NCBI GenBank assembly: GCA_007693505.1
Contig: REDL01000059.1
Coordinates: 62,001 to 126,000 of the forward strand
Length of the DNA stretch: 64,000 bases
DNA from: Desulfovibrionales bacterium
GTDB lineage: Bacteria > Desulfobacterota > Desulfovibrionia > Desulfovibrionales > Desulfonatronaceae
Direction of reading: 5' to 3'
Below are positions 1 through 64,000 of the stretch, in pieces. Both the position numbers and the translations under genes were made by a program. Within the stretch, counting starts at the first letter, position 1, and every line of letters starts with the position of its first letter. The notes below the pieces were generated by a model. The model saw only the letters and a program-made list of their open reading frames with translations, did no database searches and was not told the DNA's origin.

Positions 1-482
1 CACTGCAAAAAGTCCCTTTTCCCGCGAAAACGTGTGATGTGATTTTGCTCAAACCCTGGAAAGACTGGATTCCGACTTTCGCCGGAATGACGAATTTCAG
101 GGTTTTGGGATTTTCTACAGTAACATCTTTCCGGATTCTGATGCCGAACCCTCCTGCTTCACCAAGCTTAGCGCTACCGCAAAGGACGACTCTTTTTGAG
201 ACCTGAATTACGTCCAGAAAAAAAACAATCCTCAAATCAACGTTCTAATTCTTTTTAAAAAAACTAGCGAAATCCAACAAAGCTGTCAATATTTTATAAA
301 ATTTTTTTTAAATTTTTTTAATGTTTATTTTCTATAAAATTTTTCTTAACTTCGCCCTGTTTCTGGTGTACTGACGGAGTTTCCAAGAACAGGGTAGCCC
401 CGGTTCGACATGACCTTTGGTGTTCATATTGCGCCTGAGAGTGCGATTGGATACTCAGGATTGATGACAAGTGGAGAAGTAA
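1..482. other. Intergenic region upstream of the GntR gene
   Basis: No convincing gene is visible here. Bases about 230-350 are strongly AT-rich with long A and T runs. The GntR start is preceded by GGAG seven bases upstream of the ATG, so the last part is the leader of that gene. I do not see a confident sigma-70 or sigma-54 promoter, nor a copy of the operator motif found near 12.06 and 13.44 kb. Confidence 0.5.
66..93. repeat. Short palindromic intergenic repeat remnant
   Basis: The segment pairs ATTCCG with CGGAAT around a short loop and resembles the widespread 'ggattcccgctttcgcgggaatga' class of dispersed intergenic palindromes. Only one clear copy is seen here, with a much weaker echo near 37.44 kb, so the family assignment is from memory. 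Confidence 0.3.
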
Positions 483-1139
483 ATGGCTGAAAAGAATTGC
501 GAAATGAAATCCCTGGCCGCGTATCAGCGGATCAGGGACATGATCATCACCAGGGAGAAACTCCCTGGAACGCGGCTTGTGATCTCGGAGTTGGAGGAAG
601 AACTGGGCATCGGCAAGGGGCCGCTCCGGGAAGCGCTGATGCGCCTGGACCGGTCCGGCCTGGTGCGCAATATTCCCTACAAGGGTGCGCTGGTGGCCGA
701 GGCTCCGCGGATGCGCGAGATTGAGATCATTTATGAAATGCGGGTCAAGCTGGAGACGACCCTGGCCCTGGAGGCCATGGCCAATATGGACGAGCCGGGC
801 ATTGCCAAACTGGAATCCATGCTGACGGAAATGCAGCCAGGCCTGGACCTTCAGACCCTATACCATCTGGACCGCCAGTTTCATGCCCTGATTTACGAAT
901 ACTCACGGCTGACCCACCTTTGCCTGGTGGTGGACAAGCTGATGGAGTCCGTGGACATCTTCCTGGTCAATCGTCCCCGGGACGACAACGATCTGGCGCG
1001 GATGTACGAGCAGCACGTCCAGATTCTGGAAGCCTTCAAAAAGAAAGACGAGGCCATGCTCAAGGATATTTTCAAGCAGAATATCAAGAACGGGCTGCGG
1101 TTGATTAAGAAAGTCTATAGCCGATTCATGTTTCACTAG
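483..1139 (+). CDS. GntR-family transcriptional regulator, FCD type
   Basis: A 218-residue cytoplasmic DNA-binding regulator. Residues about 12-75 form the winged helix of the GntR family, with the usual GPLREALMRL recognition-helix region. Residues about 85-205 form the all-helical FCD ligand-binding domain, which typically binds a small carboxylate or sugar acid, often through a metal. The ATG at 483 has a GGAG site in front of it. The gene converges tail-to-tail with the catabolic operon ending at 1206, so it is a good candidate for its local effector-responsive regulator. Family assignment is firm; the ligand and the operon link are inferred. The operon also has a sigma-54 promoter, so control may be dual. 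Confidence 0.85.
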   Translation: MAEKNCEMKSLAAYQRIRDMIITREKLPGTRLVISELEEELGIGKGPLREALMRLDRSGLVRNIPYKGALVAEAPRMREIEIIYEMRVKLETTLALEAMANMDEPGIAKLESMLTEMQPGLDLQTLYHLDRQFHALIYEYSRLTHLCLVVDKLMESVDIFLVNRPRDDNDLARMYEQHVQILEAFKKKDEAMLKDIFKQNIKNGLRLIKKVYSRFMFH

Positions 1140-1205
1140 CCCTATTCAGGTCCCAATCCGAGCCATTCCATCTTTCAGAAGAACGATACTGAACACAAAT
1201 CGCGC

Positions 1206-2003
1206 TTATCGAGACATGGAGAAAAGGCGGATACGCCGGGCGACCAGCCACTGAACTTCTTTGGTGATCAATTGCAGGCGAGAGAGCGGGTTCTCCTGCT
1301 CTTCAGGCATGAGATCTCGCAGCCCCTGCCCCAAAGCGCGCAGAATATCGGTATGCACATTTACCTTGCGTATCCCGAACTCCAGGGCTTGACACAACAA
1401 TTGCTCCGTCAATCGACTGCCGCCGTGCAGGACCAGGGGCACGGGGGTCTTTGCCGTCAGTTCGGCCAGCAGTTCTATGCGCCCTGCGTACTCGGAGCTG
1501 GAAAGCCCTTTGGGTACGGAAAAAGCCAGGAAATCAACCCGGGTTCTCTCCAGGAAATCCAGCACTTGTGATATTTCCTGTAGATCGGAGCAAAGCGGTC
1601 CATACTCCCCTTCCAACTCTGCTCCGGCTTCGTGTGCCAGGAGCCGTGCCTCGTTGGTCAACCGGGTGTTCTCGGCAAGTTCAAGATGAGCTGCATCGAA
1701 CATCACAGATGGCAAACCCAGTTCCAGAGCCTCCCGGACAACGGCCAGGCTCCGGCCGTGATTGAGCTGCAAGGTTATCGGAACGTTCGCTTTCTGAGCA
1801 GCAAACAGGGCGGCCTGGGCTATTGGACCAAGCCCCACATACCGCAGATTATCCGCATCCAGGGAGATGACTGCTGGGGCGCCCTCTGTCTCCGCTGCTG
1901 CCACCACGGCCCGTATGCATTCCAAACTATAGACACTGAAGCAGCCGATGGCAGACCCAGCGGGAATCTGTGCCAGGCATTGGCTGAGTTTGCTCATTGG
2001 CAT
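1206..2003 (-). CDS. Class II (zinc) aldolase of the fructose/tagatose-bisphosphate aldolase family
   Basis: A 265-residue cytoplasmic aldolase-like TIM barrel. Visible family landmarks are LQLNHG (first zinc ligand and catalytic region), LVLHGGS (second zinc histidine and phosphate-binding glycines) and KVNVHTDI near the C-terminus. It is shorter than typical FbaA (about 350) and closer to the GatY/KbaY type (about 285). The ATG at 2003 was chosen because GGAGG sits six bases upstream; the longer open frame runs antisense-like into suyB. The gene is last in the operon and separated from suyB by a strong terminator-like hairpin. In this context it may split a phosphorylated or sulfonated sugar to give a C3 aldehyde, but the substrate cannot be read from sequence. 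Confidence 0.75.
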   Translation of the reverse strand: MPMSKLSQCLAQIPAGSAIGCFSVYSLECIRAVVAAAETEGAPAVISLDADNLRYVGLGPIAQAALFAAQKANVPITLQLNHGRSLAVVREALELGLPSVMFDAAHLELAENTRLTNEARLLAHEAGAELEGEYGPLCSDLQEISQVLDFLERTRVDFLAFSVPKGLSSSEYAGRIELLAELTAKTPVPLVLHGGSRLTEQLLCQALEFGIRKVNVHTDILRALGQGLRDLMPEEQENPLSRLQLITKEVQWLVARRIRLFSMSR

Positions 2004-2016
2004 GTAAGGCCTCCGG

Positions 2017-2052
2017 AAAAAAACAGGGCGGCGGTTTGTTCCGTCGCCCTGT
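2017..2052 (-). terminator. Rho-independent terminator between suyB and the aldolase gene
   Basis: Read on the minus strand, ACAGGGCGACGG pairs with CCGCCGCCCTGT (one mismatch) across a six-base loop and is followed directly by seven T. It begins 25 bases after the suyB stop, and its T run ends only a few bases before the aldolase ribosome-binding site. It could end the operon, leaving the aldolase to read-through, or act as an attenuator. Confidence 0.8.
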
Positions 2053-2077
2053 GCTGTTTTGGATCGATTTTGGCTGA

Positions 2078-3238
2078 TTACGCGCTCTCGTACAGCCGGG
2101 TGAAGATGAATTCCCGGTGTCCCAGGGCTTCGGCGGCAGTCAGGCGGCCGTTGGCCGTACGCATGGTCATTTCCATAAGCTTGTCCCCGGCCTGATCCAG
2201 GTTGATCTCCCGACGCACCAGACCGGACACGTCCACGTCGAAGTGCTCGCTCATGGTCCGCAGGGTCCGAGGGTTGGCGCAGAGCTTGATCACCGGGAGG
2301 ATCGGATTGCCGATGATGTTCCCCTGGCCCGTGGGGAAGTGATGAACCACGAAGCCGGCGGCGGCGCACAGGGTGACCATTTCCGCGGCGGCTGAAGAGG
2401 AGTCCATGAACCACAGACCGGGACCCGTGGGCGTCTCGGCCTTGTCCAGGCAGCCGACCACCGGGGCCTTGGTGCCGATCTTCTGGATGTTGCCCAGAGC
2501 CTTTTCCTCGATGGTGGTCAGGCCACCCTCGATGTTGCCCTTGGTGGGCTGGGAGTCGGACAGGTCGCTGGTCTTGTTGTCGTCCACGACCTTGGCGTAG
2601 CGATCGAAAAAGTATTGGAACCGCTTGCGCACCTCGTCGTTGGCGCACCGCTGCAGGACCAGATGCTCACCGCCGGTCAGTTCCGTGGTTTCGCCGAAGA
2701 GCAGGGTCGCGCCCTGTTCGTAGAGCTTGTCATAGGCATTGCCCACCGTGGGGTTGGTGGCGATGCCGGACGTGGTGTCGGATTCGCCGCATTTGGTGGA
2801 GATCCACAGCTCCTTCACGTCGCACTCGGTGCGCTGGATTTCACTGGCCCACTGCACGTATTCCATGGCCTTGCGGGAGGCGGCGCAGATGGTGTTGAAG
2901 TCCCCGTTCTGCTCAATAGCGAATCCGGTCACGGGCTTGCCGGTCTTGGCAATGCCTTCCACGACCCGATTGGTCCATTGGGGTTCGATGCCGATGACCA
3001 CCACCGCGGCCACGTTGGGATTGGAGCCGGTGCCGATCAGGGTCCGGAAATGCAGCTCCAGATCCTCGCCGAACTGCAGCCGGCCATAGGCGTGGGGCAG
3101 GGCCAGGGTGCCCTTGACATTGTTGCCCACAGCTTCGCAGGCTGCGTTGGACAGGTCGTCCAGGGGCAGGATGATCACATGGTTGCGCACCCCCACCCGG
3201 CCGTTTTCACGACGATATCCGAGAAACTTTGTCTGCAT
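2078..3238 (-). CDS. suyB: (R)-sulfolactate sulfo-lyase large subunit (UxaA/altronate-dehydratase C-terminal family)
   Basis: A 386-residue cytoplasmic lyase subunit. With SuyA it would cleave (R)-3-sulfolactate to pyruvate and sulfite. The N-terminal [12 protein letters not shown] and central [15 protein letters not shown] segments are typical of the UxaA/GarD/SuyB superfamily. The length and the C-terminal segments ([20 protein letters not shown], ending [12 protein letters not shown]) match what I recall of SuyB better than altronate or galactarate dehydratase, which carry the small domain fused or are longer. Conserved cysteines ([12 protein letters not shown] and others) probably bind a metal or cluster. 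It starts three bases after the suyA stop, so the two are translationally linked. Alternative: a dehydratase for another hydroxy acid. Superfamily is near certain; the sulfonate specificity is an inference. Confidence 0.7.
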
Positions 3239-3241
3239 GAC

Positions 3242-3526
3242 TTACCACCTTTTGGTTTTGACGTTGTGAACGTGGAGATGCTCGCCTTTCTTGATGGGCG
3301 CGACCACTTTTCCGATGTCCGTATCGTACTTGATGACCGTGTCGCCCACGGCAAAATCCTTCAGGGCCAGCTTGTGGCCGATGGGAATGTCGTTGAGAAC
3401 CGTTGTTTTTATTGTCTGGTCCTCCTTCATCACCCAGCCGGTAATCTCCTGGCCGGCCTTTACTCCCTCCACCACAACGACGCCCACGCCGTCCGCGGCT
3501 TCGTGCACAAGAAAATCGATAGCCAT
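3242..3526 (-). CDS. suyA: (R)-sulfolactate sulfo-lyase small subunit (SAF domain)
   Basis: A 94-residue SAF-domain protein that pairs with SuyB. The fold appears in the N-terminal domain of altronate dehydratase UxaA; in SuyAB it is a separate chain, as here. Visible landmarks are DGVGVVVVEGVKAG near the N-terminus, the central GHKLALKDF and the C-terminal HLHVHNVKTKRW, which fits my memory of SuyA. The ATG at 3526 has AAGGAGG seven bases upstream, so the longer open frame starting at 3556 is not used. A 195-base structured leader separates it from the ThiF-like gene. Confidence 0.7.
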   Translation of the reverse strand: MAIDFLVHEAADGVGVVVVEGVKAGQEITGWVMKEDQTIKTTVLNDIPIGHKLALKDFAVGDTVIKYDTDIGKVVAPIKKGEHLHVHNVKTKRW

Positions 3527-3629
3527 ACTGGCCTCCTTCAAGTGGTTGATGCACAATTACTCTGAACAGGAACCATGCCCTGCGTTCTTGCCGGCCATCC
3601 GGCACAATCCTTTTCCATAATGCTCCAAC

Positions 3630-3710
3630 GCTTCACGTGTTGGGTGAAGCCGCGTCGACTCGCGACGCCCTTGGCCAGTTCCCTTGCCCAGGGCTAGCTC
3701 CTGGGCCAAG
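3630..3710 (-). promoter_or_regulatory. Hairpin-rich leader between the ThiF-like gene and suyA
   Basis: Three successive inverted repeats occupy this short spacer: GCTTCAC/GTGAAGC (3630-3650), GCGTCG/CGACGC (3652-3668) and GCCCAGG/CCTGGGC (3686-3706). The last is overlapped by CTTGGCC/GGCCAAG (3670-3710). None is followed by a T run on the minus strand, so simple termination is unlikely. The structures could stabilise or regulate the downstream suyAB message. Confidence 0.45.
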
Positions 3711-3721
3711 CCAAGGAAATA

Positions 3722-4528
3722 TCAATCGCCCCGTGTATGCAGACTGATCGAGGAAAAGCGCATCTCGATCAAGTCAGCTATCAGCAGGTTGCCCCGCAAC
3801 GCAGAGGGAATCCCGAGCAGGATATGAATCAGCTCCGTGGCTTGCAGCGAGGCCGCCAGGGCAACCGCGGGGCAGGGGTTGCCCTGAAGCTGTTCCACCG
3901 ATGGCCCAGCGCCGTTGTTCATGAATTCGCCCAGCCCAGGTTCCCCGGGCCATGTACTGCTTATCAGAACCTTCCAACCGGAGACCGCGGCCGAGACCAT
4001 GGGCAACCCCGCTTCGGCGGCCATGGCTTGCAAGGCCTTGCGGTGCAGTGTCCCTCCCAGGCAGTCGGCCACGACCTGAGCCCCAAAGAGGTGATCCAGG
4101 GACACTTCCTTTGTCACGGCGCTCACCTCGACCAAGGGATTGATCTCCCCGGCCCGGAACTGGGCCGCCTGGGCCTTGAACCGGCCCATGGTCCGCGTGG
4201 AAGCCAAGGGCTGGCGGTTGGCGTTGCTCGGTTCAAAAATATCCGGATCACAGGCCGTGATTCGACCGACTCCACTCCGCACCAAGGATTCCAGGACGTG
4301 GCCGCCCAGTCCGCCACATCCGGCCAGAATCACATGTGATCGAGCCAGTGTGGCCTGATCTGCCGGGCTCAGACACTGCCCGTTGCGCTGGTAACGTAAC
4401 GGCATTTCCCCTTGTTCCAGGGCCAGGAGAACTTCCTGGCGGATCGTCAGTCCAGAGTCGCGAGCACGTTCAAGAATGGCGCTGTCCGTTAGCAGCATTT
4501 CCGTATTGGCCTGCAACATGCGGATCAC
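3722..4528 (-). CDS. ThiF/MoeB/HesA-family adenylyltransferase
   Basis: A 268-residue E1-like enzyme. The nucleotide-binding GCGGLGG lies near residue 70, followed by the acidic/arginine signature DPDIFEPSNANRQ, and later a conserved cysteine-containing region (NPCPAVALAA). These enzymes adenylate the C-terminal Gly-Gly of a ubiquitin-like sulfur carrier. A ThiS/MoaD-like carrier ending in GGG and a tungsten-type aldehyde oxidoreductase are in the same operon, so it probably serves pterin-cofactor (tungstopterin) sulfuration rather than thiamine. Its ATG overlaps the larA-like stop (ATGA). The usual CxxC zinc pairs of MoeB are not evident. Family is firm; the partner is inferred from context. 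Confidence 0.8.
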   Translation of the reverse strand: MIRMLQANTEMLLTDSAILERARDSGLTIRQEVLLALEQGEMPLRYQRNGQCLSPADQATLARSHVILAGCGGLGGHVLESLVRSGVGRITACDPDIFEPSNANRQPLASTRTMGRFKAQAAQFRAGEINPLVEVSAVTKEVSLDHLFGAQVVADCLGGTLHRKALQAMAAEAGLPMVSAAVSGWKVLISSTWPGEPGLGEFMNNGAGPSVEQLQGNPCPAVALAASLQATELIHILLGIPSALRGNLLIADLIEMRFSSISLHTRGD

Positions 4529-5799
4529 TCCTGCTGAGTTGTGGACCGATAAAAATACGTGGTATTGGCATTGGGCACCACAGCGATGCGCGGCTCTTCA
4601 CTATCTGGATACGACGCGAGCCATGCATCCAGGGTGATTTGCGCGTCACCTTTGGTCAGATGACATTGGGCCAAGGTTTGGGCATCCATTTCCGAATCCA
4701 CCACCACGGTAAACCGGGTCAGGGTCCGGCTGAACAGAAACGCCTTGTGCGCGCCCATCCGAAACCCCTGGTCCGCGAACTCCCGCATCTGTTCCACCGG
4801 ACACGAAAACCGCCGGACGTAGTTCTCGTAGTGTGGGTCGCCCACTCCTTGACCACAGGCAGCCAGAAGCAGGATTTTCCCACCCTCCTCAGCGCACTGG
4901 GAAGCCATGTTCAAGCCCTTCTGGGCCTGATACAGACAGATATCCTTGGGCTCCCCGCCACAGGAAGCAATGACGATCTCAAAGGGCCGGTCCAGTGGCA
5001 GACCGTAAACCTGCTCCGTAACAGCAGCTCCGGCCCGCAACGTGGCCTCGCATTCTCCCACGAACAGGCCCACGGCCTGTTTGGCCGGGTTGAGACAGAC
5101 GTTCACGGCCAGGTCAATCCCGATCATCCGTCCGGCCTCGTTCAGATCCAGCCGGGTTGGATTGTCAGCGATATTCCCGACTCGGGCCGCGGGGTCGGCC
5201 ATCAGGGAATGGTTGCGCTCGATCATGGTCTTGGACGCACAGCCAATGGTGATGCCCTTGGATCCACCGGTCATGCCCTGGAATTGGTGCGGATCGACCA
5301 TACCCACCACGATCTTCAACTCAGCCTCACCGATGGCCGCGTTAATCTCTACCGGCGTTCCCCGCGAAGTGGTCCCGAAGGAGGTCATGGGCGAGGTCAG
5401 GGCGTCGTGGGACACAACCGAGCAACCGTAAAGATCCTCGGGCAGAATACGAGCCATCTGGGCCGTGTCCGGGGCCGGATGCAGCCCCCCGCCCACCACC
5501 ACGGACACATTCTTCGGACCAAGCTCCGGCCAAGCCCGAAAAATGCGTTTAAGCAAAACCGGAAGCAGACGCTTCAATGGAGCAGGACGGGTCTCGTCCG
5601 GCACGGCTATGGCCACACTGGAGGGCCTGGGTCGTTGTTCCAGGGGGAGGGTGTCCAGGGGGGCGTCCAGAGCCTCATGCAACGCCACAGGCAGATCGCC
5701 GATCACCGGCAGGTCTCTGGGCGTCATCACCACCACTTCGGCCCGGTCCGGGAGCCGGAGCGTTCTGGTTCCTTTTCCAAACTTGAGTTGAATCTCCAT
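4525..5799 (-). CDS. LarA-family nickel-dependent 2-hydroxyacid racemase
   Basis: A 424-residue protein of the lactate racemase (LarA) family, which racemises 2-hydroxy acids by hydride transfer with a nickel pincer nucleotide (NPN). The cofactor and catalytic landmarks are visible: the first histidine in GGGLHPAPD, then HQFQGMTGGSK, which holds a catalytic histidine and the lysine that covalently binds NPN in characterised LarA. The ATG at 5799 gives a normal family length; a GTG start 20 codons earlier is possible. It lies between the TRAP transporter and the ThiF/SuyAB genes, so its substrate is probably the imported or derived hydroxy acid. SuyAB is R-specific, so a sulfolactate racemase role is attractive but unproven. 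larB, larC and larE are not in the window. Confidence 0.75.
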   Translation of the reverse strand: MEIQLKFGKGTRTLRLPDRAEVVVMTPRDLPVIGDLPVALHEALDAPLDTLPLEQRPRPSSVAIAVPDETRPAPLKRLLPVLLKRIFRAWPELGPKNVSVVVGGGLHPAPDTAQMARILPEDLYGCSVVSHDALTSPMTSFGTTSRGTPVEINAAIGEAELKIVVGMVDPHQFQGMTGGSKGITIGCASKTMIERNHSLMADPAARVGNIADNPTRLDLNEAGRMIGIDLAVNVCLNPAKQAVGLFVGECEATLRAGAAVTEQVYGLPLDRPFEIVIASCGGEPKDICLYQAQKGLNMASQCAEEGGKILLLAACGQGVGDPHYENYVRRFSCPVEQMREFADQGFRMGAHKAFLFSRTLTRFTVVVDSEMDAQTLAQCHLTKGDAQITLDAWLASYPDSEEPRIAVVPNANTTYFYRSTTQQE

Positions 5800-5865
5800 G
5801 ATCTCATCCACTCGGCATGCGCGATTTCTTTCAGAGTTGCTTGCCTTCCAGTTCGGCACACCACG

Positions 5866-7176
5866 TTACCGGGCAACGTAGCCCAGGAAGATTTCGGGCA
5901 AGATGGTAGATATTTTCGGGAAGTAGGTAATCAAGAAAATACAGGCGAATAGGGCCACCAGATACGGCAGCACTCCCACAGCTATCCGCTCCACCGAAAC
6001 ATTGGCGATTCGCGAGGCCACGAAGAGGTTCACCCCCAGCGGCGGCGTGGACAGGGCTACCTGGTTGGTCAGTACGAGGACCACGCCGAAATGGATGGGG
6101 TCGATGCCCAGCATGTGGATCATGGGCATGAGCACGGGCACGAGGATGATGATCGTGGACAGGGTTTCCATGAACATGCCCAGGATGACCAGGACGCCGA
6201 CGATCATCATCAGAACCATGAACGGATCTTCGGAAACCCCCAGGACCATTGCGGCAAGACGTTGGGGTGCTTCCTCAAAAGTCAGGATGCGGCCGAACAG
6301 GGTGGAGGTCCCCACGATCAACAGTACCGCACCGCAGATCAACGAGCCTTCCAATAGGGACTTGTAGACCCCGGAGAGGGTTAACGCACGATTGATCACG
6401 AACCCGACGAACAAGGCCCAGGCAATGGCCAGCACCGAGGCTTCCACGGGCGTGGCCAGACCGGTGTAAATGGAGCCCAGGATGATCACCGGTGTGATCA
6501 GCGAGAAAAAACTTTTGAAACAACAGCGCAAAAAGTTGCCCATGCAAAACGGCCCGATTTCTTCACTGCGGCCAAAGCCTTTCTGCCGGGCCACCAGCCA
6601 CGCGGTCATACACATGGAAAAACCGACGATGAAACCGGGCAGGAAGCCGGCGGTGAACATGGCCGTGACCGAAACGTTGCCCAGGATGGCGTAGATGATC
6701 ATCGGATTGCTGGGCGGGATGAGCAACCCAATGGTTCCCCCGGAGGAGGCCACGGACGCGGCGTAGTCCTTGCTGTACCCGGTGCGGATCATGGCCGGGA
6801 CCAAAATAGTGCCTACCGCGGCCACGGTACCTGGACCGGAGCCGGAAATGGCCGCAAAAAAAGTGCAGGCCAAAATTGTTGTCACGCCCAGGCCGCCATG
6901 CATCCGGCCCACCAGTTGCTTGACCACGTTGACGATCTGGTTGGTGATATTGCCGTACTCCATCAGGGTGCCGGCGATCACGAAACAGGGGATGGCCAGC
7001 AAGGGAAAGATATTCAGTCCGTCAAAGATGGAGTTGTGGATCACGGACATGGGCAAATAGCCGCCATAGATCAGGGCCACGGCCGAGGCCACGGCCAGAC
7101 TCATGAACACAGGCATACCCAAAAGGAACAGGGCGCCAAGGGACAGGAGGACCATTGCCAGAACACTGATTTCCAT
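5866..7176 (-). CDS. dctM: TRAP transporter large permease (DctM)
   Basis: A 436-residue, roughly 12-helix inner-membrane permease of the TRAP (DctM) family, the sodium-driven channel half of a periplasmic-binding-protein transporter. It has the family length and characteristic loops such as SGSGPGTVAAVGTILVPAM and GLLIPPSNPMIIYAILG. AAGGAGG precedes the ATG at 7176. It sits directly after dctQ (18-base gap) and before the LarA homologue. With dctP and dctQ it forms one importer, presumably for the substrate of this catabolic operon, an organic acid or sulfonate. Confidence 0.93.
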   Translation of the reverse strand: MEISVLAMVLLSLGALFLLGMPVFMSLAVASAVALIYGGYLPMSVIHNSIFDGLNIFPLLAIPCFVIAGTLMEYGNITNQIVNVVKQLVGRMHGGLGVTTILACTFFAAISGSGPGTVAAVGTILVPAMIRTGYSKDYAASVASSGGTIGLLIPPSNPMIIYAILGNVSVTAMFTAGFLPGFIVGFSMCMTAWLVARQKGFGRSEEIGPFCMGNFLRCCFKSFFSLITPVIILGSIYTGLATPVEASVLAIAWALFVGFVINRALTLSGVYKSLLEGSLICGAVLLIVGTSTLFGRILTFEEAPQRLAAMVLGVSEDPFMVLMMIVGVLVILGMFMETLSTIIILVPVLMPMIHMLGIDPIHFGVVLVLTNQVALSTPPLGVNLFVASRIANVSVERIAVGVLPYLVALFACIFLITYFPKISTILPEIFLGYVAR

Positions 7177-7194
7177 GTCGTTTCCTCCTTGGTC

Positions 7195-7701
7195 CTATTG
7201 AACCTGTTCCACCAGCTTCAGGAGCGTTCCCCGTCGCCAATGTTTGATATAGCCTTCAATGATCCGCCAACTCATCAAGACAAAGCCGAAGGGAATGATC
7301 ATTTCCACATAGGCTCGGACAATGCCCAGAACTGGTGAGAGTTCCGGAAACAGCAAATTGCCCTGGATCACGTTCCAGCTCAGCCAGGCAATATACAGGT
7401 TGAAACAGACCCAAAGCAGATCCGTGAACATCCGAAAAACCAAACGAGCCTTGAGCGGCATGAGCAGATATTGAGCTGAAATCCGCACATGAGTACCGTG
7501 CTTAGCCACCAAGGCCGCGCCGACAAAAACAGTCCACAAAAATGAGTACCGGCTGAGTTCCTCTGTCCAGGCCATGCCGGAGCCGGTGGCCCAGCGCACC
7601 CCGACCTGGATCATCAGACAGGCGACCATGGTCCCTACGCTCAGGGCACAGAACATTTCCTCGAAATTGTCATAGACATAACGTAGGCCTTTCAAAAACA
7701 T
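7195..7701 (-). CDS. dctQ: TRAP transporter small permease (DctQ)
   Basis: A 168-residue inner-membrane protein with four predicted helices, the length and layout of DctQ subunits. It contains the typical WTEELSRYSFLW segment in the second helix region. AAGGAGG lies upstream of its ATG. It is flanked by dctP and dctM in the normal P-Q-M order. Confidence 0.92.
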   Translation of the reverse strand: MFLKGLRYVYDNFEEMFCALSVGTMVACLMIQVGVRWATGSGMAWTEELSRYSFLWTVFVGAALVAKHGTHVRISAQYLLMPLKARLVFRMFTDLLWVCFNLYIAWLSWNVIQGNLLFPELSPVLGIVRAYVEMIIPFGFVLMSWRIIEGYIKHWRRGTLLKLVEQVQ

Positions 7702-7734
7702 GGTCGCCTGCCTCCTTTTTTCAGCGTTTGCGAA

Positions 7735-8733
7735 TCAGTCCGCCATGATGGCCAGGGCTTCGTTGATCACTTCCTCGCCACCCACCTGCTCGTGGAACCT
7801 GGGCCACAGGCCGCGGGCACGCTCCATCCAGACTTCTTCATCTTCCAGCTCATGGAATTCCATGCCGTTGTCCAGGCAAGCCTGCAGGGCGATCTGATCC
7901 TGCTCCGCGGCCCACTCCCACTCATACCGGGCGGCCTCGTGGGCAGCCCTGACCAGCAGATCCTTCACAGGCTGATCCAGGCGTTGGAACCAGGGTTCGC
8001 TGACCAGCATGGGGCCAACCCAGAGCAGATAATGCAACTGGGTAATGTACTTCTGGACTTCCCAGAACTTCTGGTCCCTGTTTACGGCGTGGGGGTTTTC
8101 CTGCCCGTCGATGACTCGCTGCTGCAGGGCGTTGAAGGTCTCGGCCCAGGCCAGGGGGTGCGGCTCCACGCCCCAGGAACGGAAGCTTTCCATCTGGATT
8201 TCCACCGGGGGAGTGCGGATTCTCAGCCCTTGAAGATGTTCGATCCTGGTCACGGGACGCACGGAGTTGGTCAGGTGTCGATATCCGCCGATCAGCCAGG
8301 ACAGAGGCCGTGCACCACTCTGCTGGGCGATCTTGTCGGCCATCCTGTTGTTGAACTCTTCGTGCTCCAGCAGGGTGTAGGCTGTTTCAATGCCTGGGAA
8401 CATGTACGGCAGATAGTAGATGTTGGCCTGGGGCGAGAAAGGCGTCAGGTTGCCCACGGCCAGCACGGCCAGATGGATTTCCTGGGTGCGCAGCTGGCGA
8501 ACATTGGCCTGCTCATCACCCATGGATCCGCCGTAGAAGGTTTGGACGCGAATATTCCCGCCAGACTCCGCCTCGACGATTTCCTTGAACTTGTTGATGG
8601 CTGTCACATGCAGGCTGCCCTCAGGGTTGGCTGTGGCCGCCCGGATGGTCATGTTCGGATAGTCGACCGCCGTCGCCGGGACGGCGGTCAGAACAAAAGC
8701 CAGAGACACGATGGTTAGAAGAAGACGTCTCAT
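7735..8733 (-). CDS. dctP: TRAP transporter solute-binding protein (DctP)
   Basis: A 332-residue periplasmic substrate-binding protein. The first about 23 residues are a classical signal peptide (MRRLLLTIVSLAFVL then ATA before the mature VDYPN). The ATG at 8733 has AAGGAG seven bases upstream; the open frame extending to 8814 lacks this. The central LQGLRIRTPPVEIQMESFRS is the DctP signature with the ligand-contacting arginine, and a second ligand region QRVIDGQENPH follows, so a carboxylate-bearing ligand is expected. Whether it also accommodates a sulfonate cannot be told from sequence. Confidence 0.92.
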   Translation of the reverse strand: MRRLLLTIVSLAFVLTAVPATAVDYPNMTIRAATANPEGSLHVTAINKFKEIVEAESGGNIRVQTFYGGSMGDEQANVRQLRTQEIHLAVLAVGNLTPFSPQANIYYLPYMFPGIETAYTLLEHEEFNNRMADKIAQQSGARPLSWLIGGYRHLTNSVRPVTRIEHLQGLRIRTPPVEIQMESFRSWGVEPHPLAWAETFNALQQRVIDGQENPHAVNRDQKFWEVQKYITQLHYLLWVGPMLVSEPWFQRLDQPVKDLLVRAAHEAARYEWEWAAEQDQIALQACLDNGMEFHELEDEEVWMERARGLWPRFHEQVGGEEVINEALAIMAD

Positions 8734-8825
8734 TCGGTCACTCCTTGGTTGAAGGTTGGTATCTTTGCCCACCGATACGTTCGGTGCTGCATCGGTTTTG
8801 ACCATTTCCAACATCCATGGTTATC

Positions 8826-9050
8826 TCAGCCGCCGCCAATGAAGGGGATCAAGCTGACAGTATCACCGTCATGCAGGGGCGTATTGAATTGGCTCAGCAC
8901 GCCGTTGACCGAGATAATTTCTACATCCAGCTCGTTAAAACCCAGCTCCCGCAGCAAGTCAGCCACCACCGCGGGCTCGCGCATCTCGATGGTCATGCGC
9001 GAACCCTTGGCATGTGGCAGCCCAGGATACAGCTTGACGGCCACCTCCAT
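8826..9050 (-). CDS. ThiS/MoaD-family sulfur carrier
   Basis: A 74-residue beta-grasp protein ending in FIGGG, the Gly-Gly tail required for adenylation and thiocarboxylation. NGVLSQFNTPLHDGDTVSLI is a typical ThiS/MoaD segment. It begins six bases after the oxidoreductase stop. The ThiF-like enzyme in the same operon is the likely activator. Together they probably deliver sulfur to the tungstopterin of the neighbouring oxidoreductase, as MoaD does in molybdopterin synthesis. Thiamine synthesis is less likely, because no other thi gene is present. Confidence 0.85.
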   Translation of the reverse strand: MEVAVKLYPGLPHAKGSRMTIEMREPAVVADLLRELGFNELDVEIISVNGVLSQFNTPLHDGDTVSLIPFIGGG

Positions 9051-9056
9051 GGCAGC

Positions 9057-10937
9057 TCACATCCTCTCTTCGATCCATTCCAGATCAAGATCCACGAGCT
9101 TGGCGTGGCTTGGCACTCCTTGGGCATCCCAGCCGCAAACTTCGTAGTAGAGGTCGATGGCTTTACGGAATTCCTGCTCGTCGATTTTCTTCCCGGCCAA
9201 CGGCCCTTCCGGCAGTGGTTCATGCCAGCGGCTGATGACCCGGTCTTCCTCCGGCCCCAGACCCTCCCGCACGTTGAACATCCGGCTCATGACCAGGGAA
9301 CGCTCGCTGGCGCGGACGATCTCGAACAGGCTGGTGTCCCAACCGGTGATGGCCCGCACGGACTCCACCAGATTGTGAAAGCTCATGGCGTGAATGGGCA
9401 CGGAGCAGAAGTTGCAGATGGAAAGCAGATTGTTGATGCCCCAGGCCAGCTGTCCAAGGTGGAAAAACCGCACCTTGTCCGCGTCCGTGTCCAGGGGACG
9501 GACCGGTTCGGTGATCCCCAGGGCGCTCAGGGCCTTGTAGCCTTCACCCTGGAACGCCACATCGTGCGGGCACTCCACATGGTCCGCACCGGTGGAACTC
9601 AGGGCATAGCCCATGGCCATGCCGGTCTTGCCGCGACCATCGTGCAGGGGAAGGTCGTTGCCCTTGATATGGAAGGCATACTTTTCCGAGCCCTTGCCGA
9701 TCTTCTTGGCCGCACGGACAATGCCTTCGGACAGGATGTCACCGATTCCCTTGCGCTCCGCCATCTGTTCCACCAGCCAGCAGATTCCCGCGGCATCCCC
9801 CCATGGCATCTCCCGCCCGATGTCCTCCTTGGTCAGGATGCCGTTTTCATAGCATTCCATGACAAAGGCGATCATGTTCCCGGCACTGATAGTGTCTATG
9901 CCGGCCAGATTGCAGAGCTGGTTGGCCCGGCCCACGGCCTTGATGTTGGGGTTGAGCAGATTGCTACCCATGGCCCCGATGGTTTCGTACTCCGGGCCGC
10001 CAAATCGAGGATCAAGAGGAAATTCGGGATCATCGCTTTTTACCTGGCGCTTGCAGGCCACCACGCACATGTAACAGGTACCGGCTTTGTGGAAGATCTC
10101 CTTTTGATAGCTTTCCCATTCCAGACCCTCGTTCTTGTCGAAAACACCCTGGCTGAAATTGCGCGTCGGGAGGATTCCGCTGGCATTGATGGCTTTGACC
10201 AGAATTGGCGTGCCAGCCGTGGAAAGACCCTTGTTCGGTGGGTGATTCTTGATCCGTTCCCGGTGCCACGAGCTGACTTCCTTGACTTTTTCCGGGTTCG
10301 CCAGTTCAGGCTTGTTTGTTCCACGCACGGCCACGGCCTTGAGGTTCTTGGAACCCATCACCGCGCCCATGCCGCAACGTCCGTTGAAATGCTCCAGGTT
10401 GTTGGTGATGCAGGCGAACCGGACCAGTTTTTCCCCGGCCGGGCCGATGCTGGCCACGCGCACCTTGGAATCCCCGGTTTCTTCCTTGATCTTTTCCAGG
10501 GCCTGAAAATTGTCCAAACCCCAGACATTGGACGCATCCCGCAGGCTGACCTCACCATCCTTGATGTGCAGATAGACGGGCTTCTCGGCCTTGCCGGTAA
10601 TGACAATGGCGTCAAAGCCGGCGAACTTCATTTCCGGGGCAAAATAGCCCGCGGCCTCGGATTCACCGAAACAGTCGGTCAGCGGAGATTTGGCCGCGAC
10701 GGTGAAGCGGTTGTACCCGGAGATGGGCGCGCCACTGACCACACTGGTGGCAAACACCAGGACGTTGTCCGTTCCCAGGGGATCCTCTCCGCCCTTGAGC
10801 AGTTTCAGCAGGTAATACGACGCAATGGCCGAACCACCCATGTAGGTGCGGTACCACTTCTCATCCGGCTCCTCCACGGTGAATTCTCCGTTGGTGAGAT
10901 TTACGTGCAGAATTTTTCCATTGTAACCAAAAGGCAT
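9057..10937 (-). CDS. aor: Aldehyde:ferredoxin oxidoreductase, tungsten-dependent family
   Basis: A 626-residue cytoplasmic enzyme oxidising an aldehyde to the acid with ferredoxin as acceptor. The length matches the AOR family (about 605-630). N-terminal tungstopterin-binding features are present (GYNRFTVAAKSPLTD; GRCGMGAVMGSKNLKAV). The iron-sulfur ligands are CYMCVVAC near residues 286-294 (C-x2-C-x3-C) and a distal cysteine in SICNFC. The pterin-binding LAGIDTIS motif is also there. It follows the beta-hydroxyacid dehydrogenase in the operon, which suggests alcohol to aldehyde to acid oxidation. In a sulfonate pathway it could oxidise sulfolactaldehyde or a similar C3 aldehyde. Family is certain, substrate inferred. 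Confidence 0.92.
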   Translation of the reverse strand: MPFGYNGKILHVNLTNGEFTVEEPDEKWYRTYMGGSAIASYYLLKLLKGGEDPLGTDNVLVFATSVVSGAPISGYNRFTVAAKSPLTDCFGESEAAGYFAPEMKFAGFDAIVITGKAEKPVYLHIKDGEVSLRDASNVWGLDNFQALEKIKEETGDSKVRVASIGPAGEKLVRFACITNNLEHFNGRCGMGAVMGSKNLKAVAVRGTNKPELANPEKVKEVSSWHRERIKNHPPNKGLSTAGTPILVKAINASGILPTRNFSQGVFDKNEGLEWESYQKEIFHKAGTCYMCVVACKRQVKSDDPEFPLDPRFGGPEYETIGAMGSNLLNPNIKAVGRANQLCNLAGIDTISAGNMIAFVMECYENGILTKEDIGREMPWGDAAGICWLVEQMAERKGIGDILSEGIVRAAKKIGKGSEKYAFHIKGNDLPLHDGRGKTGMAMGYALSSTGADHVECPHDVAFQGEGYKALSALGITEPVRPLDTDADKVRFFHLGQLAWGINNLLSICNFCSVPIHAMSFHNLVESVRAITGWDTSLFEIVRASERSLVMSRMFNVREGLGPEEDRVISRWHEPLPEGPLAGKKIDEQEFRKAIDLYYEVCGWDAQGVPSHAKLVDLDLEWIEERM

Positions 10938-10998
10938 GTTCTCTCCTTCTTCAAAGCAAAGCGATTACAAACGGCCAACGCCTAGACAGCCGATGAAG

Positions 10999-11856
10999 TC
11001 AACCGATGGCTTTGATCACGGCGTTGCAGTCTTCCTTTCCATGGCCTGCAGCGCTGGCCTGTTTAAAGTACTCCAGGGCCGCTTCCATGGCCTTCAGGTC
11101 CTGCCCCCAGGCCCGAGCCATCTCCAGGCCAAGCCGGACGTCCTTCAAGGCCAGATCCAGACCAAACCGTGCCGCATAATCATCATTGGCAATCCACGGG
11201 CCGCGGACGTCCATCTGAAAACTGCGCGCCCCGGTATCCGTGAGCAGTTCCAGCAGCTGCTTGCGATCCAGACCGGCCTTGTCTCCGACCCGGATGCCCT
11301 CGGCCAGGACGGCGATATTGGTCATCCCGATCATGTTGGAGATCAGCTTCACGGCGCAGGAGGCGTCAATGGTGCCGACGTAACTGGGTATGCCGATGAT
11401 CTTGAAAATTTCCTCGAATTTGTCCACCAGGGCCTTGTCTCCGCCGATGAACATGGGCTCCTCGGCCTTTTCGGCATGGGCCGGGGTTTTGCCCAGGGTG
11501 CATTGGATGTAGCCCAAGCCGTGCTTTTCGGCCGCGGCCTTCATTTCGTTGGCCGTGCCGGGGTCAATGGTGGACACCTCAATGTGCGTTGCCCCCTTCT
11601 TCATTTTGGCATACAGCCCGTCCTCGCCAATCACCACGCCCTTGACGTGATGCGGCAAGGGCAGGCTGGTGATGAGCAGGTCGCAGCCCGCCAAATCGGA
11701 AAGAGAGCCGGCGGCTTTTCCGGTGGTGCCCGCTTCCAGAGTCCGCTGAATGGCTTCCGCGCTCAGGTCGTACACCAGGACGTCCTTCCCGGCGCGAATC
11801 AGGTTCCTGGCCAGCCCGCCACCCATGAGTCCAACACCGACGAAACCGATCTGCAT
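10999..11856 (-). CDS. NAD(P)-dependent beta-hydroxyacid dehydrogenase (HIBADH/GarR family)
   Basis: A 285-residue dehydrogenase and the first gene of the operon. The Rossmann motif GFVGVGLMGGG starts at residue 3. The catalytic lysine lies in AVKLISNMIGM and a C-terminal helical domain follows. The family includes 3-hydroxyisobutyrate, tartronate semialdehyde and 3-sulfolactaldehyde reductases (YihU). The substrate-loop motif here is LGKTPAHAEK, which differs from the usual SGG loop and loosely resembles the GRTSAN loop I recall from YihU, although the other YihU sulfonate contacts do not seem conserved. The ATG at 11856 has TGGAG six bases upstream. Its sigma-54 promoter lies about 95 bases upstream. 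Confidence 0.85.
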   Translation of the reverse strand: MQIGFVGVGLMGGGLARNLIRAGKDVLVYDLSAEAIQRTLEAGTTGKAAGSLSDLAGCDLLITSLPLPHHVKGVVIGEDGLYAKMKKGATHIEVSTIDPGTANEMKAAAEKHGLGYIQCTLGKTPAHAEKAEEPMFIGGDKALVDKFEEIFKIIGIPSYVGTIDASCAVKLISNMIGMTNIAVLAEGIRVGDKAGLDRKQLLELLTDTGARSFQMDVRGPWIANDDYAARFGLDLALKDVRLGLEMARAWGQDLKAMEAALEYFKQASAAGHGKEDCNAVIKAIG

Positions 11857-11950
11857 GATTGTCTCCATTTTTTTGAGGATGAAATTGTCCAACACCGAGA
11901 AACAGACACGTGGAGCCGGATGTCCACGAAGCGTTCAATACGTGTTTCAA

Positions 11951-11966
11951 AGCAAAGACCATTCCA
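11951..11966 (-). promoter_or_regulatory. Sigma-54 promoter of the catabolic operon
   Basis: On the minus strand the sequence reads TGGAATGGTCTTTGCT. It has the invariant GG and GC exactly ten bases apart and fits TGGCACG-N4-TTGCW at 14 positions with two changes. Initiation is expected about 12 bases downstream of the GC, near 11940, giving an 80-base leader to the dehydrogenase gene. A nearly identical element lies at 13331-13346. Confidence 0.8.
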
Positions 11967-12053
11967 GGATGAACTCCTTGTAAAATTCTATTTCAATATA
12001 GCAATATTATTGAAATTATTTGCCGGTCGCGCACCAATTGCCGTCACCCATGC

Positions 12054-12087
12054 GTCCATATTTGGGCATTATTGCCCATATGTGGAC
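12054..12087. promoter_or_regulatory. Upstream activator-binding site pair for the operon
   Basis: Two inverted 15-mers, GTCCATATTTGGGCA and TGCCCATATGTGGAC, are separated by four bases and start 19 bases apart (13 of 15 positions symmetric). Each is itself an imperfect palindrome of the type TGYCCAWATWTGGRCA. They begin 88 bases upstream of the sigma-54 promoter edge. The same motif recurs before the permease promoter at the same distance, so they are probably binding sites of the adjacent sigma-54 activator. The rest of the 11857-12300 spacer shows no gene. Confidence 0.7.
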
Positions 12088-12300
12088 TACATGGTATTTG
12101 CGCAGGTGCCCGGGATGTTCTGATTGGGTCCCCCGCACCAGACCAGAAGTTCTGTTGAAAACATTTCCAGGCACATGACGTTGAGGTAATGCTGAGCCAC
12201 TCATCCAAAGTGTATTCCAGACGTCAACATTAACATCGTAAATTCATCAGTAATTTACGTATTGCAAAGCTTCTGAGTCTCTCAATTTGGGGCACAATGG

Positions 12301-13218
12301 TTAATAATTTACAAAACGTAACAGCAAAGGCATGGTTAAAAAGGCAGCAATGGTTTGGATGGCGATAATTTCAGCCATTACCTTGTGATCCCCCCCCAGT
12401 TGTCTGGCCAATACATAGGCAGCCGGTCCGCACGGTAAGGAAGCAAAAATAACGATCACATTTTTGCTTGTTGCTTCCAAACCCATCATCCAACTCATCA
12501 GCGCCGCCAAGAGAGGCAGAATGGCCAGTTTCACTGCACTGGCCAGTACGACTGTCCAGACATTGCCCTTAATTCCATGGAATACCAAGCCGGCACCTAC
12601 AGATAGAAGGCCAAGAGGGAGAGATGCCTGGCTCATAATGACAATGAATTCCATCAAACCAAATTCCAATGGAACGTTTAACAGATTTGCTGCAATACCC
12701 AGCAGACATGCCAATATCAGAGGATTGCGAACCAGGGCGCTGATCAGCCCAGACATTCCCTTGGAATCGCTTGTCCCGTATCTGGAAACAATGCAGACAC
12801 TGAAAAAATTGATCAAAGGGATCATCACGGAAATAACAACAGCTGAAAAGATAAGACCTTGATCACCGAAAAGTACAAAAGCTGCCGAAATGCCAACATA
12901 CGTGTTCAGACGCAAGGAGCCTTGGTACAAAGATGAAAATGCAGGCCCGGAAAGAGGCAAAAAAAACCTCAAAAGAAGTAGAATGGCAGTAGCAATACTT
13001 ATGATTAGTACAATGGAAAAAACAATGGGAAGGACTTCCATATCTGCGAAAGGCGCTCTAAAAGTATTGATAAAGAGTAGTTCTGGAAAAAATACGGAGT
13101 ACGTTATCTTTTCAGCAGCTGGCCAGAAGGATTCTCCTGGAAAATCTATTTTTTTAAATACCCAACCCAGAAAAATAAGCAGGAATATCGGCGTCAGCGC
13201 CGTGATGACTTGGAACAT
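12301..13218 (-). CDS. AEC (auxin efflux carrier) family permease
   Basis: A 305-residue integral membrane protein with about ten hydrophobic helices in two halves, the length of bacterial AEC permeases. Typical segments are FLLIFLGWVFKK at the N-terminus and IFASLPCGPAAYVLARQLGGD near the end, the latter matching the conserved discontinuous-helix region. Characterised bacterial members move malate or related acids. No strong ribosome-binding site precedes the ATG at 13218. Base composition is more AT-rich than the operon below it. It shares a sigma-54 promoter and operator arrangement with the operon, so it probably exports or imports a pathway acid. Confidence 0.85.
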   Translation of the reverse strand: MFQVITALTPIFLLIFLGWVFKKIDFPGESFWPAAEKITYSVFFPELLFINTFRAPFADMEVLPIVFSIVLIISIATAILLLLRFFLPLSGPAFSSLYQGSLRLNTYVGISAAFVLFGDQGLIFSAVVISVMIPLINFFSVCIVSRYGTSDSKGMSGLISALVRNPLILACLLGIAANLLNVPLEFGLMEFIVIMSQASLPLGLLSVGAGLVFHGIKGNVWTVVLASAVKLAILPLLAALMSWMMGLEATSKNVIVIFASLPCGPAAYVLARQLGGDHKVMAEIIAIQTIAAFLTMPLLLRFVNY

Positions 13219-13330
13219 GATGTCTAAAAATGAGTTAAATGAAAATTTTGGGTTTTCTGAAGTGAGGGATTATCACGAGACTCTCGGCCACAAGCAATCT
13301 GACAAAGATACATTGCCTACAGGAAATGAG

Positions 13331-13346
13331 AGCAAGTAACATTCCA
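13331..13346 (-). promoter_or_regulatory. Sigma-54 promoter of the AEC permease gene
   Basis: The minus strand reads TGGAATGTTACTTGCT, with GG and GC ten bases apart, and matches the operon promoter at 11951-11966 in all conserved positions. Initiation would be near 13320, about 100 bases before the start codon. Confidence 0.8.
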
Positions 13347-13433
13347 AGGATGACAAACTCTGCCGAAAGTTGAATAATATATTGTATAATCATAATATAT
13401 TTATATTCTTCACACTCCTGTTAGTGACAGCTA

Positions 13434-13469
13434 TGCCCAAATATAGACTTCAATGTCCATATACGAGTA
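13434..13469. promoter_or_regulatory. Upstream activator-binding site pair for the permease and activator genes
   Basis: TGCCCAAATATAGAC (13434-13448) differs by one base from the reverse complement of the 12054 motif. A weaker partner, GTCCATATACGAGTA, follows at 13455-13469. The pair begins 88 bases from the permease promoter edge. It also lies between a TATAAT-like hexamer (13385-13390) and the activator start codon (13522), so the activator may control its own gene. Confidence 0.65.
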
Positions 13470-13521
13470 AATTGGACCACGAGATTCACGTCAAACATGT
13501 TCTTTTTGTCAAAGAGGAACC

Positions 13522-15138
13522 ATGCAAAAAAACAAAGCCCAACGCATTGTCGTTTCCCATGTCCTGAGCAAGGAATTGGTCATGGAACTTTCCCGGGCCA
13601 CTTCGCGAGGAACCTTTTTCCAGTCTCTTTCTCGTCTGCTCCAGCAACAATTCAATTTCGACCGGTTGTGCATCAATCTATACGACCCAAACAGCGAGAT
13701 GCTCAGTTATTTTTCCGCGGCTGAGGGAACGATGGTCAGTTCCTTATCCCCGGTGCGTAAGGCTGAAAAAAGCACCGTGGCCGGGCACGTCATTGCCACG
13801 CGCAAGCCTGTGGTGATCACGGACATTGCCCAGCACTTCGCCGAATCCACCCTCCACCCCATGGCCGAGGCCGGGCTGACCACAACCATGGCTTTTCCCT
13901 TGATCCTTAACAATGAGATTATCGGCACCCTGCACTGCTCGTTTGTGCGCAAGCCGGACAATCTATACGGAATCATGGAGTTGTTTCTGGAGCTCAGCCC
14001 ATATGTGGCTGTCTGTATGGGAGCCCTGCTGGCCTTGGAACACCTGGAACAGGGAGGGCCAAGCACCTTGCAAATGTCCTGCGCCCTTCCCGAAGCCAAC
14101 GAGACCTTCATTTTCGAAAGTCCAAAGATGCGGCGATTCATGACCATGGTGAACCAGATCGCCCGTCTGGACATGCCCGTGTTGTTGCTGGGTGAAACCG
14201 GGACCGGCAAAACCCACCTGGCCCGCTATATCCATGCCACCGGAAAGCGGGCCAAGCAGAATTTCGTTCGGGTCAACTGCCCGGCCCTGTCCACGAGCCT
14301 GTTTGAAAGCGAGATCTTCGGGCACGCCAAGGGCGCGTTCACTGGTGCGTCCACCAAACGGATCGGCAGGATCGAGCTGGCCCATGAAGGGACCCTGTTT
14401 TTGGATGAAATCGCGGAATTGAGTCAGGAAATGCAGAGCAAGCTACTGCATGTCCTGGATGAACAGTGTTTCGAGCGTGTTGGAGAAAGCGTTTCCTTGT
14501 CCGTGGACGCTCGCCTGGTGACCGCCACCAACGTGGACGTCCAGCAGGCCATGGCCCAGGGCAAACTGCGCCGTGACTTTTTTTATCGGCTTTCAGCGTG
14601 CACGCTGGAACTTCCGCCGTTGCGTGATCGTCCGGAGGACATTCCGGTGATAGCCGGGTTTTTCATCAACCAGCTTTGCGCCCAACACGGACTTCCCAAG
14701 CCGGCCATGATCACAAAGTTGACGAACTGCCTGCTGGATCACAGCTGGCCGGGCAATATCCGGGAACTGCGCAACACCCTGAGCAAGATCCTAATCCGGA
14801 ACTGCATTGCCGGGGAATTGACCACCGAGGACATCCGCGACATCCTGAGCAAGGAGGGTGACGGCATTCAGAAGCTGGAAAGCCTCGAACCCACGAACGG
14901 GGAAGCCGCTTGCGAAAATGACTCTCCCTGGACGCCACAGCAGCCCGCCCGCCCCGCTTCGAACGGTCCCGGACGACTGGAAGACCTGGAGCGTCAACAC
15001 ATCCTGGAAACACTCCGCCGAACCCGCGGGGTGGTCTCCGGACCCAAGGGCGCGGCAGCCCTGCTCGGCCTGCCCCGCTCAACCCTCCAGCACCGGATGC
15101 GCAAGCTGGGGATTGACGGGAAAAAGGAGATACAGTGA
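13522..15138 (+). CDS. Sigma-54-dependent transcriptional activator (GAF-AAA+-Fis)
   Basis: A 538-residue bacterial enhancer-binding protein. Residues about 20-175 form a GAF-type sensory domain. The AAA+ domain spans about 195-430: Walker A GETGTGKT near residue 224, the sigma-54-contacting GAFTGA loop near 270, Walker B GTLFLDEIAEL and the RRDFFYRLSACTLELPPLRD region. A Fis-type helix-turn-helix lies at the C-terminus (AALLGLPRSTLQHRMRKLGI). The architecture resembles NorR and FhlA. AGAGGA precedes the ATG. Two sigma-54 promoters with shared operator motifs lie immediately upstream of it and of the neighbouring operon; these are its likely targets. The signal sensed by the GAF domain is unknown. 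Confidence 0.93.
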   Translation: MQKNKAQRIVVSHVLSKELVMELSRATSRGTFFQSLSRLLQQQFNFDRLCINLYDPNSEMLSYFSAAEGTMVSSLSPVRKAEKSTVAGHVIATRKPVVITDIAQHFAESTLHPMAEAGLTTTMAFPLILNNEIIGTLHCSFVRKPDNLYGIMELFLELSPYVAVCMGALLALEHLEQGGPSTLQMSCALPEANETFIFESPKMRRFMTMVNQIARLDMPVLLLGETGTGKTHLARYIHATGKRAKQNFVRVNCPALSTSLFESEIFGHAKGAFTGASTKRIGRIELAHEGTLFLDEIAELSQEMQSKLLHVLDEQCFERVGESVSLSVDARLVTATNVDVQQAMAQGKLRRDFFYRLSACTLELPPLRDRPEDIPVIAGFFINQLCAQHGLPKPAMITKLTNCLLDHSWPGNIRELRNTLSKILIRNCIAGELTTEDIRDILSKEGDGIQKLESLEPTNGEAACENDSPWTPQQPARPASNGPGRLEDLERQHILETLRRTRGVVSGPKGAAALLGLPRSTLQHRMRKLGIDGKKEIQ

Positions 15139-15154
15139 CGCAACCATGCCTTAT

Positions 15155-15212
15155 CTGAGTGATGAAAAAGTCCTCATCCGGCAGTTCGTTCAAAAACCAC
15201 AAGTGCAAGGAG
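15155..15212. repeat. Left copy of the 58-bp direct repeat bounding the restriction island
   Basis: This segment matches 25848-25905 at 49 of 58 positions without gaps, in the same orientation. It starts 17 bases after the activator stop codon. The two copies enclose about 10.7 kb containing the type I restriction genes. Confidence 0.7.
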
Positions 15213-15256
15213 GAAAAAAAGTTCTGCTCAATATGCGTTTTGGACTGTTTTCATGC

Positions 15257-15300
15257 TCACGGGAATCCCAACGGGATTCTGTATCATAGCCCAGGGTTGC
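15257..15300. repeat. Partial copy of an interspersed palindromic repeat
   Basis: It contains GGAATCCCAACGGGATTC and GCCCAGGGTTGC, the two building blocks of the longer cluster at 21058-21315. Only one unit of each is present. Confidence 0.55.
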
Positions 15301-15411
15301 GGAAAGAGCTTGACATGCTTCTTTCGGACTGTTTTGAAGCCTATTAATGGACAATCGCTGAAATGCTTGCGAGCCATAAGCAGCCTTGCCTCCTCTCAAG
15401 GTGATCATTCT

Positions 15412-15864
15412 ATGCAGAATAATAAGGCAAAGAACAAGATGAATAACATTTATTACCATAAAATTCAAATTCTCATTACAATAATTTTCATTGCATCAAT
15501 GTATGCCATCTATTCATTTTACATAAAGTATAGTGAAACAGATTCAATCTTATATATGATATTTACAATAATATTTTTGATGATTTGTATTATTTTCGTA
15601 AAACAGGTAATTATATGGAGAAGCATAGAAATTGATTGTGAATTTGTCACTGTTCGAAAATTTTTTTGCAAGCCAATAAAAATAAATATTTCAGATTTTC
15701 TATATTAAATTGTTACCGATAAAGAAGAAATTCTTTCTTATATGTTTCAATATTGGAAATATTATGTTCAAATATCTCCAATAGTATACAGAAATGGACA
15801 AGAGTTGTCTGAAAGAATAATTGATCACATGAAACGAATAAAGTTTGTTGTAGAGGTTGTGTAG
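15412..15864 (+). pseudogene. AT-rich small membrane protein gene interrupted by a TAA codon
   Basis: From the ATG at 15412, 98 codons encode a protein with two hydrophobic helices (about residues 20-38 and 45-65) and a basic, membrane-proximal tail. The frame stops at TAA (15706-15708). It then continues in the same frame for another 51 sense codons to TAG at 15862, with a protein-like composition (for example EEILSYMFQYWKYYV). A full product would be about 149 residues. The AT content is far above that of the neighbours, a sign of recent acquisition. TAA rules out selenocysteine. I do not recognise the family. Confidence 0.5.
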
Positions 15865-15967
15865 AGATTTTTCACTTCATAAATCCTTTAATCTACAACT
15901 ACACAGATACTTTTATATCATGCCGTTAAAAAAGATATTTCCACAGCACCAAAGGAAGCCCAAATAA

Positions 15968-18463
15968 ATGAACCTACACCTCCATGAACAGTTGAAAGGC
16001 CACATCTGGGAAATCGCCAACCGTCTTCGCGGGCCTTACCGACCGCCGCAGTACCGTCTGGTGATGCTGCCCATGGTGGTGCTGCGGTGTTTGGATTGCG
16101 TGCTGGAGCCGAGCAAGGAGGCGGTGTTGCGGCAGTATGCCAAGCTGACGGCCCAGAATATGCCGGAAAACGCCATGGACAGGCTGCTTGGCAAGGCCGC
16201 CGACCCGACGCGCACCTATCCGCTGTACAACATCAGCCCGTTCACCTTTGAAAAGCTGCTGGGCGATTCGGAGAATATCGCGCCCAACCTGGTGGCCTAT
16301 ATCAACGGTTTTTCGCCCACGGCCCGGGCCATTTTCGAGCGGTTCAAGTTCTCGGACCAGATCGAGAAGCTGGACGCCAGCAACCGCCTGTTCACCATCA
16401 TCAAGGCCATGTCCGAGGTGGATTTGCACCCGGACCGGATCGACAACCTGCAAATGGGTTACCTCTTCGAGCATCTGGTGATGCGCTTCAACGAGCAGGC
16501 CAACGAGGAGGCCGGGGATCACTTCACCCCGCGCGAGGTCATCCGCCTGATGGCCAATCTCATCTACACCGGCGAGCAGGATGTCTACATTCCGGGCATC
16601 TTCCGCACCATTTACGACCCGGCCTGCGGCACCGGGGGGATGTTGTCGGAATCAGAGAAATTCATCCTCGGCCAGAACAGTCAGGCCAATCTTGCCCTGT
16701 TCGGGCAGGAGTACAACGACGAATCCTGGGCCATTTGCTGTTCGGACATGCTGATCAAGGACGAGGACACCAGCAGCATCGTCCTGGGTGACACCCTGGG
16801 CGACGGCAAGACCCGCGACGGATTCGAGGGCAGGCAGTTCCATTACCTGCTGGCCAATCCGCCCTTTGGCGTGGAATGGAAGGATCAGAAAACCGTTGTC
16901 GAAAAGGAGCACAAGGAGATGGGCTTTGCCGGGCGTTTCGGTGCCGGGCTGCCAGCCATCAATGACGGCTCGCTGCTGTTTTTGCAGCACATGATTTCCA
17001 AGATGCACCCGTACACCCGCTTGCCGGACGGGCAGGAGGAAGGGGACGAGAACGCGGTGGGCTCCAAGATTGCCATTGTCTTCAACGGCTCTCCCTTGTT
17101 TTCCGGCGATGCCGGTTCCGGCCCGTCGAATATCCGGCGCTGGATCATCGAGAACGACTGGCTCGACGCCATAGTCGCGCTGCCCGACCAGCTCTTCTAC
17201 AACACCGGCATCTTCACCTATGTCTGGCTGGTCACCAATCGCAAGGCCCCGGAACGGCGCGGCAGGGTCCAGTTGATCGACGGCACGCGCTTTTTCCAGC
17301 GCATGAAAAAGAGCCTGAACAACAAGCGCAACGAGATCACCGATGAACAGATCCGCCGCCTGACCCGGCTGTACGGGAATTTCCAGGACGGCGAGACCGC
17401 CGATGTACACATCAACGGCGATACCGAAACCCGCGTGGTCTCCCGGATTTTCGAAAACCGCGAGTTCGGCTTCCTCAAGGTCACGGTGGAGCGCCCCCTG
17501 CGCATGAACTTCGAGGCCAGCCCCGAACGCATTGCCCGGCTGGACGACCAGACCGCCTTTGCCAATCTGGCCACCTCCAAGAAGCGGAAAAACGAAGCCG
17601 CCGCCGCAAAGGAAATCGAGGAAGGACGCCGTCTGCAAGAGGCGATTCGCACGGTGCTGGCGACCCTGACCAAAAAAGGCCGCTACACCGACCGCGCCCA
17701 TTTCGACGCCGACCTGGCCACCGCAGCAAAAAAGACCGGACTCAAGCTCCCCGCACCCATCAAGAAGACCATCTTCACCGCCCTGGGCGAACGCGAGCCC
17801 GACGCGGAAATCTGCCGCGACGCCAAGGGACGCCCGGAGCCGGACAGCGAAATCCGCGACACCGAAAACATCCCCGTGCCCCCGGGCACCGAACTGCCGC
17901 TACCCATGCCCTTCGGCCCGGACAAGCCCAATGCCGAGCTGGTAGAAGCCTTCCGAAACGAAATCGACGCCTACATGACCCGCGAAGTGCTGCCCCACGT
18001 TCCGGACCTGCCCGCCATTCCACCGACTGCGGGAGAATATTGCGTCTATGTTCTAAAGTGTGCTGATGGAAGCTTTTACAAGGGGCAAACAGATGATTTT
18101 CCCAGGAGATTCAAAGAACACCAATCCGGCAAGGTGAGTTGGACGGCAAAGCATCTGCCTGTAATGCCCATTCACTGGGAAGTCTTTGACTCTCGTGAAC
18201 AGGCTGTCGCACGGGAACAATTTCTCAAAACCGGGAAAGGACGCGAATGGCTGAAACAGCAATTTGATCGAAAGGAACTTGCCAGCTTCAAGAGGCAGGC
18301 GGGCGCCTGGGTGGACTCCGACAAAACCAAAGTCGGCTACGAAATCCCCATCAACCGCCATTTCTACGTCTACAAACCGCCGCGTCCACTGAATGAGATC
18401 GAGGCGGAGATTGCCGAACTGGAAGGGGAGATTGCTGGGCTGTTGAAGGGGTTGGTGGGATGA
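15968..18463 (+). CDS. hsdM: Type I restriction-modification methyltransferase subunit with inserted GIY-YIG domain
   Basis: An 831-residue protein of the HsdM family, which with HsdS methylates adenine in the recognition site. Residues about 5-140 form the N-terminal helical domain. The N6-adenine methylase core has the AdoMet motif DPACGTGGM near residue 217 and the catalytic NPPF near 297. The C-terminal part carries an extra domain of about 90 residues (about 685-777) with GIY-YIG nuclease features: YCVYVLK, SFYKGQT, RRFKEH and the glutamate helix AVAREQFLK. The HsdM tail resumes right after it (AWVDSDKTKVGYEIP to the end). The insert is visibly less GC-rich than its flanks, which suggests a transferred segment. 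hsdS overlaps the stop by four bases. Confidence 0.93.
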   Translation: MNLHLHEQLKGHIWEIANRLRGPYRPPQYRLVMLPMVVLRCLDCVLEPSKEAVLRQYAKLTAQNMPENAMDRLLGKAADPTRTYPLYNISPFTFEKLLGDSENIAPNLVAYINGFSPTARAIFERFKFSDQIEKLDASNRLFTIIKAMSEVDLHPDRIDNLQMGYLFEHLVMRFNEQANEEAGDHFTPREVIRLMANLIYTGEQDVYIPGIFRTIYDPACGTGGMLSESEKFILGQNSQANLALFGQEYNDESWAICCSDMLIKDEDTSSIVLGDTLGDGKTRDGFEGRQFHYLLANPPFGVEWKDQKTVVEKEHKEMGFAGRFGAGLPAINDGSLLFLQHMISKMHPYTRLPDGQEEGDENAVGSKIAIVFNGSPLFSGDAGSGPSNIRRWIIENDWLDAIVALPDQLFYNTGIFTYVWLVTNRKAPERRGRVQLIDGTRFFQRMKKSLNNKRNEITDEQIRRLTRLYGNFQDGETADVHINGDTETRVVSRIFENREFGFLKVTVERPLRMNFEASPERIARLDDQTAFANLATSKKRKNEAAAAKEIEEGRRLQEAIRTVLATLTKKGRYTDRAHFDADLATAAKKTGLKLPAPIKKTIFTALGEREPDAEICRDAKGRPEPDSEIRDTENIPVPPGTELPLPMPFGPDKPNAELVEAFRNEIDAYMTREVLPHVPDLPAIPPTAGEYCVYVLKCADGSFYKGQTDDFPRRFKEHQSGKVSWTAKHLPVMPIHWEVFDSREQAVAREQFLKTGKGREWLKQQFDRKELASFKRQAGAWVDSDKTKVGYEIPINRHFYVYKPPRPLNEIEAEIAELEGEIAGLLKGLVG

Positions 18464-19739
18464 ACAATACCTTTGAGGAACAATGGCTTGTTGATTTACC
18501 GACATCTTGGGTAGAGAAGCGAGCAGATTTTCTCTGTGACTCTTATCGAATCACTGTTGATCCGTCACAATTTGGTGATGATCTTGTAGCCCATTACTCG
18601 ATCCCCCAGGTTCAGGAGACTGGTGGGCCAATTATTGAACCTGCCAGTGATATTGATAGCTCAAAGTTGCTCATAACGACCGACACTTTGTTAGTGTCTA
18701 AGCTGAATCCGCGAAAACGTACTATTTGCATTGCCACGCCTTATGGCGACCATCCTACTGTCGCCTCTGGTGAATTCGTGGCAATAAAATCCGACAAGAT
18801 TGATCAAAGATACGCTTATTACTTGTGGTGCAGTGAAAAGGTGACTGACCGACTATCAGCAATCGTGCAGTCCGTTACCCGTTCCCACCAACGGGTAAAC
18901 CCGTCAGACATTCAAAAATTGCCTTGGAAGTGGCCCCCCTTCGAAACCCAACGCCGCATCGCCCAATTTCTGGATGAAAAAACAGCGTGTATCGATGCTC
19001 TGGTCGAGAAAAAACGCGCCCTTCTGGACCGTCTGGCCGAAAAACGCCAAGCCCTGATCACTCGCGCCGTCACCAAGGGCCTCAACCCCGACGCCCCCAT
19101 GAACCCACCGGCATCGACTGGCTGGGGGATATTCCGTCACATTGGGAGGTGCTACCATTGAAGCGAGTTCTGCATAGCTCGACGTATGGCATATCAGCCT
19201 CTTTGGAGCCATCAGGTGAAGTCGCGGTGCTTCGAATGGGCAACCTTGTCAACGGGGAAATCGACTTTGACAACCTGCGATATCTCGATGAAATAGATGA
19301 AAATCTATTGCTTCAAGGAGGCGATATTGTTTTTAACCGAACAAACAGTCTTGACCTTGTCGGTAAATCTTCTATTTTTCGAGGAAATGTGGACTTCCCT
19401 GTCTCGCTTGCCTCATATTTAGTCCGCTTTCGATTTAATGATAGATATATACCGGAATACGCTAATTACGTGATGGGTGTAGAGCCTCTATTGGCTCTAG
19501 CCCGCTCACTTGCGCTACCAAGTATTGGACAGGCAAATCTGAATCCATCAAGGTACACATTAATAGAATTTCCTATTCCACCTGTATCAGAACAAAATGC
19601 AGTAACAGATTACTTGAAGTTGCACGTAAATAAAATTGGTACAATCAGACAGAGCATTTTAAGTACTGTAGATAAATTGATCGAGTATAGGTCTGCCCTC
19701 ATCACCGCCGCAGTCACCGGCCAGTTGGGGGTTGCCTGA
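18460..19739 (+). pseudogene. hsdS: Type I restriction specificity subunit, frameshifted
   Basis: HsdS has two target-recognition domains separated by conserved helices. The first half (18460-19161, 233 codons) has TRD1 and the helical spacer (QRRIAQFLDEKTACIDALVEKK). The frame fails near 19104, where AACCCACCGGC would read N-P-T-G-I-D-W-L-G-D-I-P, the normal entry to TRD2, if one more C were present. The second half continues in another frame to 19739 with TRD2 and a second helical repeat ending in ALITAAVTGQ. An intact protein would have about 426 residues. Either the gene is broken, the assembly has an error, or the N-terminal half works as a half-subunit dimer. It overlaps hsdM (ATGA) and the next gene (TGATG). 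Confidence 0.85.
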
Positions 19740-20917
19740 TGTCCGGGTCTGCCCGCATAAACCGGGTTCCCGTCAGCCCTCAGGTGGTGCAATGGGCACG
19801 AGAGCGTGCGCATTTGGACATTGAGGGGTTGATGGGCAGGTTCCCCAATCTTCCGCAGTGGGAACGGGGGGAGGTGCAGCCGACGTTCAGGCAACTGGAA
19901 GACTTTGCCAAGGCAACCCAAGTTCCTTTCGGCTTCCTGTTTCTGCCCGAGCCGCCGCGAATCTCCTTGCCGATTTCCGACTTTCGCACCGTGGGCCATG
20001 CCTATGCCGGTTCGGCAAGCCCGGAGTTGCTGGATACGATTTATACCATGCAGCGCCGTCAGGACTGGCTACGGGAAACCCAAATGGAATGCGAGGCGGA
20101 ACCTTTGGCCTTTGTCGGCAGCGCCCGCCTGACCGACGATCCCGCGGCCATTGGCCGGGAGATGCGCCGGTTCCTGGACCTTGAGGACGGCTGGGCGAAC
20201 AGGGTGCGTACGTGGCAAGAGGCTGTCAGCGCTATGCGCGGCATGATTGAGGCCCAAGGCGTGTTGGCGGTGATTAACGGCGTAGTGGGCAACAATACCC
20301 ATCGCAAGCTGAACGTTGCCGAGTTCCGGGGCTTTGCGCTGTGTGACGACCAGGCGCCGTTGATTTTCGTCAATGGCGCGGACGCCAAGTCCGCGCAAAT
20401 GTTCACCCTGGCCCATGAACTGGCCCATCTCTGGCTGGGCGCTGACGGCTCCGGCCTGTCCGGTTTCCCCGGCATTTTCCCCGAAGGCGGCGCAATCGAG
20501 GCGTTCTGTAACAAGGCCGCGGCGGAGTTTCTGGTACCGGAAGCGGAGTTGCGGGCCTGGTGGCCCGAGATTCAACGCGAAGCCGCGCCCTTCGAGACAT
20601 TGGCGCGTCGATTCAAGGTCAGTCCTATTGTGATCGGTCGACGGGCAATGGATCTGCGCCTCGTTGATCGCCGATCCTTTTTTGACTTTTACGAGGCATA
20701 TACCCGCCAGGAGCAAAGACAAAAGCAAATCGGCGGAGGCGGGGGAGACTTTTACAACAACCAGAATGCCCGCGTCGGCAGCTTGTTTGCGGTGCAGGTG
20801 ATTCGCGCGGCCAAAGAGGGACGCATCGGGTTCAAGCAAGCCTATGATCTGACCGGATTGCAAGGCGGCGCATTCCAGGAATATGCCCGCCGTCTGGGAA
20901 TGGAGCTGCCCCGATGA
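19739..20917 (+). CDS. XRE-type helix-turn-helix protein with ImmA/IrrE metallopeptidase domain
   Basis: A 392-residue protein. Residues about 10-65 resemble an XRE helix-turn-helix. A DUF955 ImmA/IrrE zinc peptidase domain follows, with the HExxH motif in FTLAHELAHLWLG near residue 225 and a downstream helix AFCNKAAAEFLVPE that supplies the third ligand region. Such proteins cleave repressors or antitoxins to switch on mobile or stress genes. The start overlaps the hsdS stop by one base, so it is part of the restriction operon. It could regulate restriction during establishment or in response to damage. Domain calls are firm; the target is unknown. Confidence 0.9.
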   Translation: MSGSARINRVPVSPQVVQWARERAHLDIEGLMGRFPNLPQWERGEVQPTFRQLEDFAKATQVPFGFLFLPEPPRISLPISDFRTVGHAYAGSASPELLDTIYTMQRRQDWLRETQMECEAEPLAFVGSARLTDDPAAIGREMRRFLDLEDGWANRVRTWQEAVSAMRGMIEAQGVLAVINGVVGNNTHRKLNVAEFRGFALCDDQAPLIFVNGADAKSAQMFTLAHELAHLWLGADGSGLSGFPGIFPEGGAIEAFCNKAAAEFLVPEAELRAWWPEIQREAAPFETLARRFKVSPIVIGRRAMDLRLVDRRSFFDFYEAYTRQEQRQKQIGGGGGDFYNNQNARVGSLFAVQVIRAAKEGRIGFKQAYDLTGLQGGAFQEYARRLGMELPR

Positions 20918-21057
20918 GGCATGCCAGTACAAGAATAATGGACTATCCAGATAACAAGGATAGCATGGAATAACATGAGATTTGGCTCAATATGCTTCAC
21001 GGAAAGGTGGCTCGCTGTACCCTGAATGGAGTGCCGTGATTGGAGCATTTGTTCCTG

Positions 21058-21315
21058 CCCCAACGGGGCATCGTCCTCTAGCCCAGGGTTGGCCAGCCAG
21101 CGGCTGGGCTACCCTGGGATTTTTGAAAAGAAGAAATTCAACCCCAACGGGGTTGTGTCTCATGAAGTTGCTGCCCATTTTCAATTTGAGGACGCAAACC
21201 AGAAGACGCAACCCCGTTGGGGTAGGCGACGGAAATATGCCCCGGTTCCCAGGGTAGCGGCACAGCCGCAACCCTGGGCTGGGGGACTGAATCCCGTTGG
21301 GATTCCTGGAAAAAA
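21058..21315. repeat. Cluster of interspersed palindromic repeats between the metallopeptidase and hsdR
   Basis: The spacer 20918-21388 has no convincing gene. It carries repeated CCCCAACGGGG-type palindromes (near 21058, 21142, 21210 inverted, and 21292 as ATCCCGTTGGGAT). These alternate with CCCAGGGT/ACCCTGGG blocks (near 21081, 21111, 21250, 21272). The pattern is tandem, partly inverted and translates to recurrent 'NPNG/NPVG' strings in several frames, as seen in dispersed repeats of many bacteria. A partial copy lies at 15257. Confidence 0.65.
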
Positions 21316-21388
21316 AATGGTCCAAAATGCATCTTGAGCCAGGTTCACTAACTGGCCTTGCAAAGTTTTATTCCGAGGGAGCAACCTG

Positions 21389-24300
21389 ATGTCCGGCCAT
21401 ACCGAGCGTGATTTCGAAATCGCCATTGAAGCGGGCCTGATCCGCGCGGGCGGTTATGCGAAGCGTGATGCCGCTGCCTATGACGAGGCGTTGGCCCTGT
21501 TTCCCGAGGATGTGACCGGCTTTCTGCGGGACAGCCAGTCCGTGAAATGGGGGCAGTTGGAGGCGCTGCTGGGCGACAAGACTCAGGCCACGGTGCTGGA
21601 CGATCTGGCCAAAGAACTGGAGATCAAGGGGACGCTGCATGTGTTGCGGCACGGCTTCAAATGCTATGGCAAAACCTTCCGGTTGGCGCATTTCCGCCCC
21701 AATTCCGGCATGAACCCGGAGGCGGCGGTCCTCTATGCCAAGAACCGGCTGACCATTGCCCGCCAGGTCGGCTTTACCTCGGTCCTGAAAAAGACCAACG
21801 GCCTGCCTGTCCGGCAGGCGGGCAAAGGCCGTCGCTGCGTCATCGACGTGACCATCAGCCTGAACGGACTGCCGGTGGTCACGGCGGAACTGAAGAATCC
21901 GCTCACCGGCCAGCGGGCGGCGGATGCGGTGAGGCAGTACATGCGGGACCGTGATGAGCGCGACCTGTTGTTTGCCTTCAAGAAGCGGGCGTTAGTGCAT
22001 TTTGCCGTGGACCCGGATGAGGTGTGGATGACCACGCGCCTGAAGGGCAAGGAAACGGTTTTTCTGCCCTTCAACCGGGGGCATCATCACGGCGCGGGCA
22101 ATCCGCCGGTGGAGAACAACTGGAAGACCCACTATCTCTGGGATGAGGTGCTGGAGAAAGACAGCCTGCTGGATATTCTGCAGCGCTTCATGCACCTGGA
22201 GGTCAAGGAGCGCAAGGTCAAGACCGACAAGGGGATGCGCACCATCCGCAAGGAAGCCATGATCTTCCCGCGCTATCACCAGCTCGACGCGGTGCGCAAG
22301 CTGGTCGACCATGCCCGGATACACGGCGCCGGGCGCAACTATCTGGTGCAGCACTCGGCCGGGTCCGGAAAATCCAACTCCATTGCCTGGCTGGCCCACC
22401 GTCTGGCCGGCCTGCACGATGCCCAGGACCAGAAGGTCTTTCACTCCGTGGTCGTGGTCACGGACCGGCTCGTCCTTGACCAGCAGTTGCAGAACACCAT
22501 CTACCAGTTTGAGCACAAGACCGGGGTGGTGGAAAAGGTCGACGAGGACACCCGGCAACTGGCCCGGGCGCTCTCCAACGGCACGCCGATCATCATCACC
22601 ACGTTGCAGAAGTTTCCGTTCATCTCCCAGGCCCTCTCCACGCTGGAGCGCAAGGGGGCCGGAGTCAAAATCAGCACCGCGGGCAGGCGCTTTGCCGTGA
22701 TCGTGGACGAGGCCCACTCCTCCCAGAGCGGCGAGACGGCCACGGCCCTGCGGGGGATGCTGAACAAGGACGGCATCGAGGCGGCCATCGCGGCCCAGTT
22801 GTCCGACGTAGAGGACGACGACCTGACCGACGAGGCCAAGGCCGCCATCCTGCGCGACGCCCTGCGCCGGGCGCGCCAGCCGAACCTGAGCTTTTTCGCC
22901 TTTACCGCCACGCCCAAATTCAAGACCAAGGCCCTGTTCGACGAACCGGGGCCGTCCGGCACGTCTCCCTTTCACGAGTACTCCATGCGCCAGGCCATTG
23001 AAGAGAACTTTATCATGGACGTGCTCCGGAACTACACCACCTACAAACGCTTCTTCGGGCTGATCAAGCAGGTGGAGAACGACCCGGAGGTGCCGCGCAA
23101 GAAGGCGGCCAAGGCCTTGACCCGCTACCTGGAACTGCATCCGGTGAACATCGAGCAGGTAGTTTCGGTGATTGTCGAGCATTTCCGCCTGTATGTGATG
23201 AGCGAGATAGGCGGACGGGCCAAGGCCATGGTGGTCACGGGCTCGCGGCTGGCCGCGGTGAAATACAAGCTGGCCTTTGACCGCTACATCCAGGACAGGG
23301 GCTACGTGGGCATCCGCTCCCTGGTGGCGTTTTCCGGCAGCGTGGAAGATCCGGACGATCCCGGTTCGGCCTATACCGAGGTGGCCATGAATGGCGGCCT
23401 GGCCGAAAGCGAGCTGCCCGAGGCTTTTGAGCGCGAGGATTACCGCGTGCTGCTGGTGGCGGAAAAGTACCAGACCGGCTTTGATCAGCCGCTGTTACAG
23501 ACCATGTACGTGGTCAAGCGGCTGGCCGGGGTCCAGGCGGTGCAGACCCTGTCCCGCCTGAACCGCAAGGCCCCGGGCAAGTCCCGGACCTTCGTCCTGG
23601 ATTTTGCCAACGAGGAGGACGACATCCACCGGGCCTTAAAGCCCTACTACGAGACCACGCCCATGGGCGAAAACGCCGAACCCCATCAACTGTCCGCCTT
23701 GCAGCACAAGCTGACGGCCTGGGCGATCTTCACGCCTGACGAGGTGAACGCCTTCGCGGATGTCTGGTATCGCCGCAAGCGCCACCATTCCGCCGCCGAC
23801 CACCGGGTGATGAACGCGGTTCTCGACGCGGCCGTGGCCCGTTTTCTGGAGCATCAGGAAGCGGAGCAGGAAGAGTTTCGCGGCCAGTTGACCGCCTTTC
23901 GCAACCTGTACGCCTTTTTGTCCCAGATCATCCCCTATCAGGACAGCGAACTGGAGAAGTTCTACGCCTTTGTCCGCAACCTGCTGGCCAAACTGCCGCC
24001 GCCGGGCGACGGCCAGGCCTTTGCCCTGGATGACGAAGTGGCCTTGCGCTATTTCCGGTTGCAGCAGATGACTGAAGGCTCCATCGACCTGGGCACGGGC
24101 GAAGCCTACCCCCTGAAGGGGCCCACGGACGTGGGGACGAGCTGCGTCATGGAAGGCCCGGTGACGCTGTCGTCGCTGGTGGAAAAGCTGAACGAGCGCT
24201 TCGGTACCAATTTTACCGAGGCCGACCAGCTCTTTTTCGACCAGATCAGCGCCAGCGCCGAGGACAACGAAAAAATCGTCGAAGCCGCCAAAGCCAACAA

Positions 24301-24511
24301 CCTCCCCAACTTTTCAGCGTTTCTGGAACGAATGCTCGACGAACTGTTCATCGACCGCATGGAAAACAATGAAGATATTTTCTCCCGGATCATGAGCGAC
24401 AAGGAATTTCGCTCCGCGGCGCATGAACACCTGGCGGAAGAAATTTTCAAGCGCGTGCGGGACGCGGAGTTTCGGCAGGGTGGGCGTCGAGCTGAATCAG
24501 TGCACATCTGA
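21389..24511 (+). CDS. hsdR: Type I restriction enzyme endonuclease/translocase subunit
   Basis: A 1040-residue HsdR. The N-terminal nuclease domain shows a PD-(D/E)xK pattern: the aspartate in VIDVTISLNG near residue 152 and ExK in TAELKNP near 168. The helicase motor has Walker A HSAGSGKS near residue 326, DEAH in VIVDEAHSSQSG near 440, and later motifs (FTATPKFKTKALF; LLVAEKYQTGFDQPLL; TLSRLNRKAPGK). A C-terminal helical part contacts the methylase. GGGAG precedes the ATG. Restriction needs HsdM and HsdS, so the hsdS frameshift may leave it inactive. An in-frame hairpin-forming segment at 21801-21823 adds LPVRQAG between the nuclease motif and upstream residues. Confidence 0.93.
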   Translation: MSGHTERDFEIAIEAGLIRAGGYAKRDAAAYDEALALFPEDVTGFLRDSQSVKWGQLEALLGDKTQATVLDDLAKELEIKGTLHVLRHGFKCYGKTFRLAHFRPNSGMNPEAAVLYAKNRLTIARQVGFTSVLKKTNGLPVRQAGKGRRCVIDVTISLNGLPVVTAELKNPLTGQRAADAVRQYMRDRDERDLLFAFKKRALVHFAVDPDEVWMTTRLKGKETVFLPFNRGHHHGAGNPPVENNWKTHYLWDEVLEKDSLLDILQRFMHLEVKERKVKTDKGMRTIRKEAMIFPRYHQLDAVRKLVDHARIHGAGRNYLVQHSAGSGKSNSIAWLAHRLAGLHDAQDQKVFHSVVVVTDRLVLDQQLQNTIYQFEHKTGVVEKVDEDTRQLARALSNGTPIIITTLQKFPFISQALSTLERKGAGVKISTAGRRFAVIVDEAHSSQSGETATALRGMLNKDGIEAAIAAQLSDVEDDDLTDEAKAAILRDALRRARQPNLSFFAFTATPKFKTKALFDEPGPSGTSPFHEYSMRQAIEENFIMDVLRNYTTYKRFFGLIKQVENDPEVPRKKAAKALTRYLELHPVNIEQVVSVIVEHFRLYVMSEIGGRAKAMVVTGSRLAAVKYKLAFDRYIQDRGYVGIRSLVAFSGSVEDPDDPGSAYTEVAMNGGLAESELPEAFEREDYRVLLVAEKYQTGFDQPLLQTMYVVKRLAGVQAVQTLSRLNRKAPGKSRTFVLDFANEEDDIHRALKPYYETTPMGENAEPHQLSALQHKLTAWAIFTPDEVNAFADVWYRRKRHHSAADHRVMNAVLDAAVARFLEHQEAEQEEFRGQLTAFRNLYAFLSQIIPYQDSELEKFYAFVRNLLAKLPPPGDGQAFALDDEVALRYFRLQQMTEGSIDLGTGEAYPLKGPTDVGTSCVMEGPVTLSSLVEKLNERFGTNFTEADQLFFDQISASAEDNEKIVEAAKANNLPNFSAFLERMLDELFIDRMENNEDIFSRIMSDKEFRSAAHEHLAEEIFKRVRDAEFRQGGRRAESVHI
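21801..21823. repeat. In-frame hairpin element inside hsdR
   Basis: GCCTGCCTG pairs with CAGGCGGGC around a five-base TCCGG loop (nine base pairs, one G-T). It encodes LPVRQAG in frame within the nuclease domain. The shape matches short GC-rich palindromes dispersed in some genomes. Confidence 0.4.
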
Positions 24512-24560
24512 ACAGGAAACATATCTCGCATCAAGGCAACAATGTCTGATTTCACAACCG

Positions 24561-24744
24561 GTAGGGGCGGACCTGCGTGTCCGCCCTGTGCCTGTCCGCC
24601 CTGATAATGGCACGGCGTCACGCGAAATTGCACGGGCATGTGGTGTTGGGCGGACGCAAAAACACGGGCAGATGCAGAGGCAGTCACAAATGCATGGGCA
24701 GAAGACATACGGAAATAGGGGCAGACACAGAGGTCTGCCCCTAC
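24561..24744. repeat. Inverted REP-like pair flanking a repeat-rich spacer
   Basis: A 26-base element beginning GTAGGGGCGGACC (24561-24586) recurs inverted at 24719-24744, with about 22 of 26 positions shared. The DNA between has further fragments of the same words (GGGCGGACGC, GGGCAGA). Such pairs often flank or precede REP-associated transposase genes, and a relic of one starts at 24787. Confidence 0.6.
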
Positions 24745-24786
24745 GGGGGGACGTGCATCGACGGGCCATATCGGGGGCGTGCGCAC

Positions 24787-25137
24787 ATGAAATATGATCC
24801 AGCCGTGCATCGCCGCCGGTCCATCCGGTTGCGGGAATACAATTATGCCCAGGCCGGGGCGTATAAATCATTGTGCGTCCATCACGGATTGAAATGGATA
24901 AAACAAAACCAACCCGGTTTTGTTCTGGGTAAATTATGGCAACGGAATTACTGGAAACACATCATCCGTGATGAATCCGAATTGAACCGCATCCGGGAAT
25001 ACATCGGCAATAATCCGGTGCAATGGGAAGTGGACCAGCTGTACATTTCTCCCAACTGTCCAGGCCTAGCGAATGCTCGATCAGAAAAAATTCGCGAGAC
25101 GCGGGCGGGATACGCAACCGAGGAATGCATGGTATGA
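24787..25137 (+). pseudogene. Decayed REP-associated tyrosine transposase (RAYT/TnpA-REP)
   Basis: The ATG at 24787 opens with the family N-terminus (KYDPAVHRRRSIRLREYNYA, then QAGAY). Soon after it joins the typical C-terminal block (LWQRNYWKHIIRDESELNRI, then REYIGNNPVQWE). The middle of the protein is missing, including the HUH histidine motif (normally PNHFHG), so about 90 residues are lost. The downstream tail to 25137 looks non-conserved. A REP pair lies just upstream. It is an inactive remnant of an Y1 transposase. Confidence 0.75.
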
Positions 25138-25277
25138 TTGATCCCGACGAGGAGAAAGTGGTTGTTCTCCCGGTAGCCCATGAGTGTCGTCGCCCGACCT
25201 ACTGGCCTGGAAGAACATCCGACCTCGCTTCACGTCATCAAGACAAAATTTAAGCAAACCGGCAAGGAGAACGCAGC

Positions 25278-25835
25278 ATGGAGAACAATACCGACCAAAA
25301 CGAGATCGAAGAACCCCAGGGTCATGTCCAACGGCTGTGCGGCTTTGCCCTGGAGCGTGAGGATATCAAGTGGCTGGTTGAAGGACTGCCCAAGGACGGG
25401 GCCATAGACCCGAATACGGCCGAGTATGAATTGCAATTGCTGAAGATCGTGAGCATCGGCTGGGGCATCTCCTATTTTTTACAGGAGGACCCACTCAAGG
25501 ACGAGATTCTGGAGCCGTATTGGCGGGCTGTCCAAGAATTCGCCGAAAACCTGTCCCAGACCACGTCCCTGCTCATCGGCAAGGACATCGAATACTTCGA
25601 GATGATCAAGGCCCGACTGGACACCTACGTTCAGGCCATGACTGCGCTGACCGGCGACGCCGATCCGACCCAGGCCGTGGGCCCGGCTTTTGCGCGGTGC
25701 TGCGGTTGCGAGGACGATCCTTTCGCCGCGCTGGCCGGCGCAAAGCTCTTCGCCAACACCATGGCCCATACCCGAAGCTATCTGGCCAAGGCTGTCAGCG
25801 AAGACGCACGAACCGGAGACGGTGGTGTGCAGTAG
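25278..25835 (+). CDS. Hypothetical cytoplasmic protein
   Basis: A 185-residue acidic protein without signal peptide or membrane segments. It is rich in predicted helices and has a small cysteine cluster (RCCGCEDDPF) about residue 137. AAGGAG lies eight bases before the ATG, so translation is likely. It is the last gene of the island, ending 13 bases before the right-hand 58-bp repeat. I do not recognise the family. Confidence 0.7.
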   Translation: MENNTDQNEIEEPQGHVQRLCGFALEREDIKWLVEGLPKDGAIDPNTAEYELQLLKIVSIGWGISYFLQEDPLKDEILEPYWRAVQEFAENLSQTTSLLIGKDIEYFEMIKARLDTYVQAMTALTGDADPTQAVGPAFARCCGCEDDPFAALAGAKLFANTMAHTRSYLAKAVSEDARTGDGGVQ

Positions 25836-25847
25836 GCCTTGTCTAGC

Positions 25848-25998
25848 TGAGTGCTGAAAAAGTGCTTTATCGGCAGTCCGTTCAAAAACCCAAAGTGCAA
25901 GGAGCAATAAAAAATCAAGATCGAAGCGTAGTTATTGATACGTGAGAGTTTGATTTTTTGCAGCAACGCGGCAATTGGGAGTTTTTCAACGGACTGTC
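25848..25998. repeat. Right copy of the direct repeat, within a MITE-like element
   Basis: The first 58 bases match 15155-15212. The element from about 25872 to 25998 ends in imperfect inverted repeats of about 20 bases: CAGTCCGTTCAAAAAC on the left and GTTTTTCAACGGACTG on the right, inverted. The right end reaches the selB stop codon, so the structure may also serve as its transcription terminator. Diverged partial copies are proposed at 33685 and 57846. Confidence 0.6.
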
Positions 25999-27898
25999 AG
26001 GAACGCAGCCGCCGCTTGTCGCCCACCCGCACGGTCATCTTCTCCTTGTCCAAATACTCCAGCAAAGGGATGGTGTACTTTCGGGACAAACCAGTAACGG
26101 TGCGAAAATCCGCTGGTTCCAGTTCCGGATTGTCCTGAAAAAAACCCTTGACCATCTCCTTGATCCGCTCCATGGCTTGAACGGAGAAGAACATGTCCTC
26201 CTTGACCTTGACCAGTTCGCCCTGTTCCTGGAGCAGGCGAAAGACCGGAGCGGCTTCCTTCATCTCCAAGTCCAGAGGAGCCAGGACCTCCTTGACATTG
26301 GGCGGTGTCAGGCCGCCCTGCTGGTAGGCCTGCAGGATCACCCCGCGCAGCTTGGCCTGGTCCGAGGCCAGGGAGACCTTGTGCTCTGGAAGGCGGAACA
26401 GATCACCTTCCACAGTCAAGGCGCCCTGCTTCATGGTCCGCTCCAGAACAAAATGGAACAGTTTGGGATGCAGTTTCCGCCCCCATCCCGAGGCCAGAGC
26501 TCCTCGGGATACCCCCTGCTTCATGGGTTCCTTGCGGTGAAAATCACGAACATATTCCGTAATGCTCACACACAATTCCTGGGCCAATTGGCCATGGACA
26601 TACGTGCGACTGTCCCGTTCAAAGAGAAAGGCTTCCTGCCTGCCGCCCAAAAGCTGTAGCTGTTTATCCAATTCCTTGGTTTCCAGACAGGTTACGGCCC
26701 GCAATTGGCCGAACGTCAAACCGGACAGACCAGCCAGTTCCAATTGAAGCAGAATACGTTGATCACCCTGAGCTTCCGCCAATGCTTCCAAACGAGCCAC
26801 CGTAGCCGAATGACGCTTGACCTTGCGACCAAGAGGGTTGATCAGCTTGCCACCGGCCACGGTGCGCAGTGGGGAGAAGGAACGCAGCACGCAGCGGTCG
26901 CCGTACATCCCGACCATGGGCTCCTCAAAGCGGACCTGGGTGATGGCCGTATCCCCCGGTTCAAGCTTGTCCCGATCCAGAAAATAAATCCGAGCCAGGA
27001 TCTCCCTGGTGCCATGGTGAAAATGAATCTGGGTGCGGTGTTTCAGGGCCTTGGGCGTGGACGGCAGACATGTCAGCTCCAGGTCCCAAGTGGCGCTGGG
27101 GTACAAGGTTCCAGGATGACTCAGGACCATGCCCCTCTCGAGGTCATCCACTTCCAGGCCGTGCAGATTTACGGCTGTCCGCTGACCGACCTCGGCCCGT
27201 TCCTGGGAATCACTGTGCACCTGAAGGCCGCGAACTTTGCTTTTCAGACCATTTGGGGCGATCTCCAGATCATCACCCACCTTCAACGTCCCTGAAACAA
27301 GGGTCCCGGTGGCTACGGTACCGTGCCCGCGCATTGTAAAAATGCGATCAATGGGTAATCGAAAGACATCCGAACGTGGATCGCGGTGAAATTCGCCAGC
27401 CAGTCCGGCTATTTCCTGTCGAAGATTTTCCAGACCGATTCCTTTATGCGCGGATACCGGTATCAACGGGGATTCTGCCAGAAATGTCGGTTCCAGAAAG
27501 GCGCGCACGTCCTCCTGAACCAGTTCCAGCCATTCATCCTCCACCATGTCCACTTTTGTCAGTGCCACCAAACCGCGCTGGATGCCCAACAGCGTGCAGA
27601 TTTCCAGATGCTCCCGGGTCTGGGGCATCACCCCTTCATCCGCGGCGATCACCAGCAAAACAAAATCGATCCCCGCGGCCCCGGCCACCATGTTCTTTAC
27701 AAACCGTTCATGACCGGGCACGTCCACCACGCCCAACCGAATATCCCCGGGCAGGTCCAGAAATGCAAAACCCAGCTCAATGGTAATGCCGCGCTTTTTC
27801 TCCTCCTGCAACCGGTCGCAATCGATGCCGGTCAACGCTTTGACCAGGCTGGTCTTGCCGTGGTCGATATGGCCCGCTGTGCCCATGATGATCGCCAT
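25997..27898 (-). CDS. selB: Selenocysteine-specific translation elongation factor SelB
   Basis: A 633-residue GTPase delivering selenocysteyl-tRNA to UGA codons marked by a SECIS hairpin. G motifs are clear: GHIDHGKTS at residue 9, DVPGHERF, and TKVD. EF-Tu-like domains 2 and 3 follow, then C-terminal winged helices (about 400-630) that bind the SECIS element. The first part ([19 protein letters not shown]) is SelB-specific rather than EF-Tu. GAGG precedes the ATG. selA, selD and tRNA-Sec are not in the window. The organism should therefore make selenoproteins, for example formate dehydrogenase, elsewhere. Confidence 0.95.
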
Positions 27899-27945
27899 GC
27901 GGATGAATCCTCCGTAGCTTCTCGATTGGTTGGGGAATCGCGCAC

Positions 27946-28410
27946 CTACTCCGGCAACGTGACCAGTTCCGGGTGCAGGGTGTCGCCGTTGATGCGGATG
28001 AGGGCCATGGAAACCGGCAAGGTAAAACGCTTCGGTCCGATACTGCCTGGGTTGAGGTACAGCACGTCATCCCTGTAGGCGATGTCCGGAGTATGGGTAT
28101 GGCCGTGGATCACGACGTCCACACCAGCGGCCTTGGGGTCCAGATCCAGCTCGTACAAATCGTGAAGGACAAAAAAACGCTTACCGGCGAAATCCACTGC
28201 TTCGGTTTTGGGCATGGGGCTGTCGGATGTGGGCCGATCCATGTTGCCGCGAACGAATACGGTCCGCTGGATTCCTTGGAGCTTTTCGATAATCTCTGGG
28301 CCGCAAACATCTCCGGCATGGAGAATCAGGTCACAATTTTTCAATGCGTCCAGAGCGCTGGAACGCAACAGGCCATGCGTATCGGATATCACGCCAACCA
28401 GTGAACTCAT
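27946..28410 (-). CDS. YfcE/MJ0936-type metallophosphodiesterase
   Basis: A 154-residue calcineurin-like phosphoesterase. Metal-binding motifs are visible in order: GVISDTHG near the N-terminus, ILHAGDV, VFVRGNMDR, FVLHDL and VIHGHTHTPD. The short length is typical of the YfcE/MJ0936 family, which hydrolyses phosphodiesters in vitro. The ATG at 28410 has GGAG six bases upstream. It is on the same strand as selB and 47 bases ahead of it, so co-transcription is likely. Confidence 0.9.
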   Translation of the reverse strand: MSSLVGVISDTHGLLRSSALDALKNCDLILHAGDVCGPEIIEKLQGIQRTVFVRGNMDRPTSDSPMPKTEAVDFAGKRFFVLHDLYELDLDPKAAGVDVVIHGHTHTPDIAYRDDVLYLNPGSIGPKRFTLPVSMALIRINGDTLHPELVTLPE

Positions 28411-28430
28411 CTTCAACTCCTGTTCCAGTT

Positions 28431-29240
28431 TCAGCTGCTCGGAACGATTTCGATTTCAAACAACACCGGCCACAGTTTACCGGTCACGAAAATCCGCCCT
28501 TTTTCCTGGTCATAGGCAATACCGTTGGGTACGGCATCCGAAGACGCACGCCGCCTCGGTCCGAGAATCCCGCTGAGATCAATCTGGGTCATGACCCGTC
28601 CATCTTCTGGATTGATACTGACCATCTGGTCAGTGGGAAATATTTTGGCCCATATTTCACCCTGAATGTACTCCAGCTCGTTCAAACCGCGGAGAGGTCG
28701 CTCTTGGTCATGGACCACGATCCGTCCTGTTTCCCGGAACGTGGATGGATCAAGACGACGCAAAACATTCGTGCCGTCGCCAAGAATCAACCCCTGTTCG
28801 TCCTGGGTCAGCCCCCAGCCCTCTCCGGAGTAGGTGAAAGTTTCCAGCTGGTCGAAGGTATGCAGGTCATAGACAAAACCAGTACCGGATTTCCAGGTGA
28901 CCTGAATCAGCCGATCGTCCCAAACGGCCAAGCCTTCGCCGAAGTACTGGGGCGGCAGATCGTGCTTGCGCAGCACGCGGCCGGTGATCAAATCGACCTC
29001 GCGCAGCGAGGAAGTTCCCCAGCCCCCGGTACTTTCGTAAAGATATCCCTCGTGGAACAAGAGTCCCTGGGTAAAGGCCTCGGGGTCGTGAGGATAGGTG
29101 TTGATGATCCGGAAAGATTTTTGACGGGGAATGAATGGTCCAGGTTGGGCATACAGCCTGGAAGACGACAACCGCTGGGCCCCCATGCCCGAGAGCACGG
29201 CGATACTGGTGAACAGGGCGAGAAACCCTCGTCTATGCAT
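28431..29240 (-). CDS. Glutaminyl-peptide cyclotransferase (plant/bacterial type)
   Basis: A 269-residue exported enzyme converting N-terminal glutamine to pyroglutamate. The mature part matches the beta-propeller glutamine cyclotransferase family (PHDPEAFTQGLLF; YESTGGWGTSSLREVDLITG; GLNELEYIQGEIWAKIFPTD). The N-terminus MHRRGFLALFTSIAVLSG resembles a Tat-like or Sec signal peptide, so a periplasmic location is expected. No strong ribosome-binding site is seen at the ATG. Confidence 0.85.
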   Translation of the reverse strand: MHRRGFLALFTSIAVLSGMGAQRLSSSRLYAQPGPFIPRQKSFRIINTYPHDPEAFTQGLLFHEGYLYESTGGWGTSSLREVDLITGRVLRKHDLPPQYFGEGLAVWDDRLIQVTWKSGTGFVYDLHTFDQLETFTYSGEGWGLTQDEQGLILGDGTNVLRRLDPSTFRETGRIVVHDQERPLRGLNELEYIQGEIWAKIFPTDQMVSINPEDGRVMTQIDLSGILGPRRRASSDAVPNGIAYDQEKGRIFVTGKLWPVLFEIEIVPSS

Positions 29241-29255
29241 GATGGTCGTGCAGTG

Positions 29256-29678
29256 TTATAATCGATAAAAAAAACAAGTATTATAGGCGAAATGCACCAG
29301 AACGCAGGGTGCGATTCGCGCGTGACGGTCCCAGATCCATCCAAAAATCAGGGAAGGAAAAAACACCGCCGCGGCCCACAGCGGTGGCTGGGCAAACAGA
29401 TGCATTGCAGCGAAACACAGAGAGGCAACGATATTGGCCAGCGTCAGCGGACCCCAGCTCCATAAAAAAAACGGTCTTTTACGCAACCACTCTTGCAGCA
29501 ATCCCCGAAAAACCATTTCTTCGACCAAGGCAAAAAGACCCAGCCTCCACAATGCAATCACAAATCCCGGCTCGGGCAGGAGCCAGGCTGCAGGTGCCAG
29601 TCCCAAGACGGCGTAGAATCGTGGATCTCGAAGCCATGCACCCTGCTCTACAGCTTGCACGGATAGCCACAGACCCAC
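29256..29678 (-). CDS. CPBP-family intramembrane glutamic protease
   Basis: A 140-residue membrane protein with about four helices. The catalytic motifs of CPBP (CAAX-type) proteases are present: EEMVFRGLL (EExxxR), CFAAMHLF (FxxxH) and HFAYN (HxxxN). The GTG start overlaps the universal stress gene by 31 bases, so translation is probably coupled. It is shorter than most members, consistent with the minimal glutamic protease core. Substrate unknown. Confidence 0.8.
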   Translation of the reverse strand: MGLWLSVQAVEQGAWLRDPRFYAVLGLAPAAWLLPEPGFVIALWRLGLFALVEEMVFRGLLQEWLRKRPFFLWSWGPLTLANIVASLCFAAMHLFAQPPLWAAAVFFPSLIFGWIWDRHARIAPCVLVHFAYNTCFFYRL

Positions 29679-30508
29679 AAACTCGAGCCGCTCAGCTCAC
29701 GGGACAGCCGCAGGCTGATTGACCCGAACTGACGATCGGCCATCATTCCCCGCCCGGTTCCGGCTCGGCCAACGGCCACAACAGCATAGCGCCCCCGTTC
29801 CGCCTCCTGAAGAATTCCATGCACAGGATCTGATTCCACAAGAATTTTTGTGCTGATTCGCGACTCGGCAATGGCATTAACCCGCAACATCCGCACCGCA
29901 TTATCAAGGATGGAGAGTTCATCTCGATGATCCCGGTGATGCGGATCAGCCAGGTAGGCGACACAGATTGAGTGACGCTGCTCCGGAGCGCAAATCATGC
30001 CCACGTGATCGGCAGCGCACAGCCCCGGCTTGGAGCCATCTACGCAGAGCAAAACATCTTTTCTGGTCAAGTCCGGCGTGCGACAGATCCAGAAAGGGAA
30101 ATCCAAGTACTGGTCGAACTCGGTCTCCTTGAAGACAGTATGTAAATGTTCCTCGAAGCGATGGATTCCATGTCGACCAAGGACGGCTGCATCGTAGCGA
30201 CGCTGTTGAGCCAACTTGGCAATATCCCGGATATCCAACAAAGGTCTGCCGTTCACACTTGTTCGTGTTTTTTTGATGGAAAAACCTGCTTCCTCAAATA
30301 TTGAAACAGCCCAATGCACCGCCTCTGGCGAAGAAAGCTGATCTGGATCATCCTCAGGCAGCTCACTTTGCGGCGTCAGAGCCAAGTCGATGTGCAGGTC
30401 GTCACTGGGCTGGAAAAAATGGCTGACAAAGCGTGCTCCATGCAGCACGCCCGGATCCTGACTGACACAAACCAGCAGCTTGCGAATCGTGTGCAAGGAC
30501 TCACTCAT
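29648..30508 (-). CDS. Tandem universal stress protein (UspA family)
   Basis: A 286-residue cytoplasmic protein with two Usp folds. The first (about 8-135) has diverged nucleotide-binding residues. The second (about 145-285) ends in GRAGTGRGMMADRQFGSIS, which resembles the ATP-binding G-x2-G-x9-G(S/T) signature with a slightly shifted spacing. The ATG at 30508 has GGAG just upstream; a GTG 11 codons earlier is possible. It is followed closely by the CPBP protease gene. Confidence 0.8.
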   Translation of the reverse strand: MSESLHTIRKLLVCVSQDPGVLHGARFVSHFFQPSDDLHIDLALTPQSELPEDDPDQLSSPEAVHWAVSIFEEAGFSIKKTRTSVNGRPLLDIRDIAKLAQQRRYDAAVLGRHGIHRFEEHLHTVFKETEFDQYLDFPFWICRTPDLTRKDVLLCVDGSKPGLCAADHVGMICAPEQRHSICVAYLADPHHRDHRDELSILDNAVRMLRVNAIAESRISTKILVESDPVHGILQEAERGRYAVVAVGRAGTGRGMMADRQFGSISLRLSRELSGSSLWVCGYPCKL

Positions 30509-30560
30509 GGGCTCCAGCAAATTCTCGGTTGAAAAGGACACGGCGGCAATCTCAAATGCG

Positions 30561-30968
30561 TCAAGCGGAAACTGCTGTGGGAAACCATTTCAGCCAGATT
30601 TTTCTGGACCGCGGACCGTCAAATTCAGTCAAAAACACGCCCTGCCAGATACCCAGCAAGAGTCGTCCCTCCTCAACAAGAATCCGCAGATCCGAGCCGA
30701 TCAAGGAGGTCTTGATATGGGCATCACTGTTGCCTTCCGTGTGGTGAAAATCTCCTTGATGCGGAATCAGCCGTCGCAAAGTCGTGATAATATCCCGAAC
30801 CACCGTGGGATCGGCATTTTCGTTGATGGTCAAGCCAGCGGTTGTGTGCGGACAAAACAGCACCAACATCCCATCCTGAAACGCGTGATTGCGAACGGCA
30901 TCCTGAACCTGAGTGGTAATGTCCACCATGGCTTCGCGTTGCGGCGTCTGGATCGTCAATTCCTGCAT
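30561..30968 (-). CDS. YjbQ/UPF0047 family protein
   Basis: A 135-residue protein of the YjbQ family. The conserved VLFCPHTTAGLTINENADP and GNSDAHIKTSLIGSD segments contain the histidines that cluster at a putative metal site. Members show weak thiamine-phosphate synthase activity, but the physiological role is unsettled. A GGGGGG stretch precedes the ATG. The 181-base spacer up to gyrA shows nothing recognisable. Confidence 0.9.
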   Translation of the reverse strand: MQELTIQTPQREAMVDITTQVQDAVRNHAFQDGMLVLFCPHTTAGLTINENADPTVVRDIITTLRRLIPHQGDFHHTEGNSDAHIKTSLIGSDLRILVEEGRLLLGIWQGVFLTEFDGPRSRKIWLKWFPTAVSA

Positions 30969-31149
30969 GCGTTCCCCCCATTTGTCTGCAGATGTCGATG
31001 ATTGGATTTTTCAATTCCAATCTGAAGTTGAATAGATACTCCGCCACGCAAAGCTGACAGAAGAGAGCCGAAGAAACAAGGGAATTGCAACGAGGGCATG
31101 ACCAGGAGCGGTGGATCTGCCGGTGAGCGTGAATCAGTGCAGCGTGGGA

Positions 31150-33594
31150 TTAGCCATCACCATTGTCCAGCAATCCTTTGTCATCAACATCAACACGGTC
31201 GAAACCGACCACCATGATCTCCGGATCCATGCGCACCAATGTCACCCCCTGGGCATCCCGACCCACGCGGCTGATCCCGGCAACGTTCATGCGAATGATT
31301 TTTCCGGCGCTCGTCAAGATCAACAGGTCATCTTCTGCTTGGACCAGAACAGAGCCGATCACATGCCCCGTCCTGGGTGTCACCCGCATGTTGATCACCC
31401 CTTTTCCACCGCGGGACTGACTGCGGTAATTCTCCAGCAGGGTCCGCTTACCAAAGCCTTTGGATGAGACGGTAAGCACCTCCTGGCGCTGATCTTCATC
31501 CGTGACCACGCAGGAGACAACCTGATCCCCATGGTTCAGATCCATGCCTTTGACTCCGGCAGTGGCCCGACCTGTGGAGCGAATATCCGAGCAGGAAAAA
31601 CGAATCGATTTTCCATCACGGCTGATGAGCACAACTTCGGCACTGGAGGAAATTTCCCGTACGGTAATCAACTCATCCTCAGGATGCAGATTGACCGCCT
31701 TCAATCCACTTTGGCGACATTTGACGTACAACTGAGCCTGGGAACGCTTGACGATACCCTTCTTTGTCGCGAACAAAAAATCCTTATCCGTGGAAAAATC
31801 CTTGATCGTCAGGGCCGTTGCGATGAACTCATCCTTGTCCAAAGGCAGCAGGTTGGAGGCATGGATGCCACGAGCTGTCCGCGATCCTTCAGGTATATTG
31901 TAGGCCTTGATCTGATACATTCGCCCCTTGTTTGTGAAGAGCAGAATATAATTGTGGTTCGTGGTGGTGAACATCTGGGAAATGATATCCTCGGAAACCG
32001 TGGAAGCGCCATAAATTCCCCGCCCCCCGCGCTTTTGCTGCTGATAGATGTCCATGGGGGTTCGCTTGATATATCCACGCTGCGAGAGGGTAATGACCAC
32101 CTCCGTGTCCCCGACCAGATCCTCCATATTGATGCTGCTCACATCGTCCTCAATAATCACCGACAGACGAGGCGTGGCGTATTGTTTCTTTATTTCCACC
32201 AGCTCTTCGCGAATCACCTGGATCAAAACCTCGATGTTTTGCAGGATACTCTTGAGATATTCGATGCGCTTGATAAGTTCCTGGTATTCAGCCAACAGCT
32301 TGTCCCGCTCCAGGTTGGTCAGACGCTGCAGGCGCATGTCCAAAATGGCCTGACTCTGCAGATCCGTAAAGGCAAACCGGGCGATCAACTTTTGTTTGGC
32401 CTCAGCCGGGGTTTTGGAGGATTTGATCAGCTCGATGACCGCATCAATGTTCTCCAAGGCGATCTTCAGCCCCTCCAAGATGTGTGCCCGCTGTTCGGCT
32501 TTGTTCAGATCAAAGCGGGTCCGATTCAGGACCACTTCCTTGCGATGGTCAATGAACAGTACCAAAACATCCTTCAGCTTCAAAAGCTGTGGACGATTGT
32601 GGACCACAGCCAGGGTATTGATGTGGTACCAGGACTCCAACGGTGTAAATTTATAAAGGGAATTGATCACCACTTCAGCAATGGCGTTTTTCTTCAGATC
32701 CATGACGATCCGAATCCCATTGCGATCGGATTCATCACGCAGATCACTGATTCCCTCGACCTTTTTCTCATGAACGATTTGAGCGATCTTCTCGACGAGA
32801 CTGGCCTTGTTCAAGGCATAGGGGATTTCAGTGATCACGATGGACTCGGCCTGTTTGGAGCGCTCCTCAATGTCCACCTTGCCCCGGACCTTGATGGAAC
32901 CCTTGCCGGTCTTATAGGCGTCGATGATGCCGTGTCGGCCATAGATGAACCCACCAGTGGGGAAATCCGGACCCTTGATGCACTCCAAGAGATCCGCGAC
33001 CTCGGCTTCGGGGTTGCTCAGCAAGAGCAGCAGACCGTCGATCAATTCGCCAAGATTGTGCGGCGGAATGTTCGTCGCCATACCCACGGCGATTCCGGAT
33101 GAACCGTTGAGCAGCAGGTTGGGAACCTTGGTGGGCAGGACTTCCGGCTCCTGCAACGTATTGTCGTAGTTGGGTCGGAAAGGAACGGTATCCTTGTCAA
33201 TGTCCTGGAGAAATTCCGAGGTCAATCTGGCCATGCGCACTTCGGTGTACCGCATTGCCGCCGGAGCATCGCCGTCCAAGGAACCAAAGTTGCCCTGACC
33301 ATCAACCAGGGGGCTGCGCATGGAAAAATCCTGGGCCATGCGCACCATGGCGTCATAGACCGCGCTGTCACCATGCGGATGATATTTACCAATTACGTCA
33401 CCGACAATGCGCGCTGATTTTTTATAGGGCCGATTATAGGTGTTTCCCAGATCGTGCATGGCATATAAAATACGCCGATGAACCGGTTTCAGCCCGTCCC
33501 GGACATCTGGGATGGCCCGGCCGATGATCACGCTCAAGGAGTACTCCAAATAGGAGCGCTGCATTTCTTCTTCAATAAATATGTTGTTCTTCAC
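31150..33594 (-). CDS. gyrA: DNA gyrase subunit A
   Basis: An 814-residue gyrase A subunit, which breaks and rejoins DNA to introduce negative supercoils with GyrB. The active-site tyrosine is in [11 protein letters not shown]. The quinolone-determining region [13 protein letters not shown] keeps the serine and aspartate of sensitive enzymes. The GyrA box QKRGGRG in the C-terminal pinwheel marks it as gyrase, not topoisomerase IV. I chose the GTG at 33594 ([20 protein letters not shown] follows) because the open frame 17 codons longer has no family counterpart. No intein is present. It lies 187 bases downstream of gyrB on the same strand. Confidence 0.95.
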
Positions 33595-33684
33595 GATGGC
33601 TCCGCAGTCAGTGGAAAAGTGCGCTTCGAGAAGGTGTGAATGCAAACTAATGCAAACCCTTTTCGATGTGTGTTGAAAACGTCG

Positions 33685-33775
33685 GAATGGGACAGTTGCT
33701 CAAAAATCCAAATGCTACTGATAGGTGCGAGGTAAAACTATTTGCAGTAACAGTGCAGTTGGATGATCTTCGCCG
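33685..33775. repeat. Possible diverged copy of the MITE-like repeat between gyrB and gyrA
   Basis: CAGTTGCTCAAAAATCC and TTTGCAGTAACAGTGCAGTTGG align, in the same order, with the left and right parts of the element at 25848-25998. Identity is low and no long inverted repeats remain. Confidence 0.35.
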
Positions 33776-33781
33776 AACTGC

Positions 33782-36193
<2,412 letters not shown>

Positions 36194-36205
36194 TTAACCA
36201 ATAAA

Positions 36206-37363
36206 TCACATATCTGTTTCCGTATATATTACATCGTTTGAGATCTGCATCGGCATTATCAAAACTTTGTAATCTGGATCATTTTTATCTTCAATAAAAC
36301 AAGGTCCTTCAGAGCTTGTAAAATGAAAATGCAACGTATCCGCTGTAAAATGAGAGAGGATTTGAATCAGATCACGTGTTGGAAAAGCAATTTTCGTCAG
36401 ATTCCCCTGAAAAACAACATCAAGAAATTCCTTCGCTTCTCCCTTCTCCTCGGATTGGACATCCATCTGGACGATGCCTTCCTTGAATTCAAAAAAGGTG
36501 CACATGCTGTTTTCCGTATTGAATATCAATATTCTGTCCAGAGCATCCATGAGGTCATGCCTGCTGACGTCCATGCCGCTTGGATCTGGCGAGTTATATT
36601 TGGCAAGTAACTGATTGTAATCCGGATATTCATACAAAGACAACGGAAGATTGATGTTTTCTTTATGATCCACAGATCGGCAGTAAAACCGATTATTTAG
36701 AATATTCAATTCGATTTCCTTCAAGGGAATCATACGTTTGAGTTCCTGAAGATACTTCTGGCTGATGAGAATGCCTTGCTCCGGGAGCAACTCTCTCAGG
36801 CCGTCATGTTCCAACTTGCATAACGCCAGCTGATGACCATTCAGTCCACAAAAATCGATTTTTTGGTCATTTGGTGCATATTTGATGAGCATACAGTTGA
36901 AAGCCTGCAACGTGTCGTCATCACTGACCGAATAGGAAACCTTGTCGATAATGTTGGAGATCGTCTCACCTGATAGGGAGACACTCTGCTCCTCCGGAAA
37001 AACGGAAAGAGGTTGGAACCAGTAGTTTTCGTTTACGGGCAGAACATACTTGCGCTTGTTTTGCTTGACGACAAGGTTACTCGCCTTCTCATCCACGAGA
37101 AATTGCAGTTCGCCGGGAGAAAGTTTGCGAATCAAGTCAAAGAGGTGGCGTCCATTGACGCCAACCAAGCCATCTTCCTCAATTTTCGTGGTAAAAACAC
37201 CGAAAAACTCAATGTTCGAATCCGTAGCCATAATCCGTAACTGGCCATTTTCCACCTTCATCCAGATGGAACGAAGATAGACGGCTCCGGTTTTGACGCT
37301 GGTAATGGATGCGGCGTGTTGCAACGCGGGGAGAATCTCTTCTCTTTGTATAAAGAATTTCAT
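36206..37363 (-). CDS. dnaN: DNA polymerase III beta subunit (sliding clamp)
   Basis: A 385-residue protein that forms the dimeric ring tethering DNA polymerase. The three clamp domains can be followed along the sequence (KFFIQREEILPALQHAAS at the start; VGVNGRHLFDLIRKLSPGE; KVLIMPMQISND at the end). AGAGGAA precedes the ATG. dnaN-gyrB-gyrA is the usual order, but dnaA is not upstream. The AT-rich spacer 37364-37618 contains no TTATNCACA-type DnaA box that I can find, so the origin is probably elsewhere. Confidence 0.95.
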   Translation of the reverse strand: MKFFIQREEILPALQHAASITSVKTGAVYLRSIWMKVENGQLRIMATDSNIEFFGVFTTKIEEDGLVGVNGRHLFDLIRKLSPGELQFLVDEKASNLVVKQNKRKYVLPVNENYWFQPLSVFPEEQSVSLSGETISNIIDKVSYSVSDDDTLQAFNCMLIKYAPNDQKIDFCGLNGHQLALCKLEHDGLRELLPEQGILISQKYLQELKRMIPLKEIELNILNNRFYCRSVDHKENINLPLSLYEYPDYNQLLAKYNSPDPSGMDVSRHDLMDALDRILIFNTENSMCTFFEFKEGIVQMDVQSEEKGEAKEFLDVVFQGNLTKIAFPTRDLIQILSHFTADTLHFHFTSSEGPCFIEDKNDPDYKVLIMPMQISNDVIYTETDM

Positions 37364-37618
37364 TTAAATATTCCTCTTATTATGAACGCTGTAGCTTTGT
37401 GAGTAATGAGCATATTTCATTGATTTATTGAGAATAAATAATCCGACTTCCGCTGTGTCTGACTGTAGCGGGAATGTTCTTCAAACCCCAAATGGTTGGC
37501 AACGGTGATCCTTGGTGTTCGTAAAAAACAGACATATCTACCATGTTTTTCCTTTCTTTGTCATCATATTGAAATTATAAAATTTTTAACTCATTTTTTT
37601 CAGAATGGACAGGGCTTC

Positions 37619-38068
37619 TCAGGCTGGTTTACGAACACTGGTTTGTTGCCGGACGCAGGGCCGCTCTGTACCGATGTGTCTACCATTTTGGTTCAGGCTG
37701 CAAACGGCGCATCCCCCTTGCCATGGAAGGAAGGTCAATGCCGCATAGCCCCGATTCAAATGGCCGCCGGGAAGTATGCGGACGTCCCAAGGCAATAGGA
37801 GTTGATCCAACTGCGGTGACCATGGTGGCAGGGGTGCGCATGCATGGACGCGAACCTGGGGAATGTGCCGACTGAGCGCATTCATGATCAACTCCGACAT
37901 CTGCTCATGAAGGGCAAAGGCCTTGCTTGGAGAGGAGGTCCACAGCACGTCGAGAACATGATCCATTTTTCGATCAAACCATGTCAGGAAATATCCCTGT
38001 CCGGCCAAATGAAGCACGTGCTGATGGTGGTGGCGAGCCAAGTGTGCGCCTGAGTGAAGTTGCGGCAT
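37619..38068 (-). CDS. Hypothetical protein upstream of dnaN
   Basis: A 149-residue basic, histidine-rich cytoplasmic protein (HLARHHHQHVLHLAGQGYF near the N-terminus). The middle part (ALHEQMSELIMNALSRHIPQ) looks helical and gene-like. The ATG at 38068 is taken as start; a TTG at 38095 is also possible, and neither has a strong ribosome-binding site. It shares the strand of dnaN but is 255 bases away. I do not recognise the family. It may be an RNase P-like or DUF721-like small replication-neighbourhood protein, but I see no motif proving that. Confidence 0.5.
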   Translation of the reverse strand: MPQLHSGAHLARHHHQHVLHLAGQGYFLTWFDRKMDHVLDVLWTSSPSKAFALHEQMSELIMNALSRHIPQVRVHACAPLPPWSPQLDQLLLPWDVRILPGGHLNRGYAALTFLPWQGGCAVCSLNQNGRHIGTERPCVRQQTSVRKPA

Positions 38069-38165
38069 GGTTGTCAAACTTTTCTTTCCGTTCAACCTGA
38101 CATAGAGGTTTGCCCAGCAAGGGGATGGATTTGACCCGAAAGAAGATCGGACTGGAGCTTATACC

Positions 38166-39362
38166 ATGAGTCGACATCGTTGTTCTGGCATGAAGCCGTT
38201 TTATGTAATGGAAGTTCTTGAGAAATGTCAAAGTATTGCCTGTCTGGGCCATGATGTTATCCAGATGCAGATCGGAGAACCGGATTTCGATACTCCTGAG
38301 TGCATCAAACAGGCCGCATGCAAGGCGTTGATGGACGGTCACACCCATTACACCCACAGCCAGGGGATCATCGAGCTTCGGGAGGCCATTTGCCGTCATT
38401 ACCAGGCTGTTTACGGCGTGAATGTCCATCCCGAACAAATCATCGTCACTGCCGGTACGTCACCAGCCATGTTTTTGGTTTTTTCAGCCCTGCTGGCTGC
38501 CGGCGAGGAAGTCATAGTTTCGGATCCCCATTATGCTTGCTATCTGAATTTCATCCGCTTTGTCGGCGGCGTGCCGGTTTGCGTTCCCACACAAGAGAAA
38601 GATGGGTTCCATTTCCGCCCTGAGGACGTGGAGTCCAGGATATCCGGCAAGACACGCGGAATTTTGATCAATTCTCCGTCCAATCCCACCGGGACGTTGC
38701 TCACCGCCGAGCGAATGCATGCTCTTTCGCAGATATGTGCTCATTCGGAAGGGCACCCCTGGATACTTTCCGATGAAATTTACCACGGTTTGGTGTACGA
38801 GGGACGGGAACGGAGCATTTTGGAATTCACGGACCGGGCTTTTGTCTTCAACGGCTTTTCCAAAGCCTACGCCATGACCGGCTGGCGTTTGGGATATGTC
38901 ATTGCCCCAAAGGAATTTATTCCCACTTTGCGTATTCTGCATCAGAATTTTTTCATTTCAGCCAATGCCATGGCTCAGTGGGCCGGTATCGCGGCACTGG
39001 AGTCCGCCGGGCCGGATGTGGCCCGGATGCGGTCCATTTACGATCAGCGGCGTCGGTTTCTGATTCGCCGACTTCGGGAATTGGGATTGGGTGTGGCCGT
39101 GGAACCCACCGGCGCCTTCTACATTCTGGCCAATGCCAAGCATTTGGGAACGGATTCTCTTAAATTGGCCTTCGATATCCTGGAGAAAGCCAAAGTCGGC
39201 GTTGCTCCGGGAATTGATTTTGGTTGCAATGCCGAAGGGTTTTTGCGTTTTTCTTATGCCAATTCTTTGGAGAACCTGGAAGAGGGGATGCGCCGATTGG
39301 AGGAATATATCGAGTGGTGTGGTATTGAGACGATACATTTTCCTGGTTCACAGGCAAGTTGA
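38166..39362 (+). CDS. Class I/II pyridoxal-phosphate aminotransferase
   Basis: A 398-residue fold-type I aminotransferase. The PLP lysine is in FNGFSKAYAMTGWRLGY. Other conserved parts are IGEPDFDTPE near the N-terminus, NSPSNPTGT, SDEIYHGLVY and the C-terminal FLRFSYANS with the carboxylate-binding arginine. Closest in layout to aspartate/aromatic aminotransferases of the AspC/AlaT type. GGAG precedes the ATG. It is transcribed away from the dnaN strand. The amino-acid specificity cannot be set. Confidence 0.9.
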   Translation: MSRHRCSGMKPFYVMEVLEKCQSIACLGHDVIQMQIGEPDFDTPECIKQAACKALMDGHTHYTHSQGIIELREAICRHYQAVYGVNVHPEQIIVTAGTSPAMFLVFSALLAAGEEVIVSDPHYACYLNFIRFVGGVPVCVPTQEKDGFHFRPEDVESRISGKTRGILINSPSNPTGTLLTAERMHALSQICAHSEGHPWILSDEIYHGLVYEGRERSILEFTDRAFVFNGFSKAYAMTGWRLGYVIAPKEFIPTLRILHQNFFISANAMAQWAGIAALESAGPDVARMRSIYDQRRRFLIRRLRELGLGVAVEPTGAFYILANAKHLGTDSLKLAFDILEKAKVGVAPGIDFGCNAEGFLRFSYANSLENLEEGMRRLEEYIEWCGIETIHFPGSQAS

Positions 39363-39521
39363 AAACGTATTGACCTGGCTTCATCAACAGGCTAATTCCA
39401 GGGCTATTCAATGATTGAAGATTATTGAACGCTCAGGTACTTGTTCGCAATTCGAAGACATTCCTTCGCCGTATTTTTCTCACTCCTGAAGAGATCATTT
39501 CACAATGTATCCAACATGAAG

Positions 39522-39560
39522 CCCGCTTTTTCTGATACATGGAAAAGCGGGTTTTTTTTT
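39522..39560 (+). terminator. Rho-independent terminator
   Basis: CCCGCTTTT pairs with AAAAGCGGG across a 12-base loop and is followed by nine T. It lies 160 bases downstream of the aminotransferase stop and 112 bases before the receiver gene. The remainder of the 309-base spacer shows no gene. Confidence 0.85.
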
Positions 39561-39671
39561 GTTTGGTTGTGGCGTTGACTATGCTGTCCGATTTTGTTCG
39601 ATTTGCGGTCTGGTTGACCGCAGAAATGCACGTGTCTTGCGAAAAAAATAGAGATATTCAAGGAGATAGGA

Positions 39672-40154
39672 ATGGACAAAGTATTGCCCAAATCCAGCAA
39701 TTCCAATCAGCATAGCGCATCACCGGGAGATACGATCTCCGCAACAATAAAGACCGAGGCTGAAGCAGGGCGGTCTTGTTATCGGATTTTGCTTGTCGAG
39801 GATGACCAATTAAATCAGATACCGACAATACTGTTGCTGGAGCGTCGGGGCCATACCGTTGCCTTGGCCGAGGACGGCCGGCAGGCCTTGGAAATGTTGC
39901 GTCGAGAGCATTTTGATTGCATTTTGATGGACGTTCAGTTGCCGGAGATGAGTGGTATCGAGGCAACCAGGGCCATCCGTGAATCCTTGGATCTAGGTGC
40001 CAAGCGCTCCATACCGATCATTGCCTTGACCGCTTATGCCATGTCTGGCGACAGGGAGAAATTTTTACAGGCGGGTATGAATGATTATCTCGCCAAGCCG
40101 GTGATGATTGCCGACCTGGAACAGGTTTTGGCACGAACCTGCCAGCTCAAATAA
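39672..40154 (+). CDS. Single-domain response regulator (receiver only)
   Basis: A 160-residue protein: an unstructured 35-residue N-terminus followed by one CheY-like receiver. The acidic pocket is VEDD, the phosphorylated aspartate is in CILMDVQLPEMSG, the threonine lies in IALTAYAM and the lysine in YLAKPV. The sequence style (MNDYLAKPV) is that of receivers from hybrid histidine kinases, so it may be a phosphorelay intermediate. No output domain and no kinase is adjacent. AAGGAG precedes the ATG. Confidence 0.9.
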   Translation: MDKVLPKSSNSNQHSASPGDTISATIKTEAEAGRSCYRILLVEDDQLNQIPTILLLERRGHTVALAEDGRQALEMLRREHFDCILMDVQLPEMSGIEATRAIRESLDLGAKRSIPIIALTAYAMSGDREKFLQAGMNDYLAKPVMIADLEQVLARTCQLK

Positions 40155-40218
40155 ACTGCAAACGAGGACATATCGTCCCGACACGACATTCAACAGTCAA
40201 TCACAAAGGAAGGATACC

Positions 40219-41007
40219 ATGAAAGCGATGATGCTGACCGTAGTGCTTTGCCTTGTGTGGACCATTCCAGCTTGGTCCGAAATGGTGGTCAAGCCCGTGG
40301 TCTACAGCATTGATGGAGAGGCGTACGAAGGTGTTTTGGTTTTCAATGCCGCTTTGTCGGATGTTCGTCCTGGAGTCGTCATGGTTCCCAATTGGATGGG
40401 CCCCTCGGAACAATCCATTGAAAAAGCAGCGCGGGTTGCCGGAGAAGCATACGTCGTATTCATGATTGACATGTATGGGCAGCATATCCGTCCAACAAAT
40501 ACTGAAGAGGCCGCAGCAGCAGCCGGAAAGGTCCGTTCCGACCGGGAGGTGATGCGCAAGCGGGTTAATGCCGGTCTGAGGACATTCAAGGGATTAACCG
40601 ATCAAGCACCACTGGATGCAAGCCGGATGGCAGCAATTGGTTTTTGTTTCGGCGGCGGCACGGTTTTAGAGTTGGCCCGCAGCGGCACTGAGTTGAACGG
40701 TGTGGTTTCGTTTCATGGTAATCTGGACACACCCGATACCGCAGATGCTGAAAATATCGCCACCAAGGTTCTGGTGCTTCACGGCGCGGATGATCCGCTG
40801 GTACCTGACCAACAGGTCATGACGTTTATCCAGGAAATGCGAGATGCAAAAGTTGACTGGCAACTGATCCATTACGGTGGGGCCGTGCATTCCTTCACCG
40901 ATCCGTATGCTGCAATGCCAGGCACTGCCGAATATCATCCGGTGGTTGCCCAACGGGCGTTTGCGGCTATGGAGCATTTTTTCGACGAACTGTTCCACCA
41001 TCCATGA
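40219..41007 (+). CDS. Exported dienelactone hydrolase family protein
   Basis: A 262-residue alpha/beta hydrolase with an N-terminal signal peptide (MKAMMLTVVLCLVWTIPAWS, cut before EMVV), so it acts in the periplasm. The catalytic triad of the family is visible: the nucleophile cysteine in GFCFGGG, the aspartate in HGADDPLVP and the histidine in GAVHSFTDP. AAGGAAGGA precedes the ATG at 40219, ruling out the longer open frame. The physiological substrate is unknown. It follows the receiver gene by 64 bases. Confidence 0.9.
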   Translation: MKAMMLTVVLCLVWTIPAWSEMVVKPVVYSIDGEAYEGVLVFNAALSDVRPGVVMVPNWMGPSEQSIEKAARVAGEAYVVFMIDMYGQHIRPTNTEEAAAAAGKVRSDREVMRKRVNAGLRTFKGLTDQAPLDASRMAAIGFCFGGGTVLELARSGTELNGVVSFHGNLDTPDTADAENIATKVLVLHGADDPLVPDQQVMTFIQEMRDAKVDWQLIHYGGAVHSFTDPYAAMPGTAEYHPVVAQRAFAAMEHFFDELFHHP

Positions 41008-41013
41008 TGGAGG

Positions 41014-41049
41014 TTTCTCCTGGCATCCTGCCCTGGATGCCAGGAGAAA
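41014..41049. terminator. Perfect 15-bp hairpin between convergent genes
   Basis: TTTCTCCTGGCATCC pairs fully with GGATGCCAGGAGAAA over a six-base loop. It sits between the hydrolase stop (41007) and the transporter stop (41055), the position of a shared terminator. No run of T follows on either strand beyond the stem ends. Confidence 0.6.
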
Positions 41050-41054
41050 AACGA

Positions 41055-42743
41055 TTATAAATAAATCAGCGCGGTTCCGGCCAGGGCCAGAAAGACGTTG
41101 GCAAAGGTATAGGTTCCGGCATAGCCCAGGGCTGGGATGGGACTTTTGGCGGCCTGGGTGATCACGTTCAGGGAGGGGGTGCTGGTCATTGCTCCGGTAA
41201 TGGCTCCGAGAAGCAGGGCCGGCTGAATGCCCAGCACGAAGCGACCGAAAAGCAGACCCACGACCACCGGGGTCAGGGTGATCACGATTCCAGACACAAA
41301 CAGCGGCAGACCCACCGTCAACAGGGCGTCCACGATGCCCACACCGGCCTTGACGCCGATTCCGGCCATGAAGAAAAGCAGCCCCAGTTCCCTCAGAATC
41401 CATCGTGCAGCAGGCGGCACTCGACCAAACGTCGGGTGCATGGAGCGCAGGAAGCCGACAAACAATCCTGCGAACAACAGGCCGCCGGCCGTTCCCAATC
41501 CGACACCCACGTCACCGACCCGAATGCTGATTTGTCCGAGAAGCATGCCGCCGACAATGCCGAAGCAAAATGTCAGCAGATCGGTCTGTATAAAGCGCCG
41601 CTCCACATACCCAAAGGCGTTGACCAGTCGCTCCAGGCGGTTCTTTAATCCAGTGATGACCAGAACGTCGCCCTTTTCCAGCTGGAAATCCAGACTCACA
41701 GGGAGTTCAATCTGGGTCCGGATGACCCGGGTGATGAAGCAGCCGTAAGCTGCCGGGATGTGCAGCTCACTGACCCGCTTGCCCACGGCTTCGGCTTTGC
41801 TGATGACCACGGCTACGGTGTCGATGGGGCTTTCCAGTAATTGGGCGTCAAAGATTCCTGGGCCGATAATCTCGGGCAATTCTTCAAGTTTGGATAAGGG
41901 ACCGGCCACGGAAACCAGATCTCCTTTTTCCAGCAATGTCTGGGCATCGGGCAGGAACAGTTCATCGCCGCGGCGGACTTGCTGGATCACGCACCCTGTG
42001 GTGCGTACGAATTGGAGGTCTCGCAAAGGTCGACCAATGATCTTGGGATTGGTGACTTCAAAAGCTCGGACCCGCAGCGTGCGGTTTTCCTCCAGTTCCT
42101 GGTCATCACCGTTGTCCGTGCTGAATCCGGTCCGGTTTTCCCGAGCCAGCTTGGCCGCTTCCGCAGGCAGATCAATGCGCAGCACGGTGGGCAAAAGGCG
42201 GATACAGGCAATGAGCCCAGCCAGACCGAACAGATAGGTGATGGCATAGCTGGCCGTCAGATCACGCAATAGCGCGTCCACCTGCTCCGCGGACAGAGTA
42301 TGGGCCAAGCCGTCGCGAATTCCCGCCTCGGAGGCCGCCAGGGTCGGCGTGCTGGTCAATGCGCCGGCGACCATTCCGGCGATCATCCCTGGGCCAAGTT
42401 CCAACAGAGCCCCCAAAAGCAGGGCCGCGCCCATGGCGCTGGCCACAATCACCACGGAAAGGGCGAGGTATTTCATCCCATCCTGGGCGAATACGCTGAA
42501 AAATCGCGGCCCGGCCTGCAGCCCCACGGAATAGATGAAAAGGACAAAGCCGATTTCCTGGACGGCATGGGGGACCTGAAAGCCGAAGTGCCCGAAAAAC
42601 AGACCAGCCAGAAGCACCCCGGAGGTGGCCCCCACCTCGAAACCGCGCCAACTGAGATTGCCGACAAGATAGCCCAGACCGAGAACGAGGAAAAATACCA
42701 ACAGGTTGTTGGCGTGAAGAAGGGAAACGACGTCGATGACCAT
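41055..42743 (-). CDS. AspT/YidE-type transporter with two RCK_C (TrkA_C) domains
   Basis: A 562-residue membrane protein of the aspartate:alanine exchanger family. About five helices lie at each end. Two cytoplasmic TrkA_C domains (about 205-285 and 290-370) lie between them. Paired membrane motifs GMVAGALTSTPTLAASE and GAITGAMTSTPSLNVIT show the internal duplication of the family. Such proteins exchange dicarboxylates or amino acids, or act as orphan YidE/YbjL proteins. Substrate unknown. It is convergent with the hydrolase and divergent from the cobalamin gene. Confidence 0.88.
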   Translation of the reverse strand: MVIDVVSLLHANNLLVFFLVLGLGYLVGNLSWRGFEVGATSGVLLAGLFFGHFGFQVPHAVQEIGFVLFIYSVGLQAGPRFFSVFAQDGMKYLALSVVIVASAMGAALLLGALLELGPGMIAGMVAGALTSTPTLAASEAGIRDGLAHTLSAEQVDALLRDLTASYAITYLFGLAGLIACIRLLPTVLRIDLPAEAAKLARENRTGFSTDNGDDQELEENRTLRVRAFEVTNPKIIGRPLRDLQFVRTTGCVIQQVRRGDELFLPDAQTLLEKGDLVSVAGPLSKLEELPEIIGPGIFDAQLLESPIDTVAVVISKAEAVGKRVSELHIPAAYGCFITRVIRTQIELPVSLDFQLEKGDVLVITGLKNRLERLVNAFGYVERRFIQTDLLTFCFGIVGGMLLGQISIRVGDVGVGLGTAGGLLFAGLFVGFLRSMHPTFGRVPPAARWILRELGLLFFMAGIGVKAGVGIVDALLTVGLPLFVSGIVITLTPVVVGLLFGRFVLGIQPALLLGAITGAMTSTPSLNVITQAAKSPIPALGYAGTYTFANVFLALAGTALIYL

Positions 42744-42835
42744 GGGGGCAATCCGTAGCCATTATCCAGAGGCAATGCAAGGCAATGCATCTGGTTCAGA
42801 TCAGGAGTGATTCCAATAGGAGTAATTAAGGAGCG

Positions 42836-45571
42836 ATGTTGACGAATCGTCGTGGACAGGCCCATACTTGCCAGATGGCCATCCCAAGCACCTTGCAAGC
42901 CGGCGGGCAAATAACAAGGCAAACACAAAGTCAAACACAGGAGCGGACCCACGGGGGAAACATCTGGGCCTTGGCCCGGGAACGTGGATGCGCTCCCCAG
43001 GATATCCTGGATTTCTCAGCCAGCATCAACCCGCTTGGCCCACCTGCCTGGCTTGCCGAGGTCATTCGAGAAAACATTCCGGACTTGCGGCACTATCCTG
43101 ATCCGGATTGCTCTGAATTGATTCAGGCCGCTTCCCAGTATTACGGCGTCCCAACGGATGAGTTGGTCGCGGATAACGGTACGGCGGAGATCCTGCACCG
43201 TCTTCCCCCATTGCTGCATGGAGATGCCGGGCCCAGGCGAGCCGTGATTCCCATGCCGGCCTACGCCGACTACGCCTCGGTCTGCGCGAACCATGGCGTG
43301 CATGTGGAGCATTTGCCAATGCAGCGGCAGGACGATTTTGCCTTGGACTGGGACCAACTCCGGGATATCCTGAAAAAGCCCACGCGCAGGCCGAATCTGG
43401 TCTTTCTGGGGCAACCCAACAATCCCACTGGTCGAACCTTGGATCCGGAGCGGTTGCGCTCCCTGGCCGCGGACCATCCCGAAACCTGGTTCATCGTGGA
43501 CGAGGCGTTTGCCGATTTTATTTCCGGTTTGGATCGTCTTGCGGTCCGCCGACCACCCAACATGATCGTCCTGCTCTCGTTGACGAAATTTTATGCCCTG
43601 CCCGGGTTGCGCATCGGATTGGCGGCCATGGATGCCAGGCTGGCTGAACAGTATCGCAATCGCTCTCCGGACTGGTCCGTGAACGCTCTGGCCCAATGCG
43701 TGGGGAAGCGATGTCTTCAGGATAACCCATTCCAGGAGGCCAGCCGAACGTACATCCGGGAAGAACGCCAGCGCATCTCCGCGGCGCTGTCCGCCGTGCC
43801 CGGATTGCAGGTATTTGCCGGAGAGGCCAACTTCCTGCTCTGCCGCTGCATCAGGGCAAGCTATGATGCGCGGATCTTGGCCGAACTTCTGCTCCAGAGA
43901 CGGATCGCCATTCGCAACTGCGCGAATTTTCCGGGTCTGGATCACACCTATTTCCGAATAGCCGTGCGTCGGACCGAGGAAAATCATCGTCTGCTGGGCG
44001 CATTGACCGAAGTTCTTGGTGGTGCCGCGCATTTCATTCCTCCTCCCAGATCCCAAAAACGCCCAACCCCGGCCCTGATGTTCCAGGGGACCTGCTCCAA
44101 TGCAGGAAAAAGTCTGCTCACCGCGGCCTTGTGCCGGATCCTGCGCCAGGACGGATTTTCTCCGGCTCCGTTCAAGGCCCAGAACATGGCCTTGAATTCC
44201 GGGGTCACTCCAGATGGTGGGGAGATTGGCCGGGCTCAGATACTTCAGGCCCAGGCCAGCGGCCTGGAACCGGACCGGCGGATGAATCCGATTCTGCTCA
44301 AGCCCAATTCCGAAACCGGTTCCCAGGTCATTGTCCTGGGGACGCCCCAGGGCAACATGAACGTTGGAACCTACATCCGGGCCAAGACCGAGTTGCGAAA
44401 CGTGGTCCACGAGGCCTACGATAGCTTGTCCTCGGAACATGATGTCATGGTTCTGGAAGGGGCCGGCAGTCCGGCGGAGATCAACCTCAAGCACCACGAC
44501 CTGGTGAACATGACCATGGCCCGTCATGCCGAAGCCGCGGTTTTTCTGGTGGGCGATATCGACCGAGGTGGTGTATTCGCCGCCCTGAAGGGAACCATGG
44601 ACCTGCTGGACGACTGGGAACGCGAGCTGGTTCAAGGGCTGATTGTGAACAAGTTTCGCGGCCAGCGTGCTTTGCTCAATCCGGCATTGGACTGGATCAC
44701 CCAGCGTACGCAGCGTCCCGTGCTGGGCGTTGTGCCCCACCTGGCCGACCTGGTTCTGCCTGAGGAAGACTCCGTGAATTTCAAGCAGGGTACCCTATAT
44801 CGTCAGGGCCAAGAGGGAGAGGCGGGTCACCCAAGGCTGGACGTGGCTTGTCTTGATCTGCCGCATATTTCCAACTTCACGGATCTGGACCCTTTGGCCG
44901 CGGAGCCGAGTGTGATCTTGCGCCTGGTTCGTTCATCTGATGAACTGGGAATTCCGGATCTGCTGATCCTGCCCGGAAGCAAGAATGTGATGACGGACAT
45001 GGCTTTTGTCCGGGAACGTGGCTTGGTAGAGGCCATCCGCCACTTGGCAGATACCGGTTCGACCCATATCTTGGGAATTTGTGGGGGGTTTCAAATGCTT
45101 GGTAGGCTGATCGAAGATCCCCATTCCCTGGAATCCACCAGGATGGCGTCGATTCCTGGTTTGGACCTGCTCCCGGTGACCACTCGGCTGGAGTCCACCA
45201 AAACCTTGCGGCTGACCGCTGCCAGGCACAAACCATCCGACCTGGAGATCTCCGGATATGAAATCCACCATGGCTGGACCGTTCCGAAGTCGGATCGTGA
45301 GGCACTTGCAGTTTGCGTGGAAAGCCCGGATGGGCGAGCCCTTGGCCTGGGACGCATGGATAAACCCGTTTGGGGCTCTTATCTGCATGGAATCTTCGAT
45401 AATGACGGCTTTCGCCAGTGGTTGCTCAGCGGCGTCGCCTCTGCAAAGCGGAAATCTTTCCAGGCGGCCGCCGGGGCGTGGAACATCGAGTCTGAACTGG
45501 ACCGCTTGGCCGATCATGTTCGCCAGAACCTGGACATCCGGGCAATTTATAAAATTTTGGGGGTATGCTGA
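42836..45571 (+). CDS. cobDQ: Bifunctional threonine-phosphate decarboxylase (CobD)–cobyric acid synthase (CobQ/CbiP) fusion
   Basis: A 911-residue cobalamin enzyme with two domains. Residues about 40-400 are a CobD-like PLP enzyme (HGGN at the start, NNPTG, and the PLP lysine in LSLTKFYALPGLRIGL), which makes aminopropanol phosphate. Residues about 415-910 are cobyric acid synthase, which amidates four side chains of adenosylcobyrinate diamide. Its landmarks are the P-loop-like GTCSNAGKSLLTAAL, PFKAQNMALNSGVT, the glutaminase cysteine in GICGGFQMLGR and the histidine in SYLHGIF. The two products are joined in the next pathway step. The ATG at 42836 has GGAG only two bases upstream, so the start is uncertain. 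An AGGCAATGCA tandem duplicate lies at 42770-42789; no cobalamin riboswitch is visible. Confidence 0.92.
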   Translation: MLTNRRGQAHTCQMAIPSTLQAGGQITRQTQSQTQERTHGGNIWALARERGCAPQDILDFSASINPLGPPAWLAEVIRENIPDLRHYPDPDCSELIQAASQYYGVPTDELVADNGTAEILHRLPPLLHGDAGPRRAVIPMPAYADYASVCANHGVHVEHLPMQRQDDFALDWDQLRDILKKPTRRPNLVFLGQPNNPTGRTLDPERLRSLAADHPETWFIVDEAFADFISGLDRLAVRRPPNMIVLLSLTKFYALPGLRIGLAAMDARLAEQYRNRSPDWSVNALAQCVGKRCLQDNPFQEASRTYIREERQRISAALSAVPGLQVFAGEANFLLCRCIRASYDARILAELLLQRRIAIRNCANFPGLDHTYFRIAVRRTEENHRLLGALTEVLGGAAHFIPPPRSQKRPTPALMFQGTCSNAGKSLLTAALCRILRQDGFSPAPFKAQNMALNSGVTPDGGEIGRAQILQAQASGLEPDRRMNPILLKPNSETGSQVIVLGTPQGNMNVGTYIRAKTELRNVVHEAYDSLSSEHDVMVLEGAGSPAEINLKHHDLVNMTMARHAEAAVFLVGDIDRGGVFAALKGTMDLLDDWERELVQGLIVNKFRGQRALLNPALDWITQRTQRPVLGVVPHLADLVLPEEDSVNFKQGTLYRQGQEGEAGHPRLDVACLDLPHISNFTDLDPLAAEPSVILRLVRSSDELGIPDLLILPGSKNVMTDMAFVRERGLVEAIRHLADTGSTHILGICGGFQMLGRLIEDPHSLESTRMASIPGLDLLPVTTRLESTKTLRLTAARHKPSDLEISGYEIHHGWTVPKSDREALAVCVESPDGRALGLGRMDKPVWGSYLHGIFDNDGFRQWLLSGVASAKRKSFQAAAGAWNIESELDRLADHVRQNLDIRAIYKILGVC

Positions 45572-45574
45572 AGA

Positions 45575-46381
45575 ATGGAAGAACATTTATTCTTAGCCTT
45601 TGCATTGACCACATTCGCCGGACTGTCCACGGGAATTGGCGGCTTTCTGGCATTTTTCGCCAAGCGGGAAAACAAGTTGTTTCTGGCCACGGCCCTGGGT
45701 TTTTCTGCTGGTGTGATGATCTATGTCTCCTTTGCCGAGTTGCTTCCGGAGTCTCTGGAAATGCTGGAACCGATTCATGGCGAGCATGGGGCGGCCTGGC
45801 TGATGACCGCGGGGTTTTTTGCCGGTATTTTCCTCATCGGGATTATCGACCGGCTGGTTCCAGAATACCAGAATCCCCACCATGTCCGCTCACCAGGGCA
45901 GATCACCACGGCCCCGGATCATGCCAAGCGAAAACTCCACCGGATGGGCATTTTCGCGGCCCTGGCCATTGCCATACACAATTTTCCCGAGGGCATGGTC
46001 ACGTTTTTCGCCACGCTCCATGACCCCAGCCTGGGGGTGGCCATTGCCATTGCCCTGGCCCTGCACAACATTCCCGAGGGCATCGCCGTGGCCGTGCCCA
46101 TCTATTATGCCACGGGCAGCCGGGCGAAAGCCTTCTGGCTTTCTCTGCTTTCCGGATTGGCCGAGCCCCTGGGCGCGGTCATCGGGTATCTGATCCTGCG
46201 TCCGTTTTTATCCGATACAGTGTTCGGACTGGTCTTTGCCGCCGTAGCCGGGATCATGGTTTTCATCTCCATTGATGAGTTGTTTCCCGCGGCCAAGGAG
46301 TACGACCAGGGGCACGCTCCAGTCTACGCCCTGATCGTCGGCATGGCGGTCATGGCTCTGAGCTTGTTGTTGCTGATGTAG
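45575..46381 (+). CDS. zupT: ZIP-family metal transporter (ZupT-like)
   Basis: A 268-residue inner-membrane metal importer with eight helices. The metal-binding helices carry HNFPEG and HNIPEG, the ZupT/ZIP signature, and a variable cytoplasmic loop after helix 3 (about 110-130) is histidine-bearing. It starts three bases after the cobDQ stop, so both are likely co-transcribed. That pairing suggests supply of cobalt or zinc to cobalamin synthesis, though ZIP proteins are broad in metal choice. Confidence 0.9.
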   Translation: MEEHLFLAFALTTFAGLSTGIGGFLAFFAKRENKLFLATALGFSAGVMIYVSFAELLPESLEMLEPIHGEHGAAWLMTAGFFAGIFLIGIIDRLVPEYQNPHHVRSPGQITTAPDHAKRKLHRMGIFAALAIAIHNFPEGMVTFFATLHDPSLGVAIAIALALHNIPEGIAVAVPIYYATGSRAKAFWLSLLSGLAEPLGAVIGYLILRPFLSDTVFGLVFAAVAGIMVFISIDELFPAAKEYDQGHAPVYALIVGMAVMALSLLLLM

Positions 46382-46554
46382 AAGAAGGTATCAATGCAGA
46401 CACTGGACGGAAAAAACCGAGCCCATTGCCAATGAGGTTTTTCATCTTATATTCTCCTTTACATCTCCCCATGAACGGGGCATGATGCAACCAACCTCAT
46501 CGAAAAGCCGGGTCGGCAGTTATGGTGGCCGACTCAAGCCATAAAGGAGACGGC

Positions 46555-46884
46555 ATGGAAAAAACGCGATGCACTCACGATGTAGGCTGCAAGTCAAATC
46601 CCCATGTGGCCAGCTTGAATCACAATGTTTCCCTGAAAAAGGGGTTTGATCCCGAATTAATGTTCGTCGAATGCCACAAGTGTGGCCGCCCGTTGATATG
46701 GAATCAAGGTGAAGCAAGCCAGATCATTGAACAGTCTGGAATCGACACCAAAAAGCTCGATGCGCAGTGCCTGATCCTCGCCGAGGGCTGTCCGCAATGC
46801 GCTCCGGGAGAAGGCGGCTACATGGTCCGAGTCGTCAGACTCCGGGAAGACGGCTACAAGGATATCAAGGAACAGGGACACTAG
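46555..46884 (+). CDS. Hypothetical cysteine-rich small protein
   Basis: A 109-residue soluble protein with two CxxC pairs (ECHKCGRP about residue 40 and EGCPQCAPG about 76) plus CTHDVGC near the N-terminus, consistent with a zinc-ribbon-like fold. AAAGGAGA precedes the ATG at 46555. A strong terminator follows at 46933. I do not recognise the family. The 46382-46554 spacer shows no gene. Confidence 0.7.
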   Translation: MEKTRCTHDVGCKSNPHVASLNHNVSLKKGFDPELMFVECHKCGRPLIWNQGEASQIIEQSGIDTKKLDAQCLILAEGCPQCAPGEGGYMVRVVRLREDGYKDIKEQGH

Positions 46885-46932
46885 ATTCTCCATGCGGGAA
46901 GATATCCCGCCAACCTCTTGCTTCCTCCCTCC

Positions 46933-46972
46933 GACACGGGGCGAACATCCGTTCACCCCGTGTCATTTTTTT
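46933..46972 (+). terminator. Rho-independent terminator directly before lipA
   Basis: GACACGGGGCGAAC pairs with GTTCACCCCGTGTC (one internal mismatch) over the loop ATCC, followed by ATTTTTTT. It ends four bases before the lipA ATG, leaving no room for a normal ribosome-binding site in between. Confidence 0.85.
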
Positions 46973-46976
46973 CATC

Positions 46977-47942
46977 ATGCAAACTACCTCGAGGCTGCCA
47001 CATCCGGAGCTAGCGTCATCCCCGTCCCTGCGCAGAACCGCCCGTAAACCCCCATGGTTGCGTCGAGCACTGCCTCGAGGGAGTGCATTCACCCGTCTTG
47101 ACGGGCGACTCCGAGGTCTGGGACTGGCAACAGTTTGCCGCAGCGCCCGCTGCCCGAACATTGCCGAATGTTTTTCCAGCGGGACGGCAACATTTTTGAT
47201 CCTCGGCGATGTCTGCACCCGCACCTGCACGTTCTGCAACATCACGTCCGGGCATCCATCCCCCCCCTCGGATCAGGAAGCTGATCAGGTCAGCCGGGCC
47301 GTGGCCGAAATGGACCTGCATTACGTGGTGATCACCTCGGTGACCCGAGACGATCTTCCGGACGGCGGAGCCAGCCACTTTGCGCGAGTGGTCCACCGGG
47401 TCAAGACTGATATCACCGGTTTGAGTGTTGAGGTATTGATTCCTGATTTTCAGGGCAACCGGAGAGCCTTGGAAATTGTATTGGAGTCCGGGGTGGATGT
47501 GCTGAACCACAACCTGGAGACCGTACCGGAACTCTATACCCGCGTTCGACCCCAGGCCGACTATTTTCGCAGTCTGGAACTCCTGGCCCGCAGCCGGTAT
47601 TGGGCAGGAAAAACGAATCGCCCCCTCCGCACCAAGAGCGGTCTGATGCTTGGCCTGGGTGAGACACACGACCAACTAAAACGAGTTTTTGCCAATCTGG
47701 CCGCAACAGACTGTGACATCCTGACCATGGGACAGTACTTGGCTCCCTCTCCGGCCCATCACCCGGTGATCCGTTATGTGCCGCCAGAGGAATTCACCCA
47801 ACTGGCCGAGCTGGCCAAGGCAGAGGGCATTGCCACGGTTTTTTCCGCTCCCCTGGTCCGCAGCAGCTATCATGCCTCGGATATTGTCGAATCCATGTGT
47901 GTTCCATCGAACATAACCCCCAACCTCAATTCCGCACCATGA
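46977..47942 (+). CDS. lipA: Lipoyl synthase
   Basis: A 321-residue radical-SAM enzyme inserting two sulfur atoms into protein-bound octanoate. The auxiliary cluster cysteines are in TVCRSARCPNIAECF. The radical-SAM cluster is in CTRTCTFCNI (C-x3-C-x2-C). GLMLGLGETHDQ and the C-terminal PLVRSSYHASD, with the RSSYHA serine that ligates the auxiliary cluster, are also present. The ATG at 46977 is the only ATG before the conserved KPPWLRRALP, but it sits immediately after a terminator hairpin without a clear ribosome-binding site. The stop overlaps the next gene (ATGA). Confidence 0.95.
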   Translation: MQTTSRLPHPELASSPSLRRTARKPPWLRRALPRGSAFTRLDGRLRGLGLATVCRSARCPNIAECFSSGTATFLILGDVCTRTCTFCNITSGHPSPPSDQEADQVSRAVAEMDLHYVVITSVTRDDLPDGGASHFARVVHRVKTDITGLSVEVLIPDFQGNRRALEIVLESGVDVLNHNLETVPELYTRVRPQADYFRSLELLARSRYWAGKTNRPLRTKSGLMLGLGETHDQLKRVFANLAATDCDILTMGQYLAPSPAHHPVIRYVPPEEFTQLAELAKAEGIATVFSAPLVRSSYHASDIVESMCVPSNITPNLNSAP

Positions 47943-48838
47943 AATCATCCGTTGTTTCCCCATTCCGAGTCGGTCTTCCCCAGATTTCAATCCCTGCAGA
48001 CCCGCGCCACAGTCTGGTCAAGGCCGAGGAATTCGTGCGCCAAGCCGCCCGTCTTGGCGCACAGGTGATCTGCCTGCCGGAGTTGTTCCGATCCCCCTAT
48101 TTCTGCCAACAGGAAGATCCGGAATTCTTCACCTGGGCGGAATCCATCCCCGGACCGGCCACCGAGGCCTTGGGCCAGGTGGCCCGGGAGGAGCAGGTTG
48201 TCATCCTGGCCTCCTTGTTTGAGCGACGCGGTCCGGGAGTGTACCACAATACCCTGGCGGTCATCGATGCGGACGGGACGGTGCTGGGGCTCTACCGCAA
48301 GATGCACATTCCTGACGATCCCGGCTATTATGAAAAATACTTTTTTGCTCCTGGTGATACCGGATTCAAGAATTTCGACACCCGCTTCGGGCGGATCGGC
48401 GGGCTGGTCTGCTGGGATCAGTGGTATCCGGAGGCGGCCCGGCTCACGGCTCTGCATGGGGCCGTGGCCCTGTTCTACCCCACGGCTATTGGCTGGCATC
48501 CTGAGGAGAAAGCCCAGTTTGGGGTGGAACAGCAAGACGCCTGGATTACGGTACAGCGGGGCCACGCTGTGGCCAATGGCATCTATGTCGCCGTGGTCAA
48601 CCGCATCGGCCACGAACTTCCGCCCGGTGGTGGCCCGGGCATCGAGTTCTGGGGCAACTCCTTCGTGGCCGGCCCCATGGGCGAATTGCTCTGCCGGGCT
48701 TCAGCGGACAAAGAGGAAATTTTGCTGGCGGAAATCGATCCAGCCCGCCTGGAAACTGTCCGTCAGCACTGGCCTTTTTTTCGCGACCGACGTATTGACG
48801 CCTACGCTGGAATCACCAGCCGTTACCTGGGAGATTAG
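47939..48838 (+). CDS. aguB: N-carbamoylputrescine amidase
   Basis: A 299-residue nitrilase-superfamily enzyme hydrolysing N-carbamoylputrescine to putrescine, CO2 and ammonia. The Glu-Lys-Cys triad is visible: the glutamate in CLPELFRSPYF, the lysine in YRKMHIPDDPGYYEKYFF and the cysteine in GLVCWDQWYPE. These surrounding residues are characteristic of AguB. It overlaps lipA by four bases and is followed three bases later by aguA, the preceding enzyme of the same route. Confidence 0.95.
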   Translation: MKSSVVSPFRVGLPQISIPADPRHSLVKAEEFVRQAARLGAQVICLPELFRSPYFCQQEDPEFFTWAESIPGPATEALGQVAREEQVVILASLFERRGPGVYHNTLAVIDADGTVLGLYRKMHIPDDPGYYEKYFFAPGDTGFKNFDTRFGRIGGLVCWDQWYPEAARLTALHGAVALFYPTAIGWHPEEKAQFGVEQQDAWITVQRGHAVANGIYVAVVNRIGHELPPGGGPGIEFWGNSFVAGPMGELLCRASADKEEILLAEIDPARLETVRQHWPFFRDRRIDAYAGITSRYLGD

Positions 48839-48841
48839 GCC

Positions 48842-49885
48842 ATGAACGGAGTCTATCGACTGCCTGCGGAGTGGGAGCCCCATGCCGCCACATGGCTGGC
48901 TTGGCCGCACAATGCCCGGGATTGGCCGGGCAAATTCGCGGCCATCCGTTGGGTCTACGCTGAAATCGTCCGTCACTTGGCCTTATCCGAGCCGGTGCGG
49001 ATTCTGGTTCGTTCAGCGGAGCAGGAACAGGAAGTCCGCAATCTGTTGCAGCGCTCCCATGTTGATCTGAACCAGGTGACATGTTTCTTCATCCCCACAA
49101 ACCGTGTCTGGACCCGGGATTACTGTCCGGCCTTTGTCCAGCACCAAAGCGGCGGTGTTCATGCCGTGCGCTTTGGCTTCAACGGCTGGGCAAAATATGC
49201 GGACCATGAACTGGATGCTGCCGTGCCGGATAATATCGCAAGGGTCTTGGACATCCCCCTGAAGCAACTGAGCCATGGCGACCGTGCGGTGGTGCTTGAA
49301 GGCGGGGCCATTGACGGCAATGGTCGGGGTTCGCTGTTGACCACCGAGGAATGCCTGCTGGACCAGCAAACCCAGGTGCGCAATCCCGGCCTGAGCCGGG
49401 GAGACCTGGAAGCGGCCCTGCGAGCATATCTGGGTGTGACCAACGTGATCTGGCTGGGGGACGGGATTGTTGGGGACGATACCCACGGCCATGTGGACGA
49501 TCTTTGCCGGTTTGTGAATCCGAACACTGTTGTTCTGGCCCAGGAGGACAACTCCCAGGATGCCAACTACCGCGCTCTGCAGGATAACCGCGAACGTCTG
49601 GAGTTTGCCCGGCTGGAAGACGGATCGCGGCTCGAAGTCGTGGCCCTGCCCATGCCTGCCCCCCTGTACTTCGAGAATATTCGCCTTCCGGCCAGCTACG
49701 CCAATTTCTATATCGGCAACACCACGGTCCTCGTGCCCACCTTCAACGACCCACGGGATCGCATCGCCCTGGGTATCCTGGCCGACGTGTTCCCGGGCCG
49801 GAAGGTGGTGGGCATCCATGCCGTGGATCTGGTCTGGGGCTTCGGGACCCTGCATTGTCTGACCCACGAACAGGCCGCGGGGTGA
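48842..49885 (+). CDS. aguA: Agmatine deiminase
   Basis: A 347-residue enzyme converting agmatine to N-carbamoylputrescine and ammonia. Family motifs are MPAEW-like LPAEWEPHAATWLAWPHN at the N-terminus, TRDYCPAFV, GDDTHGHVDD with catalytic residues, and the nucleophile cysteine in GTLHCLTHEQ near the C-terminus. Together with aguB it completes a two-step route from agmatine to putrescine. An arginine decarboxylase is not in the window. Its end overlaps the lipB start by four bases. Confidence 0.95.
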   Translation: MNGVYRLPAEWEPHAATWLAWPHNARDWPGKFAAIRWVYAEIVRHLALSEPVRILVRSAEQEQEVRNLLQRSHVDLNQVTCFFIPTNRVWTRDYCPAFVQHQSGGVHAVRFGFNGWAKYADHELDAAVPDNIARVLDIPLKQLSHGDRAVVLEGGAIDGNGRGSLLTTEECLLDQQTQVRNPGLSRGDLEAALRAYLGVTNVIWLGDGIVGDDTHGHVDDLCRFVNPNTVVLAQEDNSQDANYRALQDNRERLEFARLEDGSRLEVVALPMPAPLYFENIRLPASYANFYIGNTTVLVPTFNDPRDRIALGILADVFPGRKVVGIHAVDLVWGFGTLHCLTHEQAAG

Positions 49886-50631
49886 TTGGCGAAGCAAAAC
49901 AGGCCACAGTAGCCACTGATGGAGTGAAACGCCATGGCCTGAGCCTGCCGCATCCACCTGAGCGCTCGCCCTCTTGCCAGGGTCTTTTTGTTCAGGATCT
50001 GGGATGCATATCCTACGACCGGGCCTTGGCCATCCAGAACCACGCCGTGGAGGATGTGTCGGGTGGTGGAATGGAGCGGGTTTTCGTGTTGGAGCATTCG
50101 CCAGTGATCACACTGGGCCGGAAAAGCGGAGTCGAATATCTGCGTACCACACCGGAAATGCTTATTCGGCGCGGCATTCAGGTTGTCCAGACTTCCCGAG
50201 GGGGGAGCGTGACCTGTCATTATCCGGGGCAACTGGTGGTGTATCCCCTTTTGCGGCTGGATCGCCGTCCCGGCGGACTGCGCCGGCTCATTCACACGCT
50301 GGAACAGGCCGTAATCCGGACATTGAACGGTTTCGGTCTCCACGCGACACGCAATCCGGGCCGACCCGGAGTTTGGGTCCAGGACCGGAAAATCGCTTCC
50401 ATCGGTCTGGGACTCAAGCGCTGGGTCTCCTATCACGGGCTGGCGTTGAATGTTAGCCGAGATACTGCCCTGTTTGATTTGATCTCCCCCTGTGGCCTGC
50501 CTGACGTTCAGATCACCTCGGTCCAGGGTGAGCTGGGTTGGAACGAACTGGAAATGGCCGAGGTGAAACAGGTTTTGACCGCGATTTTGTATCAGGAACT
50601 TGCACCGAAAGACGCGTTTCGCCATACTTGA
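49882..50631 (+). CDS. lipB: Octanoyl-[ACP]:protein octanoyltransferase
   Basis: A 249-residue enzyme moving octanoate from acyl carrier protein to lipoyl domains, the step before LipA. RGGSVTCHYPGQLVVYPLL and the lysine of RKIASIGLGLKRWVSYHGLALNV are family landmarks. The acyl-accepting cysteine is in LISPCGLPDVQITS. The conserved part begins about 35 residues in. I take the GTG at 49882 (GTGA overlap with aguA) as start, though a TTG at 49855 or a later GTG is possible. The H-Y-P-G-Q variant replaces the common H-G-P-G-Q. Confidence 0.92.
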   Translation: MIGEAKQATVATDGVKRHGLSLPHPPERSPSCQGLFVQDLGCISYDRALAIQNHAVEDVSGGGMERVFVLEHSPVITLGRKSGVEYLRTTPEMLIRRGIQVVQTSRGGSVTCHYPGQLVVYPLLRLDRRPGGLRRLIHTLEQAVIRTLNGFGLHATRNPGRPGVWVQDRKIASIGLGLKRWVSYHGLALNVSRDTALFDLISPCGLPDVQITSVQGELGWNELEMAEVKQVLTAILYQELAPKDAFRHT

Positions 50632-50764
50632 GGCAACCAATTCGTTCTTAGGGACGATCGGCGTTACAGCGGCCGAAGCCAGCTGTCTTCCTTCGCCGGT
50701 GCGTGCAGTGCCGATAAACATCAACCGTCAATTTTTCTCTGTTGATTTCTCACTGAGGTGAACC

Positions 50765-51181
50765 ATGGCCCAAATGATGAGCGTTCAAATCCAGACCGGA
50801 CAACTCCGGTCCTCTCCCTCTTTTCTGGCCCGGATCGTCGGAGAGGTGGCCTATGCCCGGCAGGTTCAGGTCCTGGAGGAACGGACCGGCTGGATGCGCG
50901 TGGCGGTTCCAGGGAGCGAATTGATCGGTTGGATGCACGAGTCGGCACTGAGCCGGAGAAGGATCGTCCTCCAGGCCGGGGATGCTGACGTGGAGCGGGC
51001 GGCCACCACCGGCGAGATTGCCTTGGCCGGCAAGGGGTTCAATGAACAGGTGGAGCGGGAATTTCGTTCCCGGAATCCGGATTTGGACTTCCGGAAAATC
51101 GACCAAATGCAGGCATCACGGCCGACCATGGCTCAGGTTCACCAATTCGCCCTGGAAGGGCGACTGCGCTTAGCCGAATAG
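50765..51181 (+). CDS. SH3-domain (SH3b) protein
   Basis: A 138-residue protein. Residues about 5-65 resemble a bacterial SH3b domain (VQIQTGQLRSSPSFLARIVG through GWMRVAVPGSELIGWMHESAL), which usually binds peptidoglycan or peptide. The C-terminal half (about 75-138) is a conserved-looking helical region. No signal peptide is apparent, which is unusual for an envelope SH3b protein. It starts a cluster with an M48 lipoprotein protease nine bases downstream. GAGGTGA precedes the ATG. Confidence 0.75.
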   Translation: MAQMMSVQIQTGQLRSSPSFLARIVGEVAYARQVQVLEERTGWMRVAVPGSELIGWMHESALSRRRIVLQAGDADVERAATTGEIALAGKGFNEQVEREFRSRNPDLDFRKIDQMQASRPTMAQVHQFALEGRLRLAE

Positions 51182-51189
51182 GAGGGGAT

Positions 51190-52128
51190 ATGCTGCACTT
51201 CTCCAGACGAAATTTTATGGCTTGGTCGGGAAAGGCTTTTCTGTCAGCTGCCTGTGCCAGTCCCTTGCTTGCTGGCCTGCTTTCCGGGTGCAAGACGGGT
51301 GATGTCGTCGGAGAGCTTGGCCGGGCCACCGGAGTTCTGGATGATGAGCAGGCCCGTTCCGTAGCCCGTGTGGCCACGGCACTCGGTCGCAGTTTCGAGG
51401 ACATTACCCCGGAACAGGAATTCTATATCGGCCGAACCGTGGGAGCCACAATTCTGGGCTCCTATAGTCCCTATACCGATCCAAAAGCCACCTCCTACGT
51501 CAATCTGGTGGGAACGCTGGTCAGCCTCTCCTCGGACATGCCGGAAACTTTCGGTGGCTATCATTTCATGATTCTGGACTCCGACGAGATCAACGCCTTT
51601 GCCGCGCCGGGCGGGTTGATCTTCGTTACCCGCGGCATGCTACGCTGCTGTACCACCGAGGATGCGGTGGCTGCCGTGCTGGCCCATGAAATCGGCCATA
51701 TCCAGCACCAGCACGGCATACAGACCATTCAACGGGCCCGTGTGACATCAGCGTTCACCATTTTGGCCGCGGAGGGCGCGCGCACCCTGGGTGGCCGCGA
51801 CCTTGTGCAGCTGACAGAAATCTTTGAAGAGTCGGTTTCGGACGTCATCAACACCTTGGCGGTCAATGGTTACTCCCGGAACGCCGAACGCGAGGCGGAT
51901 CGGGCCGCAGTGATGATTCTGGATCGGGCAGGCTACGACAGTGCGGCTCTGGTGAGCATGCTGGAGGTCATGGAGACCAAGCTGACTCCAGGTGGGTTGG
52001 ACTTCGCCCGGACTCACCCGGCACCCGCCAGTCGAATCCGGGACATCCGCCCGATTCTGCCGTTGGTTCGGGCATCGAACCCAGCCTTGCGACAGGAACG
52101 CTTTCTGGCCGCCCTGCACCGGATTTAA
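51190..52128 (+). CDS. M48-family zinc metalloprotease lipoprotein
   Basis: A 312-residue periplasmic protease. The N-terminus has twin arginines (SRRNFMAWSGKAFLS) and a lipobox LLSGC near residue 34, so it is probably a Tat- or Sec-exported lipoprotein. HEIGH near residue 166 (LAHEIGHIQHQHG) binds zinc, with a downstream glutamate in NAEREADRAA as third ligand. BepA and LoiP-type relatives handle outer-membrane protein quality control. AGGAGG precedes the ATG. Confidence 0.9.
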   Translation: MLHFSRRNFMAWSGKAFLSAACASPLLAGLLSGCKTGDVVGELGRATGVLDDEQARSVARVATALGRSFEDITPEQEFYIGRTVGATILGSYSPYTDPKATSYVNLVGTLVSLSSDMPETFGGYHFMILDSDEINAFAAPGGLIFVTRGMLRCCTTEDAVAAVLAHEIGHIQHQHGIQTIQRARVTSAFTILAAEGARTLGGRDLVQLTEIFEESVSDVINTLAVNGYSRNAEREADRAAVMILDRAGYDSAALVSMLEVMETKLTPGGLDFARTHPAPASRIRDIRPILPLVRASNPALRQERFLAALHRI

Positions 52129-52138
52129 CAGACCTTTC

Positions 52139-54298
52139 ATGGCCGCTCACGCCGCCAAAGTTTTCCGCCAAACCATGGTCACCGGTTTGGCCGCGGCCAT
52201 TCTGGCGCTTTCGCCCTGGTTTCTGGGATTCTGGGAGAGTTGGGAAGCCACAACCTGGGACATGCGCGTATCCCGACTGGCGGCCCCGGGCTCGGCTACC
52301 GAGGACATCGTCCTGGTTCTGCTGGATCAGCAAAGCCTGGATTGGGGTCAGGAACAAGGCGGACTGAGCTGGCCGTGGCCTCGGGAGATCTACACGGCCA
52401 TCATCGAGTTTTGCCGCCAGGCTGAGGTGGCGTCTTTGACGCTTGACGTGCTTTTCCTGGAGCCCTCGGGGTATGGTGTTGCCGACGACGCTCTGCTGGC
52501 CGATTCCCTGAAATCCCTCGACGTCACGGCCTTGGCCCTGTTTCTCAGTCGTGCCGCCACCGGCGGCGTACCGTTCTGGCCTGAAGACCTTCCAGAGCCC
52601 GACTGGGAGGTCATCGGGTTGGACAATTGGCCAGGCAATGTCACCACCCGGATCAGCCCGCCACGTCCCGAACTGGCCGCAGCTGTCGGGATCCTGGGCA
52701 ATGTCCAGCTGCAACCGGATCCGGATGGCGTATTTCGCCGGATGCGACCTTTGGAGGTCTTTGACGGCCGAGCCGTCCCTTCCCTGGGAATGGCCGCATT
52801 TCTTGCCACGGCAAAAACACCACGTCACCCGGACCATCCGCCCAAAACGGCCAAAATGGATCGCCATGGCCTGAGCCTGGGCGATCGCCATATCCCACTG
52901 GACCATAGCGGCTCGGCCATCCTGCGGTTTCGCGGTCCCTCAGGCACGCATACCGCCTACAGTGCGGCTGCCATCATTCAATCCGAGATTCGATTACGGG
53001 AAGGGCTGTCCCCGGTCATCGGCACCGAGGAACTCCGGGACAAGCATGTTTTTTTCGGGTTTTCCGCTCCCGGACTGTTTGATCTACGGCCCACACCCAT
53101 CAGCGGCGTCTATCCTGGTGTAGAGATCCAGGCCACATTTTTGGATAATTTGCTCTCCAATGACTTCATGCGTGACCTTCCCGGTCCAGTCACGGCTGCT
53201 CTGGTTCTCAGCCTGGGACTGCTTACGGGCCTGATCCTGGCGTTGTGGCGTGCTCCCCTGGTTGGTGCCCTGGCAGGCGTGGCCCTGCTCGGCGTTCCAG
53301 TGGTCCTGGCTCTGCTGGCATACCAGCTCGGCTGGTGGGTTCCCGTGGTGGCACCGGAAGTCAGCGTCGCCGTGGCCGTGGTCCTCGGACTGCTGTACAA
53401 CTATGCCACCGAGGGCCGACAACGGCGGTTCATCAAGAACGCGTTCCAGCAGTACCTCAGCCCGCAGGTCATCGAGCAGCTCATAGCCGATCCCGACAAG
53501 CTTAAGCTGGGTGGTGAACGCAAGGTCTTGAGCATCTTTTTCTCCGACTTGCAGGGCTTTACCTCCATTTCCGAAAAACTGGATCCAGAAGAGCTCACCG
53601 CCCTGCTCAATGACTATCTTTCGGCCATGACCGAGATCATTCAGGATGAGGGCGGCACCGTGGACAAGTACGAGGGCGACGCGATCATCGCCTTCTGGAA
53701 TGCTCCGTTGAATGTTCCGGACCATGCCGTGCGCGCGGTGCGGGCCGCCCTGCGCTGCCAGGCCCGGCTGGCGGAGTTGCGGCCAGTCCTTAACAGGCGC
53801 ACCGGGCATGATCTATTCATGCGCATCGGAATCAACACCGGCCCGGCCGTGGTGGGCAACATGGGATCCCACTCCCGTTTCGACTATTCCATGCTGGGCG
53901 ACGCCGTGAATCTGGCCGCCCGCCTGGAGGGGGTGAACAAGCAGTTCGGCACCTTTACGATGATTTCTGAAGCCACACGCCAGGCGATGCAAGCCCAGTC
54001 CGGCGAGGTGATCCCCCTGCGCGAACTGGGCCGGGTGGCCGTTGTCGGCCGCAAAGAGCCGGTAACGGTTTATGAACCCCTTGCTCCAGAGGACGCCACG
54101 ACACGGGCAAACGATCTGAAACACTTTGCCGAGGGTCTTGCCGCCTATTACCAGGGAAATTTCAGACATGCGGGGAAACTATTCAATGCTCTTGCCCACA
54201 AGGATTCCGTGGCGGCCCGCTACGCCCATGCTTGCCTGGAACTGTCGGCCTCGCATCCAGACAACTGGGATGGTGTCTGGGTGATGAGCAGCAAATAG
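52139..54298 (+). CDS. CHASE2-domain adenylate/guanylate cyclase
   Basis: A 719-residue membrane signalling enzyme. One N-terminal helix (about 12-30) leads to a periplasmic CHASE2 sensor (about 35-330). Three further helices (about 340-420) follow, then a class III cyclase domain (about 455-640) with the metal aspartates in FFSDLQGFTS and EGDAIIAFW. A C-terminal helical extension follows. The ATG at 52139 is taken because upstream codons overlap the protease gene. It forms cAMP or cGMP in response to an unknown extracytoplasmic signal. The protease partner just upstream may feed that signal. Confidence 0.9.
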   Translation: MAAHAAKVFRQTMVTGLAAAILALSPWFLGFWESWEATTWDMRVSRLAAPGSATEDIVLVLLDQQSLDWGQEQGGLSWPWPREIYTAIIEFCRQAEVASLTLDVLFLEPSGYGVADDALLADSLKSLDVTALALFLSRAATGGVPFWPEDLPEPDWEVIGLDNWPGNVTTRISPPRPELAAAVGILGNVQLQPDPDGVFRRMRPLEVFDGRAVPSLGMAAFLATAKTPRHPDHPPKTAKMDRHGLSLGDRHIPLDHSGSAILRFRGPSGTHTAYSAAAIIQSEIRLREGLSPVIGTEELRDKHVFFGFSAPGLFDLRPTPISGVYPGVEIQATFLDNLLSNDFMRDLPGPVTAALVLSLGLLTGLILALWRAPLVGALAGVALLGVPVVLALLAYQLGWWVPVVAPEVSVAVAVVLGLLYNYATEGRQRRFIKNAFQQYLSPQVIEQLIADPDKLKLGGERKVLSIFFSDLQGFTSISEKLDPEELTALLNDYLSAMTEIIQDEGGTVDKYEGDAIIAFWNAPLNVPDHAVRAVRAALRCQARLAELRPVLNRRTGHDLFMRIGINTGPAVVGNMGSHSRFDYSMLGDAVNLAARLEGVNKQFGTFTMISEATRQAMQAQSGEVIPLRELGRVAVVGRKEPVTVYEPLAPEDATTRANDLKHFAEGLAAYYQGNFRHAGKLFNALAHKDSVAARYAHACLELSASHPDNWDGVWVMSSK

Positions 54299-54454
54299 TC
54301 CCCAGATTTTACTGCACAGGGTTGGGAAATGCTCATGATTGCTCGCGAGCAGCCCATGCCTATCCGTCTCTTGACGGATTTGGATGTTGATTCGGAATCA
54401 ATCTGCGCCTGCGGCAGTCTTTCTTTTCATCCTCAACCAGGCTTGGAGGTTCAC

Positions 54455-55006
54455 GTGGCCAAAAGAATTCTTTTGATGGTGTTTGTCTTTTTGTTCGTAT
54501 CCAGTGGTGGTTATGCGATGAATCTCTCTGTGTTGGATATGGAGCGGTTCATCAAGACCACCAAAGCGCTTGCTCCATATTTTGCCGAGTTTGATGACGA
54601 CGATGATGACTATGCCGATGTTGATGAGGGTTTGGTTGTTTTCAACCCTGAAGAAACAAAACAATTGGTGATGGCAACCCTTTCCGAGAGTTCGGAAATG
54701 CGCAACATCGTCACAAGCAACGGGTATGCTTCCGTACAAACCTATGCGCAAGAATATGCATATATCATTCGTGCATACATGGCCTCTACCGGGGTGGGCC
54801 GGTTTGCGGAACTTGAGAGGTCTCTGGCTTCCATGGCCCCAGAACAACGCCAGGCATTTGAAAGCTTACCATTTTACCAGATGCTGTCCGAGACAAAAAA
54901 GCAGCTGGCATCCATCCCGGAATCGCATATCCAGGCAATATCGCCTTACATGGAGCAATTACATGAGCTGTTCGAACATGATGACGATGAGGATGATTTT
55001 TTTTAG
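54455..55006 (+). CDS. Exported acidic protein of unknown function
   Basis: A 183-residue protein with a signal peptide (KRILLMVFVFLFVSSGGYA). The mature part is helical and carries two very acidic stretches (EFDDDDDDYADVDE after the signal and FEHDDDEDDFF at the C-terminus), suggesting calcium or other divalent-metal binding. GGAGG lies five bases upstream of the GTG at 54455, so the longer open frame from 54329 is not used. No family recognised. The 54299-54454 spacer holds nothing else. Confidence 0.7.
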   Translation: MAKRILLMVFVFLFVSSGGYAMNLSVLDMERFIKTTKALAPYFAEFDDDDDDYADVDEGLVVFNPEETKQLVMATLSESSEMRNIVTSNGYASVQTYAQEYAYIIRAYMASTGVGRFAELERSLASMAPEQRQAFESLPFYQMLSETKKQLASIPESHIQAISPYMEQLHELFEHDDDEDDFF

Positions 55007-55071
55007 GCTGCAGGAAAAATCCGCCGAATGAGCGCATTGCAGCCGAAGGTTACCGCGGGAATTGTTTGTCT

Positions 55072-55115
55072 CGGCTGCTTTGGGGCAGCGCAACGTACTC
55101 GCCCCAAAGCAGCCG
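55072..55115. repeat. Perfect 15-bp inverted repeat between convergent genes
   Basis: CGGCTGCTTTGGGGC and GCCCCAAAGCAGCCG are exact inverted copies separated by 14 bases. The hairpin sits between two convergent genes of unknown function and may be a bidirectional terminator, although no T run follows. Confidence 0.65.
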
Positions 55116-55137
55116 GGCCGGCCTGAGGTGGACTGCC

Positions 55138-55554
55138 TTAAGTATGCCGTCTTTCGGCCCGGACACGCCCGCGGGCCTCGTCAACCCTTTCCAGGATGTA
55201 GGCCTCAAGAACAGGGTTCGGTGCTTCCACATCAAAGCAATACCCATCCTCGCTCAGCAGTCCCTGGGGCACGAGGTTGCCGTGTTCGTCCGGATCGCTG
55301 ACCGTGTCCGCATAAAAACAGACCGAGAGCCATCGTCCGTCTATGTCTTCAACCACGTCCACCAGGCAGAATAGTGCTTCCGCTACAGGTCCGGCGACCT
55401 TTGCCCGCAAACTGGCGCTCACACCGTCTCGTTCAACGAAATCTATAAAAACTTCAGGTGATTGCAAGGATTCCAACAAGCGAACAAAAAAGGGGCGAAC
55501 CTGCTTCGGATCCGCCTGCCAATGCGTCAGATACGTCTGAACGGTGCCTAGCAT
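55138..55554 (-). CDS. Hypothetical cytoplasmic protein
   Basis: A 138-residue soluble protein with no membrane or signal segment, alternating beta and helix in composition (for example EALFCLVDVVEDIDGRWLSV). GGAG lies eight bases before the ATG at 55554, which fits better than the open frame extending to 55671. It is convergent with the acidic exported protein. The 55555-55789 spacer up to the next gene holds nothing recognised. Family unknown. Confidence 0.7.
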   Translation of the reverse strand: MLGTVQTYLTHWQADPKQVRPFFVRLLESLQSPEVFIDFVERDGVSASLRAKVAGPVAEALFCLVDVVEDIDGRWLSVCFYADTVSDPDEHGNLVPQGLLSEDGYCFDVEAPNPVLEAYILERVDEARGRVRAERRHT

Positions 55555-55789
55555 ATGTGTTCTCCTTGTAGCCGAGGAAAAAGCCCTTGGCGTTCCGATG
55601 AAAAAGAGCTGTTTGCCGTGAACCAAGACCGGGATACTGACGCAATTCGAGACACCGCTCAAGAGCGGCAACCATGGTCGTATTTACAGCAACTTTTGAC
55701 ATTTCTGAGCAAGCCCCATACATCCTATCTACCAAGCGGAGAAAGCGGACACACGCACCGCGCTTTTCATCCATCAGGGGTAGTGATCC

Positions 55790-56179
55790 ATGAAAGTCTA
55801 TTTTGTCCTCCTGGCGATACTTTTCCTTTCCACCACGGCCACGCGACTCTTGCAGCTCACCATTACCACCGATCCAGCGCTCTCTGTAAAGATTCTGGCG
55901 GACATCGTGCTTTTTGCTCTTTGCCTGCTGGCGTGTCATGGACTTGCTTTTGGGCGCCGCTACTTCTCTTTATCGTTCTGGGCTTGGCCGGGCCGACTGA
56001 CGTTGATACTTGGGGGTATTCACGTTCTGCTGACACTGACGACTCTGGACGAATCCGCTTCGCCGTTCTGGCCCATTGACCTGGGCATGGCGGCGATCAT
56101 TTATGGACTGTTTGCCACCCCCGCGATCCTCTATGCCAACGAACTGAAAACCGGACTGACCGGCCAGGCAAAGGTTTAG
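55790..56179 (+). CDS. Small integral membrane protein of unknown function
   Basis: A 129-residue protein with four hydrophobic helices (about 3-20, 32-50, 65-85 and 95-115), no catalytic motif visible. GGGG about ten bases before the ATG may serve as the ribosome-binding site. It lies 140 bases before the MFS carrier. Family not recognised. Confidence 0.65.
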   Translation: MKVYFVLLAILFLSTTATRLLQLTITTDPALSVKILADIVLFALCLLACHGLAFGRRYFSLSFWAWPGRLTLILGGIHVLLTLTTLDESASPFWPIDLGMAAIIYGLFATPAILYANELKTGLTGQAKV

Positions 56180-56319
56180 TGGAGCGTTTTTATCGCACCA
56201 TGAATTCCATCATGTGCACCTGCAAGCATCCCTAGAAGAATCCACGAAAGCACTGGACTTGGACTCGCCAAGGGCCAGAGCTTCTTGTCTCCTGTTTTTC
56301 CGACATTTTCATTCCCAAA

Positions 56320-57552
56320 ATGCCCCTACCTCCTGCTCCTGCCAACCCGGCATCCACTGCCTTTCCGGCGTTCCGATCTGTTGTTCCCGGGCTGCTCAGC
56401 CTGATGAGCATCTTTTTCGCCAACTTCATGACCCGTGTCGTCCTGGCGCCGTTCCTGCTTCATGTTCGTGAGGACTTTGACCTGACCAAGGCGCAGGCCG
56501 GGGAATTATTTTTGATTCTTGCACTGGGCTACAGCGCCGGTTTAATGTGCTCAGGCTTTTTTTCATCCCGTTTGGAACACCGCCGGGTCATTGTGGTTTC
56601 CGCTCTGGGTGTCGCCTTGGCCCTGGGGCTTGCCGCGATCAGCCCAAACCTGTCCTGGTTACGCTCGAGCCTGCTGCTGGTCGGCCTGTTCGGGGGACTC
56701 TATTTTCCGTCCGGATTCGCCGTGCTTACGTCCATGGTCCCTCCCACCAACTGGGGAAAAGCCATTGCCATCCATGAACTGGCCCCAAATCTGAGCTTTG
56801 TTCTGGCCCCATTGCTTGCGGAATTGATGTCCGGGTTCGGTTTGGGCTGGCGTTCGGCACTGGCTGGCAATGCCGTTCTGTCCATTGTCGCGGTCGGCTT
56901 GTTTCTGCGATATTGTACAGCCGGTCGGGAGAAAAGTGCTGTTCCCCGTCCAGCAGCATATCTGGACACACTGGGGCAGCGACATTTCTGGATCCTGGCA
57001 TTCTTTTTCGCCATGGCCATCGGTGCTACTCAAGGGGTTTACTCCCAAACGCCGCTCTACCTGGTCAGTGTCCGGGATTTGCCAGCGGACTGGGTCAATT
57101 ATCTTCTGGCAGCATCGCGGGTTTCCGGACTGTTTCTTGTTTTTTGGGCCGGAATGATCGTGGACCGGCTCGGCCCGATCCGAGCCTTGCGTATTTTCGT
57201 GGCCCTGACAGGCATAACCACCATGACACTCGGTCTTCTGCCGGGAGGTTGGGTCATGGTGGGGGTACTGATCCAACCGACCATGGGCGGCTGTTTTTTT
57301 CCGGCAGGGTTTGCCGTCCTGTCGATGATCTATCCTGCGGCTGTCCGTCCCTTGGCCATCTCTCTGGTGGTACCCATGGCTGTCCTGGCCGGGGGAGGGC
57401 TGATTCCAGCGGGTCTCGGTATTTTCGGCGACCACGACCATTTCGCTTTGGGGTTTATCTTATTGGGCGGCGTCATCCTGCTCAGTGCGGCTCTGACCAC
57501 GGCCTTGAAATCGCCGGAAGGACAACCCTTCCTGTCCAAGCATAGCCGTTGA
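56320..57552 (+). CDS. Major facilitator superfamily transporter
   Basis: A 410-residue inner-membrane carrier with 12 predicted helices and a central cytoplasmic loop near residues 195-225. The family motif region between helices 2 and 3 (GFFSSRLEHRRVIVVSALG) is a relaxed version of the MFS motif A. A second RLGPIRALR follows in the C-terminal half. The start at MPLPPAPANP lacks a clear ribosome-binding site. Substrate unknown. Confidence 0.85.
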   Translation: MPLPPAPANPASTAFPAFRSVVPGLLSLMSIFFANFMTRVVLAPFLLHVREDFDLTKAQAGELFLILALGYSAGLMCSGFFSSRLEHRRVIVVSALGVALALGLAAISPNLSWLRSSLLLVGLFGGLYFPSGFAVLTSMVPPTNWGKAIAIHELAPNLSFVLAPLLAELMSGFGLGWRSALAGNAVLSIVAVGLFLRYCTAGREKSAVPRPAAYLDTLGQRHFWILAFFFAMAIGATQGVYSQTPLYLVSVRDLPADWVNYLLAASRVSGLFLVFWAGMIVDRLGPIRALRIFVALTGITTMTLGLLPGGWVMVGVLIQPTMGGCFFPAGFAVLSMIYPAAVRPLAISLVVPMAVLAGGGLIPAGLGIFGDHDHFALGFILLGGVILLSAALTTALKSPEGQPFLSKHSR

Positions 57553-57999
57553 CAAACCTTCCCTGAACACCGGGGCAAATTTGCTTCACTCCCTATCCGT
57601 CCTTGAATCCGGCCCGTCGTATTCGGCCCCAGACAACCAGAGCCAGCAGGATCAGCGCACTGAGTACACTTAAGAGCCGGCTTCCTTGGTGACGGCGTCA
57701 AGTTCTTTTAAAAACTCTCAGTGCAATACGAAAAAGCAACCGAACATGTTCAGTGTCCGGACTTCACGGGTTGTGGTCGTATTCCATTTTCGATTTGCTT
57801 TTTGGCAATTGAATCAGAAAGAAAGCATGTTTAATCATATGTAACATTTGAAATTTTTACAGAAACGCAGCCACAGGCTGTTTTTCAATGGACGCCAGCG
57901 AATTATGGAGCCCATCCGGGGTACCTCATAGCATGGGGTTGTTCTGTGTTCCCGTTGCCTGCGAGAATTTACGTCAACAACAAGAGTGGAGCAGTGGGC
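57553..57999. other. Intergenic region with repeat remnant
   Basis: About 450 bases without a convincing gene. A minus-strand stretch 57593-57694 encodes a membrane-segment-like tail (SRLLSVLSALILLALVVWG) but has no start codon. Bases 57846-57900 resemble the right end of the MITE-like repeat. GGAG at about 57988 serves the next gene. Confidence 0.5.
57846..57900. repeat. Possible diverged partial copy of the MITE-like repeat
   Basis: TTTTTACAGAAACGCAGCC and GGCTGTTTTTCAATGGAC align with the right end of the element at 25848-25998 (ATTTTTTGCAGCAACGCGGC and GGGAGTTTTTCAACGGAC). The left part is not evident. Confidence 0.4.
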
Positions 58000-59565
58000 A
58001 TGAAAACATACTCTGTACAATTCAGCCATTCAGGAACCGAGGTCCACGTCCCTCACGGCGCGTTGCGCGCAGCACTCGTCAACTTTCTGGAGCGCTGGGG
58101 CACGCGGTTCTATTTGGGGCCGGATTTCGGAACGCTTCTGGGCCATGGCGACCGGTTCGCGAACCTGCTTCGAGCCTGCGGCAGGGACGAGGCCGCGTTT
58201 TTCGAGGAGGTCTTGCAACAGCTGGCCCGAACGAACCACCTGACCCATCACCAGATGGACGACCAGGAAGGTCCGGAGGTGTGCGTCTCCGGGATCGTCC
58301 TGCCCAAGCGGATGCTGCTGGTCTTTCTGGAGCAGATGCTTCCCGGCGACGGGTTCGTGGCGGTGCGCTCCGTGGAGCAGTATGCGGAGTTGACCAACAT
58401 CGTGGTTCCGGAGGAACAACGCGAGGATCTGCAACAGGTTATCGACACCTACCCGGTGCGCCTGTCCCGGCATGTCCTGCGTCAGTCCCGCCTGTCCCGG
58501 CACGTGGCCTATCAAGGAACCCTGGATTCCCGGTTCATGGCCCAGATCGGTGACGAGTCCCTGTTTTTCGGCTCCCTTTCCCAGGATGCGCCCCGGGCCA
58601 GGGACTTTGACCCCCAGGAACTGGGCCGGGTCCAGCAACTCATTTGCCGGGATCAGCGCATCCGCCAAAGCATCGTTCCCACGGGCATCAAAGCCCTGCA
58701 GCGCGTCCACCGCACCCAGGTGGAGGTGGACGTATCCGCGAACCGGGAAATGCCCGCCATTCTGGAGTACATCCAGGCCAATCCCGAGATTTCGGACGTG
58801 GTCCTGGCTGCGGAAGACAGGATTCTCAACCACCTGTCCGGGGTCCAGGCCTATGCCCGGGCCCTGCGCTCCCTGTCCCAGGTCACGGCCCTGCGGGTGC
58901 GCAGCCTGATGTTCGCCTACGAACCCGAAGCCTTCACCAGCGAGGTGATCGAAGAACTCATCGCCCTGAACCACCTCGACCCCGCCGGCCCGACCCGCCT
59001 GGAACTGGAAACCCAGTTCGTCCACTCCAGCGAGTTCCGCCTGGTCCACGGCGAACTCATCCGCCGTCTCCTGGCCAAGGGCGTAACCGTGTACAACAAC
59101 ATCGCCCTGCTCTCCGGGATCAACGACTCCCCGGAAGAAATGAAGCGGATCTGCTCCAACTGCCGCCAGATCGGCATCGAACTCCAGAACCTCTATGTCG
59201 CCGGCCTGCCGGTACAGGAGGAATGGAACCGGAACAACCCCGTGGAAGCCACCACGGTAATCGACCTGGCCACCCACCTGCGCCGCCATGAAAGCGGCCG
59301 GGAAGTCCCGCTCTACGTGGTCCGAACCACCTTCGGCGACGCGGACTTCAACCTCAACGCCCGCATTGTCGCCGTCCACGACGATCACGTCTTGATGCGC
59401 CTGCTCTGCGTGACCAAAAAGGCCATGCGCGATATTTTCTCTGATTTTGACTGGCCCGAAGGAGTCGAGGAGCAGAATGGACATCCTGTGGTGCCGGTAC
59501 GCGGGCTGACGGCGCATACGAACCGGGATTTTTTTGGGGATGGTTCAAAACAGGTTGACAGTTGA
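58000..59565 (+). CDS. Lysine-2,3-aminomutase-like protein lacking the radical-SAM cysteines
   Basis: A 521-residue protein. Its C-terminal half (about 250-460) aligns well from memory with the KamA/EpmB barrel: AILEYIQANPEISDVVL (compare DYIRNTPQVRDVLL), then GVTVYNNIALLSGINDSPEEM (compare GVPLGNQSVLLRGVND) and VPLYVVRTTFGD near the PLP-lysine position. The CxxxCxxC cluster motif, the GGD motif (here AED) and the PLP lysine are all absent. The few cysteines (RACGRD, ICSNC) are elsewhere. The N-terminal 200 residues are unfamiliar. The ATG at 58000 has GGAG eight bases upstream. A scaffold or regulatory role is possible; no activity can be assigned. Confidence 0.7.
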   Translation: MKTYSVQFSHSGTEVHVPHGALRAALVNFLERWGTRFYLGPDFGTLLGHGDRFANLLRACGRDEAAFFEEVLQQLARTNHLTHHQMDDQEGPEVCVSGIVLPKRMLLVFLEQMLPGDGFVAVRSVEQYAELTNIVVPEEQREDLQQVIDTYPVRLSRHVLRQSRLSRHVAYQGTLDSRFMAQIGDESLFFGSLSQDAPRARDFDPQELGRVQQLICRDQRIRQSIVPTGIKALQRVHRTQVEVDVSANREMPAILEYIQANPEISDVVLAAEDRILNHLSGVQAYARALRSLSQVTALRVRSLMFAYEPEAFTSEVIEELIALNHLDPAGPTRLELETQFVHSSEFRLVHGELIRRLLAKGVTVYNNIALLSGINDSPEEMKRICSNCRQIGIELQNLYVAGLPVQEEWNRNNPVEATTVIDLATHLRRHESGREVPLYVVRTTFGDADFNLNARIVAVHDDHVLMRLLCVTKKAMRDIFSDFDWPEGVEEQNGHPVVPVRGLTAHTNRDFFGDGSKQVDS

Positions 59566-59874
59566 CGATCGACAGATTCCTTGAGCAACCCTATGCGGAT
59601 GCCGTCCTGCAACACACTGAACCAATATCCCGCATCTGGGGAACTTCACGTTGGCGCAATGGGGGGGAGTGAACTACCGGGAGCACCAGTTGGAGAACTG
59701 GTGCTTGAATTCAATACCACAGCCTTGTCGGGTTTGTGGATTGCTGTTTCACGGAGCAGCCAATGATGGCTGGCAACGTATTCCATCCTTGCGGCCAGAG
59801 ATCCTCGTGTATGCAACCCCATCAACATCGGGGTGCCTTCAGGGCTGGAAACAATTCGGACGTCATGACCTCGC
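59566..59874. other. Intergenic region with a 10-bp hairpin
   Basis: No gene is seen. AGCACCAGTT pairs exactly with AACTGGTGCT around GGAG at 59682-59705. It lies between two convergent genes, so a terminator role is possible, although no T run follows. Confidence 0.45.
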
Positions 59875-60462
59875 CTAGAACGGATTGACGTGCTGCTTTC
59901 GGGTGTAGTGCAGGTAGCCAACGCTGGCGCCCAGGCGCAGGCCGACGCCGGTGCGAATGGGGGCCAGGATGATTTCGTTGCTTTTTTGGTAGTTCATGCT
60001 CAGGCCGCCGACCACGTAGGCGCTGCCGTCCACGCCCGGGAAGCGCTGGAAGATCAACGCCGGGTCGGTCAGGTTATAGACCAGGGTGAAATTCTTTGCG
60101 ACATGGCCACCCAGGTCAAACCCCACGGACGGCCCCTGCCAGTAGACCCGGACCGGCTCCTGGCCCTTCAGATGCAGATGGCCCTGGCCGTAGCGCAGGC
60201 CGACAACCAGGGCACCACCGGCTTCCTCGCCCTGGATATACCCGTTGGGGCGTCCAAAATCCGCGAAGATCCGCTCCAGAATGTCCGCCAGCCCCTTGGT
60301 CGTCCCGGCGAAAAAGCCCTCCACCGCGTCCCGGATCTCCTGTTGACTATACGTACGGGATGGATCATCCCCGTCAGGGGCCGGGGATTGGGCGATGGCC
60401 GCGGTCTGGAAAAGCAGAAAAACAAGGCATAGGGCCAAGGCAACAGTGCGAAGTGGTTGCAT
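59875..60462 (-). CDS. EipA-family (DUF1134) envelope protein
   Basis: A 195-residue exported protein. A signal peptide (TVALALCLVFLLFQTAAIA) is followed by the DUF1134 core: TYSQQEIRDAVEGFFAGTTK, FGRPNGYIQGEEAGGALVVG, VYWQGPSVGFDLGG, VDGSAYVVGG, and GVGLRLGASVGYLHYTR ending HVNPF. EipA in Brucella is a periplasmic protein affecting envelope integrity. GAGG precedes the ATG at 60462. The family is best known in Alphaproteobacteria. Confidence 0.88.
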   Translation of the reverse strand: MQPLRTVALALCLVFLLFQTAAIAQSPAPDGDDPSRTYSQQEIRDAVEGFFAGTTKGLADILERIFADFGRPNGYIQGEEAGGALVVGLRYGQGHLHLKGQEPVRVYWQGPSVGFDLGGHVAKNFTLVYNLTDPALIFQRFPGVDGSAYVVGGLSMNYQKSNEIILAPIRTGVGLRLGASVGYLHYTRKQHVNPF

Positions 60463-60665
60463 GATGGATCCTCGGGGAAGATGATTCTGGGGAGTTTGAA
60501 ACATGGCCGGCTGGAGCGACAAGCTGACTTCTGGTACGAACCTGATTTCATCGTATCAAGGTTCAATGTGCTTGTCCCTCTCCTGAAGGCGAGGGGATCA
60601 GGTTCCCGGCCTGAGGTATTTTCGGTACATAATGGGGCCAGTGCATGGCCGCAAGGAGGAGAGGC

Positions 60666-61601
60666 GTGGAAGTCTGGTGGGCGCTACTGGCCGCGGCGCT
60701 GTTTGGCGCGGCGGATTTCAGCGCGGGGATAGCGTCGCGCCGTTCACCGGCCCTGACCGTAACCTTTCTGTCTCAGAGCACAGGGGTGGTATTGTTTGGG
60801 CTCTCCTTGGTCGTGCTCCTGGAGCAGCCAACCGGTCCCGCGCTGCGTTGGGGAGGGATCGCCGGAGCCATCGCTGCCGTGTCCGTTTTTCTTTACTACC
60901 GTGCCTTGGCCCTGGGCCGGATGGGCATTGTGGCCACGATCACGGCGATCTGGTCAGCTGTTGTTCCCTTTGGCCTCGGCTTGGCCCTGGGTGAACGGCC
61001 GTCGACCCTGGCCATTTGCGGCGTGATTGGCGTGATTTTCGCTGTGGGGATGATCTCCTATGTTCCGGCATCGACTGCAAGGCCACACACTCTGCCGGCT
61101 GCTGCGGCTCGCCAAAAGGCATTCAGTATGGAGGGCGGGGTTCGTTTCAACAGGATTTTGCCGCGGCATGGCTTTCTGCTGCGATTTTCCCAAACTCCGG
61201 GAATGTTCGGGGCGACACTGGCCGGTATCGGTTTCGGGCTTTTGGGCGTTCTGCTGAACCAGGCCGGAGCACTAGGCAACGTGCTCTGGCCGGTATTTTC
61301 CGCGGCTGTTGCCTCGGTCATGGTCACGGGGCTCATGCTGGCGGGATCCCGCTCCCCGTTGCTGTTCGATCGCGGTAATCTGCCACACATCATTTCCGCC
61401 GGGTTGATGCAATCCCTGGGCGTTCTCTGTTTTTTGCTGGCCATTCAGACGGGGCTGGTATCCATCGTCGCAGTCATCGTGGCCCTCTCGCCGGCTCCAA
61501 CCCTGTTACTGGCCAGAATGTTCCTGGCCGAAACCCTCTCCCGGAACCAGCTGCTCGGTTTTGTTGTGGCCATGCTGGGCATTGCCCTGGTCACGGTGTA
61601 G
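60666..61601 (+). CDS. EamA/DMT-family transporter
   Basis: A 311-residue inner-membrane protein with ten helices in two EamA repeats, separated by a loop near residues 140-175. Conserved features are FLYYRALALGRMGIVATITA in the first half and SIVAVIVALSPAPTLLLARM in the second. GGAGG lies six bases before the GTG at 60666. Typical substrates are metabolites or amino acids, but nothing here sets one. Confidence 0.85.
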   Translation: MEVWWALLAAALFGAADFSAGIASRRSPALTVTFLSQSTGVVLFGLSLVVLLEQPTGPALRWGGIAGAIAAVSVFLYYRALALGRMGIVATITAIWSAVVPFGLGLALGERPSTLAICGVIGVIFAVGMISYVPASTARPHTLPAAAARQKAFSMEGGVRFNRILPRHGFLLRFSQTPGMFGATLAGIGFGLLGVLLNQAGALGNVLWPVFSAAVASVMVTGLMLAGSRSPLLFDRGNLPHIISAGLMQSLGVLCFLLAIQTGLVSIVAVIVALSPAPTLLLARMFLAETLSRNQLLGFVVAMLGIALVTV

Positions 61602-61659
61602 CGGCTCGCACACAGGACATCATGTCACGGCGATGGCGCGAATATGGGCAGGGGAGTCG

Positions 61660-62550
61660 TCAAAGAGTGATGGTGCGTTTTCGGGTCAGGGAGAAGGCGA
61701 CTTTTTGGGGATAATAGGCCGCCTCGTTGATGAAGACCGGGTAGAGGATTTCGCTCTCCGAGCTATGAACCACCCGTCCGTCCCGGTGGACAAACATTGG
61801 GTCGCCAGGATTCAGGGGGAAGTAGTCCCGGTCCTGCAGTGATTCATGGATGACAGCATCGATGTGTCCTACCTCGTCCAGAGGGAAGGGGACGGTTTTG
61901 ACATGTTCGAAATACGCGACGGGCTGCCGTGGCAATGGCGCACTCCCCCGGTTTGCCTGCTCAATGAATTCAAGGCATGCCAGGGTGGCGGCATAGGACC
62001 GATTGATAAGGTCGTGGCGGAGAATTCCGTTGGGGATCGGGCCGAATTCCAGGCCGATGCCGGTCTCGGCGATGGAGGGCAAAAACGGCTGGTCGCAGCC
62101 TCCGGTGTATGCCTCCGCGGAGATGGCATAGATGAACACGCCGGGAAGGGCTGACTGGACATGGGCCGCCAGATGCATCTGGAACGGGCTGCTGCTTTGG
62201 AGGATGATCGTTGTCCCCATATTCGCCGTGCTGGTGTGGATGTCCAGGATCAGATCCGTCTTGGCGTTGCCCTTGGGGCCGATAAGTTGATTGATCTCCT
62301 TGGCCCGCCTGGCCTCGTACTGCTGCAGGGAGTCGTCGGCCAAGTCCGTTGTCAGAAAGGATCGGTTCAGGTCCTGGTCGACGAAGCGGACGTTGCGCGA
62401 ACAGGCGAGGGGATTGGCCAGGACCGGATGCAGTGCAAAGGTTGAGAAGGATGCCGGAATCCCTTTTTCAGCAAGGAGTCGAAGCAGGTGGGGTCCGGTA
62501 GGTTCGTTGCCGTGCGTACCGCCGACAACGGCAACATGGTTGATGGGCAT
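61660..62550 (-). CDS. Aspartoacylase/succinylglutamate desuccinylase family zinc hydrolase
   Basis: A 296-residue zinc carboxypeptidase-like deacylase. The zinc site is GGTHGNEPTG (His and Glu) with a second histidine in LDIHTSTANMG. RFVDQDLNRSF contains substrate-binding arginine, and the catalytic glutamate is in GIGLEFGP. These motifs, and the C-terminal beta domain (FINEAAYYPQKVAF), match animal and bacterial aspartoacylase rather than AstE. GGAG lies five bases before the ATG at 62550. It probably cleaves an N-acyl amino acid such as N-acetylaspartate. The upstream end lies 60 bases from the diguanylate cyclase gene, on the same strand. Confidence 0.85.
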   Translation of the reverse strand: MPINHVAVVGGTHGNEPTGPHLLRLLAEKGIPASFSTFALHPVLANPLACSRNVRFVDQDLNRSFLTTDLADDSLQQYEARRAKEINQLIGPKGNAKTDLILDIHTSTANMGTTIILQSSSPFQMHLAAHVQSALPGVFIYAISAEAYTGGCDQPFLPSIAETGIGLEFGPIPNGILRHDLINRSYAATLACLEFIEQANRGSAPLPRQPVAYFEHVKTVPFPLDEVGHIDAVIHESLQDRDYFPLNPGDPMFVHRDGRVVHSSESEILYPVFINEAAYYPQKVAFSLTRKRTITL

Positions 62551-62609
62551 GCTGTCTCCAAAGCCTGCTGGATATTGCACAGGCATGTTGCGAGGTTGCC
62601 GCGGTCGAT

Positions 62610-63728
62610 TCATGAAGTGGACTTGGTCGATGCCTTGACGTGGTACATTTTTGAGTCCGCTCGCTGGATGAACTGTTGCAGGGTTTCGCCTGGCCGATAC
62701 ATGGCCAAACCGATGGAGGCCGCGACGGTCAGTTGGGTGTCCACCGAGCAGATCCGGGATACAGGGAGAGTATGCAGCTCACCTTGGATGCGGTTTGCGG
62801 TGCGTTGGGCCGTTTGCTTGCCGACGTCCGGCAGCAGCAGGAGAAACTCATCGCCACCAAGGCGGATGAAAATATCGTAGTCACGGACAATGCTTTGGAT
62901 GCGTTGGGCGACGGCGATCAAGAGCTGGTCTCCACAGGCGTGCCCCAGAGTGTCGTTGACCAACTTGAACCCGTCCAGATCGATGAACAGCAGGGCGACC
63001 GGGAATTGCTTGCGCTGTGCGAACTCCAGGATTCGCGGGGCGTGTTTCATCAGGTAGGTGCGGTTATGGCACCCGGTGAGGTGATCCAGGGTGGACTCCC
63101 ACTGGAGTTTTTCGTGTTCCCGGAGGGTGACCAGGGACCAGGAAAACAGGTCAGCGAAGAATTCGATGAAGTCCGTGGCCATCCCACCGTTATAGCGCTG
63201 GGGATTCGCGTCGATCAGGGTCAGGTAGCCGATCAGGTTGTCCGGCTGGTATTTGTCCCAAAGAGGGAAAATGCAGACGGAGCCGAAACAGCTCTGATTG
63301 CGGGGTGTTTGAAGAAGCTCCCGGAGAGAAGGCGCTTGCAGGAGGATTTCCGCATAGGTTCCCAGAAGGGGGTGGCGGAAGGTGTCGCCCAGGCCCATCT
63401 CCTGAAGCATACGCCGTAGTGACAACTGCGGCCTGGTGGCAATGGAGTGGGGGAGCAATTCCGCGAAAAGCTCCTGGGCCAGAACCAGATGCATGTCCTG
63501 GACGTTGAGGCGGTCGCGGAGGGTTTGCAGAAGCCCTGGAAGCTGTTCCAGGGAGGTCATGGCCTGGATCTCGGAGGCGCAAAGCTTGAATTTATGGAAT
63601 ACCGAGAGATTGCGCTGGTATAGCTCCAGGGTGCGGTCCAGCTTGCATCGCAAGGTGCGCACGGCTTCGGAATCCTGGGACGTGTCGCGGTTGGTCATGG
63701 CAACGGCTCTCTCCTCTGGAGTGGACAT
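62610..63728 (-). CDS. Diguanylate cyclase (GGDEF)
   Basis: A 372-residue cytoplasmic enzyme making c-di-GMP. Residues about 25-200 form a GAF-like/DUF484-like sensory region. The GGDEF domain runs from about 212 to 368, with LTGCHNRTYL at its start and RLGGDEFLLLL near residue 288. An RxxD inhibitory site (RDYD) lies five residues before the GGDEF motif, so product feedback is expected. Two ATG starts are possible (63728 and ten codons later); both have A/G-rich leaders. Confidence 0.93.
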   Translation of the reverse strand: MSTPEERAVAMTNRDTSQDSEAVRTLRCKLDRTLELYQRNLSVFHKFKLCASEIQAMTSLEQLPGLLQTLRDRLNVQDMHLVLAQELFAELLPHSIATRPQLSLRRMLQEMGLGDTFRHPLLGTYAEILLQAPSLRELLQTPRNQSCFGSVCIFPLWDKYQPDNLIGYLTLIDANPQRYNGGMATDFIEFFADLFSWSLVTLREHEKLQWESTLDHLTGCHNRTYLMKHAPRILEFAQRKQFPVALLFIDLDGFKLVNDTLGHACGDQLLIAVAQRIQSIVRDYDIFIRLGGDEFLLLLPDVGKQTAQRTANRIQGELHTLPVSRICSVDTQLTVAASIGLAMYRPGETLQQFIQRADSKMYHVKASTKSTS

Positions 63729-64000
63729 GGCCTTTCTCTGCCCCGGGAGATCCGGTGTGGATTGATCTGCAAAACTTCTGAAAGATGCACGTTGCCGTCT
63801 CCTTGCCAGAGGTGCGCTAGACGCTTGCTCAACTCACTTGCTTCACAAGATGATAGTTTAGCCCGAACAGGGGAATCATTCAATGACCAGAGTGGCTCAC
63901 ACCATTGGAGGCATGCAGTCCGGCTGTGTTCCGCGCAGGATTATAATGCCTCCATATGGCTGCTGGGCAATGCGAGCGGCGCGTGCTTTGAAGAACGGGT
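63729..64000. other. Intergenic end of window
   Basis: No gene or RNA is recognised in the final 272 bases. The stretch carries the leader of the diguanylate cyclase gene. Confidence 0.4.

Follow-up and report, generated by a model that had tools for sequence, protein, structure and literature searches.

Genes and features of the locus

The window (the whole stretch of 64,000 nucleotides analyzed here) contains a type I restriction-modification operon in which hsdM hosts a GIY-YIG insert, referred to below as the long form, and in which both hsdM and hsdR carry short palindromic inserts, the short forms (Table 1). The frameshift that splits hsdS lies near position 19100 (ATGAACCCACCGG), in the linker between the two target-recognition halves; HsdS may be genuinely bipartite, or the sequence may contain an error here. 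Other repeats were also found around the operon. A 41-nt inverted repeat (88%) at 15262-15302 and 21266-21306 brackets hsdM, hsdS and the M78 gene, leaving hsdR outside, and related CCCAACGGGG repeats at 21059-21223 represent another repeat family around the type I operon. Just upstream of hsdM there is an AT-rich stretch (15400-15900, GC ~24%) in a region of 58-60% GC.

Table 1. Genes of the type I operon and the elements inserted in them, in window positions.
Feature	Position	Strand	Remarks
hsdM, type I DNA methyltransferase subunit, carrying the long form	15968..18463	+	831 aa; Pfam HsdM_N 9-147, N6_Mtase 163-475, GIY-YIG 691-757; PADLOC MTase_I 2.6e-256
Short form in HsdM	17015..17035	-	21 nt; palindrome CTGCCCGTCCGGCAAGCGGGT, codes TRLPDGQ
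Long form (half-palindrome, GIY-YIG nuclease, half-palindrome)	18008..18304	+	297 nt, 99 aa
5' terminal half-palindrome	18008..18016	+	CTGCCCGCC, codes LPA; CTGCCYG common to long-form relatives
GIY-YIG catalytic domain core (predicted)	18038..18238	+	Pfam PF01541, HsdM residues 691-757, E=1.4e-11
3' terminal half-palindrome	18294..18304	+	GGCAGGCGGGC, codes end of RQAG; C/G type here
hsdS, specificity subunit, split by frameshift	18460..19739	+	ORFs 18460-19161 and 18987-19739 overlap and match consecutive parts of NF007278
Peptidase_M78 (ImmA/IrrE) gene, RmrA-like	19739..20917	+	Pfam PF06114; PADLOC RmrA 1.8e-13
hsdR, type I restriction subunit, short-form host	21389..24511	+	1040 aa; Pfam HSDR_N, SWI2_SNF2, T1R_D3-like
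Short form in HsdR	21803..21823	+	21 nt; CTGCCTGTCCGGCAGGCGGGC, codes LPVRQAG

An exact in-frame insert in HsdM

The Pfam match confirmed the initial annotation, in which a GIY-YIG nuclease domain had been placed in frame inside HsdM. A scan of 84,980 species genomes yielded 80 loci homologous to HsdM, at most ~90% identical, and gave no two strains that differ by the insert alone. All 66 homologues spanning the site were empty, with query residue 680 joined directly to 780, and two of them were short of two residues beside the junction. The alignment set the insert borders at HsdM residues 681-779 (18008-18304), so that the location given initially (18010-18305, residues 685-777) stood, while its exact ends did not. 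At the DNA level the join is LPHVPD/AWVD, no HsdM residue being lost; the flanks would thus read through if the insert were removed, as had been proposed. The lower GC content noted at first was also borne out (50.5% versus 60.4% in the rest of hsdM), and GC3 was 0.49 versus 0.82. Because all 66 homologues were empty, the join is clean and the base composition contrasts with that of the host gene, the GIY-YIG domain of HsdM is, by this comparison, a recent, exact, in-frame insert and not an ancient feature. Neither of the findings that the initial annotation had listed as refuting it, namely many homologues sharing the domain at this position or borders unlike those of a clean insertion, was encountered.

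No further copies of the domain were found in other genes of the window's own genome, where the initial annotation had suggested looking, and no close relative that could be a recent donor was found in plasmids, phages or IMG/VR. A simple target-site duplication was sought at the insert and rejected; a direct repeat of 14 nt occurs at its left border but lies next to the insert and does not flank it.

The predicted nuclease

Residues Y14, Y24, G26, R34 and E70 of the insert were invariant among seven aligned family members. In an AlphaFold2 model of the insert by itself (pLDDT 69, termini disordered), strands and helices follow one another as in GIY-YIG domains, and a fold search retrieved PDB 1zg2 as the best match and also 1ywl, both UPF0213 structures; the UPF0213 profile matched with E=2.4e-15. 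By its catalytic residues, Pfam assignment, fold and PDB match, the insert belongs to the GIY-YIG superfamily and is a predicted nuclease. For full-length HsdM the mean pLDDT was 61 and fell below 50 in the insert, so that the position of the insert could not be read from that model. Four members of the family matched the NCBIfam group I intron endonuclease model TIGR01453 (best E=2.4e-5). Between the nucleases of L121 and L280, dN was 0.09 and dS 1.65; by this comparison, purifying selection on the nuclease is strong.

The long form of the window has neither a start codon nor a stop codon of its own. No ATG, GTG or TTG precedes the first catalytic tyrosine, and the same was true of four of six members tested; the nuclease is therefore predicted to be produced as part of the host protein.

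Palindromic ends and short forms in the operon

The two short forms were located by searching the window for the ends of the insert, and both 21-nt palindromes carry these ends (CTGCCY..GGCAGGCRGGC). Each is a 7-residue in-frame insert, absent from 80 of 80 aligned HsdM homologues and from 62 of 62 aligned HsdR homologues, respectively; a few HsdR homologues have three or four unrelated residues at the HsdR position. Within the whole 3.9-Mb genome of the window, the full 21-nt form occurs essentially only in the type I operon. No other element of this family was detected in sister HsdM/HsdR operons (1.23 Mb of homologous loci).

The ends of the long form read LPA...RQAG in protein and CTGCCYG...GGCAGGCRGGC in DNA, and ends of the LPA..RQAG type were conserved in 10 of 11 embedded members. 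The Y and the R at the two ends covary in type, matching in all 10 long forms and at 73 of 82 short sites. In the long form, some 280 nt separate these variable bases, which are third codon positions with synonymous changes, and the matching therefore looks like a constraint on the nucleic acid. Two of the ten copies are of one type, and permutation yields such agreement about once in 45 trials; by itself, the matching is modest evidence.

Long forms in other genomes

Whole-genome searches were made with the domain alone and then with a profile, which added four members; most of the genomes searched were drafts from one phylum. Ten further members of this GIY-YIG group were identified, 11 with that of the window, and all ten were embedded in longer genes, at many different sites. 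The hosts were five HsdRs (L121, L122, L280, L281, L282), two HsdMs (window, L283), three DUF1156 methylases (L117, L118 and L119, the last two scoring as PADLOC HmaB) and a PD-(D/E)XK protein with weak PADLOC matches to DruK and Cas4 (L120). Insertions were located in the N-terminal part of HsdR, between the helicase and the C-terminal domain of HsdR, at the C-terminus of HsdM, in the DUF1156 methylase and in the PD-(D/E)XK protein. Insert-free homologues were found for the hosts of L118-L122 (plasmid homologues).

The long forms ranged from 279 to 297 nt. Some departed from the common pattern: the element of L119 has degenerate ends, that of L117 an internal stop, and in L280 (G618 HsdR), which occupies the same HsdR site as L121 and L122, a 4-nt CTGC duplication at the element end breaks the host frame.

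In a tree of GIY-YIG members, built on few columns, the embedded ones clustered, with 2 label changes versus 9.8 in shuffles. The L122 member (HsdR site A) was nearer to L281 (site B) than to L121 and L280 (site A), a pattern expected of moving elements; the tree is suggestive of such movement.

An assembly or annotation artefact, with a free GIY-YIG gene misjoined into hsdM, is highly improbable. The hsdS frameshift leaves room for a sequence error in that gene, but a misjoin does not fit junctions with zero residue loss, matched palindromic ends and the pair of short forms that the operon also carries, nor the ten in-frame relatives in other assemblies, one of them a single-contig genome.

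Short forms elsewhere and the genes that carry the elements

Nuclease-free derivatives of 21-39 nt were present in the same genes of operons that have a long form, and all but one of them were a multiple of three in length. At least six genomes, that of the window among them, had genes with both a long and a short form, and the 21-nt class was also present in genomes without a long form. Family f13, which is rich in 21-nt palindromes, was considered as a source of the long form and rejected, because its GIY-YIG genes all stand alone and are flanked by repeats of other kinds.

A whole-genome test was performed in G199 (2.00 of 2.03 Mb covered). All seven short copies detected were multiples of three, and none appeared in controls that were of mismatched type or reversed. 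The eight copies (seven short, one long) all fell in two defence loci, a DUF1156/HmaB methylase operon with the long form, a helicase and a small HTH gene, and an HsdM gene. The short form in this HsdM (VLPYAAD/LPAPCSPRQAG/AWYD) is at the position homologous to the insert of the window. Since the HsdM clade of the window is otherwise empty there, the alignment points to repeated insertion at a favoured HsdM site. Further in-frame stretches in the Hma operon of G199, TGFQPV/KMPVAP and QASSLS (L118, L290), resemble other repeat families.

The 11 hosts of the long form were all restriction- or defence-type genes, despite genome-wide searches. Together with the invariant catalytic residues and the strong purifying selection, this host range speaks for a functional gain, in which GIY-YIG was recruited for a new cutting or nicking activity in the restriction enzyme and the palindromic ends are the scar of its entry. 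Eco29kI is a GIY-YIG endonuclease. It has been shown with Eco29kI that fused endonuclease-methylase polypeptides can work (PMC3039593). Nevertheless, such a gain is unlikely as the explanation of the insert. The sites vary between and within gene families and have no common geometry, the genes concerned also hold short forms devoid of the nuclease, one of which occupies the HsdM position taken by the long form of the window, and HsdM manages without the insert in all 66 homologues, so that the nuclease is not fixed at one place in the restriction-enzyme lineage. The second option of the initial annotation, a methylase that has gained a nuclease and can cut by itself, thus lacks support as the main explanation, given that the element is scattered over sites in HsdR, HsdM, DUF1156 methylases and a PD-(D/E)XK protein.

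Target site

The base 5' of the element was C in 27 of 27 copies of the long-form-related set, with GAC in 10 of the 27, and C also preceded 78 of 81 sites of the 21-nt class. Where copies lie within period-7 tandem repeats, the repeat phase is intact once the 21 nt are removed; insertion therefore leaves, as judged from these copies, no target duplication.

Other associations of nucleases with palindromes

In L281 (775-3282, G560 HsdR), residues ~414-553 form an in-frame DUF559 nuclease domain (PF04480, E=2e-35) with palindromic ends CCTCTCCC..GGGAGAGG and outer CCCTCACC/GGTGAGGG, and the same HsdR holds a GIY-YIG element. By its ends and its position in frame, this insert is a parallel element with another nuclease. 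Free-standing GIY-YIG genes of the phylum were flanked by inverted copies of other palindromes in 11 of 47 cases, versus 1.6% of swapped controls; such loci include L123, L131, L084, L126, L127, L129, L139 and others, with the repeats CCCCGTTAGAGAT, ACCCGGTGGAATA and CCGTTCGCCCTGAGGCTCTCGAAGGGTGA. At L249, L251, L252, L254 and L255, GIY-YIG genes adjoin a tRNA 3' end, several of them with a fragment of the tRNA repeated downstream. The palindrome- or tRNA-flanked genes and the DUF559 insert suggest that small nucleases tied to palindromes form a wider class.

Two further observations concern in-frame repeats. Viral contigs of one genome, IMGVR_UViG_2820306284 (L204, L208, L217, L220, L235, L240), carry many 21-nt palindromes CTGCCCGTCCGGCAGGCGGGY, which lie inside open frames and in several different reading frames. 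An in-frame insert of 324 nt with another repeat type (PRPLAGEGLGRG..PLSPGPSPASGRG) interrupts the HsdM of a betaproteobacterial MAG (L069) close to query residue 563.

A probable mobile palindromic element carrying a nuclease

These results are best explained by a mobile protein-coding palindromic element that carries a GIY-YIG nuclease, a reading to which we assign a probability of about 0.7. The initial annotation had named a mobile coding element entering without breaking the frame as its other option, and this is strongly supported by the clean borders, the empty sites and the palindromic ends in common, and further by the in-frame nuclease-free derivatives in the operon and by relatives inserted elsewhere, in other genes and at numerous positions. 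The long form would be a GC-rich palindrome, CTGCCY...GGCAGGCRGGC, opened around a stop-less GIY-YIG ORF whose product forms one domain of the protein that hosts it. The short forms (21-39 nt) would be versions without the nuclease and with the same ends, those of 24-39 nt resembling internal deletions. A nuclease made within HsdM, HsdR or HmaB would cut DNA at the target or at the element ends, and the cutting would drive copying of the long form and, in trans, of the short forms. Copies would persist where they are in frame at tolerant loops, and the elements would travel between species with restriction systems. In the genome of the window, the element probably came in with the type I operon.

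We infer the role of the nuclease in moving the palindrome, for which the palindrome-flanked free-standing relatives are only suggestive. The GIY-YIG ORF could instead be a passenger in an RPE-like palindromic repeat moved by an unrelated host process such as template switching or break repair. Nuclease-free short forms are indeed common, the 21-nt class exists in genomes without the long form, and comparable Rickettsia elements are described as non-autonomous (PMC2229807). A passive passenger is still quite improbable: at least six genomes have both forms within the same genes, the nuclease is under purifying selection, other free-standing GIY-YIG genes are flanked by palindromes far above swapped controls, and one of these genes has a further nuclease (DUF559) enclosed by palindromic ends.

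The mobile element may also have been of later benefit to the host enzyme (domestication), for which its occurrence in defence genes only and the purifying selection leave room. A more far-reaching version, which we put forward tentatively and at somewhat less than even odds, is a new class of selfish element, autonomous in its spread. Its nuclease, intein-like but without splicing, would exist solely as one domain among those of its host proteins and would be specialised on bacterial defence genes; it would carry itself and a host of miniature in-frame palindromes from one restriction system to another and move between species along with these systems. Such an element would provide a mover for in-frame palindromic elements, with DUF559-type nucleases acting in parallel.

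If movement is proven, restriction genes would harbour a genetic parasite of a new, "domain-disguised" kind. The comparable palindromic elements found here carry a conserved nuclease, and therefore their mode of movement is directly testable. A single restriction or other defence gene can gather several in-frame inserts, by which the proteins of anti-phage systems become more diverse. The case also advises caution, as a domain within an enzyme may be no part of that enzyme's job.

Comparison with known systems

No paper linking GIY-YIG with in-frame palindromes was found in the open-access literature. The small UPF0213/YhbQ proteins (PDB 1zg2, 1ywl) have the same domain by profile and fold search; however, they are free-standing, whereas all 11 members here are embedded. 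Like the homing endonucleases of inteins and introns, to which the TIGR01453 matches in four members relate, the nuclease is nested in another gene. The element differs from these in lacking a splicing domain or intron and in occupying many sites instead of one conserved site. No intein splicing domain was detected in the 99-aa insert, which matches GIY-YIG only, with ~10 residues before the core and 22 after it, and as far as the sequence allows one to judge, the element stays in the mature protein. In Type IIC restriction-modification fusions, such as the engineered Eco29kI R-M fusion, endonuclease and methyltransferase are in one polypeptide (PMC3039593). Such a fusion joins a cognate pair end to end, whereas here a non-cognate nuclease is inserted inside HsdM, HsdR and other proteins.

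Among mobile elements, the absence of a target duplication and the fixed 5' flank are similar to IS200/IS605, a likeness in the way of working only, since no HUH/Y1 transposase of that kind was found in the element. REP/REPIN sequences with RAYTs are short palindromes with a dedicated DNA-cleaving enzyme (PMC2817692), as the present palindromes have an associated predicted nuclease. RAYTs are tyrosine transposases encoded by separate genes and REPs are extragenic; the present element is intragenic and in frame, with its GIY-YIG within the host protein. No RAYT transposase was found in it, GIY-YIG being its sole coding part.

The RPEs of Rickettsia and the coding palindromes of Wolbachia are in-frame palindromic repeats in protein-coding genes and are tolerated by the host protein (PMC2229807, PMC10969869). 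In Rickettsia, such in-frame elements, known from 2000 onwards, are described as non-autonomous repeats (PMC2229807). The present elements, too, are palindromic, lie in frame in conserved genes and are absent from orthologues. RPEs are, however, ~100-150 bp long and reside in unrelated Rickettsia genes, and the available portions of these papers mention no nuclease (PMC2229807, PMC10969869), whereas the present element has short forms of 21-39 nt, a long form with GIY-YIG, restriction and defence genes as its sites and hosts from many bacterial families. Of the known kinds, the Rickettsia palindromic element comes nearest; the present one differs from it in size, hosts and nuclease.
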